This document shows, piece by piece, positions 1 through 64,000 of a DNA stretch of 64,000 bases. The translations under genes were made by a program, and so were the position numbers. The stretch's first letter is position 1. Each line of letters opens with the position of its first letter. The DNA is from an uncultured Bacteroidota bacterium. GTDB lineage: Bacteria; Bacteroidota; Bacteroidia; Flavobacteriales; Flavobacteriaceae. Location of the stretch: positions 1 to 64,000 of the forward strand of contig CACMHY010000003.1 of the NCBI GenBank assembly GCA_902613595.1. Reading direction: 5' to 3'. A model generated the notes under the pieces. That model saw only the letters and a list, made by a program, of their open reading frames with translations. It had not been told where the DNA came from and did not search any database.

Positions 1-1545
1 ATTGTAGGCACAACTTTTATTTCAGGTTTTTTCACATTCTTGATGCGTCAAACCATAATAAATGTTTCCAGGTATGTAGAGTTTGACTTAAAAAATGAAA
101 TTTTTTGGCACTACCAAAAACTAACACAACGTTTTTACAAAAATAATCGTACTGGTGATTTGATGAATCGCATAAGTGAAGATGTTGGGAAAGTAAGAAT
201 GTATGTTGGCCCAGCATTTATGTACAGTATTAATACTGTCTCATTATTTGTAATAGTAATTTCATATATGCTTAGTATTGCCCCAGAATTGACTCTTTAC
301 GCATTATTGCCCTTACCAATATTATCGATAACAATTTACAAACTAAGTAAAGTAATCAATATAAAAAGCACGCTTGTTCAAGAAGTTTTGTCGAAAATGT
401 CATCCTATGCTCAAGAGAGTTTCACTGGAATTTCAGTAATAAAGTCATATAATATTCAAAATAGAATTTTTCATGGTTTTGAAGATTTATCAAAACAGAG
501 TTATCAAAAAAATATGTCTCTTGCTAAACTTCAAGCATGGTTTTTTCCCTTGATGATACTTTTAATAGGTTGTAGTAATCTTATAGTAATTTATGTGGGA
601 GGTTCAAAATATATTAATAATGAAATAGCTATTGGAGTACTGGCAGAATTTATTATATATATAAATATGCTTACATGGCCTGTTGCTGTTGTAGGTTGGG
701 TGACTTCTATTGTCCAACAAGCGGAGGCCTCACAAAAAAGAATTAATGATTTTTTAAAGGAGACTCCTGAGATTAAAGACGGGCAGGGTGTAAAAATTGA
801 TATTAAAGGTTCGATCGAATTCGATGATGTATCCCTATTTTATCCTGAGACAAAGATTAAAGCTCTTAAAAGTGTGAAATTAAAAATATCAGCCGGAAGT
901 ACAGTAGGTATAATAGGAAATATAGGTTCGGGTAAAACTTCCCTTTTAAATTTGATAGTTCGCTTATACGATCCCGTTAGTGGAGTTATTAAAATTGACG
1001 GTATCGATATTAAAAAATACACTTTAAAGGAGCTTCGTAAAGCCATCGCTTATGTGCCACAAAACAATTTTTTATTTTCTGAAAGCATCGAAAACAACAT
1101 AGGTTTTGGATCAAAAAATGCAAAATTTAAGGATATAGTTATGGCCAGTAAAAAAGCAGCAGTGCACAAAAATATTATTAGTTTTTTAGATGGATACAAA
1201 ACACTTCTTGGTGAAAGAGGAGTAACACTTTCAGGAGGACAAATACAAAGAATTGCAATTGCAAGAGCGATACTTAAGGACTCAGAAATATTGCTCCTGG
1301 ATGATTGTCTTTCATCTGTTGACTCTGATACTGAGATGGAAATCTTAGAACATTTAAAATCTATTTCAAAAAGTAAGACAACAATTATTGTAAGTCATAG
1401 AATATCTTCATTAGAACACGCTGAAAAAATTATTGTTTTCGAAAATGGTAAAATAGTTCAACAAGGCAAACATGTAGATTTAGTGGGGGTTGAGGGGTAT
1501 TATCAAGAATTATTTAAAAAACAAAACGCTGAGCATAGCAAATAA
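1..1545 (+). CDS. ABC exporter, fused membrane and ATPase domains (5' end outside window)
   Basis: The reading frame is open from base 1, so the N-terminus lies outside the window; about 514 codons are present against roughly 580 usual for this MsbA/MdlB-like half-transporter class, so some 60-80 residues are missing. The first half is hydrophobic with several membrane segments. The ATPase domain has Walker A GNIGSGKTS (bases 916-942), signature LSGGQ (1228-1242), Walker B LLLDD (1291-1305) and the switch His in VSHR (1396-1398). The residue after the Walker B Asp is Asp, not the catalytic Glu, as in degenerate sites of heterodimeric exporters. The substrate (lipid, drug or peptide) cannot be told. 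The exporter class is secure; the function is not. Confidence 0.93.
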   Translation: MVGTTFISGFFTFLMRQTIINVSRYVEFDLKNEIFWHYQKLTQRFYKNNRTGDLMNRISEDVGKVRMYVGPAFMYSINTVSLFVIVISYMLSIAPELTLYALLPLPILSITIYKLSKVINIKSTLVQEVLSKMSSYAQESFTGISVIKSYNIQNRIFHGFEDLSKQSYQKNMSLAKLQAWFFPLMILLIGCSNLIVIYVGGSKYINNEIAIGVLAEFIIYINMLTWPVAVVGWVTSIVQQAEASQKRINDFLKETPEIKDGQGVKIDIKGSIEFDDVSLFYPETKIKALKSVKLKISAGSTVGIIGNIGSGKTSLLNLIVRLYDPVSGVIKIDGIDIKKYTLKELRKAIAYVPQNNFLFSESIENNIGFGSKNAKFKDIVMASKKAAVHKNIISFLDGYKTLLGERGVTLSGGQIQRIAIARAILKDSEILLLDDCLSSVDSDTEMEILEHLKSISKSKTTIIVSHRISSLEHAEKIIVFENGKIVQQGKHVDLVGVEGYYQELFKKQNAEHSK

Positions 1546-1546
1546 T

Positions 1547-1576
1547 TTGTTTTGTTTAATTTTTTTAATAAAATTG
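1547..1576 (+). promoter_or_regulatory. Bacteroidota-type promoter for the PUR protein gene
   Basis: TTG at 1547-1549, a 19-base spacer, then TAAAATTG at 1569-1576, one mismatch from the TAnnTTTG -7 element. The start codon lies 30 bases downstream. The match was made by eye. Confidence 0.45.
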
Positions 1577-1605
1577 CTAATTATTCATAATAAACTTCAA
1601 ACAAA

Positions 1606-1926
1606 GTGTCAAATAATTTGAGTGAAAATCAAGAAGAAATATTTTCTAAGGTGCTTAGAGCAGGAAGAAGGACTTATTTTTTTGATGTAAGAGAGACAAA
1701 AGCTAGTGATTATTATTTAACCATTACTGAGAGTAAAAAATTCACAAATGAAGATGGTTCGTTTTACTACAAGAAACATAAAATTTATGTTTACAAAGAA
1801 GATTTTGAAAATTTTTCAGATTTTCTAAATGAAACAATGTCATTTATTTTTGATCAAAGAGGTACAGAAGTCATTAGTGAGCGTCACCAAAAAGATTATT
1901 CTCCTGACAGAATTAATACTGATTAA
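1606..1926 (+). CDS. PUR-alpha-like DNA/RNA-binding protein (DUF3276)
   Basis: This 106-residue protein has the DUF3276 core: FSKVLRAGRRTYFFDVR near residues 13-29, then DYYLTITESKK and a YYKKHKIYVYKEDF segment. The family is the bacterial counterpart of PUR-alpha and is near-universal in Bacteroidota; the Borrelia relative BpuR binds nucleic acid. The start is GTG, the first start codon in frame before the conserved core. It is a single-gene unit with its own promoter-like sequence. The target in this organism is unknown. Family assignment is strong; the exact role is inferred. Confidence 0.9.
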   Translation: MSNNLSENQEEIFSKVLRAGRRTYFFDVRETKASDYYLTITESKKFTNEDGSFYYKKHKIYVYKEDFENFSDFLNETMSFIFDQRGTEVISERHQKDYSPDRINTD

Positions 1927-2036
1927 TCTTTTTTCAAATAATTAAAATGTAATTAATTGTTTTTATAATTGACAATTAAGGAACCAATCCTGGTAATTAT
2001 TAAAAATTAAAGTTTAAAAGTTTTATAGTATTTAAA

Positions 2037-2594
2037 ATGGCATTAACAGAATCTTTTATGCTTCCATTAGGGACAAAAGCTTCATCATTTAAATTACCTA
2101 ACGTCGTAAATGGTGAAATGCAAAAGCTTGAGGCGCTAAAGGGTTCAAAAGGAACTTTAATTATTTTTATGTGCAATCATTGTCCATACGTAATACACCT
2201 TTTAGATAATATCTTAAAAACGTCAGAAAAATTATTGGCTAAAAAAATTAAAACTGTTGCTATATCTAGTAATAGTATAATTACCCATCCCCAAGATGGT
2301 CCCGATGAAATGAAAAAATTAGCCATTTCAAAAAAATTTAATTTTCCTTATTTGTATGATGAAACTCAAGAAGTTGCAAAAATTTATAAAGCTGAATGCA
2401 CACCCGATTTTTATTTATTTGATAAAAAATTAATTTTAAGTTACAGAGGCAGATACGATCAGTCTAGACCTGGCAATCAAATAAAAGTGACCGGGAATGA
2501 TTTAAATAAAGCTGTTGATTTAATGATATCAAATTCAGATCAATTAAAAATGCAATATCCTAGCATGGGTTGCAATATAAAATGGCATCCTTGA
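2037..2594 (+). CDS. Thioredoxin-fold (AhpC/TSA-like redoxin) protein
   Basis: The 185-residue protein has a thioredoxin-like fold with active-site motif Cys46-Asn-His-Cys49 followed by Pro, within IIFMCNHCPYV. The following region (KTVAISSN, then FPYLYDETQEVAKIYKAECTP) matches the redoxin/peroxiredoxin-like layout, including a cis-Pro position near TPDF. There is no signal peptide, so it is probably cytoplasmic. It likely acts as a thiol-disulfide oxidoreductase or peroxiredoxin-like reductase; the physiological substrate is not evident. It converges with the downstream peptidylprolyl isomerase gene, leaving 9 bases between the stop codons. Confidence 0.88.
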   Translation: MALTESFMLPLGTKASSFKLPNVVNGEMQKLEALKGSKGTLIIFMCNHCPYVIHLLDNILKTSEKLLAKKIKTVAISSNSIITHPQDGPDEMKKLAISKKFNFPYLYDETQEVAKIYKAECTPDFYLFDKKLILSYRGRYDQSRPGNQIKVTGNDLNKAVDLMISNSDQLKMQYPSMGCNIKWHP

Positions 2595-2603
2595 GATAGA
2601 GTC

Positions 2604-3530
2604 TCAAAATTCAATTAATTCTACTTCAAAAATTAGTGTGGCATTAGGTGGAATAATTCCTCCAGCACCCTGCGATCCATATGCAAGATTACTAGGTATA
2701 ACAAACTTTGCTTTAGACCCTTTATTTAATAACATTATTCCCTCATCCCATCCGGCTATAACCTGCCCAACTCCTAATGAAAATGTTATGGGTTCATTTC
2801 TCTGATAAGAAGAATCAAATACTGTTCCATCAGTCAGACTTCCTTTATAGTGAACCGAAACTTTATCACCTTTTAAAGGACTGTTTCCGATCCCAGGTTC
2901 TAAAATAGAATAGTATAACCCATTTTTAGTTTTTTTCATACCATTAGTGATTGATGCAATAGCTTTTTTTGAAGATTCAATAGCTTCTTTTTTTCTAGTT
3001 TCGCCTTGGCTATTAAATTGTTCAAATGCTAATACTGAATCCCACTTTTTAGCATATTCTCCATTACGATCTATTGTTATGTTTTTGATAATATCATCTC
3101 TTACAATTTGATTTACTACTTCCTGCCCTTTTTTCACATAACCAAAAACTGTATGCTTTCCATCAAGCCAACTGGTTGGAACATGAGTTATAAAAAATTG
3201 GCTCCCATTTGTATTAGGTCCCGAATTTGCCATTGAAAGTGTACCTGCCCTGTAATGCTTCAAATCTTTGTGAAATTCGTCATCAAACTTATAGCCTGGA
3301 CCACCAATCCCTGATCCAAGAGGGCAGCCTCCTTGAATCATAAAATCATCAATAACCCTATGGAATTTCAATCCATTATAAAATGGCTCCCCCAGATCCT
3401 TATAATTATTTTCCTTTAGTCCCTGAGATAAATTAATAAAATTAGCTACTGTCCCCGGTGTTAGTCTATATGTTAATTCAATTAGAATCTCCCCTTTTGT
3501 AGTTTCAATTCTTGCAAAAATTCCTTCCAT
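2604..3530 (-). CDS. Cyclophilin-FKBP fusion peptidylprolyl isomerase
   Basis: Two unrelated prolyl isomerase domains lie in one 308-residue chain. Residues 5 to about 165 are a cyclophilin: [31 protein letters not shown] and [11 protein letters not shown] are classic motifs. Residues about 205-308 are an [32 protein letters not shown] and the [18 protein letters not shown] segment. A charged linker (about 170-200) joins them. There is no signal peptide, so it should be cytoplasmic. It would catalyse proline cis-trans isomerisation and may act as a chaperone. Such dual-family immunophilins are known from some Bacteroidota. Start ATG at 3530. Confidence 0.93.
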
Positions 3531-3578
3531 TTAAATTTTCTTTAGAGTAAATATATAAATCTCATTAATTAAAAGTTC

Positions 3579-5768
3579 TTAGTTTGCAATTTCACTCATA
3601 AATTTTAACCTGTAAAGTCTTAATTCCTCTTCGTCGTATTCACCCTTAAATTCTTCCTCAGCGAGCTTTATCGAATTTGAATCAGATTCAATAAAATATT
3701 CATAAAGCTCATTTAACTGATCCTCATCAAAAATTTCTTCTAAATAATAATTAATGTTTAATTTGGTTCCGGAGAATACAATTGTTTCCATTTCTTCTAT
3801 TAAATCCTTAATTTCCATACCTTTTCCATTTGCAATATCCTCAAAAGGTAATTTTCTATCAATATTTTGTATAAGGTAAAGTTTTAATCCAGAATTTACT
3901 CCTGTACTCTTAACAACTAAATCGTCTGGCCTTGTAATATTATTTTCATTAACGTATATTTTTATTGTCTCCACGAATTTTTGCCCATATCGTTTTGCTT
4001 TGCCTTCACCAACACCATTAATATTTGACAACTCTTTGTTTGTAATTGGATACTTTAAACACATTTCTTCTAATGAATTCTCCAGAAAGACTGCATATGG
4101 GGGTACTTCATTCACCTTTGCCACCTGTTTTCTAAGCCTAATTAAAATCTGCATAAGTCTTTTATCAAAAATCACATTTGCCTTATTACTTTTAAATTCT
4201 TTTATGTCAATAGTTTCATATTTATGGTCCTCTGTCATTAGGAAGCTCTTAGGCTCTTTGAGAAAAGATTCTCCTTTTGAAGAAAGACGAATCAAACCAT
4301 AATTATCAATTTCTTTCGACAAAAAACCTGAAACAATTGCCTGCCTAATTAGGGCTCTCCAAAAAGAAGGTTCCTTCTGAGATCCCGAACCAAAGGCTGA
4401 TAATATATTTGTTTTGTGCGATTTGATCAATGCAGTATTTTCTCCCATTAATGTTTTAATCAATTCTTTAGCTTTATAGATTTCTCTCGTCTCTTTAACA
4501 ACTTTTAATAAAATCTCTAATTCGATTTTGGCTTCAAGTTTATTTTTAGGATAACGCATATTATCATCCATATCACCTCCTTCCCCAGTTTCATTATCAA
4601 ATTCTTCACCAAAATAATGTAAAATAAATTTTCTTCTTGAAATCGAAGTTTCTGCGTAAGCAACCATATCTGATAACAATGCCATACCGATCTCTTTTTC
4701 AGCTAAGGGCTTGCCAGCCATAAATTTTTCTAATTTTTCAATATCCTTATACGAATAAAATGCTAAACAATGTCCCTCACCACCGTCGCGACCAGCACGA
4801 CCAGTCTCCTGATAATAACTTTCAATACTTTTAGGAATATCGTGATGAATAACAAATCTTACATCAGGTTTATCTATTCCCATCCCAAATGCTATTGTTG
4901 CAACAATTATCTCACAATCATCTTTTAAAAACTGATCTTGATTAAATATTCTAGATTTTGAATCCAATCCAGCATGATAGGGTAAAGCATTAATTCCATT
5001 TACTTGTAGTATTTGAGCAAGCTCCTCAACACGTTTTCTTGACAAACAATAAATAATTCCTGACTTACTAATATTTTGCTTTACAAAACGAATAATATCA
5101 TGGTCTATATTTTTTGTCTTTGCTCTAACTTCATAATATAGGTTTGGCCTGTTAAAAGATGATTTAAAAATTTTAGCATTTAGAATCCCTAAATTTTTCA
5201 TTACATCTTCCTGTACTTTTGGAGTTGCAGTAGCTGTAAGGGCAATGATAGGTATCTTTTGATCAAACTGTTCTACGATAAATTTTAGGTTTCGGTACTC
5301 AGGTCGAAAGTCATGACCCCATTCAGAAATGCAATGAGCCTCATCAACAGCTAAAAAAGAAATAGTGACAGATTTTAAAAAATCAATAGTTTCGCTTTTA
5401 GATAGCGATTCTGGAGCAACATAGAGAAGTTTTGTCACACGAGAAGTTATATCATTTTTGACTTGAGCTATTTCTGTTTTATTTAAAGAAGAATTAAGAA
5501 CATGTGCAATTCCGTTTTCACTAGAAATACCGCGCAGGGCATCTACCTGATTTTTCATCAATGCAATTAAAGGAGAAACTATAATTGCAGTTCCACTTTG
5601 AACTAAAGCTGGGAATTGATAACATAGTGATTTTCCTCCACCAGTTGGCATTATGACAAAGGAATTTTCTCTATTTAAAAGATTTCTAATAACGTTCTCT
5701 TGTAGTCCTTTGAAACTGTTGAAGCCAAAAAGTTTTTTTAATTGAAATTTGAGCTCACCAATCTTCAT
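3579..5768 (-). CDS. recQ: ATP-dependent DNA helicase RecQ
   Basis: A 729-residue superfamily 2 helicase for DNA repair and recombination. It has Walker A MPTGGGKSLCYQ (near residue 41), DEAH (near 143), the ALTATAT motif and the motif VI segment YYQETGRAGRDG. An HRDC domain follows (about 530-605), then a C-terminal extension of some 110 residues. The RQC region reads AYAETSISRRKFILHYFGEEF and then GDMDDN, so the four zinc-binding cysteines of E. coli RecQ are absent. The open frame has a TTG at 5771, but ATG at 5768 is the better start. It is divergent from tatC. Confidence 0.95.
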   Translation of the reverse strand: MKIGELKFQLKKLFGFNSFKGLQENVIRNLLNRENSFVIMPTGGGKSLCYQFPALVQSGTAIIVSPLIALMKNQVDALRGISSENGIAHVLNSSLNKTEIAQVKNDITSRVTKLLYVAPESLSKSETIDFLKSVTISFLAVDEAHCISEWGHDFRPEYRNLKFIVEQFDQKIPIIALTATATPKVQEDVMKNLGILNAKIFKSSFNRPNLYYEVRAKTKNIDHDIIRFVKQNISKSGIIYCLSRKRVEELAQILQVNGINALPYHAGLDSKSRIFNQDQFLKDDCEIIVATIAFGMGIDKPDVRFVIHHDIPKSIESYYQETGRAGRDGGEGHCLAFYSYKDIEKLEKFMAGKPLAEKEIGMALLSDMVAYAETSISRRKFILHYFGEEFDNETGEGGDMDDNMRYPKNKLEAKIELEILLKVVKETREIYKAKELIKTLMGENTALIKSHKTNILSAFGSGSQKEPSFWRALIRQAIVSGFLSKEIDNYGLIRLSSKGESFLKEPKSFLMTEDHKYETIDIKEFKSNKANVIFDKRLMQILIRLRKQVAKVNEVPPYAVFLENSLEEMCLKYPITNKELSNINGVGEGKAKRYGQKFVETIKIYVNENNITRPDDLVVKSTGVNSGLKLYLIQNIDRKLPFEDIANGKGMEIKDLIEEMETIVFSGTKLNINYYLEEIFDEDQLNELYEYFIESDSNSIKLAEEEFKGEYDEEELRLYRLKFMSEIAN

Positions 5769-5835
5769 CAAGAGGAAATAGAGTTGAATTATTCAAAGAA
5801 AATATTTATTTCTAATATAAAAATAATTAACGATA

Positions 5836-5877
5836 ACCTATGACCCTTTTTAATAAAAATGGGTGAGTAAAAGGTTA
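5836..5877. repeat. Nested inverted repeat between recQ and tatC
   Basis: AACCT (5836-5840) pairs with AGGTT (5873-5877). Inside it ACCC (5844-5847) plus a T-run pairs with an A-run plus GGGT (5862-5865), with a one-base bulge. It lies between divergent genes, so it is not a terminator for either. It could be an operator or a 5'-UTR structure of recQ; nothing decides between these. Confidence 0.35.
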
Positions 5878-5910
5878 GGTAAAATAGTTAGCATTCCAAA
5901 TTGTTTTTGA

Positions 5911-5918
5911 TACTTTTG
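5911..5918 (+). promoter_or_regulatory. -7 element of tatC-lptB promoter
   Basis: TACTTTTG fits TAnnTTTG exactly and is 35 bases before the tatC start. There is no clear -33 TTG (the site has TTA at 5888-5890). A 7-bp inverted repeat TTTGCTT/AAGCAAA (5915-5931) overlaps it. Confidence 0.4.
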
Positions 5919-5952
5919 CTTAGAAAGCAAATTAAATATTAATTAAAATCAA

Positions 5953-6765
5953 ATGAGTGCTGAATCACCGAAGGATGAGATGTCATTTTTGGATCATTTG
6001 GAAGAGTTACGTTGGCACTTAATCAGATCTGTATTAGCAATACTTTTTGTAGCAATTTTTGCCTTTATTTTCAAAGATTTTATTTTTGACGTTCTTCTTT
6101 TTGGTCCAAAACAAAAAAATTTTATTACCTATAAATGGTTTTGTTCAATATCCCAAACTATAGGTCAAGGCAACAGCTTCTGTATAGAAGAGCTCCCTTT
6201 CAGAATTCAGAGCAGAACTATGGCAGGTCAATTTTCCGCACATCTATGGACATCAATTTTGGCAGGATTTATTTTGGCATTCCCTTATGTTGTATTCGAA
6301 TTTTGGAAGTTTATAAGCCCTGGTCTTTATGAAAATGAAAGAAAAAACGCAAGAGGCTTTATTTTTATTTCTTCTGTATTATTTTTTTTAGGAGTATTGT
6401 TCGGTTATTATGTTGTAACACCACTATCGATAAACTTTTTAGGAAACTACTCTGTAAGTAATGAAATTTTTAACGATTTTGATCTTAGTAGCTATATTGG
6501 ACTTCTACGGGCGTCAGTATTGGCCTCAGGTATAATTTTTGAATTGCCAATTGTTGTTTATTTTTTAACTAAGGTAGGAATCATTACACCAAGTTTTTTA
6601 AAAAAAAATAGAAAAATTTCTTTAGTTGTTGTTCTAAGCTTATCAGCCATAATAACACCCCCCGATATTGCAAGTCAAATAATTGTAAGTATTCCTATAT
6701 TAATTCTTTATGAAGTCAGTATTTTGATATCTAGAATTGTAACAAGAAAACAACAAAATATTTAA
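5953..6765 (+). CDS. tatC: Twin-arginine translocase subunit TatC
   Basis: The 270-residue polytopic membrane protein begins with the TatC hallmark FLDHLEELRWHL (residues about 11-22) and has about six membrane segments. The GLYENERK segment marks the conserved cytoplasmic/periplasmic loop region. TatC recognises the twin-arginine signal peptide. The first periplasmic loop is long and contains two cysteines (in KWFCSI and SFCIEE), which could form a disulfide. Two proteins in this window carry Tat-like signals (58,204 and 60,381). No tatA or tatB gene is nearby. lptB follows after 9 bases and is likely cotranscribed. Confidence 0.95.
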   Translation: MSAESPKDEMSFLDHLEELRWHLIRSVLAILFVAIFAFIFKDFIFDVLLFGPKQKNFITYKWFCSISQTIGQGNSFCIEELPFRIQSRTMAGQFSAHLWTSILAGFILAFPYVVFEFWKFISPGLYENERKNARGFIFISSVLFFLGVLFGYYVVTPLSINFLGNYSVSNEIFNDFDLSSYIGLLRASVLASGIIFELPIVVYFLTKVGIITPSFLKKNRKISLVVVLSLSAIITPPDIASQIIVSIPILILYEVSILISRIVTRKQQNI

Positions 6766-6774
6766 AACTATTTA

Positions 6775-7515
6775 ATGAAACTAAAGGCAGAAAAAATTGA
6801 AAAGGCTTATAAAGGCAGAAAAGTTGTTAAAGGAATTTCATTAGAAGTTTCTCAAGGGGAAATAGTAGGATTATTAGGGCCAAATGGAGCAGGAAAAACT
6901 ACTTCATTTTATATGATTGTTGGGCTTATAAAACCAAATGATGGTTCAATTTTTTTAGACAATAATGAGATAACTAAACTTCCTATGTACAAAAGAGCTC
7001 AAAAAGGAATTGGATATCTTGCCCAAGAGGCTTCCGTTTTTAGAAAACTCAGTGTTGAGGATAATATATTGAGTGTTCTACAAATGACGAATCTAAGTAA
7101 ACCTGAACAAAAAGATAAAATGGAATCATTATTAAAAGAGTTTGGTCTTGAACATATTCGTAAAAATAGAGGAGACCTACTCTCAGGAGGCGAGAGAAGA
7201 AGAACTGAAATAGCTAGAGCTCTCGCGACAGATCCTAAATTTGTTCTACTTGATGAGCCTTTTGCTGGTGTCGATCCTGTGGCAGTTGAAGATATTCAGA
7301 GAATAGTTGCCCACCTTAAAAGGAAAAATATAGGCATACTTATTACAGACCACAATGTTCAAGAAACTTTAGCTATTACAGACAAAACATATCTTATGTT
7401 TGAAGGAAATATTTTAAAAGCTGGTACACCTAAAGAATTATCTGAGGATGAAATTGTAAGAAAAGTCTATCTAGGTAAAAACTTTGAACTTAGAAAAAAG
7501 AAATTACTATTTTAA
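6775..7515 (+). CDS. lptB: LPS export ABC transporter ATPase LptB
   Basis: A 246-residue stand-alone ATPase with Walker A GPNGAGKTT (about residues 34-42), signature LLSGGERRRTEIARAL and Walker B FVLLDEPFAGVDP, followed by the switch His in LITDHN. The SGGERRR form and the DEPFAGVDP sequence are characteristic of LptB, which powers lipopolysaccharide extraction from the inner membrane with LptF and LptG. A LptF/LptG family permease is encoded 41 kb away at 48,267. It is likely in an operon with tatC. Length matches the family. Confidence 0.93.
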   Translation: MKLKAEKIEKAYKGRKVVKGISLEVSQGEIVGLLGPNGAGKTTSFYMIVGLIKPNDGSIFLDNNEITKLPMYKRAQKGIGYLAQEASVFRKLSVEDNILSVLQMTNLSKPEQKDKMESLLKEFGLEHIRKNRGDLLSGGERRRTEIARALATDPKFVLLDEPFAGVDPVAVEDIQRIVAHLKRKNIGILITDHNVQETLAITDKTYLMFEGNILKAGTPKELSEDEIVRKVYLGKNFELRKKKLLF

Positions 7516-7526
7516 TTTGTATCTCC

Positions 7527-8291
7527 TTATTTAAAACCATGTCTAAATTTTCTGCCAGCGAATATCAATAAATTTATAAGAATATAAATTAAAATGATGA
7601 TTGGAAATGCAGTGAAACAAAAAATAAAAAAAAGGGGGATGCTAAAAATTATAAGAACTATTTTTTTTAGACTTTCAATTTTAAATGTTATTGATTTTAA
7701 TGAAAAAAAAGGAATGTTGTTATTCATTAGTAAACTCGAGATTATAATTATAACTAAAAAAGTAGTTTTAGATTCAATCAAATGTCTAAAATCCGTTAAC
7801 AAAGGATTTTCAATAAGTAATGGCAAACTAACTATAAATAGAGCATTAACTGGAGCAGGAAGCCCTCTAAATTCATTTTTAACATCCTTCCCAATATTGA
7901 ACTTCGCTAAACGTATTGAAGTTGCTAGAGTTATCAAAAAACTAATAAAACCAAGTGGTACAAATGAAATGTTATATTCATTTTCACAAAGATCAAAAAT
8001 AAAATTTATAGCCTGAATATCTATTCCAGCGAGTAAATTATACATAACAATTCCTGGAACCATTCCACATGTTATCAAGTCTGCCATAGAATCAAATTGA
8101 ATTCCAAAGTCACTTTCAACCCTAAGTAGGCGTGAAATAAGACCATCAAATAAGTCAAAAAAAGTTCCTAGAAGTACTAAAAAAAAAACAATCTGAAAAA
8201 AACCTTTAAAAGCAAAAAATGACGCAAAACACCCACAGATAAGATTTAAAGCTGTTAAGGTGTTAGGTATACTCCTTTTTAATGGTTGCAC
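7527..8291 (-). CDS. pssA: CDP-diacylglycerol-serine O-phosphatidyltransferase
   Basis: A 254-residue CDP-alcohol phosphotransferase that would make phosphatidylserine, precursor of phosphatidylethanolamine. The catalytic motif D-x2-D-G-x2-A-R-x8-G-x3-D-x3-D is present at Asp46, Asp49, Gly50, Arg54, Gly63, Asp67 and Asp71; the Ala before Arg54 is Ser. Several membrane helices follow, and the tail is basic. The start is GTG; no upstream ATG is available in frame. The size and N-terminal PNTLTALNLICGC segment fit PssA rather than PgsA. It converges with lptB (11 bases apart). Confidence 0.9.
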   Translation of the reverse strand: MQPLKRSIPNTLTALNLICGCFASFFAFKGFFQIVFFLVLLGTFFDLFDGLISRLLRVESDFGIQFDSMADLITCGMVPGIVMYNLLAGIDIQAINFIFDLCENEYNISFVPLGFISFLITLATSIRLAKFNIGKDVKNEFRGLPAPVNALFIVSLPLLIENPLLTDFRHLIESKTTFLVIIIISSLLMNNNIPFFSLKSITFKIESLKKIVLIIFSIPLFFIFCFTAFPIIILIYILINLLIFAGRKFRHGFK

Positions 8292-8358
8292 TTAAAATAT
8301 TATAAGTTTTTGACAAGATAATAATTGCTATAGCTCCAAAAAAATTAATTTCGTAAAA

Positions 8359-9963
8359 ATGTTTAGTCAATTTAAATACCTTTTTTTTTCAATATTGTCT
8401 GGTTTAGCACTTGGGCTTGCCTGGCCAACAAATGGTTTTACCTTATTAATTTTTATATCTCTAGTACCACTACTCTATCTTGAAAAACTTGTAAGGAAAG
8501 ATTTTAATGGTAGAAAAGCTATAAGAATATTTTGTTATAGTTATTTAAGTTTTTTGATTTGGAACTTGATTACAACATGGTGGCTATACAATTCTACTAT
8601 TTATGGGATGCTTTTTGCAAATTTTTGCAATAGTTTATTTTACTCAATAATTTTTTTATTGTTTTACTGGGTCAAGAGCAGAATGCCATTACGAAGTGCT
8701 TACATATTTTTTAGTTGTTGTTGGCTAGCTTTTGAGAAGCTTCACCTAACATGGGACTTTTCCTGGTCTTGGTTAAATTTGGGTAATGTATTTTCTGAGA
8801 AAACTAATTGGATTCAATGGTATGAGTATACAGGTACTTTTGGTGGTTCATTATGGGTTCTTATATTAAACATATGGATTTATGAAATAATCAAGAGTTA
8901 TCATTTTAATAAATTAAATTTTAGTATAAAAAAAACTATTGGCCCAATTCTTTTTATCTTAATTCCCATAATTTTTTCTATTTATTTATCTAGACAAATA
9001 AAATATCAAGGGGAAAAATTACAAGTAGTTGTAATGCAACCAAATATTGATCCATACAATTCAAAATACCAAATATCAAATATTTCGTCATTAGAAAATT
9101 TTATTAAAGACTCAAAAGCATTTATATCTAATGAAACATCATATGTTATAAATCCTGAAACTTTTTTTGCTGAAGGTTATGGTGAAGAGTTAAATAAATA
9201 TAAATCTAGTTTACTTCATAAAGAAATTCAAAAAATTCTTTATGATTATCCAAAATTAGTGTTTATAACTGGTATTCAATTTTTCAATAAATATTTTCAA
9301 GAGAAGCCACCATCGTTGACAGCAAATTTGGTTCGTGATAATTTATGGTTAGAATTCTATAACAGTGCTTTAAGTGAACAATTTGAAAAAGAATTTGAAG
9401 TTTACCATAAATCAAAATTAGTGGTAGGTGTAGAAAATATGCCTTTTAAAAATTTTCTAAAACCTCTTCTAGGAGACGTACTAATCAATTTAGGCGGGAC
9501 TGTTTCGAGTAGGGTTACTCAAAAGAACCGCTCTGTTTTCGATCATAATCATATTTCAAAAAAAATTGCCCCAATAATTTGTTATGAGTCAATCTTTGGT
9601 GAGTTTGTAACAGGATTTACCAAACAGGGAGCAAATTTTTTTGCAATATTAACTAATGATGCTTGGTGGGGTGAGACTCCTGGACATAAACAACTTTTAA
9701 GTTACTCCCGGCTTCGAGCTATTGAAAATAGAAGGGATATTGTAAGAAGTGCAAATACGGGAATATCAGCAATCATTAATGCAAGGGGAGAAATTATTAA
9801 AAAAACAAAATACAATACAAAAGCTGTGCTTGTTGGAGAAATTAGTCCTAGATCAGAATTAACCTTCTACTCTATTTATGGAGATCTAATTGGACGTTGG
9901 GCCATATTTATTTCTGGAGTTCTAATGCTTATCGCTATTAGTGGTCGTCTAAAGAAAATATAA
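8359..9963 (+). CDS. lnt: Apolipoprotein N-acyltransferase
   Basis: A 534-residue inner-membrane enzyme for the last step of lipoprotein maturation. The first 220 residues hold several membrane helices. A nitrilase-like domain follows with the catalytic triad: Glu267 (in NPETFFAEG), Lys351 (in YHKSKLV) and Cys408 (in ICYESIFGEF). The segment TNDAWWGETPG is also typical, and one C-terminal helix ends the protein. It would N-acylate exported lipoproteins such as the sulfatase at 53,092. It is a single gene divergent from pssA. Confidence 0.94.
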   Translation: MFSQFKYLFFSILSGLALGLAWPTNGFTLLIFISLVPLLYLEKLVRKDFNGRKAIRIFCYSYLSFLIWNLITTWWLYNSTIYGMLFANFCNSLFYSIIFLLFYWVKSRMPLRSAYIFFSCCWLAFEKLHLTWDFSWSWLNLGNVFSEKTNWIQWYEYTGTFGGSLWVLILNIWIYEIIKSYHFNKLNFSIKKTIGPILFILIPIIFSIYLSRQIKYQGEKLQVVVMQPNIDPYNSKYQISNISSLENFIKDSKAFISNETSYVINPETFFAEGYGEELNKYKSSLLHKEIQKILYDYPKLVFITGIQFFNKYFQEKPPSLTANLVRDNLWLEFYNSALSEQFEKEFEVYHKSKLVVGVENMPFKNFLKPLLGDVLINLGGTVSSRVTQKNRSVFDHNHISKKIAPIICYESIFGEFVTGFTKQGANFFAILTNDAWWGETPGHKQLLSYSRLRAIENRRDIVRSANTGISAIINARGEIIKKTKYNTKAVLVGEISPRSELTFYSIYGDLIGRWAIFISGVLMLIAISGRLKKI

Positions 9964-10029
9964 ATTTAAGAGTCATTGCCTGATAAAATGAATTTAACTA
10001 TTCAATAATCAACAAATCTTATTAAATGG

Positions 10030-10059
10030 TTGCATTTTTTAGATAAAAATTTATTTTTG
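10030..10059 (+). promoter_or_regulatory. Bacteroidota consensus promoter for DUF2795-secA
   Basis: TTG (10030-10032), a 19-base spacer and TATTTTTG (10052-10059) match TTG-N19-TAnnTTTG fully. The next start codon is at 10077, so the 5' UTR would be about a dozen bases. Confidence 0.7.
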
Positions 10060-10076
10060 CAAAAAAAACTTGTCTT

Positions 10077-10298
10077 ATGTATTGGACACTTGAACTTGCC
10101 TCATATTTAAGCGATGCACCATGGCCTGCAACGAAAGATGAATTAATTGACTTTTCAATTAGAACCGGAGCTCCACTTGAAGTTGTTGAAAATCTTCAGT
10201 CCATGGAAGATGAAGAAGATATTTATGAATCAATTGAAGAAATTTGGCCAGACTTTCCTACAGACGAAGATTACCTGTGGAATGAAGACGAATATTGA
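10077..10298 (+). CDS. Small acidic DUF2795 family protein
   Basis: A 73-residue, strongly acidic protein. It begins with a short helical DUF2795-like unit (SYLSDAPWPATKDELIDFSIRTGA) and ends with a Glu/Asp-rich tail containing EEIWPDFPTDEDY. This protein is common in Bacteroidota and is often found next to secA, as here. It has a consensus promoter immediately upstream. No biochemical function is established that I know of. The gene is certain from conservation of the motif and codon pattern; the role is unknown. Confidence 0.85.
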   Translation: MYWTLELASYLSDAPWPATKDELIDFSIRTGAPLEVVENLQSMEDEEDIYESIEEIWPDFPTDEDYLWNEDEY

Positions 10299-10316
10299 TT
10301 CATTCTAAGAATGAAT
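10298..10316. repeat. Perfect inverted repeat between DUF2795 gene and secA
   Basis: ATTCATTC (10298-10305) and GAATGAAT (10309-10316) form an 8-bp stem with loop TAA, starting at the DUF2795 stop codon. There is no immediate T-run, so it is not a classic terminator. It might reduce readthrough into secA or stabilise the upstream message. Confidence 0.4.
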
Positions 10317-10376
10317 ATTAGTATCTGTTATTATAACATTTTTTTTTAATTATTTTTACTTGACTGAAAAGTTATT

Positions 10377-13300
10377 ATGGGCTTACTAAATAGTATTATT
10401 AAAACTTTTGTTGGAGACAAAACAAAAAAAGATCTCAAACAAATAAGTCCTTTGGTAGATAAAATAAATAAATACCAAAAAGATCTTGAGAGTCTTAACC
10501 ATGATAAACTCCGAAAGAAAACAGAGAAATTTAAATCTCGATTATTTGAAAAAAACAAAATGCTTTTTGAGAAAGTTGATTTACTAAAAAAAGAGGTAGA
10601 AACTACAGACGATATTGATGAAAAAGAAAATTTATATAAAGAAATCGATAAACTAAATGAAGATATTCAGGAAAAAACTGACATTTTTTTGAATGAAATA
10701 CTTCCTGAGGCTTTCGCTGTAATTAAGGAAACTGCTAGAAGATTTGTTAACAATTCGAAAATTAAAGTAAAAGCAACAACTTATGATCGACAATTATCCC
10801 AATTTAAGTCGTACGTTAATTTAATAAATGATTTTTCTGTATGGTCTAATTCTTGGGATGCAGCAGGTAAACCAATCACATGGGACATGGTTCATTATGA
10901 TGTTCAGTTAATTGGTGGTATTGCTCTTCATCAAGGGAAAATTGCAGAAATGCAAACAGGAGAGGGAAAAACATTGGTAGCCACTTTACCAGTTTATCTT
11001 AATGCTCTGACTGGAAAGGGTGTACATCTTGTTACTGTTAATGATTACCTAGCTAAACGTGATAGTGCTTGGATGGCCCCACTTTTTGAATTTCATGGCT
11101 TGAGTGTTGACTGCATTGACCATCACCCTCCTAACAGTCCTGAAAGGAGAAATGCCTATAGAGCAGATATTACATACGGAACAAATAACGAATTTGGTTT
11201 CGATTACCTAAGAGATAATATGGCTCACACAGTTGAAGACTTAGTTCAACCTAAACATAATTTTGCAATCGTGGATGAAGTAGATTCTGTATTAATTGAT
11301 GATGCTAGAACACCTCTTATAATTTCTGGTCCAACACCGCAAGGAGATAGACATGAATTTGATTCTTTAAAGTCTAAGGTAAACAGCCTAGTCACAAAAC
11401 AAAGAAACCTACTTAATAATGAACTTGCTGAGGCAAAGAATAAAATAAAATCAGGTGACAACAATGAGGGTGGTATTAAACTACTTAGGGTTTTCAGAGG
11501 CTTACCCAAGAACAAGGCACTAATAAAATTCTTAAGCGAAGAGGGGGTAAAGCAATTATTACAAAAAACAGAAAATCATTACATGCAAGATAATAATCGT
11601 GAAATGCATATTATCGATTCTGAATTATACTTTGTTATTGATGAAAAGAACAATCAGATTGATCTTACTGACAAAGGAATAGAGGTACTCTCTCAAGATA
11701 ATTCTGATCCAAACTTTTTCATTTTACCTGACATTGGGGCTGAAATTGCAAAGATCGAATCAAAAGAAAGAGATCCCAAAAAAGAGGCAAAATTGAAAGA
11801 AGAATTGTTTAAAGATTTTGACCTTAAAAGTGAACGTATTCACAGTTTAAATCAACTGCTTAAGGCATATACACTTTTTGAAAAGGATGTTGAGTATGTT
11901 GTGATGGACAATAAAGTGAAAATTGTAGATGAGCAAACTGGTAGAATTATGGAGGGTAGAAGATATTCAGATGGTCTTCACCAAGCAATTGAGGCAAAAG
12001 AGAGTGTTAAAATTGAGGCTGCCACACAAACATATGCAACTATAACTTTACAGAACTATTTCAGAATGTATGAAAAACTTTCAGGTATGACAGGTACTGC
12101 AATAACTGAAGCTGGAGAATTTTGGGAAATATATAGACTTGATGTTATTGAAATTCCTACAAACAAACCTATAGCAAGAAAAGATGAAAATGATTTAATC
12201 TACAAAAGCAAGCGAGAAAAATATAATGCAGTAATCGAAACCGTGAGCAAACTCACTTCGGATGGAAGACCAGTATTAATTGGGACTACATCTGTAGAGA
12301 TATCTGAATTGTTAAGTAAGATGCTTAACATAAGAAAAATTAAGCACAATGTTTTGAATGCTAAGCTTCACAAGAAAGAAGCAGAAATTGTTGCTGAGGC
12401 AGGAAATCCTAGTATTGTTACAATAGCAACAAATATGGCAGGAAGAGGGACTGATATAAAATTATCTCAGAAGGTAAAGGATGCAGGTGGCCTTGCGATT
12501 ATTGGTACTGAACGTCATGATTCACGAAGAGTTGACCGCCAATTAAGAGGTCGTTCTGGTAGACAGGGAGATACAGGTAGCTCACAATTTTTTGTTTCTT
12601 TAGAAGATAACCTAATGCGTCTTTTTGGATCTGAAAGAGTGGCCAAGGTTATGGATCGAATGGGATTAGAGGATGGAGAAGTCATTCAACACTCAATGAT
12701 GACGAAATCTATAGAGCGAGCACAAAAAAAAGTGGAAGAAAATAATTTTGGTATTAGAAAGCGTCTTTTAGAATATGATGATGTTATGAGCTCCCAGAGA
12801 GAAGTGATTTATAAAAGACGGAGGCATGCAATTGACGGTTCGCGACTAAAACTTGATATATTGAACATGCTTTTTGATACCTGTGAAGAAATTGTTCAAG
12901 TAAATAAATCGGATAAAGATTTTCAAAACTTTGAGTTTGAAGTAATCAGTAATTTTTCAATGACTTCACCTGTAAGTGAGTCTGAATTTGAAGAAATTGA
13001 AGAAAACGAAATCACAAGAAAACTATATAGTGATTTGCTAAATCACTACAACAATAAATGCCAAGAAAATGCAAATTCAGCATATCCTGTAATAAGAGAA
13101 GTTCTTGAAAGGCCTGACAATAAATTTGAAAGAATTGTTGTACCCTTTAGTGATGGTGTAAAATCTTTAAATGTTGTGACTGATTTGAAGCAAGCATATC
13201 AAACAAAGGGAAAAAGTTTGATAAATGACTTTGAACGAAATATCACATTAGCAATAATTGACAACTCATGGAAAGACCATTTAAGGAAAATGGATGAGCT

Positions 13301-13739
13301 AAAACAATCTGTCCAATTAGCTGTGCATGAGCAAAAAGATCCATTGTTAATCTACAAATTTGAGGCTTTTGAACTTTTTAAAGCTATGATTACTGCATTA
13401 AATAAAGAAATTATCTCTTTTCTTATTAAGGGAAGCCTTCCAAACCAAAGTGCATCTACAATTCAAGAGGCTAAAAGATCAAATAATAAACAAAAGCTAA
13501 AAACTTCGAAAGACGATATCCTAAATACTGAGCAAATGGCTCAAAAAGCGAGGTCTGTTGGAGCAGGAGCAAGTAATTCTCAACAAAGAATTATTGAAAC
13601 GATTGTTCGTGAAAAACCAAAAATTGGTAGAAACGAGAGAGTTACAATTAAAAATATAAATACTGGGGAGACAAAGAATTTAAAATTTAAGCAAGCTGAG
13701 CTGATGATAAAAAACGGAGAATGGGTCATTAGTTCATAA
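10377..13739 (+). CDS. secA: Preprotein translocase ATPase SecA
   Basis: The 1120-residue SecA drives Sec-dependent export. Walker A MQTGEGKTL starts at residue 192 and Walker B DEVDSVLIDDARTPLIISG near 300; the second motor domain has TNMAGRGTDIKL and RQLRGRSGRQGD. At 1120 residues it is longer than the roughly 900 of E. coli SecA, with extra sequence at the N-terminus and after the DEAD region (about residues 320-420), usual for Bacteroidota. The C-terminal zinc motif (CxCxSGKxxKxCHG) is absent; the end is KFKQAELMIKNGEWVISS. It is probably cotranscribed with the DUF2795 gene. Confidence 0.97.
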   Translation: MGLLNSIIKTFVGDKTKKDLKQISPLVDKINKYQKDLESLNHDKLRKKTEKFKSRLFEKNKMLFEKVDLLKKEVETTDDIDEKENLYKEIDKLNEDIQEKTDIFLNEILPEAFAVIKETARRFVNNSKIKVKATTYDRQLSQFKSYVNLINDFSVWSNSWDAAGKPITWDMVHYDVQLIGGIALHQGKIAEMQTGEGKTLVATLPVYLNALTGKGVHLVTVNDYLAKRDSAWMAPLFEFHGLSVDCIDHHPPNSPERRNAYRADITYGTNNEFGFDYLRDNMAHTVEDLVQPKHNFAIVDEVDSVLIDDARTPLIISGPTPQGDRHEFDSLKSKVNSLVTKQRNLLNNELAEAKNKIKSGDNNEGGIKLLRVFRGLPKNKALIKFLSEEGVKQLLQKTENHYMQDNNREMHIIDSELYFVIDEKNNQIDLTDKGIEVLSQDNSDPNFFILPDIGAEIAKIESKERDPKKEAKLKEELFKDFDLKSERIHSLNQLLKAYTLFEKDVEYVVMDNKVKIVDEQTGRIMEGRRYSDGLHQAIEAKESVKIEAATQTYATITLQNYFRMYEKLSGMTGTAITEAGEFWEIYRLDVIEIPTNKPIARKDENDLIYKSKREKYNAVIETVSKLTSDGRPVLIGTTSVEISELLSKMLNIRKIKHNVLNAKLHKKEAEIVAEAGNPSIVTIATNMAGRGTDIKLSQKVKDAGGLAIIGTERHDSRRVDRQLRGRSGRQGDTGSSQFFVSLEDNLMRLFGSERVAKVMDRMGLEDGEVIQHSMMTKSIERAQKKVEENNFGIRKRLLEYDDVMSSQREVIYKRRRHAIDGSRLKLDILNMLFDTCEEIVQVNKSDKDFQNFEFEVISNFSMTSPVSESEFEEIEENEITRKLYSDLLNHYNNKCQENANSAYPVIREVLERPDNKFERIVVPFSDGVKSLNVVTDLKQAYQTKGKSLINDFERNITLAIIDNSWKDHLRKMDELKQSVQLAVHEQKDPLLIYKFEAFELFKAMITALNKEIISFLIKGSLPNQSASTIQEAKRSNNKQKLKTSKDDILNTEQMAQKARSVGAGASNSQQRIIETIVREKPKIGRNERVTIKNINTGETKNLKFKQAELMIKNGEWVISS

Positions 13740-13768
13740 TTTGTTAATTTTAAGAAAATTAAATATGT

Positions 13769-15028
13769 ATGAATGAGTATGCATCGGTTTTGTTGTGGGC
13801 AATTCCAGGCTTTCTTATCCTGGTAATTTTTGAAATTTTTTATGGCCACATAACAAAAAAGCAATCCTACGTGTTCATGGATACACTAGCAAGCTTAAGC
13901 TCAGGTGTAACAAATATTTTGAAGGACATACTTGGGCTTGCAGTAATTATAATCTCATACCCCTATATTCTTGAAAAAATTGCAATTTTTGAAGCCGAAA
14001 ATAGTCTTTTAACTTATTTCATTGCTTTTATCTGTATTGATCTTGCCTCATATTTTGTCCATCTAATTAATCATAAAGTAAATTTTTTTTGGAACCAACA
14101 TATTATCCATCACAGCAGTGAGGAATTTAACTTAGCTTGTGCCCTAAGACAGAGTATTTCAAATCTTGTAGGTTTTGGAGGTATTTTTTTAATCCCAGCA
14201 GCACTTATGGGTGTACCTACAGAAGTAATTTCAACACTTACCCCTATTCATTTATTTGCTCAATTTTGGTATCACACAAAGCACATTGGTAAAATGGGCT
14301 TTTTGGAATATATAATTGTAACCCCCTCTCAACACAGAGTTCATCATGCCATAAACCCAATATACATTGATAAAAATTTAGCTGCAATTTTTTGTATCTG
14401 GGATCGTTTTTTTGGAACCTTCCAAGAAGAATTAGATAATGAACCTCCAATTTATGGAACTTTAAAACCTGTTTCAAGCTGGAATCCCTTTTGGATAAAT
14501 TTTCAACATTTTTTTTTATTGGCAAGAGATGCTTGGTATACCAAAAGATGGGAAGATAAATTTATGCTTTGGTTCAAACCCACTGGGTGGCGTCCAAAAG
14601 ATATGCAAATACGTTTCCCAGTTATGAAACGTAAGTTGAATATTAATGACAAATATTCTCCTAAGTACAATTGGAAATGGAAAGTAATTGGTTCTCTTCA
14701 TTTCATAGTCCTTATCACAATTTTAGTTTATTTTCTATTTTGTTTTAGCAATTTCACACCTGCATTTCAGCTCAATTTTGGGATTTTAATTTTTACTACT
14801 GTATTTGGCTTCACATCACTAATGGACTATTATAATTGGGCTCCAAATTTTGAAATCTTTAGAGGTTTTGCTTTTTTAACTTTGTTTTATCTTATGCAAG
14901 GAGAAATTATTCTTCAAACTAACTTCTGGCTATTCAATTTTTTGATTACTTACTTTATTTTTACAATTGTAGTAGGTATTTGGGCAAAGTATAATATATC
15001 AAAAAGAAAACTAGCTTTAACCAAATAG
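13769..15028 (+). CDS. Fatty acid hydroxylase / sterol desaturase family membrane protein
   Basis: The 419-residue membrane protein has His clusters of the di-iron fatty-acid-hydroxylase superfamily: HLINH and QHIIHH at about residues 98-115, and HRVHH near 190. Membrane helices flank the catalytic core, and three or four more follow in the C-terminal third. It would oxidise a lipid using O2; candidates are carotenoid, hopanoid, sphingolipid or alkylglycerol-type substrates, and the sequence does not decide. Its stop codon overlaps the GTG of the downstream glycosyltransferase (TAGTG), implying translational coupling and a shared pathway. Family strong; substrate unknown. Confidence 0.88.
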   Translation: MNEYASVLLWAIPGFLILVIFEIFYGHITKKQSYVFMDTLASLSSGVTNILKDILGLAVIIISYPYILEKIAIFEAENSLLTYFIAFICIDLASYFVHLINHKVNFFWNQHIIHHSSEEFNLACALRQSISNLVGFGGIFLIPAALMGVPTEVISTLTPIHLFAQFWYHTKHIGKMGFLEYIIVTPSQHRVHHAINPIYIDKNLAAIFCIWDRFFGTFQEELDNEPPIYGTLKPVSSWNPFWINFQHFFLLARDAWYTKRWEDKFMLWFKPTGWRPKDMQIRFPVMKRKLNINDKYSPKYNWKWKVIGSLHFIVLITILVYFLFCFSNFTPAFQLNFGILIFTTVFGFTSLMDYYNWAPNFEIFRGFAFLTLFYLMQGEIILQTNFWLFNFLITYFIFTIVVGIWAKYNISKRKLALTK

Positions 15029-16164
15029 TGAAAAAAAATTTGGATTATCTCCTTATTGGTCCTGCATATCCATTCCGAGGGGGTATTGCTGAAACACAAC
15101 ATCAACTTGCTTTAGCACTTCAAGAAAAAGGGAGAAAAGTCGAATTATTAACATTTAAGAATCTTTATCCAAAAATTTTATTTCCCGGCAAAACACAATT
15201 TAGTAACGAAATGGTTCCAGAAAAATTAAAAATTACTAGGTTAATGCACGCATACAATCCATTTTATTGGAGAAGAGTTTTAAAATATGTTGAATCTTGT
15301 TCTCCTAAGTTTGTTGTTTTCAGATATTATACACCTTTCTTAGCAATGTCATACGGCTGGATGGCAAAAAGACTTTCAGAAAAAATTATAAGAGTTGCTT
15401 TAGTTGATAATTGGATTCCTCACGAAAAAAATATTTTTGATAACGACTTAAACAATTTCTTCGGAAAACAAATTGATTTTTTTACCACACTATCTGAGTT
15501 TGTTTCAAAACAAATAAACAATCAATATAAAAAACCAATATGGTCTGGTTTTCATCCTATTAATGAAAATCTTCTTCCAATAATAAATCAAGATGAAATT
15601 CGTAGAAAACTTAATTGGGAGCAATCAACTAATTATGTTTTATTTTTTGGTTTAATTCGGAAATACAAGGGTCTCGATCTTTTAATAAAATCCTTTAGTA
15701 CAAAAATTCTAAAGAATAAAAATATTAAACTTTATATTGCAGGAGAATGCTATGAAAATCCTAAAAAGTACTTCAAATTAGTTGAAAAACTTAAATTGAA
15801 AAAGAGAATTATTCTTGATTTTAAGTTTATGGATAAAAAGCAAATACAAAATCTATTTTCTGGAGCTGATATTATTGCACAAACTTACACATCTGGAACT
15901 CAAAGTGGAGTTACTCCTATTGCTTATCACTATAACAAACCCATATTAATATCAAATATAAATGGAATAAAGAATCCAATAGTTAAAGACAAAACAGGCG
16001 AAGTAGTTGAAAATGATCCCCAATCTATTGCAAAAGGAATAATTCGTTTATTAGAAAAAAGAAAAAAAATTGAATACACTAATAATATAAAAAAAAATAT
16101 TAGTAAATATAGCTGGACGCTGTATGCTTCAATGTGGGATAAATATTTGTCACAAAATAAATAG
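15028..16164 (+). CDS. GT4-like glycosyltransferase
   Basis: A 378-residue GT-B fold glycosyltransferase. The N-terminal part has the glycine-rich loop GPAYPFRGGIAETQHQLA (residues about 10-27). The C-terminal half has FGLIRKYKGLDLLI and the nucleotide-sugar region GTQSGVTPIAYHYNKPILIS. The GTG start overlaps the stop of the hydroxylase gene by one base. No membrane segment is evident, so it probably works at the cytoplasmic face. Acceptor and sugar are unknown; the pairing with a lipid oxygenase suggests a glycolipid or glycosylated pigment. Confidence 0.85.
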   Translation: MKKNLDYLLIGPAYPFRGGIAETQHQLALALQEKGRKVELLTFKNLYPKILFPGKTQFSNEMVPEKLKITRLMHAYNPFYWRRVLKYVESCSPKFVVFRYYTPFLAMSYGWMAKRLSEKIIRVALVDNWIPHEKNIFDNDLNNFFGKQIDFFTTLSEFVSKQINNQYKKPIWSGFHPINENLLPIINQDEIRRKLNWEQSTNYVLFFGLIRKYKGLDLLIKSFSTKILKNKNIKLYIAGECYENPKKYFKLVEKLKLKKRIILDFKFMDKKQIQNLFSGADIIAQTYTSGTQSGVTPIAYHYNKPILISNINGIKNPIVKDKTGEVVENDPQSIAKGIIRLLEKRKKIEYTNNIKKNISKYSWTLYASMWDKYLSQNK

Positions 16165-16381
16165 ACAATCAAATTTAACTTGAATTCAGCTAGATTTTTT
16201 TTCAAAACTAATACAATAAAATGAACAACAAGGTGTTTGAAATTTTAACTCCAGGTTCCAATTGCGCTTTAAACCTGCCTCTGATATTTTTAGAGTATTT
16301 AATAGCAATGAAACAAAGATCCCTTTAACTTTAAGGACATGGAGTTTAACACTAAAATTAATTATTGGTTAAATTTATAAA

Positions 16382-16996
16382 ATGAATAAAAATGTAGAAC
16401 ATTGGAATAATATATATGAAACAAAGGTACCTTCTGAAGTTAGTTGGACTGAAGATTATCCATCCTACAGCATAGAATTTATTGAAAGTTTAAGTTTAGA
16501 TAAAAGTTTACCTATTATCGATATTGGCGGTGGTGATAGTCGTGTTGTTGATTCACTTCTAGAAATGGGGTTTGATAACATTTCTGTTTTAGACATATCA
16601 GAAAATGCTCTTAATCGTGCAAAACTAAGATTAGGCAAAATCTCAAATAAAATAGACTGGATTTCATGTGATATTTTAAACTTTAAGCCAAAAAAAACAT
16701 ATAATCTTTGGCATGATAGGGCTTGTTTTCATTTTCTCACTAAACCAAAACATATAAACTATTATAAGAATGTTGTAAGAAAGTATGTTATAAATCACCT
16801 ATTAATTAGCACATTTTCAGATCGTGGTCCACTCAAATGTAGTGGGCTTCAAGTTACTCGATATAGTTGTGATACAATAAAAAGTAATTTTGAAGACAGT
16901 TTCAAATTAATAGACTGTGAGTATAAAACACATAAAACTCCTTTTAACACAGAACAATCTTTTATTTATTCAAGTTTTAAAAGAAAATTTAATTGA
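16382..16996 (+). CDS. Class I SAM-dependent methyltransferase
   Basis: A 204-residue protein with SAM-binding motif I IIDIGGGDSRVVDSLL (about residues 45-60), an acidic motif II ending SVLDIS, and a motif with DRACFHFL. The shape resembles small TPMT/UbiE-like methyltransferases. No signal peptide is present. It is separated from the glycosyltransferase by 217 bases, so cotranscription is uncertain. The methyl acceptor cannot be predicted. It converges with the dehydrogenase downstream, with 3 bases between them. Confidence 0.85.
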   Translation: MNKNVEHWNNIYETKVPSEVSWTEDYPSYSIEFIESLSLDKSLPIIDIGGGDSRVVDSLLEMGFDNISVLDISENALNRAKLRLGKISNKIDWISCDILNFKPKKTYNLWHDRACFHFLTKPKHINYYKNVVRKYVINHLLISTFSDRGPLKCSGLQVTRYSCDTIKSNFEDSFKLIDCEYKTHKTPFNTEQSFIYSSFKRKFN

Positions 16997-16999
16997 ATA

Positions 17000-18580
17000 C
17001 TACAACAAATAGTCTGTAGAAACAAAGTTTGATTTTTCTGAGTTAAGTAAGCGCTCTAAAATTTCATTATTTGAAGGTGTATCTTTTGAAGCCAAAAAGG
17101 TTCTTATAGAAAAGGAGCGTAAGGCGTCGTGAACACTCAAGGTACTCACAGCCGAATTTTTTCTTCCTGTGAAAGGATAAACATCCGGACCCCTTTGACA
17201 TGCAGAATTAAGATTAACTCGGCAAACTAAATTGGCAAGTGTGTCTACTAGAGGAGCTAGCCTAGATACATCTCTGCCAAAGAGACTTACTTGCTGGCCG
17301 TATTCTGAAGCAGCCATAGCATCAAGAGGTTCATCAATTTCTTTATAAGAAATAATTGGAATTACAGGACCAAATTGCTCTTCTTGATAGAGCTTCATAT
17401 CTTCAGTGACTGGATATAAAATTGCAGGAAAGGAATAATTGTCAGTTAGTTGACCACCTTTTTCATTTATAACTTTAGCGCCTTTACCGATTGCATCCTT
17501 GATCAATTCTTGAATATATGATGGTTTTGTAGGTTCTGGTAAAGGTGTCAAAAAAGCATCATCCCAAGGCATTCCTAATTTTAAATTATCCACTGCCTTA
17601 GCAAATTGCTGATTAAATTCATCAACTATAGATTCATGAACATACAATACCTTAAGAGCAGTACATCTCTGGCCATTATAAGACAAAGTTCCAGATATAC
17701 ACTCTTTAATCGTGTGGTCTAAATCAGCGTCAGGAAGAATGATACCTGGATTTTTAGCTTCTAAACCAAGTACTAATCTTAAACGATTTTTATTAGGATG
17801 TTGATCTTGTAATGAGACAGCTGATGAACTATGACCAATTAAGGCTAGAACATCAATTAAACCAGTCTTCATTATTGGAGTAGCAATTTTTCTTCCCCTA
17901 CCAAACAAAATATTTACAACTCCGGGTGGGAAACTCTCTTGAAATGCTTTTAGTAATGGCGCTATCAACAAAACTCCATGTTTTGCTGGTTTAAAAATAG
18001 CTGTATTACCCATAATGATTGCAGGAATTAACAAACAAAAAGTCTCATTTAAAGGATAGTTATAAGGACCTAAACAAAGTACAACGCCTAAAGGACCTCT
18101 TCTTATATGCGCATAAATACCTCCTTCTTTGTCGAACTTTGCTGCTGTTCTATCGAGATCCTTATAAGCTTCAATAGTATCATATATATAGTCGATTGTC
18201 CTGTCGAATTCTTTATATGAGTCGGATTTATTTTTACAAATCTCCCACATTAAAAGCTTTACTACTTCTTCTCGATGAAATTTCATTTTTTCCACAAAGG
18301 TTTCCATACATTTTAGTCGTTCTCCAACTTTCATTGTAGGCCATAAACCTTGACCTCGATTAAAGGCTGTTTTGGCAGCATCTAGAGCTTCCAAAGCAGA
18401 ATCAGTTTCCATGTCTGGAATTGTTCCTAGTAATGTAGGTTCACCATCGGTTCGTATAACAGAAAAAACCTCTGATGTGGCTCCTTTCCATTTTTTTATT
18501 TGGCCATTTACCAGATATTCTTCGCAAGCCAGGGGTTTAATTTTATGTTCGTCTGGGATTTCAGTTATTATATTTTTCAT
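17000..18580 (-). CDS. gapN: GAPN-like NADP-dependent glyceraldehyde-3-phosphate dehydrogenase (ALDH superfamily)
   Basis: A 526-residue aldehyde dehydrogenase with catalytic Glu274 (GLEAKNPGI) and Cys306 ([10 protein letters not shown]). The C-terminal segment [17 protein letters not shown] is typical of the non-phosphorylating glyceraldehyde-3-phosphate dehydrogenase group (ALDH11), which oxidises glyceraldehyde 3-phosphate directly to 3-phosphoglycerate with NADPH production. The frame is open to a TTG at 18595, but ATG 18580 is the likelier start. It lies 17 bases after ilvA and is probably in the ilv operon, where it could supply NADPH for IlvC; that link is inferred. Substrate specificity is predicted by motif only. 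Confidence 0.8.
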
Positions 18581-18597
18581 TTTCTTTTTTTGCAATT

Positions 18598-19848
18598 TTA
18601 GATTAAAAATTGAAACAAACTCTGTTTGTCATTTAAATAATCGAAGTGAAAGTTATACTTTTTCATTCTTTCTACCAAAAGCTCAAAATCAGCAGCTTTT
18701 TTTAATTGAATTCCAACAACAGCAGGTGCATTGTTTCTGAAATTTTTTTTGGAAAACTCAAAATGGGTAATGTCATCATTTTTCCCTAGTATTTGAGTAA
18801 CAAATTGTTTTAATGCGCCAGAGCGTTGAGGAAAATCAACTAAAAAATAATGTTTTAATCCACCATAAACCAGAGCACGTTCTTTAATTTCTGGCATGCG
18901 GAAAACGTCATTATTACCTCCACATAGTAAAACACCAATATGCTTTTTAGAAATAATATTTTTTATCATATCTAATGCAGCAATAGCTAAAGCTCCCGCA
19001 GGTTCAGCAATTATGCCATCCATACTATAGAGATCCAAAATCGTTTGGCACACTTTTCCTTCTGGGACCAAAATAATTTCATCTAAAAGATCTTTACAAA
19101 TTTTGAATGGCAATTTCCCAACTTGGCGAACAGCTGCCCCATCTACGAATCCATCAATCTTACCAAGTGATATTCTTTTCCCTAAATTAATTGAGGTCTT
19201 CATACTTGGGGCACCCTCCGGTTCTACGCCTATAACTTTAGTATTTGGTGAAAGTCCTTTTAGAACTGTTAAAATACCAGATACAAGACCACCTCCCCCG
19301 ATTGGGACAATTATGTAATCATAACTTCTTGAGCTTTGTTTAAGCATTTCCAATGCAATTGTTGCCTGACCCTCGATGACAATTTTATCGTCAAAAGGAT
19401 GAATAAATATTTTTTTGGACTTTTTTGCTGCATTTAAGGCAACTGTTTGACAGGCATCATAAGTGTCTCCAACTAATTTGATATCAATATAATCCCCTCC
19501 AAACATTCTAACTTGTGTTATTTTTTGTTGCGGAGTTGTTGCTGGCATATATACCTCACCATTTATTTTTAATTTTTTACATGAAAAAGCAAATCCTTGC
19601 GCATGGTTTCCAGCGCTGGCACATATAATTCCATTTTTAAATTCTTTCTCATCTAATGATGAGATTTTATTATACGCACCCCTGATTTTGAATGACCTTA
19701 TTTGCTGAACATCTTCTCTTTTTAATAGAATAGACGAGTTAGTAATATTAGACAAACGTTTACTAAATTCCAGAGGAGTTACTCGTATTAAACCCTTAAG
19801 CCTTTTTTCCGCTCTGGTCACTCCTTTTAGTGATGGAAGTGATTGCAT
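18598..19848 (-). CDS. ilvA: Threonine ammonia-lyase (threonine dehydratase)
   Basis: A 416-residue PLP enzyme that converts threonine to 2-oxobutanoate, the first step to isoleucine. The PLP lysine is Lys54 in [10 protein letters not shown], and the phosphate-binding loop is [11 protein letters not shown]. The last 90 or so residues form one ACT-like regulatory domain, in contrast to two in E. coli IlvA (about 514 residues). Its ATG directly abuts the ilvC stop codon (TAAATG), indicating translational coupling. Isoleucine feedback control is expected from the family. Confidence 0.94.
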
Positions 19849-21321
19849 TTATAAAATTTTCTTCATAGCTGTCATCGAGGTCCTCAATTCGTAGCCAATT
19901 AACTCTACAGGATGGTAACGTATTATTTCATTAATATCAATTAACTTTTTATTATCGACTCCATTATCTCCCAAATTATTCCCATTACCAATAACATCGG
20001 ATTTTATGTCTTTCATAAATTCAGCCAAGATAGGTTTTGCCGCGTGATCAAATAAGTAACAACCATATTCTGCTGTATCAGAAATTATTCGATTCATCTC
20101 AAATAATTTTTTTCTAGCAATCGTATTGGCAATTAAGGGCGTTTCATGTAATGATTCGTAATATGCTGATTCTTCTTTAATACCAGCGGCAACCATTGTG
20201 TCAAACGCAAGTTCAACTCCAGCTCTTACAAAAGCAACCATTAAAATTCCATTGTCAAAAAACTCCTGTTCCGATATTTCCTGATTTGTGATTGGTGTTT
20301 TTTCAAAAGCAGTTTTTTCAGTTTCAGCTCTCCACGACAATAAATTTTTGTCATCATTATCCCAATCTTGCATCATAGTTTTAGAAAAATGTCCAGACAT
20401 AATGTCATCCATATGCTTTTGAAACAAAGGGGTTAAAATTTTCTTCAACCTTTCAGACAATTCAAATGCCTTTATTTTCGCTGGATTTGATAAACGATCC
20501 ATCATATTCGTTATTCCTCCGTGCTTCAATGCCTCGGTGATAGTTTCCCAACCATATTGAATTAATTTAGCTGCATATCCATGATCTATTCCTTCATCTA
20601 TCATTTTGTTAAAACTTAAAATAGATCCGGTTTGCAATACACCACAAAGAATTGTTTGCTCACCCATCAAGTCGGATTTAACTTCAGCAACAAAAGAAGA
20701 TTCTAAAACACCAGCACGATGTCCTCCTGTAGCAAATGCATAGGCTTTTGCTTGATCAAGTCCATCACCATTAGGATCATTCTCAGGATGTACGGCAATT
20801 AATGTTGGTACTCCAAACCCTCTTTTATATTCTTCTCTTACTTCTGATCCAGGACATTTAGGTGCAACCATAATTACAGTCAGATCCTCACGCACCTTCA
20901 TACCTTCTTCAACAATGTTAAATCCATGAGAATATGACAACGTTGCTCCTTTTTTCATTAAAGGCATAATTTCTTTTACAACTGAGGTATGATTTTTATC
21001 TGGAGTTAGATTAATAACAAGATCTGCAGATGGTATTAATTCTTTATATTGACCTACTTCAAAGTTATTTGTTGTTGCATTAGTGTAAGAAGCTCTCTTT
21101 TGTTTAATAGCATCTTCTCTGAGTGCATATTTGATTTTTAAACCTGAATCACGCATATTTAAACCTTGGTTTAAGCCTTGAGCTCCGCAACCGATAATTA
21201 CAATTTGTTTTCCTTTAAGAGCTAAAATACCTCCTTCAAATTCTGATGATTCCATAAATCTGCATTTTCCCAATTGGCGAAGTTGCTCTCTCAATGATAG
21301 TTGATTGAAATAATTTGACAT
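19849..21321 (-). CDS. ilvC: Ketol-acid reductoisomerase, class II (long form)
   Basis: A 490-residue enzyme of branched-chain amino acid synthesis that isomerises and reduces acetohydroxy acids with NADPH. The dinucleotide motif is [12 protein letters not shown] (residues 42-53). The length identifies the class II form with a duplicated C-terminal knotted domain, as in E. coli, rather than the roughly 330-residue class I. It starts 8 bases after the ilvN stop. Mg2+-binding acidic residues fall in the [12 protein letters not shown] and related segments. Confidence 0.96.
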
Positions 21322-21329
21322 AATTTTTA

Positions 21330-21860
21330 CTATTTCGTGTTTTTAAAAGTATTTAAAATTTCTGATATACCCATCTTTGCTTTTGTTACTGAAATCCTCC
21401 CTGAACGAACAAATTGTAATAGCCCGTATGGTGTCAAATCTTTTCTTAATTGTTCAGTTTCTTCTCTAAAGCCAGTTAATTCAATTACAAAAAATTCTGG
21501 AGAAACTGTAACAATGGTTGCGTGACTTGACTTGATAATATTTTGAATATGGCGTTCTTCGAATAATGAGCTTGACTTTACTTTATATAATGCATTTTCT
21601 TGAAAGATTGTCTCCTCATCAGTATGGTAAAAAGCCTTAATAACATCAACTTGTTTTTCAATTTGTTGAACAATTTTTCTAACCCTGTCTGCATCTGTAT
21701 TAACAACAATTACAAATCGAAATACATCTGGAATTTCTGATGCAGATGTGGAAAAGCTTTCTAAATTTATATGGCGTTTTAGAAAAATTGCAGAAATACG
21801 ATTGAGCAAACCAACATTATTCTCTGCATATACTGATATTGTGTATGTGATGTTTTTCAT
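21330..21860 (-). CDS. ilvN: Acetolactate synthase small (regulatory) subunit
   Basis: A 176-residue protein beginning with an ACT domain ([31 protein letters not shown]) that binds valine, followed by the small-subunit C-terminal domain. The usual length is 160-180, so it is complete. It lies 2 bases after the ilvB stop codon and is in the same operon. It would activate and confer valine feedback on IlvB. The symbol ilvH would be equally acceptable. Confidence 0.93.
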
Positions 21861-21862
21861 AA

Positions 21863-23569
21863 TTATTCTAAACGTATGTCTGAAACACTTGCACCTGAGG
21901 GAATCATTGGAAATACGTTATCTTCTTTTTCCACACAAATTTCAAGAAAATATGGTTCTTTTGAATTTATCATTTCGCTAATAGCCGTTTCGAGTTCATC
22001 TCGTTTTTCTACTCGTTTACCTTTAATCCTAAAGCCTTTAGCAATTGTTACAAAATCTGGATTGACCATTTCTGTCGAAGCATAGCGTTTGTCAAAAAAA
22101 AGCTGCTGCCATTGGCGAACCATTCCCAAAAAGTCATTGTTTAAAACAACAATTTTTACAGCAATTTGTTGTTGGAAAATGGTTCCTAATTCTTGTATTG
22201 TCATTTGATAACCTCCATCCCCTATAACAGCAACAACTTCTCGTCTGGGAGCTCCCATTTTGGCTCCAATAGCTGCAGGTAGAGCAAAACCCATTGTCCC
22301 AAGACCTCCAGAAGTTACATTACTTTTCGTTTGACTAAACTTAGCATAACGGCAGGCCACCATCTGATGTTGACCAACATCTGTGACTATAATTGCGTCG
22401 TTTTTAGAATACTTATTAATCATTTCTATACTTTCACCCATTGTAAGCCCTTCTTTTTTTGGATGTAAATCATGCTTGATTACTTTATCATATTCTACTT
22501 TATCAAGATCATCAAAACGTTTAATCCAGTTTGGATAAACTTTAGTCTTAATTTTTTTGTTTAATTCTTGCAGTGAAATTTTACAATCAGAAATTAAGGC
22601 TACATCCACAACAACATTTTTATTAACCTCAGCAGGATCTAATTCTAAATGTATAATTTTTGCTTGTTTTGCATATGTGTTAAGATCACCAGTTACACGG
22701 TCATCAAAACGCATACCAATCGCAATTAGTAAGTCACATTCGTTAGTGAGTATATTAGGAGCATAATTTCCATGCATTCCAACCATTCCTCGATTCATTG
22801 GATGGTTGGTTGGAAGTGCTGAAAGTCCAAGAATAGTCCACGCTGCAGGTATTCCAGATTTTTCTAAAAATGTTTTTAATTCATTCTCTGCATTTCCCAA
22901 TATTACTCCTTGTCCCCAAACAACAAAAGGCTTTTTAGCTTGATTGATTAATTCCAAAGCCTCTTCAATTGATTTATTAGAGAGTTTTGTCGTTGGGGTA
23001 TAGCTTCTAATACCAGTACACTTTTTATATGAAAAGTCAAGAGAATCAAATTGAGCATCTTTAGTTATATCTATTAAAACAGGTCCAGGTCTACCAGTTC
23101 TAGCTATATAAAAAGCTTTTGCCATAATCTCAGGGATTTCACTCGCTTTAGTTATTTGGTAATTCCATTTTGTAACTGGAGTTGATATACCTATAATATC
23201 AGTTTCCTGGAATGCATCAGATCCAAGTAGATGAGAAGCAACTTGTCCTGTAATACACACCATTGGTGTAGAATCAATTTGTGCATCGGCAATACCCGTA
23301 ACTAAGTTAGTTGCTCCTGGACCTGATGTTGCCATTGCAACACCAACTTTTCCTGAGGTTCGAGCAAAACCTTGTGCGGAATGAGCTGCACCTTGTTCAT
23401 GACGAGTAAGTACATGGTGTAGTTTATCTTGATACTTATATAATTCATCATAAATTGGCATTATGGCCCCTCCAGGATAACCGTAAACCAAATCTGCTCC
23501 TTCTTCAAGTAAACACCTTATCACTGCTTCAGCACCAGAAATTCTAATTGAATTATCATGATTTGTCAT
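21863..23569 (-). CDS. ilvB: Acetolactate synthase large (catalytic) subunit
   Basis: A 568-residue thiamine-diphosphate enzyme that condenses pyruvate with pyruvate or 2-oxobutanoate. The catalytic Glu is in LTRHEQGAAHSAQG (about residue 60), and the ThDP/Mg2+ motif is VIGDGGYQMTIQEL with the NN pair downstream in VVLNND. The FAD-binding region is in the middle (GMRFDDRVTGD). Length and domain order are typical. It is the second gene of the operon, 30 bases after ilvD. Confidence 0.96.
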   Translation of the reverse strand: MTNHDNSIRISGAEAVIRCLLEEGADLVYGYPGGAIMPIYDELYKYQDKLHHVLTRHEQGAAHSAQGFARTSGKVGVAMATSGPGATNLVTGIADAQIDSTPMVCITGQVASHLLGSDAFQETDIIGISTPVTKWNYQITKASEIPEIMAKAFYIARTGRPGPVLIDITKDAQFDSLDFSYKKCTGIRSYTPTTKLSNKSIEEALELINQAKKPFVVWGQGVILGNAENELKTFLEKSGIPAAWTILGLSALPTNHPMNRGMVGMHGNYAPNILTNECDLLIAIGMRFDDRVTGDLNTYAKQAKIIHLELDPAEVNKNVVVDVALISDCKISLQELNKKIKTKVYPNWIKRFDDLDKVEYDKVIKHDLHPKKEGLTMGESIEMINKYSKNDAIIVTDVGQHQMVACRYAKFSQTKSNVTSGGLGTMGFALPAAIGAKMGAPRREVVAVIGDGGYQMTIQELGTIFQQQIAVKIVVLNNDFLGMVRQWQQLFFDKRYASTEMVNPDFVTIAKGFRIKGKRVEKRDELETAISEMINSKEPYFLEICVEKEDNVFPMIPSGASVSDIRLE

Positions 23570-23599
23570 TGATTTTTTTTTGTTTTAATTTCCATAGGT

Positions 23600-25273
23600 T
23601 TATGAATCAGTTACACATCCCTCTGATGCAGTAGCGACACTTTTTATATATTTATATAATACTCCTTGTTCAAATTTGTATGGTGGCTTTGTCCATTTTG
23701 CTTTCCTGACTTCTATCTCTTTATCGGAAATGTCAACATTTATAGTATTTTTTTGAGCATCAATGGTAATTTGATCTCCATCCTGAATAATTGCTATAAC
23801 ACCACCTTCTTGAGCCTCAGGTACAATATGCCCAACAACAAATCCATGCGTGCCTCCTGAAAAACGTCCATCAGTAATAAGAGCGACGCTTTTACCTAAT
23901 CCTGCACCCATAATCGCTGCAGTGGGCTTAAGCATTTCAGGCATTCCAGGTCCTCCTTTGGGTCCCTCGTAACGTATAACAACAACATCTCCAGACAAAA
24001 CTTTTCCAGATTTAATTCCCTGATTAGCAGCGAACTCTCCATCAAAAACTCTTGCTGGACCTCTAAAAACTAAACCCTCTTTACCTGTAATTTTAGCAAC
24101 TGATCCCTTTTCAGCAAGATTACCTTTTAAAATTCGAATATGGCCTGTTCTTTTAATTGGTTTATCAATAGATAGTATTACATCTTGGTTTGGAGATAGA
24201 GGAGAAACTTCTTTTAGATTTTCTTCTAAGGTCTTACCTGTAACAGTTATACAATCTCCATGTAACATACCTAATTCCAACATATATTTCATCACTGCTG
24301 GAACACCTCCAACAGCATGCAAATCTTTCATCAAATATTTCCCACTTGGCTTAAGATCAGCTAAAAATGGGGTTGAATCACTAATTTTCTGAAAATCATC
24401 AATGCTTAGATCAATTTGGGCTGCTTTTGCTATAGCTAAAAAATGAAGTACAGCATTTGTTGATCCACCAAGTACTGCAATTAAACGTAATGCATTTTCA
24501 AGAGATTTTCTTGTAAGAATATCACGAGGTTTTAAATCTTTTTCTAATAAACTTTTAAGATAAAAACCTAAATTTTCACATTCATCATTTTTTTGATCAC
24601 TTAAAGCAGGATTTGAAGAATTAAAAGGTAAAGACATCCCACATGCCTCTATAGCTGACGCCATTGTATTAGCTGTATACATACCCCCACACGCACCAGC
24701 TCCTGGACAAGCATTTTTTATTATGTTTTTGTATTCGGAGTCATCAATTTTTCCTGCAACCTTTTCACCCCAAGCTTCGAATGCAGATACAACGTCAAGC
24801 TCTTTATTGTTATGACATCCTGCTGCAATAGTTCCTCCATACATCAATATAGAAGGTCTATTCAACCGTAACATAGCCATAAGTGCTCCAGGCATATTTT
24901 TATCACACCCTACAATGGTAACCACACCATCATAAGACATCCCCTGTACCACTGTCTCAATAGAATCAGCAATAATATCTCTTGAAGGTAAGGAATATCG
25001 CATACCGGAAGTTCCCATAGATATTCCATCACTAACACCTATTGTATTGAAAATTAGACCAACCAAAGATTGCGAATTAATACCAGTTTTTATTTTTTGG
25101 GCAAGTCCATTCAAATGCATATTACATGGATTACCTTCATAGCCTGTAGATGCGATACCAATTAGAGGTTTTTGGAAATCATCATCTGACAGACCAATTG
25201 CGTGTAACATCGCCTGTGCTGCTGGCTGGGTAGGGTCTTGTGTGACTGCTTGACTATATTTATTAAGTTTCAT
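23600..25273 (-). CDS. ilvD: Dihydroxy-acid dehydratase
   Basis: A 557-residue iron-sulfur enzyme that dehydrates dihydroxy-acids to the 2-oxo acids of valine and isoleucine. The three cluster cysteines are seen in GNPCNMH (Cys50), GCDKNMPG and [12 protein letters not shown]. The first cysteine context (PCNMH) resembles the [2Fe-2S] type. An open TTG codon precedes it at 25276, but ATG 25273 is the natural start. It is the first gene of ilvDBNCA. The 205 bases upstream show no leader peptide rich in Ile, Leu or Val codons. Confidence 0.96.
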
Positions 25274-25447
25274 CAACGTTAATATACAAACGAAATTATA
25301 TTTTGTGATTGTCGTTTATTTAATTTGTTTTAACATCGTCTTATACTCAAAGGTGTATTATAATTTATAACTAATTGATATACAATATTTTTACATATTT
25401 TTTTTTACATATTCAACTAGTTAAAAAAATACCCTCTTTTTTTCTAC

Positions 25448-25455
25448 TATATTTG
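25448..25455 (+). promoter_or_regulatory. -7 promoter element for the ALDH3-like gene
   Basis: TATATTTG fits TAnnTTTG and is 24 bases before the start codon. No -33 TTG is found at the right distance. A companion promoter for ilvD on the other strand was not clear. Confidence 0.4.
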
Positions 25456-25478
25456 ATTGGATTAGATAAATTAAGTTT

Positions 25479-26861
25479 ATGGATTCCCCAAAAATTGCAG
25501 AATTAAAAAGGGCACATCAGGAGTTTTTCAAAACAAATAGAAATCAAAAGATCAAATCTCGTATTTATTATCTCAAAAAATTAAAGAGAGTGATAGATGA
25601 AAATGAAAATTTAATTTTCGAAACCTTACATAAGGATTTAAAAAAACCAATTTTTGAGTCATTTGCGAGTGAAATACTTATGATTCAAAAAGAAATTGAC
25701 TTTTTCACAAAAAATCTAAAAGCTTTATCTGCTCCAGTAAAGGTATCGGGAAGCCTTATAAATTTTCCATCCCAAGACTATATTATCTCCGAACCATATG
25801 GAAATATTCTAATGATATCACCCTGGAACTATCCATTTCAATTAGCTTTGGTGCCTTTAATAGGAGCTATCGCAGCTGGAAATACAGTTATTTTAAAACC
25901 ATCAGAGTCTGCTCCTCACACATCTAAAATTTTAAAAGGTTTACTCACAAAAGTTTTTCCTAGAGGAATGGTATCTGTTGTTGAGGGAGATGCAAAAGTT
26001 GCACAAGAGTTACTTAAAGAACAATGGGATTATATCTTTTTTACTGGAAGCACAGTTGTGGGTAAAATTGTCGCAAAAGCAGCTGCAAACTTTTTGACTC
26101 CTATAACCCTAGAACTTGGGGGAAAAAGTCCCTGTATAGTTGACGGAACAACACCTATTAAAAAAACAGCAAGGAGGATTATTTGGGGAAAATTTTTGAA
26201 CTGTGGACAAACTTGTATTGCACCCGATTATATTTTAGTAAAATCAGAAACAAAGGAATCACTTGTAAAATCACTAATCATTGAAATTGAGAATGCATTT
26301 GGATCAAATGTTAAAAATTCAAAAGATTATGGAAGAATAATTAACAAAAAACATTTCGAAAAATTGGAAAATGATCTTAAGGGTCAAAATATTTTATATG
26401 GAGGAGTCAGAAATAAAAATGAATTATTTTTTGGACCTACTATTGTAGATAATCCAAAAATTGATAGCTTGTTAATCAAAGAAGAAATTTTTGGTCCAAT
26501 TTTACCAATTTTGAGTTATAATAATTTAGAAGATTTAGACTCAATTTTGTCATTATTGAAAAATCCTTTAGCGTTTTATGTATTCAGTAATAATGAGAAG
26601 TTTATTGCCCAACTTATTAAAGATTATTCTTTTGGAGGTGCCGTAATCAACGATTCACTTATTCATTTTACAAATCAAAAACTACCATTTGGAGGGATTG
26701 GAAATAGTGGAATAGGTTCTTATCACGCCGAACATAGTTTTAAATTATTTAGTCACAAAAAATCAATTGTAAAAAGACAATTTTGGTTTGACCTTCCTCA
26801 ACGTTATCCACCATACCCAAAATCTTTAGGGATTATTAAAAGAATTCTAAAGCAAATTTAA
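25479..26861 (+). CDS. Class 3-type aldehyde dehydrogenase
   Basis: A 460-residue aldehyde dehydrogenase of the short ALDH3 type, which lacks the long N-terminus of ALDH1/2. The catalytic Glu is in LELGGKSP (near 212) and the Cys in NCGQTCIAPDY (near 246). ISPWNYPFQLALVPLIGAIAAGN is the cofactor loop region. The C-terminal tail after LPFGGIGNSG is hydrophobic-basic, as in fatty aldehyde dehydrogenases. It likely oxidises medium- or long-chain or aromatic aldehydes; the exact substrate is unknown. The nitroreductase gene starts 2 bases after its stop. Confidence 0.9.
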   Translation: MDSPKIAELKRAHQEFFKTNRNQKIKSRIYYLKKLKRVIDENENLIFETLHKDLKKPIFESFASEILMIQKEIDFFTKNLKALSAPVKVSGSLINFPSQDYIISEPYGNILMISPWNYPFQLALVPLIGAIAAGNTVILKPSESAPHTSKILKGLLTKVFPRGMVSVVEGDAKVAQELLKEQWDYIFFTGSTVVGKIVAKAAANFLTPITLELGGKSPCIVDGTTPIKKTARRIIWGKFLNCGQTCIAPDYILVKSETKESLVKSLIIEIENAFGSNVKNSKDYGRIINKKHFEKLENDLKGQNILYGGVRNKNELFFGPTIVDNPKIDSLLIKEEIFGPILPILSYNNLEDLDSILSLLKNPLAFYVFSNNEKFIAQLIKDYSFGGAVINDSLIHFTNQKLPFGGIGNSGIGSYHAEHSFKLFSHKKSIVKRQFWFDLPQRYPPYPKSLGIIKRILKQI

Positions 26862-26863
26862 TT

Positions 26864-27583
26864 ATGAAAGAAAAATCTGTAAGTGAAGCAATAAAATTTA
26901 GAAGATCAGTAAGAATTTACAATCCAAAAAAAAGTATAAATTCAAATCTCGTAAAAAAATGTATTGAGCAAGCACTTCTCTCTCCATCAAGCAGTAATCT
27001 ACAACTATGGGAATTTTATCATATTAAGTCAGAAAATTTTTTGAAAAGTGTGGTGAGAGTTTGTTTTAATCAACCTGCAGCCAAAACTGCTCAGGAGTTA
27101 GTTATCCCAGTTGTTCGTTTGGACTTGTGGCCAGAGAGAATTAATTCAAATGTTAATTTTATCAAGAGTTCTAACAAAGGAAAAGACAAAGAAAAAATTA
27201 AGGGAGCCATTGATTATTATCAAAAAGCCATACCAAAGTTATATAGAGGAAGTAAAGGTTTTAAAAGTTTTTTCAATCACATAAAAACCTATTACCGAGG
27301 TTTAAAAAAAGTAACCTATCGTGAAGTAAGAAGAAATGATATAAGAATTATAGGACATAAAAGTACTGCGCTTGCAGCTCAAAGTTTTATGATAAGCATG
27401 GCGGCTTTGGGATATGACACTTGTCCAATGGAAGGTTTTGATTCAGTTAGGTTAAAATCATTACTCAAATTACCTAAAAATGCAGAAATTAGTATGGTTA
27501 TTGGCTGTGGGGTGAGAGAAGAAGACGGTTTATACGGTGAAAGGTTTCGTCTTCCTTTAAAAGAAGTTTATTTTTCAAAGTGA
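26864..27583 (+). CDS. Nitroreductase family FMN oxidoreductase
   Basis: A 239-residue protein with the nitroreductase N-terminal motif IKFRRSVRIYNP (FMN-binding arginines), the LLSPSSSNLQLW segment and the C-terminal CPMEGFDSVRLK and IGCGVREEDG blocks. It would use FMN and NAD(P)H to reduce nitro, quinone or enone compounds, although the true substrate is unknown. A lysine-rich insertion (about residues 100-150) is longer than in typical NfsB-like enzymes. It is cotranscribed with the aldehyde dehydrogenase (2-base gap). Confidence 0.87.
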   Translation: MKEKSVSEAIKFRRSVRIYNPKKSINSNLVKKCIEQALLSPSSSNLQLWEFYHIKSENFLKSVVRVCFNQPAAKTAQELVIPVVRLDLWPERINSNVNFIKSSNKGKDKEKIKGAIDYYQKAIPKLYRGSKGFKSFFNHIKTYYRGLKKVTYREVRRNDIRIIGHKSTALAAQSFMISMAALGYDTCPMEGFDSVRLKSLLKLPKNAEISMVIGCGVREEDGLYGERFRLPLKEVYFSK

Positions 27584-27639
27584 AAGTACTTTTTTATTCT
27601 GTATTTTTAAATAAACTAAAATATTAAATCAACATAGGA

Positions 27640-29616
27640 TTAATTATTGAAATTTAAATACTTCACTTTGGGGATTATCTTTGAATGATTTTGCAAACCA
27701 ATCTCAAGCCATTTATAAAAAGTTTTGGAGTCTACATATTGTATTGGTGAGTTTAATAAAGTACCATTAGGGTTCATAAGTATGTAAAATGGTTGTGAAG
27801 CTGTCTTAAAGTTTATTGCTTGAAAAGTAGCCCATTTTTTACCTACAGTATTTATTTTTCTAATAGACCCGTTAGGGTATTGATAGTCAAATTGGTCAGA
27901 AACATCTAATTTTTTTCTATCATCAACATAGAGTGAGATAATTATAAAATTATCTTTTAGTAAAGAATAAACTCTAGGTTCTGACCAAACATTTTCCTCC
28001 ATTTTTCTGCAATTTACGCATGCCCAGCCAGTAAAGTCTAACAGTATTGGCTTATTGAAATCAAATGCCTTTTCTCTTCCAATTTCAAAGTCCTTATAAC
28101 ATTCTAAACCTAAAGGACAGTCAGATTCATCGGCCTGAAAACTATAAAACACTGGTGGTGGAAAACCACTCAAAAATTTAAGGGTATTTTCCCTTGAGAA
28201 AAGACCAACTAAAAGATATATTGTTAATGCAAAAGAAAGTGAACTAAAAAAATATCTAAATTTTGATATGCTTTCTTTTTTCTGGTTGGGAAATTTTATA
28301 AACCCCAGAAGGTTCAAGGTAAGCATAAAGGTCAAAATAACCCATAAGCCTAAAAATATCTCTCTTTTCAGAATACCCCACCCAGCAACTAAGTCTGCAT
28401 TTGAAAGAAATTTTAATGCTAAGGCTAATTCTAAAAAACCTAAAATTACCTTTACTGAATTCATCCAACTCCCTGATTTGGGAAACTTTTCAAGTGAGTT
28501 GGGAAAAATTGCTAACAATCCAAAAGGCAGTCCTAATGCCAATCCAAAACCTAGCATACCAATAGATAATTGAAAAGCTCCCCCCTCGGATGTAAGTGAA
28601 CCTGCCAGCAAAGAACCTAAAATAGGACCTGTACATGAAAAAGAAACTATTGCCAATGTCAATGCCATAAAAAAGATACCAATAAAAGTATTCAATGACG
28701 AAGAATTATCTGTACGCATACTCCAAGATGTCGGTAGAGTCAATTCGTAAAATCCAAAAAAAGAAAAAGCAAAAATTATAAACACAACAAAAAAGATTAG
28801 GTTTAAGAAAATATTTGTAGCAATAGTATTTAGAAATTCAGGATTAAGTGAATCGATAAAATGGAATGGGAGACTAAGAATCAAATAAATTAATACAATG
28901 AAAATAGCATATACTGATGCATTAATAAGCCCACGTGAATTCGAACTTGATTGCTTTAAAAAATATGAAACCGTTAAAGGAATCATTGGAAATACACAAG
29001 GGGTCAATAGAGCCAAAAAACCGCCCAAAAACCCTAAAAGAAAAATATTATAATAAGAATATATTCCCTCTTCTAATTTAGGACCACTTAAAAAAGCTTT
29101 TTCTTTTAGTTCAAGTCTCAATGCATCCGAACGAATTTTACTTTCATCATCGACTAATTCGAATGAGGATTGTTTGAGCCCATCTAAATTGATTTTAAAG
29201 TTTTCTGTTCTAAAAATGCACAATTTATCATCGCATGCTTGATAATTTAATTCAATATTGATTGGCTCTAGACTGGAACTAAGCCTTTGAACTTTTTGAG
29301 AAAATAATGCATTTGATTCAAAATAAGAAAGCTCCATTTCGAAATAATTATCATATGATATTATGGGCTTACTTTCTTGAACATTTCTAATAAGTTTATA
29401 TGAAGGATTTTTATTAAAAATAAATTCCGTAGGGACAGCTCCACTAGGATCAGAAAATTGAGAATATAGGTGCCACTCGCCTGATATTTTTGCTTGAAAA
29501 TATATAGTATAAATACTATCATTTTCTTTTTTTACAGAGGTTTCCCATTTAATAGGTTCTATTATCTGAGCATTAATAGTCGTGCAGTATAGTATAAATA
29601 AGAGCCATTTTCTCAT
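27640..29616 (-). CDS. dsbD: DsbD-like thiol:disulfide interchange protein
   Basis: A 658-residue membrane reductant transporter. A signal peptide (residues 1-17) leads into a periplasmic alpha domain with the pair Cys128/Cys133 (QACDDKLC). A core of about eight membrane helices (190-470) carries the redox cysteines Cys207 (LTPCVFPMIPLT) and Cys328 (SFSCTGPILG). The C-terminal thioredoxin domain has Cys533-Val-Asn-Cys536. All three redox pairs of E. coli DsbD are therefore present. It would pass electrons from cytoplasmic thioredoxin to periplasmic proteins. It overlaps the tilS stop by 4 bases (ATGA). Confidence 0.93.
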   Translation of the reverse strand: MRKWLLFILYCTTINAQIIEPIKWETSVKKENDSIYTIYFQAKISGEWHLYSQFSDPSGAVPTEFIFNKNPSYKLIRNVQESKPIISYDNYFEMELSYFESNALFSQKVQRLSSSLEPINIELNYQACDDKLCIFRTENFKINLDGLKQSSFELVDDESKIRSDALRLELKEKAFLSGPKLEEGIYSYYNIFLLGFLGGFLALLTPCVFPMIPLTVSYFLKQSSSNSRGLINASVYAIFIVLIYLILSLPFHFIDSLNPEFLNTIATNIFLNLIFFVVFIIFAFSFFGFYELTLPTSWSMRTDNSSSLNTFIGIFFMALTLAIVSFSCTGPILGSLLAGSLTSEGGAFQLSIGMLGFGLALGLPFGLLAIFPNSLEKFPKSGSWMNSVKVILGFLELALALKFLSNADLVAGWGILKREIFLGLWVILTFMLTLNLLGFIKFPNQKKESISKFRYFFSSLSFALTIYLLVGLFSRENTLKFLSGFPPPVFYSFQADESDCPLGLECYKDFEIGREKAFDFNKPILLDFTGWACVNCRKMEENVWSEPRVYSLLKDNFIIISLYVDDRKKLDVSDQFDYQYPNGSIRKINTVGKKWATFQAINFKTASQPFYILMNPNGTLLNSPIQYVDSKTFYKWLEIGLQNHSKIIPKVKYLNFNN

Positions 29617-30905
29617 CTCAAATCGCGCATTAGTAATTTATTTTTTGTGTTTGGTCTTGCTAGAAATCTATTATCACACCGTTTTCCAATTATCCATACA
29701 ATTTCACCATTAGAACATAGCAACCATTGTTCCTCTTTGTCCAAAAGTGAATATTTTTCATCTTTGAAAAATTTACTAAGTAATTTTTTCCCCTTCATCC
29801 CAGAAGGATAAAAGTAATCGCCATTTTTATATTTCCTTAAAGATATTGGACTTTTCAAAGTTTCTCGATCTAAAAATACCTCATTATTTTTATGTGCCTT
29901 TTTTTCAAGATTTGAAATGTATTCCCATTTAATAGGAATTGGTAGTTTTAAATTTTTCTTATCAAGATCAATTAAGATTTCATTAATTTCTTTTTTTAAC
30001 AAGGGGGATAATATCAAATATTTTCTGTCACGAATTAAACGATATTTTTTACTAAGAATTAGCTTTCCGGGTGAAGAAAATACTAATTTTTCTACTTCTT
30101 TAGAATTAAATCCCAAAGGGAAAAAAAAATGGTGTAGAATGAAACTTAATGGTTTTATTTTTTTTAAAGATTCAATGAATACGTATGTATGCTTATTTTT
30201 TTTAATAAAAAGCTCTTTTTTGAGCTTATCAAACTGATTAGAAATAAATTCTTGAGCATCTTTAAGGTGTACTAATGTTTTTTTGAAATTTTCAAGAGTT
30301 TTTGGTTTATGGTTCTCGAAAGATTTTACTACCTGATGTCTAATTATATTACGAAAATAATCTTCACTAGTATTTGATGAGTCTTCTCTCCATTCCAAAT
30401 TATTTTTTTTTGCGTAATCAAGAATTTGCATTTTTGTTACGTTAAGTAAAGGCCTAAGTAGTTTGTTTGATTCAGGAATTCCTGCCAAACCAAAAATACC
30501 TGACGCCCTTGATGCATTCATTAAAAAAGTTTCAAACTGATCATTTAAATGATGTGCCGTTACTAAATAATCAAAACCTTTGTTAGTACTGAGTTGACTA
30601 AACCATTTATATCTTAAATCACGGGCCGCCTCTTGAATACCTTTTTTATTTTTTAGTTTGTTATCTTTCAAATTAAATATTTTATGATAAAATTTAATTC
30701 TATTTTTTTTGCACCACTTTTTTACAAATAACAAATCATTATCACTTTCTTCACCTCTTAATTGAAAATTACAATGTGCCACTGAAAATTTAATTTTACT
30801 ACGAATTAAAATATCACTGAGGACACAACTATCCACACCACCACTATGAGCTAAAAGAATAGTTTTATTAGTAAGTTTTTTAAGATTTAAATTAATCTCA
30901 GACAT
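29613..30905 (-). CDS. tilS: tRNA(Ile)-lysidine synthase
   Basis: A 430-residue enzyme that converts the wobble cytidine of tRNA-Ile(CAU) to lysidine. The PP-loop LLAHSGGVDSCVL is at about residues 17-29, and the conserved TAHHLNDQFET segment follows near 120. The C-terminal domain includes NGEIVWIIGKRCDNRF. The very lysine-rich sequence reflects the AT-rich genome. It is the first gene of a tilS-dsbD unit with its own consensus-like promoter, and it diverges from the arginine operon. Confidence 0.94.
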   Translation of the reverse strand: MSEINLNLKKLTNKTILLAHSGGVDSCVLSDILIRSKIKFSVAHCNFQLRGEESDNDLLFVKKWCKKNRIKFYHKIFNLKDNKLKNKKGIQEAARDLRYKWFSQLSTNKGFDYLVTAHHLNDQFETFLMNASRASGIFGLAGIPESNKLLRPLLNVTKMQILDYAKKNNLEWREDSSNTSEDYFRNIIRHQVVKSFENHKPKTLENFKKTLVHLKDAQEFISNQFDKLKKELFIKKNKHTYVFIESLKKIKPLSFILHHFFFPLGFNSKEVEKLVFSSPGKLILSKKYRLIRDRKYLILSPLLKKEINEILIDLDKKNLKLPIPIKWEYISNLEKKAHKNNEVFLDRETLKSPISLRKYKNGDYFYPSGMKGKKLLSKFFKDEKYSLLDKEEQWLLCSNGEIVWIIGKRCDNRFLARPNTKNKLLMRDLR

Positions 30906-30924
30906 ACATTTTTCTAACTAAATG

Positions 30925-30956
30925 CAAATTTAAGAATTAGCGTAATTTCTTTTCAA
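30925..30956 (-). promoter_or_regulatory. Promoter for tilS-dsbD
   Basis: On the minus strand TTG (30956-30954), a 21-base spacer and TAAATTTG (30932-30925) match the Bacteroidota consensus. The start codon of tilS is 20 bases beyond. Confidence 0.6.
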
Positions 30957-30960
30957 ATTT

Positions 30961-30992
30961 TGAGAAAAGAGATTTTTTTTTTTGTTTTCTCA
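30961..30992. repeat. Inverted repeat upstream of the arginine leader
   Basis: TGAGAAAA (30961-30968) and TTTTCTCA (30985-30992) form a perfect 8-bp inverted repeat around a T-rich centre. The right arm overlaps the spacer of the proposed arginine promoter, so it may be an operator for an arginine regulator. Being made of A/T-runs, it could also be chance. Confidence 0.4.
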
Positions 30993-31011
30993 GATTTTTA
31001 CATGAATTTTG
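30982..31011 (+). promoter_or_regulatory. Candidate promoter of the arginine operon
   Basis: TTG (30982-30984), 19 bases, then GAATTTTG (31004-31011), one mismatch from TAnnTTTG. Transcription would begin near 31017, almost at the ATG of the leader ORF (31019), so the leader message would be nearly leaderless. Confidence 0.4.
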
Positions 31012-31018
31012 TATAATC

Positions 31019-31105
31019 ATGTCAGAAAATAAATTTTTTAGTTTAATTGCATTTTCAACGATAACCAATATTTCTCTCCTGCGTTATCGCCCCATTGGGG
31101 TGTAA
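31019..31105 (+). CDS. Candidate leader peptide of the arginine operon
   Basis: A 28-codon ORF lies between the proposed promoter and the first arginine gene. It begins MSENKFFSLIAF and ends SLLRYRPIGV before TAA. The last ten codons use CTC, CTG, CGT, CGC, CCC, GGG and GTG, rare in this AT-rich genome, and bases 31076-31105 are 17/30 G or C. Two Arg codons sit just before the end. The position 64 bases before the GNAT gene and the hairpin at its end suggest attenuation by arginine supply or nascent-peptide arrest. This is inference; translation is not proven and I do not recall a described family. Confidence 0.5.
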   Translation: MSENKFFSLIAFSTITNISLLRYRPIGV

Positions 31106-31137
31106 CCTTTTTTGGAGTATGGTAAGCCCTTCTCCCC
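31088..31137 (+). promoter_or_regulatory. Competing hairpins at the end of the arginine leader (attenuator candidate)
   Basis: Bases 31088-31102 can form a 6-bp stem (C-G, G-U, then CCCC with GGGG) closed by loop AUU over the last leader codons. The same GGGG (31097-31100) can instead pair with CCCC (31134-31137), and GGAG (31114-31117) with CUCC (31132-31135). The folds are mutually exclusive. No T-run follows, so control of translation or Rho access is likelier than an intrinsic terminator. Confidence 0.45.
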
Positions 31138-31169
31138 TTCATCTCATTTTACATTTCACTTAAATAATT

Positions 31170-31754
31170 ATGAAAATTTTACACGCAAGAGCGGAACACA
31201 TTATATATTCAAAAGAAATAAGTCTTTGCATCGATGAATCAGCAAAGGTTAGGGGTACTGGTATTGCCCGAAGGACACCTGAATATATTGCTAAAAAAAT
31301 TGAAAATAGAAATGCTGTTATAGCTCTAGATTTAGAAAAATTTGCAGGTTTTTGTTATATAGAAATTTGGGGACATGGAAAATATGTTGCACATTCCGGA
31401 CTAATAGTTGCTCCAAATTACAGAGGAAAAGGACTAGCAAGAAAAATAAAAAAACAGGTTTTTGAACTTTCCCTCAAAAAATATCCAAAAGCTAAAGTCT
31501 TCGGAATTACTACTGGTATGCCTGTAATGAAAATAAATTATGACCTTGGCTATAAACCAGTTCACTTTTCAGAATTAACAGATGATCCAGAATTTTGGAA
31601 AGGATGTCAAACTTGTAAAAATTATGACATCTTGACAAGAACAGAAAGACAAATGTGTTTATGCACTGGAATGTTATACGATCCAGAACAAAATAAAAGA
31701 AAGACTAACCAGAATAAAAATATTAGATCAAATTTATTTTACAAAAAAAAATAA
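31170..31754 (+). CDS. GNAT acetyltransferase heading the arginine operon
   Basis: A 194-residue GNAT-fold acyltransferase. The acyl-CoA loop is in VAPNYRGKGLARKI (about residues 87-100). The C-terminal part has clustered cysteines in WKGCQTCKNYD and QMCLCTGMLYDP, which could bind metal. It is the first gene of the arginine operon, the window has no argA or argJ, and a GNAT at this place is usual in Bacteroidota. It is therefore the candidate glutamate N-acyltransferase (acetyl or succinyl) that starts the pathway; this is an inference from context. The argG ATG is 2 bases downstream. Confidence 0.82.
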   Translation: MKILHARAEHIIYSKEISLCIDESAKVRGTGIARRTPEYIAKKIENRNAVIALDLEKFAGFCYIEIWGHGKYVAHSGLIVAPNYRGKGLARKIKKQVFELSLKKYPKAKVFGITTGMPVMKINYDLGYKPVHFSELTDDPEFWKGCQTCKNYDILTRTERQMCLCTGMLYDPEQNKRKTNQNKNIRSNLFYKKK

Positions 31755-31755
31755 A

Positions 31756-32949
31756 ATGGAACAAGAAAAAGTAGTTTTAGCTTATAGTGGTGGATTAGAT
31801 ACCTCATATTGTCTTAAGAAATTATCTCAAGAAAACAATGAAGTACATGCAGTTTGTATAAATACGGGAGGATTCTCAGATAATGATATTAAATCAATGG
31901 AAAAAAGAGCTTATGAAATAGGTGCTTATAGGTATAAAAACGTAGACGGTTTAGAAACTTTTTATAACAAAATTGTTAAATATTTAATTTTTGGAAATGT
32001 ACTTAAAAATAATACCTACCCTTTATCTGTGAGTGCTGAAAGAATTATTCAGGCTGTTGAAATAGTTTCCTATGCTAAATCAATAAATGCAAAATATATA
32101 GCCCACGGTAGTACAGGAGCAGGGAACGATCAAGTTCGTTTTGATATGATCTTTCAAATTTTAGCTCCAGAAATTGAAATTATTTCACTAATTAGAGATC
32201 AAAACCTCTCAAGAGAAAGTGAGATTAAATATTTAAATTCTCATGGGATAAACATATCTTGGGAGAAAGCTAAATACTCAATTAATACAGGACTATGGGG
32301 TACAAGTGTAGGCGGTGCTGAAACATTAAACTCTCGGGATCCTTTACCCGAGTCAGCCTACCCAAGTAAAGTGATTAAATCTGAATCAGAAGAATTACAA
32401 ATAGAATTCAAAACTGGTGAACTATTTGCTATTAATGGAAAAAAAGGTAAACCATTCGAGTTAATTCAAAGACTACAAATTTTAGCAAGAGATTTTGGAA
32501 TAGGCCGTGATATTCATATTGGTGACACTATCATAGGGATTAAGGGAAGAGTTGGATTTGAGGCTGCAGCTCCAATTATAATCATTAAGGCACACCATCT
32601 TTTAGAAAAACACACACTGAGTAAATGGCAACTTTTTCAAAAAGAACAACTAAGTAATTTTTATGGAATGCAGCTACACGAAGGACACTATTTAGATCCT
32701 GTCATGAGAGATTTAGAAGCATTTATGGAAAGTAGTCAGAAAAAAGTTAGCGGTAAGGTATATCTTAAATTACATCCTTACAGGTATGACCTTGAGGGAA
32801 TTGATTCTCCACACGATTTAATGTTAACAAAATTAGGTAAATACGGAGAAATTAATGAAGGTTGGACAGCTGAAGAAGCAAAAGGATTTATCAAATTAAC
32901 CGGAAATTCGTCAAAAATATATCACTATTTAAATAAAAAAGATGATTAG
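31756..32949 (+). CDS. argG: Argininosuccinate synthase
   Basis: A 397-residue enzyme joining citrulline and aspartate with ATP. The PP-loop is LAYSGGLDTSYC (residues 8-19), with the downstream HGSTGAGNDQVRFD segment binding citrulline/aspartate. The length fits the short ArgG type. It is second in the operon; the argC start lies inside its last codons (8-base overlap), so the two are translationally coupled. The early place of a late-pathway gene is common in Bacteroidota arginine clusters. Confidence 0.95.
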   Translation: MEQEKVVLAYSGGLDTSYCLKKLSQENNEVHAVCINTGGFSDNDIKSMEKRAYEIGAYRYKNVDGLETFYNKIVKYLIFGNVLKNNTYPLSVSAERIIQAVEIVSYAKSINAKYIAHGSTGAGNDQVRFDMIFQILAPEIEIISLIRDQNLSRESEIKYLNSHGINISWEKAKYSINTGLWGTSVGGAETLNSRDPLPESAYPSKVIKSESEELQIEFKTGELFAINGKKGKPFELIQRLQILARDFGIGRDIHIGDTIIGIKGRVGFEAAAPIIIIKAHHLLEKHTLSKWQLFQKEQLSNFYGMQLHEGHYLDPVMRDLEAFMESSQKKVSGKVYLKLHPYRYDLEGIDSPHDLMLTKLGKYGEINEGWTAEEAKGFIKLTGNSSKIYHYLNKKDD

Positions 32950-33913
32950 AGTAGGAGTTGTTGGTGGTTCTGGTTATACAGGTGGAGAGCTTATTAGATT
33001 AATTCTTCAACACCCCTCTATGGAATTAGATTTTGTCTATAGTAGGTCTAAAGAAGGTGAAAAAATTTCGACCTGCCATGCTGATTTATTGGGTCAAAGC
33101 GAAATAAAATTTACAAACAAAATAAATAAAAATATTGATGTTGTCTACTTGTGTTTAGGTCATGGTAACTCATTAGAGTTTTTGAAAAATAACAATTTCT
33201 CCAAAAAAACATTGATAGTTGATTTAGGTAATGATTTTAGATTAAAAAGGGATAGTAATTTTAATGGGCGAAATTTTGTTTACGGTCTTCCTGAACTACA
33301 AAGAGAAAAAATTAAATCCTCAGATTCTATAGCAAACCCAGGCTGTTTTGCCACAGCTATTCAATTATCTATTTTACCTCTTGCACAAAATCAAAATTTA
33401 AAAAATACTTTACACATCAACGCTACAACTGGGAGTACAGGTGCAGGAATTAGCCTTAATCCAACATCCCACTTTAGTTGGAGAAACAATAACTTCTCGT
33501 GGTATAAGCCATTTAAACATCAACACTTAAAAGAAATACATCAAAGTGTAAATCAATTAGGCAGTAATCCACAAATTAATTTTCTTCCTAATCGTGGTAA
33601 TTTTACAAGAGGAATTTTTTCAACTTGCTACACTGAACATAGTGGGAGCCTTAATGATGTCAAAAGGATTTATAAAAACTTTTACAAGGAGCACCCATTT
33701 ACATTAATATCTGAAAATGAAATTAGTTTAAAATCTGTAATTAATAGTAACTACTGTTTTTTGCATTTGTACAAACACGAAAATATATTATTAATCACAA
33801 GTATTCTTGACAATCTAATTAAAGGAGCCGCAGGTCAGGCAATACAAAATACAAATATTATTATGGGCTGGGAAGAAGATGCGGGACTTCAACTAAAGGC
33901 CTCAACTTTTTAA
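32942..33913 (+). CDS. argC: N-acyl-gamma-glutamyl-phosphate reductase
   Basis: A 323-residue reductase of the acylated arginine pathway. The NADP-binding motif is VVGGSGYTGGELIR at the N-terminus, and the catalytic Cys lies in IANPGCFATAIQLS. The conserved HQHLKEI segment supplies the active-site His. It converts acylglutamyl phosphate to the semialdehyde. The annotation of acetyl or succinyl substrate is left open, as for ArgF'. It overlaps argG by 8 bases and precedes proC by 9. Confidence 0.95.
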   Translation: MIRVGVVGGSGYTGGELIRLILQHPSMELDFVYSRSKEGEKISTCHADLLGQSEIKFTNKINKNIDVVYLCLGHGNSLEFLKNNNFSKKTLIVDLGNDFRLKRDSNFNGRNFVYGLPELQREKIKSSDSIANPGCFATAIQLSILPLAQNQNLKNTLHINATTGSTGAGISLNPTSHFSWRNNNFSWYKPFKHQHLKEIHQSVNQLGSNPQINFLPNRGNFTRGIFSTCYTEHSGSLNDVKRIYKNFYKEHPFTLISENEISLKSVINSNYCFLHLYKHENILLITSILDNLIKGAAGQAIQNTNIIMGWEEDAGLQLKASTF

Positions 33914-33922
33914 AATAAAAAA

Positions 33923-34717
33923 ATGAAAATAGCTGTCATTGGAACTGGAAATTTAGGCCTAAGTATTGCAAAGGGTCTAATAATTAATAACACCCACACA
34001 ACTTTATATTTAACAAAAAGGAATTTAGATTCAATTGAATTTATGAAAGAATATAAAAATGTTTTTGTCTCAAAAGATAATAATGAGGCAGTTAAAAATT
34101 CGGATATTTTAATTTTAGCCGTTCAGCCCAATCAATTAGACAATGTTTTGGAAAATATTAGTCCAAATCTGAAGGAAAATCATATAGTAATATCAACGGT
34201 TACAGGATATACTCTTAAACGTGTAGAAGAAATTATCGGAAATAAATTACCAATTATAAGATCAATGCCTAATACGGCTATATCCGTGAGAAAATCTATG
34301 ACATGTCTTTGTAGTAATATAAAAGGGAAAAAGGTTTTAGCAATTGCAGAAGCTATATTTAATGGCTTAGGAACAACTTTAATTATTGATGAAAGCCATA
34401 TGCAAGCTGCTACAGTTTTATGTGCAAGTGGAATCGCTTTCTGGATGAGATTAATTAGAGCTACCACACAAGGTGGTGTTCAATTAGGTTTTGATGCAGA
34501 TGTAGCATTAAAAATGTCAATGCAAACTGCTATGGGTGCATCCAGTCTTCTTATTGAAACAGGTACGCACCCTGAAGAAGAGATAGATAGAGTGACAACA
34601 CCAAGGGGTTGTACAATTACGGGTTTAAATGAAATGGAGCATCAAGGACTGAGTTCATCACTAATTAGAGGTCTTAATGCATCTTTTGATAAAATAAATG
34701 AAATCGCTAATCAATAA
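33923..34717 (+). CDS. proC: Pyrroline-5-carboxylate reductase
   Basis: A 264-residue reductase for the last step of proline synthesis. The Rossmann motif IGTGNLGLSIAKGL is at residues 6-19, and the C-terminal signature reads TPRGCTITGLNEME. The family is normally 265-280 residues, so it is complete. It sits inside the arginine operon between argC and argD, linking proline and arginine output from glutamate semialdehyde chemistry. proA and proB are not in the window. Confidence 0.94.
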   Translation: MKIAVIGTGNLGLSIAKGLIINNTHTTLYLTKRNLDSIEFMKEYKNVFVSKDNNEAVKNSDILILAVQPNQLDNVLENISPNLKENHIVISTVTGYTLKRVEEIIGNKLPIIRSMPNTAISVRKSMTCLCSNIKGKKVLAIAEAIFNGLGTTLIIDESHMQAATVLCASGIAFWMRLIRATTQGGVQLGFDADVALKMSMQTAMGASSLLIETGTHPEEEIDRVTTPRGCTITGLNEMEHQGLSSSLIRGLNASFDKINEIANQ

Positions 34718-34731
34718 TAAATCCAAAATAA

Positions 34732-35871
34732 ATGAATTTATTTGATGTATATCCACTTTATGAAGTAAAGCCTAGCAGTGCGAAAGATGTCTATGTCTAT
34801 GATAATCAAGGTACAAAATATTTAGATCTGTATGGCGGTCATGCGGTTATATCTATTGGTCATAGTCACCCTCATTATATTAAACAAATAAAAGATCAAT
34901 TGGATCAAATTGCATTTTATTCTAATGCGATTCAAAATCCACTTCAAAAAAGATTGGCAGATGCAATAGGCGAACACTCTTCACTTGATAATTATGAACT
35001 TTTCTTATGCAATAGTGGCGCAGAAGCAATTGAAAACGCTCTAAAACTAGCTTCGTTTCATACCCAAAAAAGAAGGATAGTTGCATTTAAAAATTCATTT
35101 CATGGAAGAACCTCTGCAGCCGTTGCAGCCACAGACAATGCAAAAATTACAGCCCCATTAAATGAACAACAGGCGGTTACTTTTTTACCATTTAATGATC
35201 TTATAGCTTTAGAAGTTGAGCTTGCTAAAGGGGATGTTTGCGCAGTAATTTTTGAAGCAATTCAGGGAGTAGGTGGATTGGATGAACCAAATGAAAAATT
35301 TGTTTACGGGATGGAAAAACTTTGTGAGAAATACCATAGCTCTCTGGTGGCGGATGAAGTCCAATCAGGTTTTGGACGATCAGGAACTTTTTTTGCTTTT
35401 CAAAAGTTCAAAATAAATCCTGACATCATCACAATGGCCAAAGGTATGGGGAATGGTTTTCCAATTGGTGGGATTTTAGTTAATCCAAAAATAAATGCAA
35501 CTCACGGTCTTCTCGGAACTACGTTTGGCGGAAACCATCTTGCGTGTAGAGCATCACTTGCAGTTCTAGATATTATTAAAAAAGATAATCTACAAGAAAA
35601 GACTAAATCTCTTGAAAAATATTTTAAAAATAAAGCATCTTCAATAAAGAAAATAAAGAAAATTAAAGGTAGGGGATTGATGTTAGGTTTAGAATTTGAT
35701 TTTGAAGTGTCTTCTTTGAGAAAAAAATTAATTTATGATTATAAAATTTTTACTGGAGGAAGCAGTAATAAAAATCTTATAAGAATATTGCCTCCTCTTA
35801 CAATACAAGAAAAACATTTTGAATACTTTTTCAAGTCACTTGAAAAGGAAATGGAAAAAAACTACAATTAA
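34732..35871 (+). CDS. argD: Acylornithine aminotransferase
   Basis: A 379-residue class III PLP aminotransferase. The PLP lysine lies in TMAKGMGNGFPIGG, and other signatures are SNAIQNPLQKRLA, SGAEAIENALKLA and VADEVQSGFGRSG. In the operon it would convert acylglutamate semialdehyde to acyl-ornithine. It could also act on free ornithine, since ornithine aminotransferases share the fold. Its stop is directly followed by the argF' ATG, with no intergenic bases. Confidence 0.93.
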   Translation: MNLFDVYPLYEVKPSSAKDVYVYDNQGTKYLDLYGGHAVISIGHSHPHYIKQIKDQLDQIAFYSNAIQNPLQKRLADAIGEHSSLDNYELFLCNSGAEAIENALKLASFHTQKRRIVAFKNSFHGRTSAAVAATDNAKITAPLNEQQAVTFLPFNDLIALEVELAKGDVCAVIFEAIQGVGGLDEPNEKFVYGMEKLCEKYHSSLVADEVQSGFGRSGTFFAFQKFKINPDIITMAKGMGNGFPIGGILVNPKINATHGLLGTTFGGNHLACRASLAVLDIIKKDNLQEKTKSLEKYFKNKASSIKKIKKIKGRGLMLGLEFDFEVSSLRKKLIYDYKIFTGGSSNKNLIRILPPLTIQEKHFEYFFKSLEKEMEKNYN

Positions 35872-36819
35872 ATGGAACAATTTCTAACTCTTAACGATCT
35901 GCCTAGCCTTAGTGAGGCTGTAAATGAGGCCATTGAACTAAAAAAAAATCCATTTGCTTTTAAATCACTTGGAAATCAAAAAAGTTTAGGTATGCTTTTT
36001 TTTAATCCTAGTCTAAGAACGCGCCTAAGTTCACAAAAAGCAGCGCAACTTTTGGGATTAAAAACAATGATAATGAATTTTTCAAACGAAGCATGGGCAT
36101 TAGAATTTGAGGATGGTACTCAAATGAGTGGTTTGCGCTCCGAGCATATTAAAGAAGCTGCAGCTGTTGTTTCACAATATTGCGATATGGTTGGAATAAG
36201 AGCTTTTGCGAGTTTAAATAGCAAAGAAAATGATGAGAACGAAATTGTTCTTAAAAGTTTTATAAAATATGCGAGTATACCAGTTATTAACATGGAAAGT
36301 GCTACTGCACACCCACTTCAAGCTTTAGCTGATGCTATTACAATTAAAGAAAAGAATAAAGTAAAACGTCCAAAAATTGTCCTTACATGGGCTCCTCATC
36401 CAAAAGCATTACCACATGCGGTTGGAAATTCATTTGTTAGGATGGCAAACAATATAGATTGTGATTTAGTTATTGCTCAACCTAAAGGTTATGAGTTAAA
36501 TCCCCTAATTATAGGCGACAACACTATAGTTTACAACCAAGAAGAAGCATTAGAAGGTGCTGATTTTGTCTATGCTAAAAATTGGTGTTCATATTCGGAT
36601 TATGGAAAAATTTTAAAAACTGACGACACATGGATGATAACAGCAGAAAAAATGAAACTTACAAATAATGCAAAATTTATGCATTGTTTGCCAATTAGAA
36701 GAAATATAGTTGCATCAGATGAAGTTTTGGATAGTAATAATTCATTAATTATTGAACAAGCAAATAATAGGACATATTCTGCTCAATTAGTATTAAAAAA
36801 AATACTAGAAAATGGATAA
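35872..36819 (+). CDS. argF': N-acyl-L-ornithine carbamoyltransferase (ArgF' type)
   Basis: A 315-residue transcarbamylase of the Bacteroidota ArgF' group, which carbamoylates acetyl- or succinyl-ornithine rather than ornithine. The carbamoyl-phosphate loop is FFNPSLRTRLSSQKAA (residues 43-58), HPLQALAD follows, and the HCLPIRRN segment is near the end. Aligned without gaps to the Bacteroides fragilis enzyme as I recall it, the specificity position 90 is Ser in GLRSEH; the succinyl enzyme has Pro and the Xanthomonas acetyl enzyme Glu. The acyl group is therefore not predictable. It overlaps argB by 8 bases. Confidence 0.92.
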   Translation: MEQFLTLNDLPSLSEAVNEAIELKKNPFAFKSLGNQKSLGMLFFNPSLRTRLSSQKAAQLLGLKTMIMNFSNEAWALEFEDGTQMSGLRSEHIKEAAAVVSQYCDMVGIRAFASLNSKENDENEIVLKSFIKYASIPVINMESATAHPLQALADAITIKEKNKVKRPKIVLTWAPHPKALPHAVGNSFVRMANNIDCDLVIAQPKGYELNPLIIGDNTIVYNQEEALEGADFVYAKNWCSYSDYGKILKTDDTWMITAEKMKLTNNAKFMHCLPIRRNIVASDEVLDSNNSLIIEQANNRTYSAQLVLKKILENG

Positions 36820-37585
36820 ATTACATGTTGTCAAAATTGGTGGAAAAGTAATTGAAAACAAGGATTCCTTAATTTCGTTTTTAGAAGACTTTGCTAGCCT
36901 AGAAGATTCAAAAATTTTAGTCCATGGCGGTGGTAATGAAGCTAATAGTATATCTAAAAAAATAGGTTTAGAAATTAAAATTGAAGGAGGAAGAAGAATT
37001 ACAGATTCAGATAGTCTTGATCTTATAACAATGATCTATGCAGGGAAAATAAATAAAAAAATCGTTTCACTTCTTCAGTCAATTTCTTGCAACGCTTTGG
37101 GAATTTCTGGTGCAGACGGAAATGCTTACTCTGCGATAAAAAGACCCATACAGGATATTGATTTTGGTTTTGTCGGCGATTTAACGGGAATAAATATTCC
37201 ATTTTTTACAGGGCTAATTAAACAAAATATTGTTCCTGTTTGTTGTTCAGTTACACATGACAGAAAAGGACAGCTTCTAAATACAAATGCCGATACAATT
37301 GCTGCTTCAATTGCATCAGCTTTATCTAAAAATTTTAAAGTTATACTAACATATTGCTTCGAAAAAATGGGAGTTCTAGAAAATATTGATGATGAAAAGT
37401 CTGTTATACCTTTTATTGATACGGAAAAATATCATGAACTTAAAAATACAGGAACTATATCCCAAGGTATGATGCCTAAATTGCATAATTGTTTCGAATC
37501 TTTAGAAAAAGGTGTTCAAGAAATTCGTATTGGAAACTCAAGTATTTTTTCACAAAAAAATCAATTTACTAAAATTAAAAAGTAA
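36812..37585 (+). CDS. argB: N-acylglutamate kinase
   Basis: A 257-residue amino-acid kinase. The N-terminal VVKIGGKVIE binds phosphate, followed by LVHGGGNEANSI (near residue 38) and ISGADGNAYSAIK. ATP and acylglutamate would give acylglutamyl phosphate. Arginine feedback via an N-terminal helix, as in hexameric enzymes, is not expected because that extension is missing. Its ATG lies in the argF' end and its stop overlaps the argE ATG by one base (TAATG). Confidence 0.93.
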   Translation: MDKLHVVKIGGKVIENKDSLISFLEDFASLEDSKILVHGGGNEANSISKKIGLEIKIEGGRRITDSDSLDLITMIYAGKINKKIVSLLQSISCNALGISGADGNAYSAIKRPIQDIDFGFVGDLTGINIPFFTGLIKQNIVPVCCSVTHDRKGQLLNTNADTIAASIASALSKNFKVILTYCFEKMGVLENIDDEKSVIPFIDTEKYHELKNTGTISQGMMPKLHNCFESLEKGVQEIRIGNSSIFSQKNQFTKIKK

Positions 37586-38634
37586 TGTTGAATCAAAGAG
37601 CAATAAAACTATTACAGGATTTGATTGAAATAGAGTCTTTCTCTAAAAATGAATCAGGAACTGCAAAACGCCTTGAGAAATGGTTTCAAGATTCCAATAT
37701 ACCTTTTCAAAGAAAGGAAAATAATTTATGGGCTGTAAATAAATCGTTTGATCCTAAAAAACCAACTTTATTACTTAATTCACATCACGATACAGTTCTT
37801 CCGAATAAAGCTTATACTAGAGATCCTTTTAAAGCCGACATTTTAGATGGTAAATTATATGGTCTAGGTAGTAATGATGCAGGTGGAGCATTAGTTTCTC
37901 TTTTGGCTTGCTTTAATTATTTCTACAAAAATCCAAACTTGAAATATAATCTATTAATGGTAGCCTCTGCCGAAGAAGAAACTGCAGGGGATAAAAGTTT
38001 ACGTTATTTAATACCCTACTTACCTAAGATTGACTTTGCCATAATTGGAGAGCCTACTCAAATGGAATTAGCAATTGCAGAGAAAGGTTTGGTTGTTTTT
38101 GATATTGAAATTAAAGGAACACCAAGTCACGCTGCACATCCCAATAAGGATAATCCACTTATGAAATTACCTGAAATAATTAAAAAAATCGAAAATATTT
38201 CTTTTGAAAAGGTCTCACCAATTTTGGGTCCCGTAAAATTAACACTCACACAAATTAATGCTGGTAGTCAGCATAATGTAGTTCCATCCGAAGTGAAATT
38301 GGTACTTGATGTCAGGGTTAATGAATGCTATCAAAATCATGAGATTGATGAAGTGATACAAAAAGCTTTACCTTGTAATGTAAAAGCAAGATCACTACAC
38401 CTAAAAAGTTCTTCTATAAGTATTGATCATCCAATTGTAAAAGCTGGAGAAAAGTTAGGAAGAAAAACATATGGGTCCCCTACCCTATCAGATCAAGCGT
38501 CATTGAGCTGCCCTTCTTTAAAACTTGGTCCTGGAGACTCTACTCGCTCACATTCTGCTGATGAATTTATTTATATAAAAGAAATTGAGGAAGGTATTTC
38601 AATTTATAACAATTTACTAAAACAAATAATTTAA
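37585..38634 (+). CDS. argE: M20 family deacylase (acylcitrulline/acylornithine deacetylase)
   Basis: A 349-residue M20 metallopeptidase fold. Metal ligands appear in NSHHDTVLP (His), GSNDAGGALVS (Asp) and ASAEEETAG (catalytic Glu and ligand). The dimerisation lid domain lies in the middle (about 170-270). In this operon, where the transcarbamylase works on acylated substrate, it should release citrulline from acylcitrulline; this follows from known ArgF' pathways and not from the sequence alone. One base separates its stop from the argH start. Confidence 0.9.
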   Translation: MLNQRAIKLLQDLIEIESFSKNESGTAKRLEKWFQDSNIPFQRKENNLWAVNKSFDPKKPTLLLNSHHDTVLPNKAYTRDPFKADILDGKLYGLGSNDAGGALVSLLACFNYFYKNPNLKYNLLMVASAEEETAGDKSLRYLIPYLPKIDFAIIGEPTQMELAIAEKGLVVFDIEIKGTPSHAAHPNKDNPLMKLPEIIKKIENISFEKVSPILGPVKLTLTQINAGSQHNVVPSEVKLVLDVRVNECYQNHEIDEVIQKALPCNVKARSLHLKSSSISIDHPIVKAGEKLGRKTYGSPTLSDQASLSCPSLKLGPGDSTRSHSADEFIYIKEIEEGISIYNNLLKQII

Positions 38635-38635
38635 T

Positions 38636-39919
38636 ATGAAACTTTGGCAAAAAAAAGGAAATATCCTAAACGAAAAAGTTGACTCTTTCACTGTAGGAAA
38701 AGACCGAGAATATGATATGGTGCTTGCACAATTTGATTGTGAAGCTTCAATAGCACACGTTAAAATGCTCGGAAGAGTAGGATTAATAAATAATGATGAG
38801 GTTAAACAACTCTGTTTAGTCTATGATGAAATTAAAAAAGAAATAAAAAATAAAACTTTTAAAATTGAAAAGGAATTTGAAGATGTACATTCAAAAATCG
38901 AATATTTTTTAACCAAAAGACTTGGAGAAGTTGGGAAAAAAGTTCATACTGCAAGATCAAGAAATGATCAGGTATTAGTTGCTATGCATCTTTATGTTAA
39001 AAAAGAATTAAGTGAAATTAAAACCAAAATAATTAAGCTTTTTGATCTACTTCTATCATTAGCAAAAAAATATCAGGATAACCTACTCCCTGGTTATACA
39101 CATCTCCAAATTGCAATGCCCTCATCTTTTGGCTTATGGTTTTCTGCTTATGCTGAATGTTTAATAGATGATCTGTACTTTTGGCAAAGTGCATATAAAA
39201 TTACAGATCAAAATCCACTTGGAAGTGCAGCAGGTTACGGAAGTTCATTTCCAATAGACAGAGATTTAACTACTAAAATATTAGGGTTTTCAGAGCTTAA
39301 GATTAATTCTGTTGCTGCACAGATGAGTAGAGGAAAGCTTGAAAAAAGTGTTGCAATTTCTTTATCAGCTTTTGGAGATACTCTTTCAAAACTATGTATG
39401 GATATATGTCTTTATATGGGACAAGATTATGATTTTATTTCATTTCCTAATGATTTGACTACTGGTTCGAGTATTATGCCTCACAAAAAAAATCCAGATT
39501 TGTTTGAATTAGCAAGGGCAAAATTTAATATGATTAAAGGATTACCAAATCAGCTCACCCTTTTAACATCAAATCTTCCAAGCGGCTATCATAGAGATCT
39601 GCAACAAGCTAAAGGCGCAATAATTGAATCTATTAATGAAACTAAAGCATGTTTAGAAATTCTACTTTTAAGTTTACCCAAAATCAAAGTCTCAAATAAT
39701 ATTACCGATCAAAAAAAATATGACCATCTTTTCACAGTTGAATCGCTAAACAAAGAAGTTTTAAAAGGAGAGACATTTAGGGATGCTTATAGAAACTTGT
39801 CAAATGTTATAGAAAAAGGAGAATTTAAACCTGATCGAAAAGTAAAACACAAACATATTGGAAGCTTGGGTAATTTAGGAATAGATAGATTAAAAGAAAA
39901 GATTAAACCTTTCTTATAA
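38636..39919 (+). CDS. argH: Argininosuccinate lyase
   Basis: A 427-residue member of the fumarase/aspartase superfamily that releases arginine and fumarate. The signature loop GSSIMPHKKNPD contains the catalytic Ser, and HTARSRNDQV and PGYTHLQIAMP are other conserved blocks. The C-terminal domain is shorter than in E. coli ArgH (457 residues). It is the last gene of the operon. No clear terminator is seen in the 47 bases before the convergent lpdA. Confidence 0.95.
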   Translation: MKLWQKKGNILNEKVDSFTVGKDREYDMVLAQFDCEASIAHVKMLGRVGLINNDEVKQLCLVYDEIKKEIKNKTFKIEKEFEDVHSKIEYFLTKRLGEVGKKVHTARSRNDQVLVAMHLYVKKELSEIKTKIIKLFDLLLSLAKKYQDNLLPGYTHLQIAMPSSFGLWFSAYAECLIDDLYFWQSAYKITDQNPLGSAAGYGSSFPIDRDLTTKILGFSELKINSVAAQMSRGKLEKSVAISLSAFGDTLSKLCMDICLYMGQDYDFISFPNDLTTGSSIMPHKKNPDLFELARAKFNMIKGLPNQLTLLTSNLPSGYHRDLQQAKGAIIESINETKACLEILLLSLPKIKVSNNITDQKKYDHLFTVESLNKEVLKGETFRDAYRNLSNVIEKGEFKPDRKVKHKHIGSLGNLGIDRLKEKIKPFL

Positions 39920-39966
39920 TAGTATCTATAACTCAATTTACCTCAGTATGTTCAACATAATTAAGA

Positions 39967-41367
39967 TTATATATGAAGGGGACGATTTTCTGAAGCTGCA
40001 AGAGCGGCTTCTTTTATAGCCTCAGCGTATGTAGGATGTGAGTGGCTCATACGTGCAATATCCTCGGCAGAAGCACGAAACTCCATTGCTGTGACAGCTT
40101 CAGCTATGAGATCAGCAGCTCTTGCTCCTATCATATGTACTCCCAAAACTTCATCTGTTGCTGAATCAGCTAAAATTTTAACAAATCCTTCTGTATCCAT
40201 ACTTGCCCTTGCTCTACCTAAAGCACGCATTGGGAACTGTCCCGATTTATAAGATTTCCCTTCACTTTTAAGCTGCTCTTCGGTTTTACCTACTGAAGCA
40301 ACTTCAGGCCACGTATATATAACATTTGGAATTAAATTGTAATCTATATGCGGTTTCTGTCCTGCTATAAACTCTGCAACCATTACCCCTTCCTCTTCAG
40401 CTTTATGTGCTAACATCGCACCTCTGACTACATCACCAATTGCATAAATATTTGATTTAGCTGTTTGTAAATATTGATTCACTTCAACACGACCCAATTT
40501 ATCAACTTTGACTCCTGCTGCTTCAATATTTAGTAAGTCAGTGTGGGGTTTTCTACCAACAGAAACTAAACAATAGTCACCTGTAAATTGAATACTTTCC
40601 CCCGTTTTGTTTAATGCTGTTATAATAACTTCTTTACTCTTTCTTTCAACTTTTCTAACTTCATGAGACAAGTAAAATTTAACCCCTTGTTTTTTCATAA
40701 CTTTCATTAGCTCTCTTGACAAAGATGCATCCATTACAGGAGTAATTCTATCTGCATACTCAATAACAGATATTTCGGCACCTAACCTTCGGTAAACTTG
40801 TCCCAATTCTAAACCTATTACACCACCACCAATAACTACTATATGTTTGGGAATTTCTTTTAACTTTAATGCCTCAGTTGAAGTAATTATTCTTTCTTTA
40901 TCAACTTTAATGAAAGGCAAGTTACCAGGTTTAGATCCAGTTGCAATAATTATATTTTTAGCTTCAATTGTTTGTTCCTTATCTGACTTTATTTTAATGT
41001 GATTTGAATCGATAAAACTACCAATACCGTGATATACACTAATATTATTTTTTTCCATCAAAAAATTAATTCCCTTAGTAGTCTGATTTACCACCTCAGT
41101 TTTACGATCAATCATTTGTTTAAAGTTTACTTTTACTTTACCATCAAATTCAATTCCATGCTCTGAAAAATGTTTAATGGCGTCCTCATAATGATGGGAT
41201 GAATCCAATAAGGATTTAGATGGTATACACCCTACGTTAAGGCAAGTCCCACCTAAGGTATCATATTTTTCAACTAACGCTGTTTTCATACCTAGCTGAG
41301 CACTACGTATAGCTGCTACATAGCCACCGGGACCAGAGCCTATAATTGCAACATCAAAATTATTCAT
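39967..41367 (-). CDS. lpdA: Dihydrolipoyl dehydrogenase
   Basis: A 466-residue flavoprotein (E3 of 2-oxo acid dehydrogenase complexes). FAD motif IIGSGPGGYVAA is at residues 8-19, the redox disulfide at Cys42 and Cys47 (GTCLNVGC), the NAD motif VIGGGVIGLELG near 180, and the catalytic His-Glu pair in SHSHPTYAEAIKEA near the end. An upstream TTG in frame (41379) is a less likely start than ATG 41367. It is monocistronic with a good promoter match. Confidence 0.95.
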   Translation of the reverse strand: MNNFDVAIIGSGPGGYVAAIRSAQLGMKTALVEKYDTLGGTCLNVGCIPSKSLLDSSHHYEDAIKHFSEHGIEFDGKVKVNFKQMIDRKTEVVNQTTKGINFLMEKNNISVYHGIGSFIDSNHIKIKSDKEQTIEAKNIIIATGSKPGNLPFIKVDKERIITSTEALKLKEIPKHIVVIGGGVIGLELGQVYRRLGAEISVIEYADRITPVMDASLSRELMKVMKKQGVKFYLSHEVRKVERKSKEVIITALNKTGESIQFTGDYCLVSVGRKPHTDLLNIEAAGVKVDKLGRVEVNQYLQTAKSNIYAIGDVVRGAMLAHKAEEEGVMVAEFIAGQKPHIDYNLIPNVIYTWPEVASVGKTEEQLKSEGKSYKSGQFPMRALGRARASMDTEGFVKILADSATDEVLGVHMIGARAADLIAEAVTAMEFRASAEDIARMSHSHPTYAEAIKEAALAASENRPLHI

Positions 41368-41387
41368 ATTTAAATTCAATTTATAAT

Positions 41388-41418
41388 CAAAAATACAAAT
41401 GTTTATAACCTACTTCAA
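41388..41418 (-). promoter_or_regulatory. Promoter for lpdA
   Basis: On the minus strand TTG (41418-41416), a 20-base spacer and TATTTTTG (41395-41388) match the consensus fully, 20 bases before the ATG at 41367. Confidence 0.62.
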
Positions 41419-41480
41419 TTCTTTAACCACTTTTTAGTTGAAATTGTTATACCTTGTACTGAAACTTAATTGAATCCCAT

Positions 41481-42908
41481 TTGAAAAAAAATGATCTTTC
41501 ATTAGGACTTGCAATAATTCCTTTAATTTTTTTAGTTTTTCTACTTTCAATCAATGTCTTTATATATGGTGATAATGCTTTAAATGGTTCAAACCAATTT
41601 ATACTATTAATAGGTGGAGCCGTAGCAGCAATAATTGGCTTTTATAAGAATATACCCTACAAAATAATGATAAAAAAAATAGCCAAAAACCTTCAGTCAG
41701 TTACAGGGGCAATATTAATTTTACTTTTTGTTGGTGCACTTGCAGGTTCCTGGCTGGTAAGTGGGATAATACCAGCAATGATTTACTTTGGTTTAAAAAT
41801 TTTACATCCAACAATTTTTTTACCTGCAAGTGTTATTATTTGTGCAATAATTTCTTTAGCGACTGGCAGCAGTTGGACAACTTCTGCAACTGTCGGAATA
41901 GCGCTAGTTGGAATAGGAACTGTTTTGGAAATTCCATCGGGAATGATAGCAGGTGCTGTAATATCGGGTGCTTATTTTGGAGATAAACTTTCTCCATTAT
42001 CAGATACCACTAATCTAGCTCCTGCGATGGCTGGTGGCGAATTATTTAAGCATATAAGATATATGACCTACACAACAATACCTAGTATTCTAATAACATT
42101 ATTTGTTTTTCTTATTATAAGCTTTTCGATTACTACCTCTGGAAACACTGAAACAAATGAACTATTATTAGCTATTGAAGAAAAGTTTACAATTAATATA
42201 TGGTTATTCTCAGTCCCAATTACTGTAATAGTTCTAATTATTAAAAAAACACCCCCTCTAATTTCATTACTCATTGGAACCCTAATGGGAGCATTATTTG
42301 CTTTACTTTTTCAGTCCAAAATACTATTAGAGATAACTGGATCTGATATTTTGTATCCATCTGTAGCATACCAAGCAATAATGAATGCAATAACTGTTTC
42401 AACTGAAATAGCTACTTCTAACATATTATTAAATGATTTGTTTGTGTCAGGTGGAATGAAAGGTATGTTGGGTACAATTTGGCTAATTATATGTGCAATG
42501 GTATTTGGTGGAATAATGGATGCTATTGGAGCTCTTGGTAGAATAAGTTCCTCTCTCCTTAGTTGGGCTGAAAATACTTTACAGCTTTTCACGAGTACTA
42601 TTGCCTCTTGCTTAGCGGTAAATTTAACTGCTTCAGATCAATACTTATCGATAGTAATTCCTGGTAAAATGTTCAAAAAAGCATATGAGCAAAGAAAGTT
42701 AGCTCCTGAAAACTTAAGTCGTACTTTAGAAGATTCAGGAACAGTTACCTCAGTATTAATACCATGGAATACCTGTGGCGCTTATCAGTCAGGAGTATTA
42801 AATGTTGGTGTTGGAGAGTATTTTATCTTTGCTGTTTTTAATTGGATTAGTCCATTTATGACACTACTTTATGCTGCTTTAAATATTAAAATTTTGAAAA
42901 AAAGGTAG
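41481..42908 (+). CDS. nhaC: NhaC-type Na+/H+ antiporter
   Basis: A 475-residue integral membrane protein with about 11-12 hydrophobic segments. The NhaC family signature is visible in ATGSSWTTSATVG (about residue 128) and in GAYFGDKLSPLSDTTNLAPA (near 162), with the C-terminal TASDQYLS and WNTCGAYQ segments. It would exchange Na+ for H+ (or a related organic ion) across the inner membrane, as expected for a marine bacterium. The start is TTG; the next in-frame ATG is about 60 codons downstream, inside conserved sequence. Substrate may differ, since the family also includes malate/lactate exchangers. Confidence 0.9.
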   Translation: MKKNDLSLGLAIIPLIFLVFLLSINVFIYGDNALNGSNQFILLIGGAVAAIIGFYKNIPYKIMIKKIAKNLQSVTGAILILLFVGALAGSWLVSGIIPAMIYFGLKILHPTIFLPASVIICAIISLATGSSWTTSATVGIALVGIGTVLEIPSGMIAGAVISGAYFGDKLSPLSDTTNLAPAMAGGELFKHIRYMTYTTIPSILITLFVFLIISFSITTSGNTETNELLLAIEEKFTINIWLFSVPITVIVLIIKKTPPLISLLIGTLMGALFALLFQSKILLEITGSDILYPSVAYQAIMNAITVSTEIATSNILLNDLFVSGGMKGMLGTIWLIICAMVFGGIMDAIGALGRISSSLLSWAENTLQLFTSTIASCLAVNLTASDQYLSIVIPGKMFKKAYEQRKLAPENLSRTLEDSGTVTSVLIPWNTCGAYQSGVLNVGVGEYFIFAVFNWISPFMTLLYAALNIKILKKR

Positions 42909-43038
42909 TTTTTTAAAACTACTATCCGCACAAAATTTTTATTATAGGAAAAACTTATTAATGAATAAGTAATTTTACAAGCAAAAATTTTAGAAACTTT
43001 ATTCAGGTTTACTAAATTTAATGAAAATTTAAACTATT

Positions 43039-45162
43039 ATGAACGAAACCAAATGCCCATTCCATGGGTCGACTACAACTCCAAATCTTGGTACACAAAA
43101 TAAAGACTGGTGGCCAAATCAATTAAATTTAGATATTCTTAGACAACATGGTGACAAAAGCAACCCAATTCCAGAGATAAACTACAAAGAAGAGGTAAAA
43201 AAACTTGATCTTGATGCTGTTAAACAGGATATCAAAATAATGCTTAAAGATTCTAAGGATTGGTGGCCTGCTGATTATGGTCATTATGGACCTTTTTTTA
43301 TTCGTATGACATGGCATGCAGCTGGAACTTACAGGACAGGTGATGGACGTGGTGGTGCTGCGACAGGAGCACAAAGGTTTGCTCCATTAAATTCATGGCC
43401 AGATAATGGCAATTTGGATAAAGCAAGACGTTTACTTTGGCCAATAAAGGAGAAGTACGGAAATAAATTGTCATGGGCTGATTTACTTGTCCTTGTTGGA
43501 AATGTTGCTATTGAAGATATGGGTGGACCGAACCATGGAACAGTTATGGGTAGAGAAGATATTTGGCAAACAGAAAAAGATATTTATTGGGGGGCAGAAG
43601 ATACATGGCTAGGAGATAAGCGTTATGGAGATACCCGCCAATCTCTTGAAAATCCCTTGGCTGCGGTTCAAATGGGGTTAATTTATGTAAATCCTGAAGG
43701 ACCAAACGGAATTCCTGATCCAGCACTATCTGCTGAAGATGTTAGAGAAACCTTTAAGCGTATGGCAATGAATGATGAAGAAACTGTCGCTCTTACTGCT
43801 GGTGGACACACTTTTGGTAAAGCACACGGAGCTGGAGATGAAGCGCTTGTTGAGGCTGAACCTGAGGGCTCTCCAATTGAAATGATGGGCTTAGGTTGGA
43901 AAAATAAGTATGCATCTGGAATTGGTGTCGATACAATTACAAGTGGTATAGAAGGTCCATGGACAACAAACCCAATAAAATGGGACATGGGATACCTCGA
44001 ATTATTATTTAAATATGAATGGGAATGCAAAAAAAGTCCTTCCGGAGCATGGCAGTGGCATCCCATTGACTGTGCAGAGGAGGATATGGTTCCTCAAGTT
44101 GATGGAAGTGATTCTAAAGTCTTACCAATGATGACAACTGCAGATATGTCATTAAAAGTTGATCCTAAATATAAATTGATTTGTGAAAGATTTTTGGATA
44201 ACCCTGAGGAGTTTGGGGAAACTTTTGCTCGTGCCTGGTTTAAATTATTACATCGTGACATGGGGCCAAAAAGCAATTATGTCAGTGGCGATTACAAAGA
44301 CGTTGAATATATTTGGCAGGATCCTACACCTACAGGAAAGTTACTAACTTCAAAAGAAGAAGATATCATTAGAAAAACAATATCTGATTCAGGTTTAAGT
44401 ATACAAGAAATGGTCAATACAGCCCTCTCAAGTGCTTTGACATTTCGAGGATCAGACAATCGAGGTGGGGCAAATGGATCAAGAATTCGCTTAGAACCTC
44501 AAAAAAACTGGGATGTCAACAAACCAAGAGAACTAGAAAAAGTATTAAATATATATGACAAAATAGCCGAAAAACACAAAACCAGCATTGCAGATGTAAT
44601 TGTAATCGGTGGTGCAGTTGGTATCGAAATGGCTAGTGGAAAATATGTAAATGTAACAACAGGCAGAGGTGACGCAAGTCAAGAAAATACAGATATCGAA
44701 TCTTTCAATCTTCTTAAACCTAAAGCATGTGGTTTAAGGAACTATTCTGAAAAAGAGTTCTCTGTTAGTCCGGAAGAAATTTTCCTTGACAAAGCTCAAC
44801 TGTTAGGATTAACACCGTCTGAAATGACAGTTTTAACCGGAGGATTACGTGCAATGGGAATATCCTATTCAGGAGAAGGTATATGGACTGATGGGAAATT
44901 AAATAACTCTTGGTTTAAAATTCTTTTATCAATGGATGTAGAATGGAGTTCAACAGGCTACAATAGTTATGAAGCAAAAAGTAGAGAAACAGGTGAAGTA
45001 TTAAGAACAGCTTCAAGAACTGATCTTGTTTTTGGATCTAATTCAGAACTTCGTGCTATAGCTGAAGTTTACGCTCAAAATGATAACAACGATAAATTTG
45101 TCTTCGACTTTATCAAAGCATGGAATAAGATTATGAATGCTGACCGTTTTGACTTAAATTAA
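43039..45162 (+). CDS. katG: Catalase-peroxidase KatG
   Basis: A 707-residue haem enzyme. The distal site Arg-Trp-His is in [13 protein letters not shown], and the proximal His in [13 protein letters not shown]. The Tyr ([13 protein letters not shown]) and Met ([10 protein letters not shown]) of the Met-Tyr-Trp cross-link are both present. The second, haem-free domain is complete ([17 protein letters not shown]). The protein is probably cytoplasmic as it has no signal peptide. It breaks down hydrogen peroxide. It is monocistronic and followed by a strong terminator. Confidence 0.97.
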
Positions 45163-45183
45163 TTCTAATATCTTCTTTAAAAC

Positions 45184-45216
45184 AAAACCTGGCTTAGAAA
45201 ACTAGGTTTTATTTTA
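45184..45216 (+). terminator. Rho-independent terminator of katG
   Basis: AAAACCTGG (45184-45192) and CTAGGTTTT (45202-45210) form a 9-bp stem with one G-U pair, followed by ATTTTA. It starts 22 bases after the katG stop. Confidence 0.75.
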
Positions 45217-45271
45217 CGCAAGTATCAACACAACATGATTTTCAGATTCAAAGCTTTTGTAATTGAATTTG

Positions 45272-45279
45272 TACTTTTG
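45272..45279 (+). promoter_or_regulatory. -7 promoter element for the ftsK cluster
   Basis: TACTTTTG fits TAnnTTTG exactly, 19 bases before the ftsK ATG. TTG triplets upstream are too close to be a normal -33 element. Confidence 0.4.
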
Positions 45280-45297
45280 TACGTAAACTAAAACTTA

Positions 45298-47613
45298 ATG
45301 TTAAAAAAGCAAAGACAATCTCAAATTGATCCAAAAATAAAGCGTCAACGCCAGGTTTTATTTGGAGGAGGATTGTTTTTGTTGGGTATACTTCTGGCTA
45401 TATCGTTTGTGTCTTACACAATAAATTGGAAAGAGGATTATAGTACTCTAGGTTATTTTTTTGACAAATCAGTTCCAGCAAAAAATATTTTAAGTAAAGT
45501 AGGGGCATTCGTTAGCCATTTATTCATTTATGAAGGAGTGGGGTATGCTTCAATAATTTTCTCTTATCTTCTATGTCTTAGCGGTTTTAAATTATTTTTC
45601 GGTCAAAGCACGGAAAAAATTATTTTAAATTGGTCATGGGGAATTGCACAAATAATTTGGCTAAGTATTTTTTTGGGGTACCTATTTCCTTCAAATCCAA
45701 TATACTGCGGCATTGTAGGTTATGAATTAAATTTAATTTTAAATGCCTACGTTGGAGAAATTGGTGTAATGGCAATTTTAATTTTCTTTTTCATGTGTAT
45801 AGTGGTAGTTCAATTAAAATGGACACCCGAAAAAATTCAAATGATCTGGGATAAATTTTTGAGTAAACAAAACAACGATTTAAGTCTCAATGAAAATGTT
45901 GATAAGAATGATCTTTCTTCAGTTTTAAACCAAAATGAAAAAGAAATAAATAGCGGAGAAACATCTAATTATTCCACAGAAAAATCATTAAATACGTCAT
46001 TTGAAAAAAATTCACCAAACGAAAATGAATTAGTGATGGAAGTTGAGGCAGCAAAAGAGGAAGAAACATTAGATGTAAAATTGGCTAATGAACTCGTAAA
46101 AAATCAAGGTTCTTTTGACCCAAAACTGGAACTTAGGAATTTTAAAATGCCCAATTTAGATCTTTTAAAAAATTACGGAGAGAGTGGAATTACAATAAAT
46201 CAGGAAGAACTGGAGGCAAATAAAAATAAAATTGTTGAAACATTAAATAATTACAAAATAGGGATTTCAAATATTAAAGCTACAATTGGTCCGACTGTTA
46301 CTCTTTATGAAATAGTTCCAGATGCTGGAATTCGAATATCAAAAATCAAAAGCCTAGAGGACGATATAGCACTTTCTCTATCTGCATTGGGTATTAGAAT
46401 TATAGCACCAATACCAGGTAAAGGGACAATTGGAATTGAAGTTCCAAATCAAAACCCAAGTGTTGTATCAATAAGATCAGTCATTACATCTGCTAAATTT
46501 CAAAATGCTGAAATGGAACTTCCAATTGCCTTAGGAAAAACGATAAGTAATGAAACATTTGTTGTTGATCTTGTGAAAATGCCTCACCTACTAATGGCAG
46601 GTGCAACTGGTCAAGGTAAATCTGTTGGACTAAACACCGTTTTGACCTCACTTATTTTTAAGAAACATCCAGCAGAAGTGAAATTTGTTTTAGTTGATCC
46701 TAAAAAAGTAGAATTAAATATTTATAGCAAAATTGAACGCCATTATTTAGCAAAACTGCCTGAAACGGAAGAAGCTATTATCACAGATAATACAAAAGTT
46801 ATAAATACACTTAATTCATTGTGTATTGAAATGGATAATAGATATGAACTTCTTAAAAATGCGATGTGTAGAAACATCAAAGAGTACAACAAAAAATTTA
46901 AAGAAAGAAAACTTAACCCAAAAAATGGACATATTTTTTTACCATATATAGTACTAGTTGTAGATGAATTTGCTGACTTAATTATGACGGCCGGTAAAGA
47001 AGTTGAGACTCCGATTGCTCGATTAGCACAATTAGCAAGAGCAATTGGAATCCATCTTATAATTGCTACTCAGAGACCTTCTGTGAATGTAATAACTGGA
47101 ATTATTAAAGCTAACTTCCCGGCTCGAATTGCTTTCAGGGTTGCTTCTAAAATTGATTCACGTACTATACTTGACAGTGGTGGTGCTGATCAATTAATTG
47201 GAAGAGGAGATATGCTATACACCCAAGGTAACGAATTAATAAGAATTCAATGTGCATTTGTAGATACACCTGAAGTAGAAAGTATTTCATCTTATGTAGG
47301 AAGCCAAATGGGATATTCTGATGCACATATTCTTCCAGAATATAATAGTGAGGAAAATAACTCAAGCCTTGAAATTGACACTTCTGAACGTGATTCATTG
47401 TTCAGGGAGGCTGCTGAGGTGATTGTTACAGCCCAACAGGGATCAGCTTCTTTGTTGCAAAGAAAATTAAAATTGGGCTATAACAGAGCTGGGAGAATAA
47501 TAGATCAAATGGAAGCAGCTGGAGTAGTAGGACCATTTGAAGGAAGTAAAGCTCGTCAAGTCTTAATATCAGATCTCACCACATTAAGTCGTCTTCTAGA
47601 TGACCAAACCTAG
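45298..47613 (+). CDS. ftsK: DNA translocase FtsK
   Basis: A 771-residue FtsK/SpoIIIE translocase for chromosome segregation at the septum. Four membrane helices occupy about residues 25-180, a poorly conserved acidic linker follows (190-280), then the motor with Walker A AGATGQGKSVGLN (about 437-449) and Walker B VLVVDEFADLI. A C-terminal winged-helix gamma domain (SLLQRKLKLGYNRAGRIIDQME) recognises KOPS-like sequences. The linker is far shorter than in E. coli (1329 residues total). lolA follows after 12 bases. Confidence 0.96.
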   Translation: MLKKQRQSQIDPKIKRQRQVLFGGGLFLLGILLAISFVSYTINWKEDYSTLGYFFDKSVPAKNILSKVGAFVSHLFIYEGVGYASIIFSYLLCLSGFKLFFGQSTEKIILNWSWGIAQIIWLSIFLGYLFPSNPIYCGIVGYELNLILNAYVGEIGVMAILIFFFMCIVVVQLKWTPEKIQMIWDKFLSKQNNDLSLNENVDKNDLSSVLNQNEKEINSGETSNYSTEKSLNTSFEKNSPNENELVMEVEAAKEEETLDVKLANELVKNQGSFDPKLELRNFKMPNLDLLKNYGESGITINQEELEANKNKIVETLNNYKIGISNIKATIGPTVTLYEIVPDAGIRISKIKSLEDDIALSLSALGIRIIAPIPGKGTIGIEVPNQNPSVVSIRSVITSAKFQNAEMELPIALGKTISNETFVVDLVKMPHLLMAGATGQGKSVGLNTVLTSLIFKKHPAEVKFVLVDPKKVELNIYSKIERHYLAKLPETEEAIITDNTKVINTLNSLCIEMDNRYELLKNAMCRNIKEYNKKFKERKLNPKNGHIFLPYIVLVVDEFADLIMTAGKEVETPIARLAQLARAIGIHLIIATQRPSVNVITGIIKANFPARIAFRVASKIDSRTILDSGGADQLIGRGDMLYTQGNELIRIQCAFVDTPEVESISSYVGSQMGYSDAHILPEYNSEENNSSLEIDTSERDSLFREAAEVIVTAQQGSASLLQRKLKLGYNRAGRIIDQMEAAGVVGPFEGSKARQVLISDLTTLSRLLDDQT

Positions 47614-47625
47614 TAATTTATTTTA

Positions 47626-48261
47626 ATGAAAAAAATAATATTTCTTTCCATATCCCTTTTAAGTTTTTCAGTTCTATCACAAGGTACAGAAGACGCAATA
47701 AAATTATTGGATGAAGTTTCAAATAAAATCTCATCATTCGATAATATGATGTTTGAATTTACCTACGTTTTGGAAAATAGGTCAGAAAACATCCGCCAGG
47801 AAACGAAGGGTTCTGTAACTATTAGTAAAAATTTATATAAAATAAATTTTTTAGGCTATGAGCAATTATTTGATGGTAAAATGACTTATACTATCATACC
47901 TGAAAATGAAGAAATTACCATTAGCGACCCCGAAGAGGGACCTGAATTTGGAATTAATCCTTCAGAGCTTTTGACAATTTATAAAAAAAATTATGCCTAT
48001 CAATGGGATATAAAACAAAATATAATGGGCACACCCGTCCAATACATCAAACTAATACCTAACGAAGAGAAAAAAGAATTAAAATATTTACTCTTAGGAA
48101 TAAATATGAAAACTAAACTAATTTATCGGTTGATAGAAATAGGAAGATATAATACTAGAACTATACTTACTCTCAAGAATATCAATACTAATATTATGCT
48201 TAGTGATGACTTTTTTATTTTTGACAAAAGTAAATATCCTGATTATTATATAAACGAATAG
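47626..48261 (+). CDS. lolA: LolA-like outer-membrane lipoprotein carrier
   Basis: A 211-residue periplasmic protein. Residues 1-19 are a signal peptide (MKKIIFLSISLLSFSVLSQ). The mature part fits the LolA/LppM beta-barrel half fold: an initial helix DAIKLLDEVSNKISSFDNM, FEFTYVLENRSENIRQETKGS, then FLGYEQLFDGKMTYTIIP. It would carry lipoproteins from the inner to the outer membrane. It lies in an envelope cluster with ftsK upstream and an LptF/G permease 5 bases downstream. The LolA role is by family; divergence is large. Confidence 0.85.
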   Translation: MKKIIFLSISLLSFSVLSQGTEDAIKLLDEVSNKISSFDNMMFEFTYVLENRSENIRQETKGSVTISKNLYKINFLGYEQLFDGKMTYTIIPENEEITISDPEEGPEFGINPSELLTIYKKNYAYQWDIKQNIMGTPVQYIKLIPNEEKKELKYLLLGINMKTKLIYRLIEIGRYNTRTILTLKNINTNIMLSDDFFIFDKSKYPDYYINE

Positions 48262-48266
48262 AATCG

Positions 48267-49712
48267 ATGAGGATTATTGACAAATATATGTTAAAAAGCT
48301 ATCTCATAAGACTTATTAGCGTATTTGGTATATGTTTATTTATTTTTATTATTCAAACCTTTTGGCTTTTTATTGATGAATTAGCTGGAAAGGGTTTAGA
48401 TATAATAATAATTGGACAGTTTTTAGTTTATTATTCTCCCAAATTAATACCCCTAGTACTCCCTTTATCTGTTTTGCTTGCTTCTCTAATGACATTCGGA
48501 ACTTTATCTGAAAACTATGAATTTGCTGCAATGAAATCTACCGGTATCTCATTGCAAAGAGCTCTTTTAGGATTGTCTATTTTCCACATTTTGTTGGGGA
48601 TTGGAACGTTCTATTTTTCAAACCATGTAATTCCATACGGTGAACTTAAATCGTACAACCTTAGAAAAAATCTCGCAAAATTAAAACCTACACTTGCAAT
48701 TAGAGAGGGTATTTTTAATGAAATTGGACAATACAATATCAAGGTTGAAAAAAAATATGGTGATAACAATAGGTTTTTAAAAAATGTTATTATTCATGAA
48801 TACACTCCAGATAAGAAAAATAATATTGTTATTAAGGCGGACCGAGGAGAAATGAAAAATGAACCAACAGACCCAAACCTAAAGTTAGTTTTATACAATG
48901 GGAACCGTTATGAAGAATTCATTCCAAAAAAGATCCAACAACGTAAAAGAATTCCACATGCAAAAGTTTCTTTTGAAGAATATGAAATGAATATTGATTT
49001 ATCTCAATTTAACAATATTGATTTAAATCAGGAGAATATAAAAACCTCATTTAGAATGCAAAAAATCAATCAATTAAGAACTAGTATTGACACACTTGAG
49101 AGTTCATTCATAGAGGAAAAAAATATTTTTTACAATAATTTCTCAAAAATAAGTCCCATCTCATCTTGGATCAGTAAAAAAAAGTCGTATGATAAAGAAG
49201 CTGCTTTACCCAAACAAATTTTGGATTTTATAGATACTGACGAAAATTGGAAGAAAAGTACTGTTTACAAACAAGCAATCAATAAAATAAGAAACTCTTT
49301 AAATGATTTAAACGCAAAAAAAGGCCAATTTTTTGCTTACCAAAAATTAATTAACCTACACAAAATCACTCTTCAAGAAAAATATACGTTACTATTTGTT
49401 TCACTATTATTATTTCTTATTGGAGCATCTTTAGGGGCAATAATTCGAAAAGGAGGATTAGGTCTTCCTTTAGTTATATCAGTTATTATATTTCTAACTT
49501 ACCATTATATAGGTTTATTTAGTAAAAATGCCGCAGAAGATAGTAGTATTTCCCCGCTGATAGCTACCTGGCTTTCAACAATAATTTTAGCACCTTTTTC
49601 ATATATTTTAACTAGAAGAGCTTCTTCCGACAAAGGTTTTATTAGCTTTTATAACATATATTCACCAATTTTGAACCTATTTAAAAAACTCCCGTTTCAA
49701 AAAAGAGCATGA
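48267..49712 (+). CDS. LptF/LptG family permease (YjgP/YjgQ)
   Basis: A 481-residue inner-membrane protein. Three membrane helices near the N-terminus (residues about 10-120) and three near the C-terminus (about 370-470) flank a long soluble periplasmic domain, as in LptF and LptG. The conserved LVLPLSVLLASLMTFGTLSENYEFAAMKSTGIS loop region (coupling helix) starts near 65. It would work with LptB (6,775) to export lipopolysaccharide. F or G cannot be assigned by eye. The ribBA ATG overlaps its stop by 4 bases. Confidence 0.92.
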   Translation: MRIIDKYMLKSYLIRLISVFGICLFIFIIQTFWLFIDELAGKGLDIIIIGQFLVYYSPKLIPLVLPLSVLLASLMTFGTLSENYEFAAMKSTGISLQRALLGLSIFHILLGIGTFYFSNHVIPYGELKSYNLRKNLAKLKPTLAIREGIFNEIGQYNIKVEKKYGDNNRFLKNVIIHEYTPDKKNNIVIKADRGEMKNEPTDPNLKLVLYNGNRYEEFIPKKIQQRKRIPHAKVSFEEYEMNIDLSQFNNIDLNQENIKTSFRMQKINQLRTSIDTLESSFIEEKNIFYNNFSKISPISSWISKKKSYDKEAALPKQILDFIDTDENWKKSTVYKQAINKIRNSLNDLNAKKGQFFAYQKLINLHKITLQEKYTLLFVSLLLFLIGASLGAIIRKGGLGLPLVISVIIFLTYHYIGLFSKNAAEDSSISPLIATWLSTIILAPFSYILTRRASSDKGFISFYNIYSPILNLFKKLPFQKRA

Positions 49713-50845
49713 CTGAAAATAAAATAAAATTAAATAGTATTCCAGAAGCAATTAATGCAATCAAAAACGGTGAGGTTATAATAGTTGTTGATGATGCTAA
49801 TAGAGAAAATGAGGGAGATTTTGTCGCTGCGGCAGAAAAGATTACTCCCTCACTTATTAATTTTATGGCTACTCATGGAAGGGGTTTGATTTGTACTCCA
49901 TTAACAGAAGAACGTTGTCAAGAATTAAAATTAGGTAAAATGGTTTCTGATAATACAGATCCTATGGATACTGCATTTACTGTTTCGGTTGATTTGAAAG
50001 GTAAGGGAGTAACCACAGGAATCTCTGCTGCTGACAGGGCCTCAACGATTAAAGCTTTAATTAGTAAAAAAACAAAAGCTTCCAACTTATCCAAACCTGG
50101 ACATGTATTTCCTCTAATTGCAAAATCTGGAGGGGTACTCCGTAGGACAGGACACACTGAGGCTGCTATTGATTTTGCAAGATTAGCTGGTTTTGAACCT
50201 GCAGGAGTTATCGTTGAAATTATGAATCAGGATGGTAGTATGGCTAGACTTCCTCAACTTGTTAATGTTGCAAAAACATTAAATCTTAAAATTGTATCTA
50301 TTGAAGATCTGGTTTCATACAGAATGCAACATGACAGTCTAATTGTAAAAAAAGTAGATCATGAGATTAAAACACGATATGGTACTTTTAGAATGAGAGC
50401 ATATCATCAAACTACAAGTGGTAATATTCATCTGGCATTAAGTAAAGGACATTGGGAGAAAAATGAGATTGTTTTAACTAGAATTCAGTCTTCAAAAATT
50501 ACAAACGATATTTTGGGAATGCTCACTGGTGCTGTAAATCAAAGATTAGATGATATTTTTAATTTAATAAATAATGAAAAAAAAGGAGCTATCTTATTTA
50601 TTAATCAAAATGAAAATCCAGAAAACCTCTTAGCTAGAATAAAAAGTTTAAAACAAATGCAGCGTAAGGGCAAACACGATCAAGTTCCGCCAATGCCAAT
50701 GGATAACAAAGATTTTGGAATAGGTGCACAAATTTTGCATGACATAGGCATCACTAGGCTTAGGGTAATTAGTAATTCAAAGCAACAAAGAAGAACTGCT
50801 ATAACAGGTTATGGGATCAGTATTGAAGGATATAAAAGCTACTAG
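49709..50845 (+). CDS. ribBA: RibBA: DHBP synthase with degenerate GTP cyclohydrolase II domain
   Basis: A 378-residue fusion for riboflavin synthesis. Residues 1 to about 205 are 3,4-dihydroxy-2-butanone-4-phosphate synthase with DDANRENEGDFVAAAE and RTGHTEAAIDFARL intact. The C-terminal part aligns with GTP cyclohydrolase II but has no cysteine at all: the zinc-binding region reads RIQSSKITNDILGMLTG, and the RQEGRGIGL motif is missing. So only the first activity is expected, and the second half may be structural. The same pattern is seen in other Flavobacteriia. A separate RibA should exist elsewhere. It is coupled to the LptF/G gene (ATGA). Confidence 0.92.
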   Translation: MTENKIKLNSIPEAINAIKNGEVIIVVDDANRENEGDFVAAAEKITPSLINFMATHGRGLICTPLTEERCQELKLGKMVSDNTDPMDTAFTVSVDLKGKGVTTGISAADRASTIKALISKKTKASNLSKPGHVFPLIAKSGGVLRRTGHTEAAIDFARLAGFEPAGVIVEIMNQDGSMARLPQLVNVAKTLNLKIVSIEDLVSYRMQHDSLIVKKVDHEIKTRYGTFRMRAYHQTTSGNIHLALSKGHWEKNEIVLTRIQSSKITNDILGMLTGAVNQRLDDIFNLINNEKKGAILFINQNENPENLLARIKSLKQMQRKGKHDQVPPMPMDNKDFGIGAQILHDIGITRLRVISNSKQQRRTAITGYGISIEGYKSY

Positions 50846-50847
50846 AG

Positions 50848-51600
50848 TTAAAAAAACCAAAGTTTTATTGAAATTATTGCGGTACTTATAATCACAGCAT
50901 AACGAATTAAATTATCACCCTTTTTAACAGACCAACGGCTTGCAAACCATGCACCAAAAATGGAACCAGTAGCCATAGATATTCCCATTTTCCAATCTAT
51001 TGAATTGTTAAAAGCAAAGATTAATAAAGCTAAAAATGAGTAAATAAAAACAACAGACACTTTAGTTGCGTTACTTTTTACTAGAGACATCTGGTTTAAT
51101 CTATTAAGAAATAACATTACAAGTATACCTATTCCTGCATTTATAAAGCCTCCATAAATACCAAAAACAAAAAAAACTAACATACTAAACCACAAATATT
51201 TCCCAGTAGTTCTTTCATAAACAAAGCTTGTTAATTTTTTCTTTTGAATAAAGATTAATGCCCCAACAATAATTATAACTAGAGCCAATATTTTATTGAA
51301 AATCTCTTCATAAATATTTAAGGCTATTTTGGCACCAATATAAGCTCCAATGCTTGCACTTATGCCTAGATATATATTAAATGGATATGAGTAAATTCCT
51401 TTACTAGAATAACCTATTGAACCACTTAAAGATTGTGCTACAATTACAACTCTATTTGTTCCATTTGCAACTTGAGAAGGTAATCCAAGAAAGATGAGTA
51501 TTGGAAGTGTAAATAACGATCCCCCTCCTGCAAGTGTATTTACTATTCCCGCTAAAAATCCTGTAGCAATTAAAATTACTAACTCTAATGTAGTATCCAT
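50848..51600 (-). CDS. TSUP (TauE/SafE) family membrane transporter
   Basis: A 250-residue protein with about 7-8 membrane helices and the two similar halves typical of the TauE/SafE family. The N-terminal half has the LVILIATGFLAGIVNTLAGGGSLFTLP motif and the second half FGIYGGFINAGIGIL. Family members export sulfite, sulfoacetate or related organosulfur anions. A sulfatase gene lies 1.5 kb away, so a link to sulfur handling is possible but unproven. It converges with ribBA (2 bases apart). Confidence 0.88.
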   Translation of the reverse strand: MDTTLELVILIATGFLAGIVNTLAGGGSLFTLPILIFLGLPSQVANGTNRVVIVAQSLSGSIGYSSKGIYSYPFNIYLGISASIGAYIGAKIALNIYEEIFNKILALVIIIVGALIFIQKKKLTSFVYERTTGKYLWFSMLVFFVFGIYGGFINAGIGILVMLFLNRLNQMSLVKSNATKVSVVFIYSFLALLIFAFNNSIDWKMGISMATGSIFGAWFASRWSVKKGDNLIRYAVIISTAIISIKLWFF

Positions 51601-51700
51601 AAGAATTTAAATATACAAAACTATGACTCTAATTATGTCAAAAGAGAGTTAATGAAATGTTTTCTAATCGGAAAAAGCAATGTATATTTATCTCCCTTAA

Positions 51701-51785
51701 GGAGAAATGGCAGAGTGGTCGAATGCGGCAGTCTTGAAAACTGTTGAGGGTCACACCTCCGGGGGTTCGAATCCCTCTTTCTCCG
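51701..51785 (+). tRNA. tRNA-Ser (anticodon UGA)
   Basis: An 85-base class II tRNA. The acceptor arms GGAGAAA (51701-51707) and TTTCTCC (51778-51784) pair fully, with G as discriminator. The anticodon loop CTTGAAA gives UGA (reads UCA), the long variable arm is GAGG-CCTC, and the T-loop is TTCGAAT. The 3' CCA is not encoded (GCA follows). A terminator is 11 bases downstream. It lies between a convergent TSUP gene and an accessory region. Confidence 0.97.
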
Positions 51786-51795
51786 CAGAAAATTT

Positions 51796-51836
51796 CCCTA
51801 ATGTATTTAATGTCAATATGTTAGGGTTTTTCTTTT
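51796..51836 (+). terminator. Rho-independent terminator of tRNA-Ser
   Basis: CCCTAA (51796-51801) and TTAGGG (51821-51826) form a 6-bp stem, followed by a T-rich run to 51836. Confidence 0.7.
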
Positions 51837-51877
51837 ACACCAATGGATAGAATGCAAAATCAGTTTTATTCTTTGTA

Positions 51878-51904
51878 AACCCCTGCTATTAGTGGTTTTT
51901 TTTT
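51878..51904 (+). terminator. Second candidate terminator downstream of tRNA-Ser
   Basis: AACCCCT (51878-51884) pairs with AGTGGTT (51891-51897), one mismatch, with a T-run to 51904. The 455-base stretch 51601-52055 otherwise holds only the tRNA, this and two other terminators; no ORF with coding character was seen. Confidence 0.5.
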
Positions 51905-51998
51905 ACAGATGAGTTTAGAATGGATTTGGGTAAAAATCAAAGGGTAATTATATCAACTTCTAGTATTATAAATTCCACATACTTGAAAACAAAATTAC

Positions 51999-52025
51999 AA
52001 AAAACCCCCTCGATAAAAAAGGGGG
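51999..52025 (-). terminator. Rho-independent terminator of the 227-residue gene
   Basis: On the minus strand CCCCC (52025-52021) pairs with GGGGG (52009-52005) around loop TTTTTTATCGA, followed by TTTTTT (52004-51999). It is 31 bases after the stop codon at 52056. Confidence 0.8.
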
Positions 52026-52055
52026 CGGTGTCGTGGTGGGGACTTAAATAAATGT

Positions 52056-52739
52056 TTAATATGATTTAATATTTCTCACCAAATAATCCTTTACGTTTTC
52101 AGATTTACCTCTCTCGGCTATTAGCTCAATAAAATCAGCCTGTTTTTGAAGTTTATCATAAAGCATGATTAGATCATTTTGATTTTTTCCAGTTAAAGAT
52201 ACCCAATGAGTTGCACCATTAGGATAATTAATGTCATAAGTCCCAAAAGCTACCCATCTTCCTTTAAATTCTTCTTTGAATTTTTTAACTATTTTTTCGT
52301 GAGCAGTTTTAAACTGGTTTGGATCATCTACTTTAATATCCCAAATATGCATCGTTTTATAATCTTCATTAGTTCCATTCTGCCTGGTTAAGACTCGACC
52401 TGCATAAGATTCTCCCCATTCTTCAACGTAGTTATCCATTTGAGCCCACCAAAGCGGAGCCTTTTCGTCGATGTTAGTCCCTTTCCATAGATCTTGACCC
52501 ATTTCCCAGTACCAAACAAGCCTGTGAGTCATGCCATTATCAGCACCTTTTCCGATACGTTCAAGCGCAAACCCGCCCTTGTTGGGTTTCATACCCTTAC
52601 AACACGTTTCATAAGCTTCCTCCATTTTAGATTCTAGGTAGTCTTTTGATTTAACTTCAATAACATTAAATACCATCGTTTGTGCTGAAACGAATATAGA
52701 AATTAGAAATAAAGGAATTAAATAATGTATTTTTTTCAT
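52056..52739 (-). CDS. Uncharacterised secreted protein of 227 residues
   Basis: I do not recognise this protein. Residues 1-19 are a signal peptide (MKKIHYLIPLFLISIFVSA, then Gln). Two similar units seem to follow: a first with FNVIEVKSKDYLES and a second with MHIWDIKVDDPNQFKTAHEK, each a beta strand plus helix, suggestive of a ferredoxin-like (antibiotic biosynthesis monooxygenase or NIPSNAP-like) double fold. Two adjacent Cys lie in ETCCKGM. It is monocistronic, with a -7-like element upstream and a strong terminator downstream. It sits between tRNA-Ser and its degenerate 3' copy, so it may be horizontally acquired cargo. The function is unknown. Confidence 0.8.
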   Translation of the reverse strand: MKKIHYLIPLFLISIFVSAQTMVFNVIEVKSKDYLESKMEEAYETCCKGMKPNKGGFALERIGKGADNGMTHRLVWYWEMGQDLWKGTNIDEKAPLWWAQMDNYVEEWGESYAGRVLTRQNGTNEDYKTMHIWDIKVDDPNQFKTAHEKIVKKFKEEFKGRWVAFGTYDINYPNGATHWVSLTGKNQNDLIMLYDKLQKQADFIELIAERGKSENVKDYLVRNIKSY

Positions 52740-52785
52740 TTAAATTGATTTATGGTTAATAATAACCAATATACAAATTAGTCTC

Positions 52786-52793
52786 CAAACTTA
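52786..52793 (-). promoter_or_regulatory. -7 element for the 227-residue gene
   Basis: TAAGTTTG on the minus strand fits TAnnTTTG, 46 bases before the ATG at 52739; a TTG lies 15 bases upstream, shorter than the usual 17-23 spacing. A GGTTA/TAACC inverted repeat (52754-52767) lies between it and the start. Confidence 0.4.
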
Positions 52794-52897
52794 GTGATAA
52801 AGATATTCCAATGATTTAGATCACTTTGGCCTTTGCTAATGAGTTTTTATTTTTTTTGACTCATCAATTTAATAGAGGCTTATAATTTACTATTTAC

Positions 52898-52915
52898 GTT
52901 CAAGTCCCTCTTTCT
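52898..52915 (+). repeat. Degenerate copy of the tRNA-Ser 3' end
   Basis: GTTCAAGTCCCTCTTTCT matches tRNA-Ser bases 51765-51782 at 16 of 18 positions, with two transitions. It covers the T-loop and part of the acceptor 3' strand. No pairing 5' half is seen upstream, so it is not a functional tRNA. Candidate attachment-site relic or decayed tRNA. The surrounding 352-base gap (52740-53091) holds only this, a terminator-like stem and a promoter element. Confidence 0.55.
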
Positions 52916-52931
52916 GTACTTAATTATTTTA

Positions 52932-52964
52932 AAACCCCTACAAATGGAAGGTGTTTATTTTTTT
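52932..52964 (+). terminator. Terminator-like stem after the tRNA relic
   Basis: AAACCCC (52932-52938) pairs with GGTGTTT (52950-52956), one mismatch, followed by ATTTTTTT. It would fit the old terminator of a decayed tRNA gene. Confidence 0.4.
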
Positions 52965-53091
52965 AACATGAATTACATTTAATGATCTTTTAAGCTATAT
53001 CATTTAATCCTTGAATTCCTAAACTAAATTTAAATTTTTAAATTTATTAGATGTCTAAAATCCGTCTTTAGGAGAAAACAGTAAAGAAGCA

Positions 53092-54642
53092 ATGAGAAAA
53101 CTATCACTCCTATTTATTTTTATCGTATTCACAGGATGCAAATCCTTTGACTCTACCCCCCCAAATATATTATTTGTTATCTCTGACGACCAATCCTATC
53201 CACACGCAAGTATTTATGAAACTAAATGGATAAAAACACCTGGTTTTGACCGTGTAGCAAAGAAGGGCTTGTTATTTAACCATGCTTATACAACTAATGC
53301 AAAGTGTTCACCCTCTAGGTCTTCCATTTTAACAGGACGGGACAGCTGGCTGCTAGAAGAAGCGGCCAATCACTTTCCGTTTTTTCCTGAAAAATTCATA
53401 ACATTCCCTGAAGTTTTAAAAAAAAATGGTTACAAAACTGGAAAAACTGGAAAAGGATGGGCTCCGGGCATTGCATTGAAAAATGGAAAAAAAAGGAATT
53501 TAATCGGTGAAGATTACAGTAAAATAAAAGTTAATCCTCCAGCAAAATTTATCAGTAATATCAATTATTTCGAAAACTTTAAAAATTTTCTTGATGAAAA
53601 AAAAGATAAACAACCTTTCCTTTTCTGGGTTGGGGGGTTAGAACCTCATCGGCGTTACGAGTACCAGTCAGGAATTAAATATGGAAATAAAAAAATAGAA
53701 GAAATTGAAAAAGTTCCCGGTTATTGGCCTAGCTCCAAAAACGTTAAAACAGATATGCTAGATTACGCATTCGAGATTGAATATTTTGATAGTCATTTGG
53801 AACGTATGATTGATGAATTGGAAAAAAGAGATCTTTTAGAAAATACCATTATAGTTGTTACATCAGACAATGGTATGCCATTTCCGAGAGTAAAAGGACA
53901 GGTCTTCCCTTTTGACAATAGACTGCCTTTAGCGATAAGTTGGGAGAAAGGAATTAAAAATCCAGGTAGAATTATTAATGACTATGTGAGTTTTTCAGAT
54001 TTTGCTCCAACCTTTCTGGATCTTGCGGGTATTGATTCAGAAAAACACGATATGGAAAATTTTTCAGGTGTAAGTTGGAAGTATCTTTTCAATAATGACT
54101 CAATTTTCAAAAAAAGAGATTATATGATTATTGGAAAAGAACGCCACGATGTAGGTCGAGAAAATGATAAAGGTTACCCAGTTCGTGCAATTATTGCAGG
54201 GGATTATTTCTTTAGCATAAATTTTAATCCTGAGCGTTGGCCGGCGGGAAATCCAGAAACTGGATATCTCAATACCGATGGTAGTCCGACTAAAACAGAA
54301 ATATTAAACTTGAGAAAAGAAGGAAAGAAAGAAGAGTATTGGCAATATGCATTCGGAAGAAGACCCAAGGAAACTTTGTATGATATTAAAAATGATCCTA
54401 ACTGTATTAAAAATATTGCAGAATATGATAAATACAATTCTCTAAAGGACAGCTTAAAAAAAATCTTAATCGAAGATCTAACAAGAAATAAAGACCCTAG
54501 AATCCTTGGGGATACCAAGATATTCGATGATTATCCCTACGCTGACATGCGAACTAAGAATTTTTACAATAGATATATGAAAGGAGAATTATTAGATTCA
54601 GACTGGGTCAACCCCACTGACTTCGAATTTGATATTGAATAG
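53092..54642 (+). CDS. Sulfatase (lipoprotein, type I formylglycine)
   Basis: A 516-residue type I sulfatase. Residues 1-15 are a lipoprotein signal with lipobox FTGC, so it is anchored to a membrane outside the cytoplasm. The formylglycine site is Cys72 in CSPSRSSILTGR; metal ligands are Asp32-Asp33 (SDDQ), and TSDNGMPFP supplies the second pair. The start of the chain and NHFPFFPEKFITFPEV resemble heparan N-sulfatase-like (S1) members, but the substrate is not certain. A formylglycine-generating enzyme is required and is not in the window. It converges with the GH2 gene, which suggests attack on a sulfated galactose- or amino-sugar-containing polymer. Confidence 0.93.
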   Translation: MRKLSLLFIFIVFTGCKSFDSTPPNILFVISDDQSYPHASIYETKWIKTPGFDRVAKKGLLFNHAYTTNAKCSPSRSSILTGRDSWLLEEAANHFPFFPEKFITFPEVLKKNGYKTGKTGKGWAPGIALKNGKKRNLIGEDYSKIKVNPPAKFISNINYFENFKNFLDEKKDKQPFLFWVGGLEPHRRYEYQSGIKYGNKKIEEIEKVPGYWPSSKNVKTDMLDYAFEIEYFDSHLERMIDELEKRDLLENTIIVVTSDNGMPFPRVKGQVFPFDNRLPLAISWEKGIKNPGRIINDYVSFSDFAPTFLDLAGIDSEKHDMENFSGVSWKYLFNNDSIFKKRDYMIIGKERHDVGRENDKGYPVRAIIAGDYFFSINFNPERWPAGNPETGYLNTDGSPTKTEILNLRKEGKKEEYWQYAFGRRPKETLYDIKNDPNCIKNIAEYDKYNSLKDSLKKILIEDLTRNKDPRILGDTKIFDDYPYADMRTKNFYNRYMKGELLDSDWVNPTDFEFDIE

Positions 54643-54747
54643 TTTGCTTCACAATACATCAAAAAGAATAAGTATGTAGAATTAAATTGACCTTAAGCAG
54701 AAAAATTAAACTCAATTTGTTATTTATTAAAACCATTAAAACTTTTT

Positions 54748-57984
<3,237 letters not shown>

Positions 57985-58008
57985 CTAGGGGGCATAAGAT
58001 AAGTGATG

Positions 58009-58034
58009 ATATTGTTATGTTTTTATAACAATAT
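58009..58034. promoter_or_regulatory. 10-bp perfect inverted repeat, candidate operator
   Basis: ATATTGTTAT (58009-58018) and ATAACAATAT (58025-58034) with loop GTTTTT, in the 252-base gap between divergent GH2 and oxidoreductase genes. Confidence 0.5.
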
Positions 58035-58059
58035 ACTCATATTAAAGGTCTATATCTTG

Positions 58060-58088
58060 TTTTAATATAAGTTTTACTTATATTAAAA
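58060..58088. promoter_or_regulatory. 12-bp perfect inverted repeat, candidate operator
   Basis: TTTTAATATAAG (58060-58071) and CTTATATTAAAA (58077-58088) with a 5-base loop. A short copy ATATTAAA lies at 58039-58046. A regulator dimer could act on both divergent promoters here. Confidence 0.55.
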
Positions 58089-58203
58089 TAATTTGATATC
58101 TCATGATCGACTACCATACTTCAATTTTTATTTGAAAAAATCTTCGAAATATTAAATAATATGTATAGCTTGAATAGATTAATTATCAAAATCTACATAA
58201 AAG

Positions 58204-59481
58204 GTGACGATAAATAAAAGAAGAGAGTTTTTAAAAAAAACAACATCTGCAGCTCTAGGAGTAACAATTATTCCTAGGTACGTAATAGGGAAAGGTTTCA
58301 CTCCACCAAGTGATAGATTTAATATTGGAGTTATTGGGTTGGGCGCTCAAAGTAGTGGACTGATTGAACGGATGTCAAAAATTTCTGGTGCTAGGGTTAT
58401 TGCTGGATGTGATATTCATAAAAAAAGATTAACTAGATTTAGCAAATTGATAGATAATGAATATGTTAAGCACAAAATAAAAGGTAGAGCTTTAATATAT
58501 GAGGATTTTTATAAACTAATTGAAAATCCAAATATTGATGGAGTTGTAGTGAGCACTCCAGACCATTGGCATGCAATACCCTCGATTAATGCCTTAAAAG
58601 CAGGAAAGCACGTATACTGTGAAAAGCCTATGTCGCACACCATTCAGGAGGGGAGAGCTATGGAAAATACGGCAAAAATATACAATCGTATTTTACAAAC
58701 AGGAAGTATGCAGCGTTCAAGAGCTGATTTTAGAAAGGCCTGTGAATTAGTTCGTAATGGATATATTGGTAAAATAGAAAGGATTTGGGTTGAGGTAGGT
58801 AATCCATCTGCTCCATGCAATCTTCCATTCCAAGAAACTCCAGATTACTTAAATTGGGACAGATGGCTAGGACCAGCACCCTTGCGTTCTTACCATGATA
58901 TTATTGTTGAGAGGGATTGGTTTCCAAACTGGAGATGGTACAGAGAGTTTGGAGGTGGGATACTTTCTGATTGGGGAGCCCATATGTTTGACATAGTTCA
59001 ATGGGCTCTTGGTATGGATCATTCAGGACCAATTAAATATGAAGCACCAATGGAGCCTACCGCATCTAGGGGACTTAAGATGTATTATGATAATGGGATT
59101 GAAGTTGAACACAGAAATTTTGGACGTGGATTTGCAGTTCGTTTTTTTGGATCAAAAGGAACACTTGATATAAGTCGGGACTTTTTCGAAACTAACCCAA
59201 AAGAAATATTGAATATTAAATTAAAATCAACAGATAAAAAACTTTATGTTTCTAATAATCATGAAAATGATTGGATAACTTCTGCCAAAAACGGTTCAAA
59301 ACCTATATGTGATGCTGAAGTTGGTCACAGAACTGCAACAATTTGCCATATTGCAAATTTGGCATATGAATACAGAAGACCTTTAAATTGGGATCCTGTC
59401 AAAGAAGAATTTATTGATGATTTTGAAGCGAATCTTAGAAGAGGAAAGCGTTATAGAAAACCCTACGAATTAAAACTTTAA
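58204..59481 (+). CDS. Gfo/Idh/MocA family oxidoreductase, Tat-exported
   Basis: A 425-residue NAD(P)-dependent sugar oxidoreductase. The N-terminus NKRREFLKKTTSAALGVTII is a twin-arginine signal (RR at residues 6-7). The Rossmann motif is NIGVIGLGAQSSGL (about 39-52), and the EKP motif is in YCEKPMSHTI. The C-terminal domain has the DWGAHMFDIVQWAL segment typical of secreted Bacteroidota members of this family. Start is GTG. It probably oxidises or epimerises a sugar in the periplasm; Tat export would let it carry its cofactor. ThuA follows 3 bases later. Confidence 0.92.
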   Translation: MTINKRREFLKKTTSAALGVTIIPRYVIGKGFTPPSDRFNIGVIGLGAQSSGLIERMSKISGARVIAGCDIHKKRLTRFSKLIDNEYVKHKIKGRALIYEDFYKLIENPNIDGVVVSTPDHWHAIPSINALKAGKHVYCEKPMSHTIQEGRAMENTAKIYNRILQTGSMQRSRADFRKACELVRNGYIGKIERIWVEVGNPSAPCNLPFQETPDYLNWDRWLGPAPLRSYHDIIVERDWFPNWRWYREFGGGILSDWGAHMFDIVQWALGMDHSGPIKYEAPMEPTASRGLKMYYDNGIEVEHRNFGRGFAVRFFGSKGTLDISRDFFETNPKEILNIKLKSTDKKLYVSNNHENDWITSAKNGSKPICDAEVGHRTATICHIANLAYEYRRPLNWDPVKEEFIDDFEANLRRGKRYRKPYELKL

Positions 59482-59484
59482 ATC

Positions 59485-60345
59485 ATGAGATATTTTAAGT
59501 TTATTTTTCTTCAACTATTTTTTTTGCTTGAGTTACATGTTTGCCTTGCTCAAAATGATTTGCCCTCATTAAAAGGAAAAAATATCCTTTTTGTTTATGG
59601 GGGAACAATACACAGTCCTAAGGAAAGTGCTGACCTTTTTGTACCAATTCTGAAAGCAGAAGGTGCCAAAGTAAGGGTTTTTGACAATTTTAGTGTTTAC
59701 GAAGATGAAAAGTTGATGAGTGAAACTGATCTTATAATTCAAGCATTTACCGATTTTTTTACGCCTGTTGAAAACAGAATGAACGATAAACAATTTAAAG
59801 GATTACAAATAGCAATTCTTAAGGGTACTGGTTTCTCTGGTTGGCATGGTGGATTAGGAGCCTCGAATAAGGTTAATCAGAGGTATCAATTTATGGTTGG
59901 TGGCCAATTCGTTTCACATCCAGGTGGTATTACAAATTACAAAGTAAAAATTATCGATTCTAAAGATTTAATTACAAAAGATATAAGTGATTTTTTGGTG
60001 AAAAACTCCGAACAGTACTACATGCTTGTTGATCCTAACATCAAGGTCCTCGCCGTTTCAGAATTCATGAAAGATACATATCATAAATCAGATAGTTTAA
60101 AATTAGAAAAAATTGATTATTTAGATATAGATGTAGAAAATGAAATTAAGGGCAGTGTAATGCCTGTTGTTTGGAAAAAATATTATGGCAAAGGAAGAAT
60201 ATTTTATTCTTCAATTGGTCACAATCTTTCAGATTTTGACATACCAGAGGTAATGAATATTCAAATGAGAGGATTTAGGTGGGCCTCAGAGGGAAAATAT
60301 TTAAAAAAAGGAAATATAATAACACCTATTTATAAGACAAATTAA
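59485..60345 (+). CDS. ThuA-like domain protein (secreted)
   Basis: A 286-residue protein with a signal peptide (residues 1-23, ending CLAQ). The mature part is a ThuA glutamine-amidotransferase-like fold: ILFVYGGTIHSPKESADLF, GTGFSGWHGGLG and GRIFYSSIGHNLSDFD. ThuA proteins accompany sugar oxidoreductases in many Bacteroidota; rhizobial ThuA/ThuB act in trehalose-type 3-keto sugar metabolism. It is cotranscribed with the Gfo/Idh/MocA gene, so it may act on the 3-keto product, but this is inference. Confidence 0.88.
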   Translation: MRYFKFIFLQLFFLLELHVCLAQNDLPSLKGKNILFVYGGTIHSPKESADLFVPILKAEGAKVRVFDNFSVYEDEKLMSETDLIIQAFTDFFTPVENRMNDKQFKGLQIAILKGTGFSGWHGGLGASNKVNQRYQFMVGGQFVSHPGGITNYKVKIIDSKDLITKDISDFLVKNSEQYYMLVDPNIKVLAVSEFMKDTYHKSDSLKLEKIDYLDIDVENEIKGSVMPVVWKKYYGKGRIFYSSIGHNLSDFDIPEVMNIQMRGFRWASEGKYLKKGNIITPIYKTN

Positions 60346-60380
60346 TCAAAACAATTTAAAATAGTCTGTTATTTTCAATA

Positions 60381-61508
60381 TTAAAACTGCCTCAATATAG
60401 ATCTTAAAACAGGTTCATAGGCGTCTGCATATCGAATCATCCCGAGATCATTAGGGTGTGAGCCATCGGTAGCAGCTTCTCCGTCTCTACCCAATAAATT
60501 ATCTCCATCTAAATAATATAAATTACCAACACCTTGATTATTCAACTCTGCAAATGCATCTTTTAGAGCAATTCTACTTTTGAAGTGATGCAATTTCGTT
60601 GAAGGAAAAAATTGTGTGTTGGTAAAGCTTCTGTCTTCAACAAGAAGTATAGGTGTTTTTTTATTAGCTTTCCTCAACCTTTTAACCAATGGAATTGTTC
60701 TTTCTGAAACACTACTTTCATCCATGTTTGGGAGGCAATCAATTACATATACACATGGATCTAACTCAGCAAGTAAAGATACTATTTCGTTTTCCATAAT
60801 ACCATTTCCAGAAAAACCTAAGTTAATCGTTGGACGCTTTAATCTTCTGCCTAAAATCGCAGGAAATGCCAATCCAGGTCTTGATGCACAGGCACCTTGC
60901 ATAATTGAAGTTCCATAAAATAGGATTGGTTTTTCTTTTCGGGGATGCAATGGATTAAAAAAATTTCCTTTTTCAATACCAATTTCCATTTTATCGACCC
61001 CATTATACAAAGGTAAATACAAAGTATATCTACGAGAACCGGGAGCTAATCCTTTAGCTATTGATTTTTCAACTTTTTGTTCTTCAGGGCCTATTACAGA
61101 TACCCAACGGCTAATACCATCACCATCTTCACCATATAAATCCACACCACTAACACCTGTTGCAGGCATATGAAACATCGAAAGGCTTTCTAGATGTAAT
61201 TTATAACGGATATATATGTTTGATGAATCCGTTTCAAATCGTAAACACATTCCAGCTGAATGTCGAGAAAGATCCCAAACCGGTCTGCGAACAATACCCT
61301 CTGCCTTTGCCGGTAAGCGGTCAAAATATCTTTTAGTATCTGTCCATCCCTTCCCCTCTACTCCAATATATTGAGCATTATACCAATTAATTTGTCCTTT
61401 TAATTTGAAATTGTTTTGAGCTATTAAACTTTGGGTCGCACTTAAACCTAATGTTCCTAAAATAATTCGAGTGTTAAACTTACGACGGCTGAGATAATTT
61501 TTTTTCAT
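60381..61508 (-). CDS. SGNH/GDSL hydrolase with GxDLY N-domain
   Basis: A 375-residue exported esterase. The N-terminus has a Tat-like signal, SRRKFNTRIILGTLGLSATQ. A jelly-roll N-domain of the GxDLY type is marked by GVDLYGEDGDG (near 145). The SGNH core has block I YGTSIMQGA (catalytic Ser), LGFSGNG (block III) and DGSHPNDLGM (Asp/His). It likely removes acyl or acetyl groups from a carbohydrate, in keeping with the surrounding sugar genes. It is divergent from the SMP-30 gene and converges with ThuA. Confidence 0.92.
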   Translation of the reverse strand: MKKNYLSRRKFNTRIILGTLGLSATQSLIAQNNFKLKGQINWYNAQYIGVEGKGWTDTKRYFDRLPAKAEGIVRRPVWDLSRHSAGMCLRFETDSSNIYIRYKLHLESLSMFHMPATGVSGVDLYGEDGDGISRWVSVIGPEEQKVEKSIAKGLAPGSRRYTLYLPLYNGVDKMEIGIEKGNFFNPLHPRKEKPILFYGTSIMQGACASRPGLAFPAILGRRLKRPTINLGFSGNGIMENEIVSLLAELDPCVYVIDCLPNMDESSVSERTIPLVKRLRKANKKTPILLVEDRSFTNTQFFPSTKLHHFKSRIALKDAFAELNNQGVGNLYYLDGDNLLGRDGEAATDGSHPNDLGMIRYADAYEPVLRSILRQF

Positions 61509-61663
61509 TTTCTGAAATAGTATTTGTTATCAATATACTTATTAATTGAGATGCTTCTACCCAATTTTAAGATATTTTTTTAGTGATTTTATAACTATGA
61601 ATGTAGATTATAAAAGTTAATAAGAGTATCTAAAAAACAGAATATAATTTTTAAATTCACTGT

Positions 61664-62647
61664 ATGAAAAAATATATATCAATTTCTCTATTATTTAGTT
61701 TTCTGATCCTACATAGCCAAAAAAATACAATTGGTTCTTTGGAATTCTTGGACCCAGAGATGGAAAAACTGATAGATAAAAATACCAAAATTGAATTACT
61801 GGCAGACGGATTTGGTTGGGCTGAAGGGCCAGTTTGGGTCGATAAGTTAGGTGGAGTTTTATTTTCAGATGTACCTAATAATAAAGTTTATATGTGGAAT
61901 GAAAATGAAGGCTTAAGTATTTTTCTAGAGCCTAGTGGTATGACTAATTACTCTCCAACAAGTAAAACAGATGGATCTAATGGATTAGCCCTTGACTCAA
62001 AAGGAAATTTAATCTTGTGTCAACATGGAGACAGAAGAGTTGCTCGCCTGAAATATTCGAATTTTAAAAGCCCTTCCTTTGAAATAATCGTAGACAACTA
62101 CAGAGGGAAAAGACTCAATAGTCCAAATGATTTAGTTTTTGATAAGAGTGGATCAATTTACTTCACTGATCCACCATATGGATTGAAAATGAAGGATGAT
62201 GACACACTTAAAGAACTTAATTTTAACGGAATTTATAAATGGAGTAAGTCAAAGGGAATTGAATTACTTTCTATAAGTATGAAACGTCCAAATGGAATTA
62301 TTCTTTCAAAAGATGAAAAAACAGTTTACGTAGGTAATTCCGATAAAGACAATAATGTAATTATAGCTTTTGATAATGATAATGGCCTAAAAAATGAAAG
62401 AATTTTTTTTGATGGTAACAAGTTAAGCAAAAGTAGGATTGGTCTTTTTGATGGTCTTAAACTTCACTCTTCTGGAATTATCTTCACAACTGGGCCTGGT
62501 GGTGTTCTTCTTTTGGACTCTAAAGGGAAGCATCTTGGCACTATCATGCCAGGTAAAGCAACGGCGAATTGTGCTTTTGATAGTGATGAGAGTTATTTAT
62601 ATCTCACATCAGATAATGTACTTGCAAGAATTAAATTGAAATCATAA
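61664..62647 (+). CDS. SMP-30/gluconolactonase/LRE-like protein, secreted
   Basis: A 327-residue protein with a signal peptide (residues 1-19, ending HSQ). The mature part is a six-bladed beta-propeller of the SMP-30 family: GWAEGPVWVDK, GSNGLALDSKGNLILCQHGDRRV, LNSPNDLVFDKSGSIYFTDPPYGL and RPNGIILSKDEK. The Glu in AEGP, the Asn in SPND and the Asp in GLFDGLK are likely metal ligands. It would hydrolyse sugar lactones formed by a dehydrogenase such as the Gfo/Idh protein upstream. Substrate unknown. Confidence 0.92.
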   Translation: MKKYISISLLFSFLILHSQKNTIGSLEFLDPEMEKLIDKNTKIELLADGFGWAEGPVWVDKLGGVLFSDVPNNKVYMWNENEGLSIFLEPSGMTNYSPTSKTDGSNGLALDSKGNLILCQHGDRRVARLKYSNFKSPSFEIIVDNYRGKRLNSPNDLVFDKSGSIYFTDPPYGLKMKDDDTLKELNFNGIYKWSKSKGIELLSISMKRPNGIILSKDEKTVYVGNSDKDNNVIIAFDNDNGLKNERIFFDGNKLSKSRIGLFDGLKLHSSGIIFTTGPGGVLLLDSKGKHLGTIMPGKATANCAFDSDESYLYLTSDNVLARIKLKS

Positions 62648-62686
62648 GATGCTCAACTAGGGGTTAATTAATATTATTTTTAATAT

Positions 62687-62929
62687 TTACTCTATGCAGT
62701 AAATATCTCCGACCTCATAATTATTGTATACTTCTTCGCTTACAGAACCTGAAGGAATTGCCCCATATTGGTCAAGTACAGTTGGGTTATTAAAGAGTGG
62801 ATTATACTCATCTTCAAAAAAAAATAAAAAATTACTCCCACTTTTCTGTTTTCTAGTTATTTCAACACAATCCGTTTTTTGACAAAAACAAAATAATAGG
62901 ATCGGTAAAAACAAATAATAAATTTTCAA
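62687..62929 (-). CDS. Small exported protein of unknown function
   Basis: An 80-residue protein whose first 20 residues are a hydrophobic signal (MKIYYLFLPILLFCFCQKTD). The Cys pair in FCFCQ could be a poor lipobox, so a small lipoprotein is possible. The remainder is polar and acidic (VGDIYCIE at the end), with no known motif. It overlaps the HupE gene by 4 bases (ATGA), so it is coupled to it and probably acts with it. I do not recognise the family. Confidence 0.6.
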   Translation of the reverse strand: MKIYYLFLPILLFCFCQKTDCVEITRKQKSGSNFLFFFEDEYNPLFNNPTVLDQYGAIPSGSVSEEVYNNYEVGDIYCIE

Positions 62930-63510
62930 AGTCCTAAGGTTAATTCTAAAATTGAAATTAGTGAGATGCCAAATGCTGCACCAGAAACAAATAAGTTCCA
63001 GCTGTAATATTTTACCTTTAAAAAACTCAAAAAAACATAGGAAATTGAAACAATAAAAAAAACAATTAAAAATTGTCCTATTTCTAAACCAACATTAAAA
63101 CCAAATAATGGTATAATAATTTCGTTGGGCGACATGATTAGTGCTTTAAAGTAATTTGAGAAGTCCATACCGTGAATTAATCCAAAAAATAAGGCAAGAA
63201 AATAATTCTTTGACATATTTGAATTTCTTATTATTTCAATACTTCTGATATTATGTAACGAGGTAATCATAATTGTTATGGGTATGAGTAGTTTAACGTA
63301 ACGTGATGGGATTGAGAAAATATCAAAAGAGACTAAGAATAGTGTGATGCTGTGTCCAATTGTAAATGCAGTTACTAAGATTATTATCTTTTTCCATTGT
63401 TTCAATTGATAAACTGCACAAAGAACAACTAAAAAAAGAATATGATCATATCCATTAAAATTTGCTATGTGATTAAAACCTAATTTTAAATAAAATTGAA
63501 AAGGATGCAT
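62926..63510 (-). CDS. HupE/UreJ family membrane protein
   Basis: A 194-residue protein with about six membrane helices. The HupE/UreJ hallmarks are GFNHIANFNGYDHILFLVVL (residues 11-30), FTIGHSITLFL and LFFGLIHGMDFS, with conserved His residues that suggest metal binding. HupE members transport nickel in hydrogenase or urease operons; here no such genes occur, and in Flavobacteriia this form is usually with DUF6702 proteins, so the substrate is unclear. It starts 1 base after the DUF6702 stop. Confidence 0.88.
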   Translation of the reverse strand: MHPFQFYLKLGFNHIANFNGYDHILFLVVLCAVYQLKQWKKIIILVTAFTIGHSITLFLVSFDIFSIPSRYVKLLIPITIMITSLHNIRSIEIIRNSNMSKNYFLALFFGLIHGMDFSNYFKALIMSPNEIIIPLFGFNVGLEIGQFLIVFFIVSISYVFLSFLKVKYYSWNLFVSGAAFGISLISILELTLGL

Positions 63511-63511
63511 T

Positions 63512-64000
63512 TTAAAATTTCAATTGATAAACGGAGGTTTTTTTATTTAGCATTATACTATTCGATTGATTATTAATGTGAATGTAAACAATGTTATTTT
63601 GATCAAAGAAAAGGTCGGTGAAAATAGCATTTTTGATTTCGATGGAATTTAATTCACCTAACTGACTGTGTTCTAAATTAATCCATAAAGCGGTATTTTC
63701 ATCCTCACCACTTAATCTTTTATTTTTAATTTCTAGAGGAATTGATTCTTCATTCACCTTAACATAAAAATATCTATTTACATAATCTAAAAGCATTTGG
63801 TTTGCATTAGTTGATTCGTTAGGCTGGCAAAATGCGAGTTCATTGTTATTTGGATCAAAAAGAATAGCTTCATTCACATCTGTTAGAAATAACTTTAAGT
63901 TGATCGAAATAATGCGTGTTTCTGAAAAATACTCTATTTCACAAAGTGATAATCTTAGTGGGTGCTCATCTAAATTATGATAAAATAGAAGTGCTAAACT
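63512..64000 (-). CDS. DUF6702 family protein (5' end beyond window)
   Basis: The frame stays open to the last base of the window, so the N-terminus is outside. The visible 162 residues include HPLRLSLCEIEYFSETRIISINL, then a long polar section with IEIKNAIFTDLF, which matches the DUF6702 family found in Flavobacteriia. The GTG at 63877 is internal to conserved sequence and is not the start. The part before HPLRLS is hydrophobic and looks like the end of a signal peptide. It is the first visible gene of the HupE cluster, whose role is unknown. Confidence 0.8.
   Translation of the reverse strand, partial: SLALLFYHNLDEHPLRLSLCEIEYFSETRIISINLKLFLTDVNEAILFDPNNNELAFCQPNESTNANQMLLDYVNRYFYVKVNEESIPLEIKNKRLSGEDENTALWINLEHSQLGELNSIEIKNAIFTDLFFDQNNIVYIHINNQSNSIMLNKKTSVYQLKF

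Follow-up and report, generated by a model that had tools for sequence, protein, structure and literature searches.

The window (the whole stretch of DNA analyzed here, 64,000 nucleotides in length) belongs to a 1.9 Mb genome of an uncultured member of the Flavobacteriaceae. It carries an arginine operon that starts with a gene for a GNAT-family acetyltransferase and continues with argG and the other genes listed in Table 1. The gene names are NCBIfam best matches, several of which, argG included, are below the NCBI curated cut-off. The GNAT protein displays no NCBIfam match at E 1e-10; a role as N-acetylglutamate synthase is conceivable. Its closest named matches (the best 80 of 490) are from uncultured marine Bacteroidetes/Flavobacteriaceae and include Flavobacteria bacterium MS024-2A. 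On the other side of the leader lies tilS (positions 29613–30905, from NCBIfam), which is encoded on the opposite strand.

Upstream of the GNAT gene, which starts at position 31170, there is an open reading frame of 28 codons with 64 bases between its end and the GNAT start, in agreement with the preliminary description of this DNA. The end of this open reading frame forms a hairpin (termed H2), a second hairpin (H3) follows it, and an H1-like stem is possible within it. H3 had been overlooked in the preliminary description, as had the lack of G in the spacer behind it and the third Arg codon of the nearest relatives.

Table 1. Positions of the leader features and operon genes in the window.
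Feature	Positions	Strand	Detail or basis
TTTG of possible Bacteroidetes-type promoter (−7 element)	31008–31011	+	7 nt before leader ATG
Leader ORF, 28 codons, MSENKFFSLIAFSTITNISLLRYRPIGV (then stop)	31019–31105	+	sequence; same place in genus
Possible H1-like stem of window clade, CGATAAC (31059–31065) : GUUAUCG (31083–31089)	31059–31089	+	sequence
Arg codons CGT (31082–31084) and CGC (31088–31090), TAT between	31082–31090	+	CGC is the 5′ base of H2
Hairpin H2, CGCCCC-AUU-GGGGUG	31088–31102	+	six pairs, −8.4 kcal/mol; near-invariant in alignment A4
Hairpin H3, GGAG-UAU-GG-UAAG-CC-CUU-CUCC	31114–31135	+	covariation
Spacer between H3 and GNAT start, without any G	31136–31169	+	sequence
GNAT-family acetyltransferase, first operon gene	31170–31754	+	Pfam PF00583, E 1.5e-6
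argG, argC, proC, argD, N-acetylornithine carbamoyltransferase, argB, argE/dapE-type deacylase, argH	31756–39919	+	NCBIfam best matches

Comparable leaders were collected from 113 candidate loci, i.e. the best 80 of 490 GNAT loci, from named contigs, 30 covariance-model loci and three genomes of the genus. From these, 107 leaders were parsed, 89 of which are non-redundant and 85 have a readable picked ORF. Among the unparsed loci, L046 begins inside the leader, and the rule on loop or spacing excluded L053, L058, L083, L204 and L208. Leaders L034, L055, L197 and L203, whose ORF was mis-picked or cut, were left out of the codon counts; the proper reading of the ends is CRRPNGV in L034, YPRRP in L197 and RRTSVRV in L203.

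The leader peptide of the window ends in LLRYRPIGV. The three nearest relatives of the window have a third Arg codon (FRLRYRP) at a position where the window has Leu, and many members of the genus display a richer end, e.g. MSEHYQHTNLSSNATFPLRRPRRRPFGV followed by the stop codon in L047. The start of H2 is in frame with the leader ORF in all 85 readable non-redundant leaders, and the first triplet of H2 is CGC in 81 of them. Arginine accounts for 346 of 2292 leader codons (15.1%) compared with 89 of 2905 residues (3.1%) in the proteins of the window's operon. Codon choice also differs: CGC and CGT make up 321 of the 350 Arg codons of 88 picked ORFs, as against 11 of 89 in the window's operon.

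Beyond its arginines the peptide chain varies, and the recurring residues are Arg and a Pro that is encoded by the hairpin. With the last R-P of each peptide (R-T in one case) taken as the anchor, an additional Arg precedes the last one in 77/85 leaders; since the residue profile was aligned in this way, on R-P or RTFV, the Arg and Pro at the anchor are present by construction. The stop codon directly follows R-P in 53 of the 85 leaders and thus falls within the H2 loop. In another 24 it lies three codons past the Pro, mostly as P-x-G/W-V-stop, which is the form found in the window. Conservation of the C-terminal RYRPIGV, as had been proposed, was therefore not found, R-R-P-stop being the commonest end. 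In L202 and L203 Thr replaces the Pro. Changes before H2 in 21 independent close pairs of leaders number 44, 39 and 70 at codon positions 1, 2 and 3, which fits translation of the leader ORF. By eye, an ACATA-like word is seen early in many of the leader ORFs, e.g. L047, L081 and L060.

The six pairs of H2 agree with the hairpin given in the preliminary description. Its energy is matched by 3 of 200 dinucleotide shuffles. Larger regions are less distinct, positions 31088–31137 being matched by 20/200 shuffles and positions 30990–31175 by 33/200. The folding energy of the leader region is thus unremarkable, and it is conservation instead that sets the region above chance. The H2 pairs hardly vary and the covariation of H2 is therefore thin; L202 and L203, however, have CGCAC:GUGCG in place of CGCCC:GGGUG. 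The predicted probability of H2 is greater than 0.5 in 50 of 87 free leader RNAs, a count in which rows with a mis-picked ORF or H2 are unreliable (in L060-type rows the automatic choice of H2 is shifted by one codon).

H3 displays the strongest covariation in the leader, its arms giving a z of −10.3 in an alignment-free swap test with 71 leaders. In alignment A4 (54 sequences) six of the eight H3 pairs have changed on both sides, a number that is reached by 35 of 500 shuffles. H2 and H3 taken together pair in 93.3% of cells in these 54 sequences and have a covariation of 0.300, compared with 0.137 when shuffled (0/500 reach the observed value) and at most 0.129 when slid. Compensatory changes in the two hairpins of the preliminary description had been proposed as a check. 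They are strong in H3; H2 is near-invariant with the exception of L202 and L203, and the second fold originally proposed, a GGGG:CCCC pairing considered below, is not conserved. The distance from the H2 start to the inner GG of H3 is nearly fixed at 31–36 nt. In most other species the apical part of H3 is GGUGNGYCC, although H3 was located with a loop pattern and the loop conservation is partly the outcome of this selection. L053 and L058 retain, by eye, an H3-like stem with the inner GG and CC and another loop 45–85 nt upstream of GNAT, which suggests that the H3 loop can be exchanged. The AGGUG of H3 looks similar to the complement of the 16S rRNA 3′ tail.

The arms of H1 covary at the family level (z about −6, same swap test and 71 leaders). 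Compared with synonymous-codon shuffles the mean z is −0.98, and 30 of 85 leaders are below −1.5; H1 is thus backed in a part of the leader set only. In the free RNA of the window the H1-like stem has a probability of 0.04–0.05.

The leader is present in 24 of 25 genomes of the window's genus and is also found widely in the family. This supports the earlier proposal of an arginine leader peptide with a structured end upstream of GNAT-argG, and both ORF and stem are conserved in close relatives. No GNAT gene was found in the 25th genome (G021). A BLAST search covering 40 genomes, 25 of them of the genus, detected a core at about positions 31087–31136 in 21 of the 25, each beside GNAT and argG; G023 is cut by a contig end. 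For three of the four genus genomes that were missed by BLAST the GNAT gene served as locator, and the leader is present in each.

A covariance model of H2 plus H3 (R2) was searched in 395 genomes of the order. Matches with E below 1e-5 are found in 34 genomes, all of the window's family and the window's own included, with one copy each; 34 is the number of R2-positive genomes among the 395 of the order and is not a fraction of the family. All 34 strong matches are located upstream of the same GNAT gene. A second scan covered 395 genomes of the phylum, and none of its matches outside the family was convincing. Covariance-model matches outside the family were rejected since by eye the one in G737 resembles coding sequence and the one in G694 a repeat array, and the 2 kb around them has no GNAT gene. 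A weak match within the family (G394), with no GNAT gene in 1.7 kb, was likewise rejected. Many matches to R1 outside of the family resembled 16S rRNA by eye.

No such leader was seen by eye within 280 nt upstream of GNAT in two genomes of family f5 and in five of genus g17 (perhaps Flavobacterium). A genome of family f3 (G026) has an arginine leader with H2 and without an H3-type loop, and one of family f2 (G025) has an Arg-rich ORF end and a possible H2. The leader with H2 may thus predate H3.

At the gathering score the only Rfam match in the window is a tRNA at positions 51701–51785. The leader itself gives one chance-level match (E 4.9) and 16 related loci give none. A known Rfam cis-regulatory element (riboswitch, T-box or leader family) was ruled out as there is no match. 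A second short ORF after H2 (MEYGxPFS..., by eye) was also rejected, given that its ATG is replaced by TTG in the window clade, that it contains an in-frame TAG in G016, and that throughout the family H3 shows the covariation of an RNA.

The spacer between H3 and GNAT has a median length of 47 nt in the 89 leaders, with a composition of 5.0% G and 19.3% C. Control upstream regions (81) have 16.1% G and 17.0% C; the Mann-Whitney p value versus the spacers is 6e-19, with the rows being related sequences. A G-poor spacer fits a Rho entry stretch and also a plain need for open RNA. From the end of H2 to the GNAT start there are 67 nt in the window and 68–91 nt in the 89 leaders.

At the 5′ end, 70 of 88 leaders have a TTTG no more than 22 nt ahead of the leader start, with a median gap of 7 nt, and the full TAnnTTTG, the consensus of the Bacteroidetes −7 promoter element, is found in 21/88; these counts are partly due to selection, since a T-rich upstream word was favored in the choice of leader starts. 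With the TTTG at 7 nt before the ATG in the window, the leader transcript may be near-leaderless. This would not be the norm, as part of the text of a study of Flavobacterium johnsoniae gives leaders of more than 10 nt for 87% of predicted transcripts (PMC6847099).

With respect to trans-acting factors, the ArgR C-terminal domain (PF02863, E 0.001) was found in none of the 395 genomes of the order, which include that of the window (85% complete). The same search detected the domain in 8 of the 14 genomes that served as controls, including Bacteroides. ArgR was likewise not found in the g17 and f5 genomes that are without the leader. Rho is present in 10/10 genomes tested.

Leaders of other amino acid operons occur in the same genomes. 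Threonine leaders upstream of thrA in the family (L171 in G280, L172 in G338, L173 in G133, L174 in G397 and L176 in G382) have Thr codons that run into an H2-like hairpin, e.g. MTAQTRVATAATTFTTTTITTP followed by the stop codon, where a Thr codon is at the hairpin base. The same layout shows that the codon at the hairpin base is not limited to arginine. H3 has been seen in the arginine leader only and not in the threonine leaders. Among four threonine leaders scanned three have no terminator and one displays a 6-pair pattern; the threonine leader of G104 (family f5) has a strong terminator. Upstream of thrA in the window's own genome (L175, G000:C1) no Thr-rich ATG leader was seen, unlike the five larger relatives.

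Upstream of hisG the window's own genome (L147, G000:C6) has a classical his leader, MKTLLHHIHHFENCSNEK and a stop codon, with an intrinsic terminator. Leaders of ilv genes were also seen among the genomes examined, a branched-chain leader being present in G382, G280 and G026. The window carries ilvD on the minus strand (positions 24218–25171), and no branched-chain leader was seen upstream of it.

Taken together, the leader is probably a cis-acting, ribosome-gated sensor of arginine that controls the whole arginine operon. The best clue to the mechanism is the register between codons and H2. The short, probably near-leaderless ORF would be translated up to its CGC and CGT codons, the last of which is the 5′ base of H2. 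With charged tRNA-Arg scarce, the ribosome would wait at the Arg codons and its footprint would keep H2 open. With arginine plentiful it would reach the stop codon, which mostly lies inside the H2 loop, and be released, and H2 would close. As a ribosome at the last Arg codon would cover H2 and one that has finished would leave at or just after it, closed H2 would signal enough arginine. Closed H2, together with H3 at its fixed distance and the G-poor spacer, would then lower expression of GNAT-argG and the later genes. The sign of the response is taken from the biosynthetic role of the operon; the anatomy does not fix it, as H2 would remain free if the ribosome stalled at the earlier Arg codons.

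The most likely route from H2 to the operon would be termination by RNA polymerase, either with Rho entering at the G-poor spacer or through weak termination at H2; a factor binding to H3 is the other candidate link. Termination is favored because the GNAT start is 67 nt past H2 in the window and no conserved structure was seen that reaches it. As a tentative extension, arginine and threonine operons of the family may share a terminator-free attenuator whose switch hairpin has the regulatory codon as its base, and in the arginine operon H3 with its GGUGNGYCC loop may dock a partner (an RNA-binding protein, the Rho/NusG machinery or the 16S 3′ tail) by which ribosome position is converted into operon output.

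A classical transcription attenuator of the his/trp type, as had been suggested, is unlikely. Here the terminator would consist of H2 and its U-rich flank, and its formation would be prevented by a stalled ribosome or by an upstream arm. A home-made scan of the stretch from H2 to GNAT, checked on 5 of 8 ilv loci and 5 of 8 thr loci, shows a hairpin-plus-U-rich pattern in 27 of 89 leaders; the longest stem has 5–11 pairs and H2 is nearly always the stem. However, local shuffles give nearly as many (mean 21.7, range 16–27 in 20 rounds), thus there is no excess of terminator-like patterns, and 62/89 leaders are without one. In the window the U run begins 5 nt past the H2 stem. Classical attenuators do exist in the order, as the same scan flags all eight his upstream regions used as controls, five of which are in genomes carrying the arginine leader.

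Nor did the swap test show a clear antiterminator pairing. The GGGG of H2 had been proposed to pair alternatively with CCCC at positions 31134–31137. The CCCC is present in the window, but only 9 of 89 leaders have a CCCC within 14 nt past the H3 loop, and duplexes between the 3′ side of H2 and the 3′ side of H3 are weaker in a leader's own pairs than in swapped ones (z up to +5.5). In the swap test H1 or the Arg region shows no clear pairing with H3 (z at least −2.1 among the pairs listed). There are weak signals with z from −2.9 to −5.0, e.g. the early ORF with the 3′ side of H3 (−5.0, at very low energy) and the 5′ region of H1 with the 3′ side of H2 (−3.3). Masking of a ribosome on the last Arg codon raises the predicted probability of H3 in the window from 0.05 to 0.97, and some other leaders gain H3 likewise; among the window's three nearest relatives H3 is clearly up in two and high throughout in one. 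Over the whole set H3 is predicted to form in 48 of 87 free leaders and in 49 of 87 masked ones. A switch between H3 and H1 or the Arg region was rejected, given that some leaders go the opposite way, the totals are unmoved and there is no clear covariation.

It is improbable that H3 is the main element, i.e. a protein- or metabolite-binding RNA hairpin that the ORF merely tunes. Such a role would agree with the covariation of H3 being the strongest, with its conserved loop (partly a product of the search pattern), and with H3 not being seen by eye in threonine leaders. However, L053, L058, L083 and, in another family, G026 have H2 without the H3 loop pattern, and thus the ORF with H2 looks like the more widespread part. 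The Arg codons and their register are also too regular to be idle, and a hairpin of 22 nt, with no Rfam match, is small for a riboswitch.

Least probable, and very doubtful, is the nascent-peptide arrest that had also been suggested, in which R-R-R-P-stop would stall the terminating ribosome on free arginine or ornithine and so block Rho: the majority position of the stop codon, the presence of Rho and the G-poor spacer would suit it, but little of the peptide apart from Arg is conserved, the stop is displaced in the second group, the Thr of L202 and L203 weakens Pro-stop arrest as a general rule, the Pro of threonine leaders likewise comes from the C run of the hairpin and is absent in two of five, and arginine-induced arrest should increase expression when arginine is high, which for a biosynthetic operon is the wrong sign unless the coupling is inverted.

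The ribosome-gated sensor has several implications. With no ArgR domain found in the 395 genomes of the order, it offers a testable answer to how arginine synthesis may be controlled there. The leader defines an RNA family that is absent from the Rfam copy searched, and its attenuator layout, which has no terminator, is seen again in threonine leaders. In uncultured genomes the leader would allow arginine status to be deduced from the sequence; H3 is a handle on a possible regulatory partner.

In searches of an open-licence library no paper came up that is recognizable as a description of an arginine leader in Bacteroidetes. Available portions of a study of Flavobacterium psychrophilum report clues for leader-peptide attenuation upstream of amino acid operons and name pheA and hisG elements that are present in other genera (PMC9723704); argG is absent from its main text, where "arginine" occurs a single time, in another context. 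Among leader-ORF candidates of other bacteria none was seen for arginine in the portion of PMC8632094 consulted.

The nearest layouts in the texts consulted are from another phylum. According to sections of PMC1262725, the mycobacterial cys operons have predicted short ORFs with runs of regulatory codons near their ends and no terminator, and Rho was suggested; a review cites Canestrari et al. 2020 for leaderless poly-cysteine ORFs (PMC9031893, in part). These leaders have cysteine codons rather than arginine codons, and according to the same sections they show no conserved hairpins that might act as terminators (PMC1262725); in the arginine leader, by contrast, both H2 and H3 are conserved. 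The actinobacterial LEU element, as presented there, resembles the arginine leader in that regulatory codons join a conserved RNA fold, but it pairs Leu codons with the Shine-Dalgarno box of leuA, while the hairpin of the arginine leader is local (PMC1262725).

Among the better known systems a separate comparison concerns peptides that arrest the ribosome. TnaC and SpeFL are arrest-peptide leaders that act with Rho. The arginine leader resembles them in the stop codon at the decision point, and a Rho step may be a further similarity. Unlike them, the arginine leader has no conserved arrest peptide beyond its Arg residues, and a logic of tRNA-Arg charging would be expected rather than ligand-induced arrest.

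Leader-peptide attenuators of his, ilv and thr operons are known from other bacteria. The arginine leader has in common with these a short ORF upstream of the cognate operon, a run of codons for the product amino acid, and hairpins around it. It differs in having no terminator above the level of shuffled sequences and no clear antiterminator, in the regulatory codon being the base of a hairpin, and in the additional conserved H3. As the terminator, a defining feature of the classical kind, is what it lacks, the arginine leader is classed as a variant of leader-peptide attenuation.
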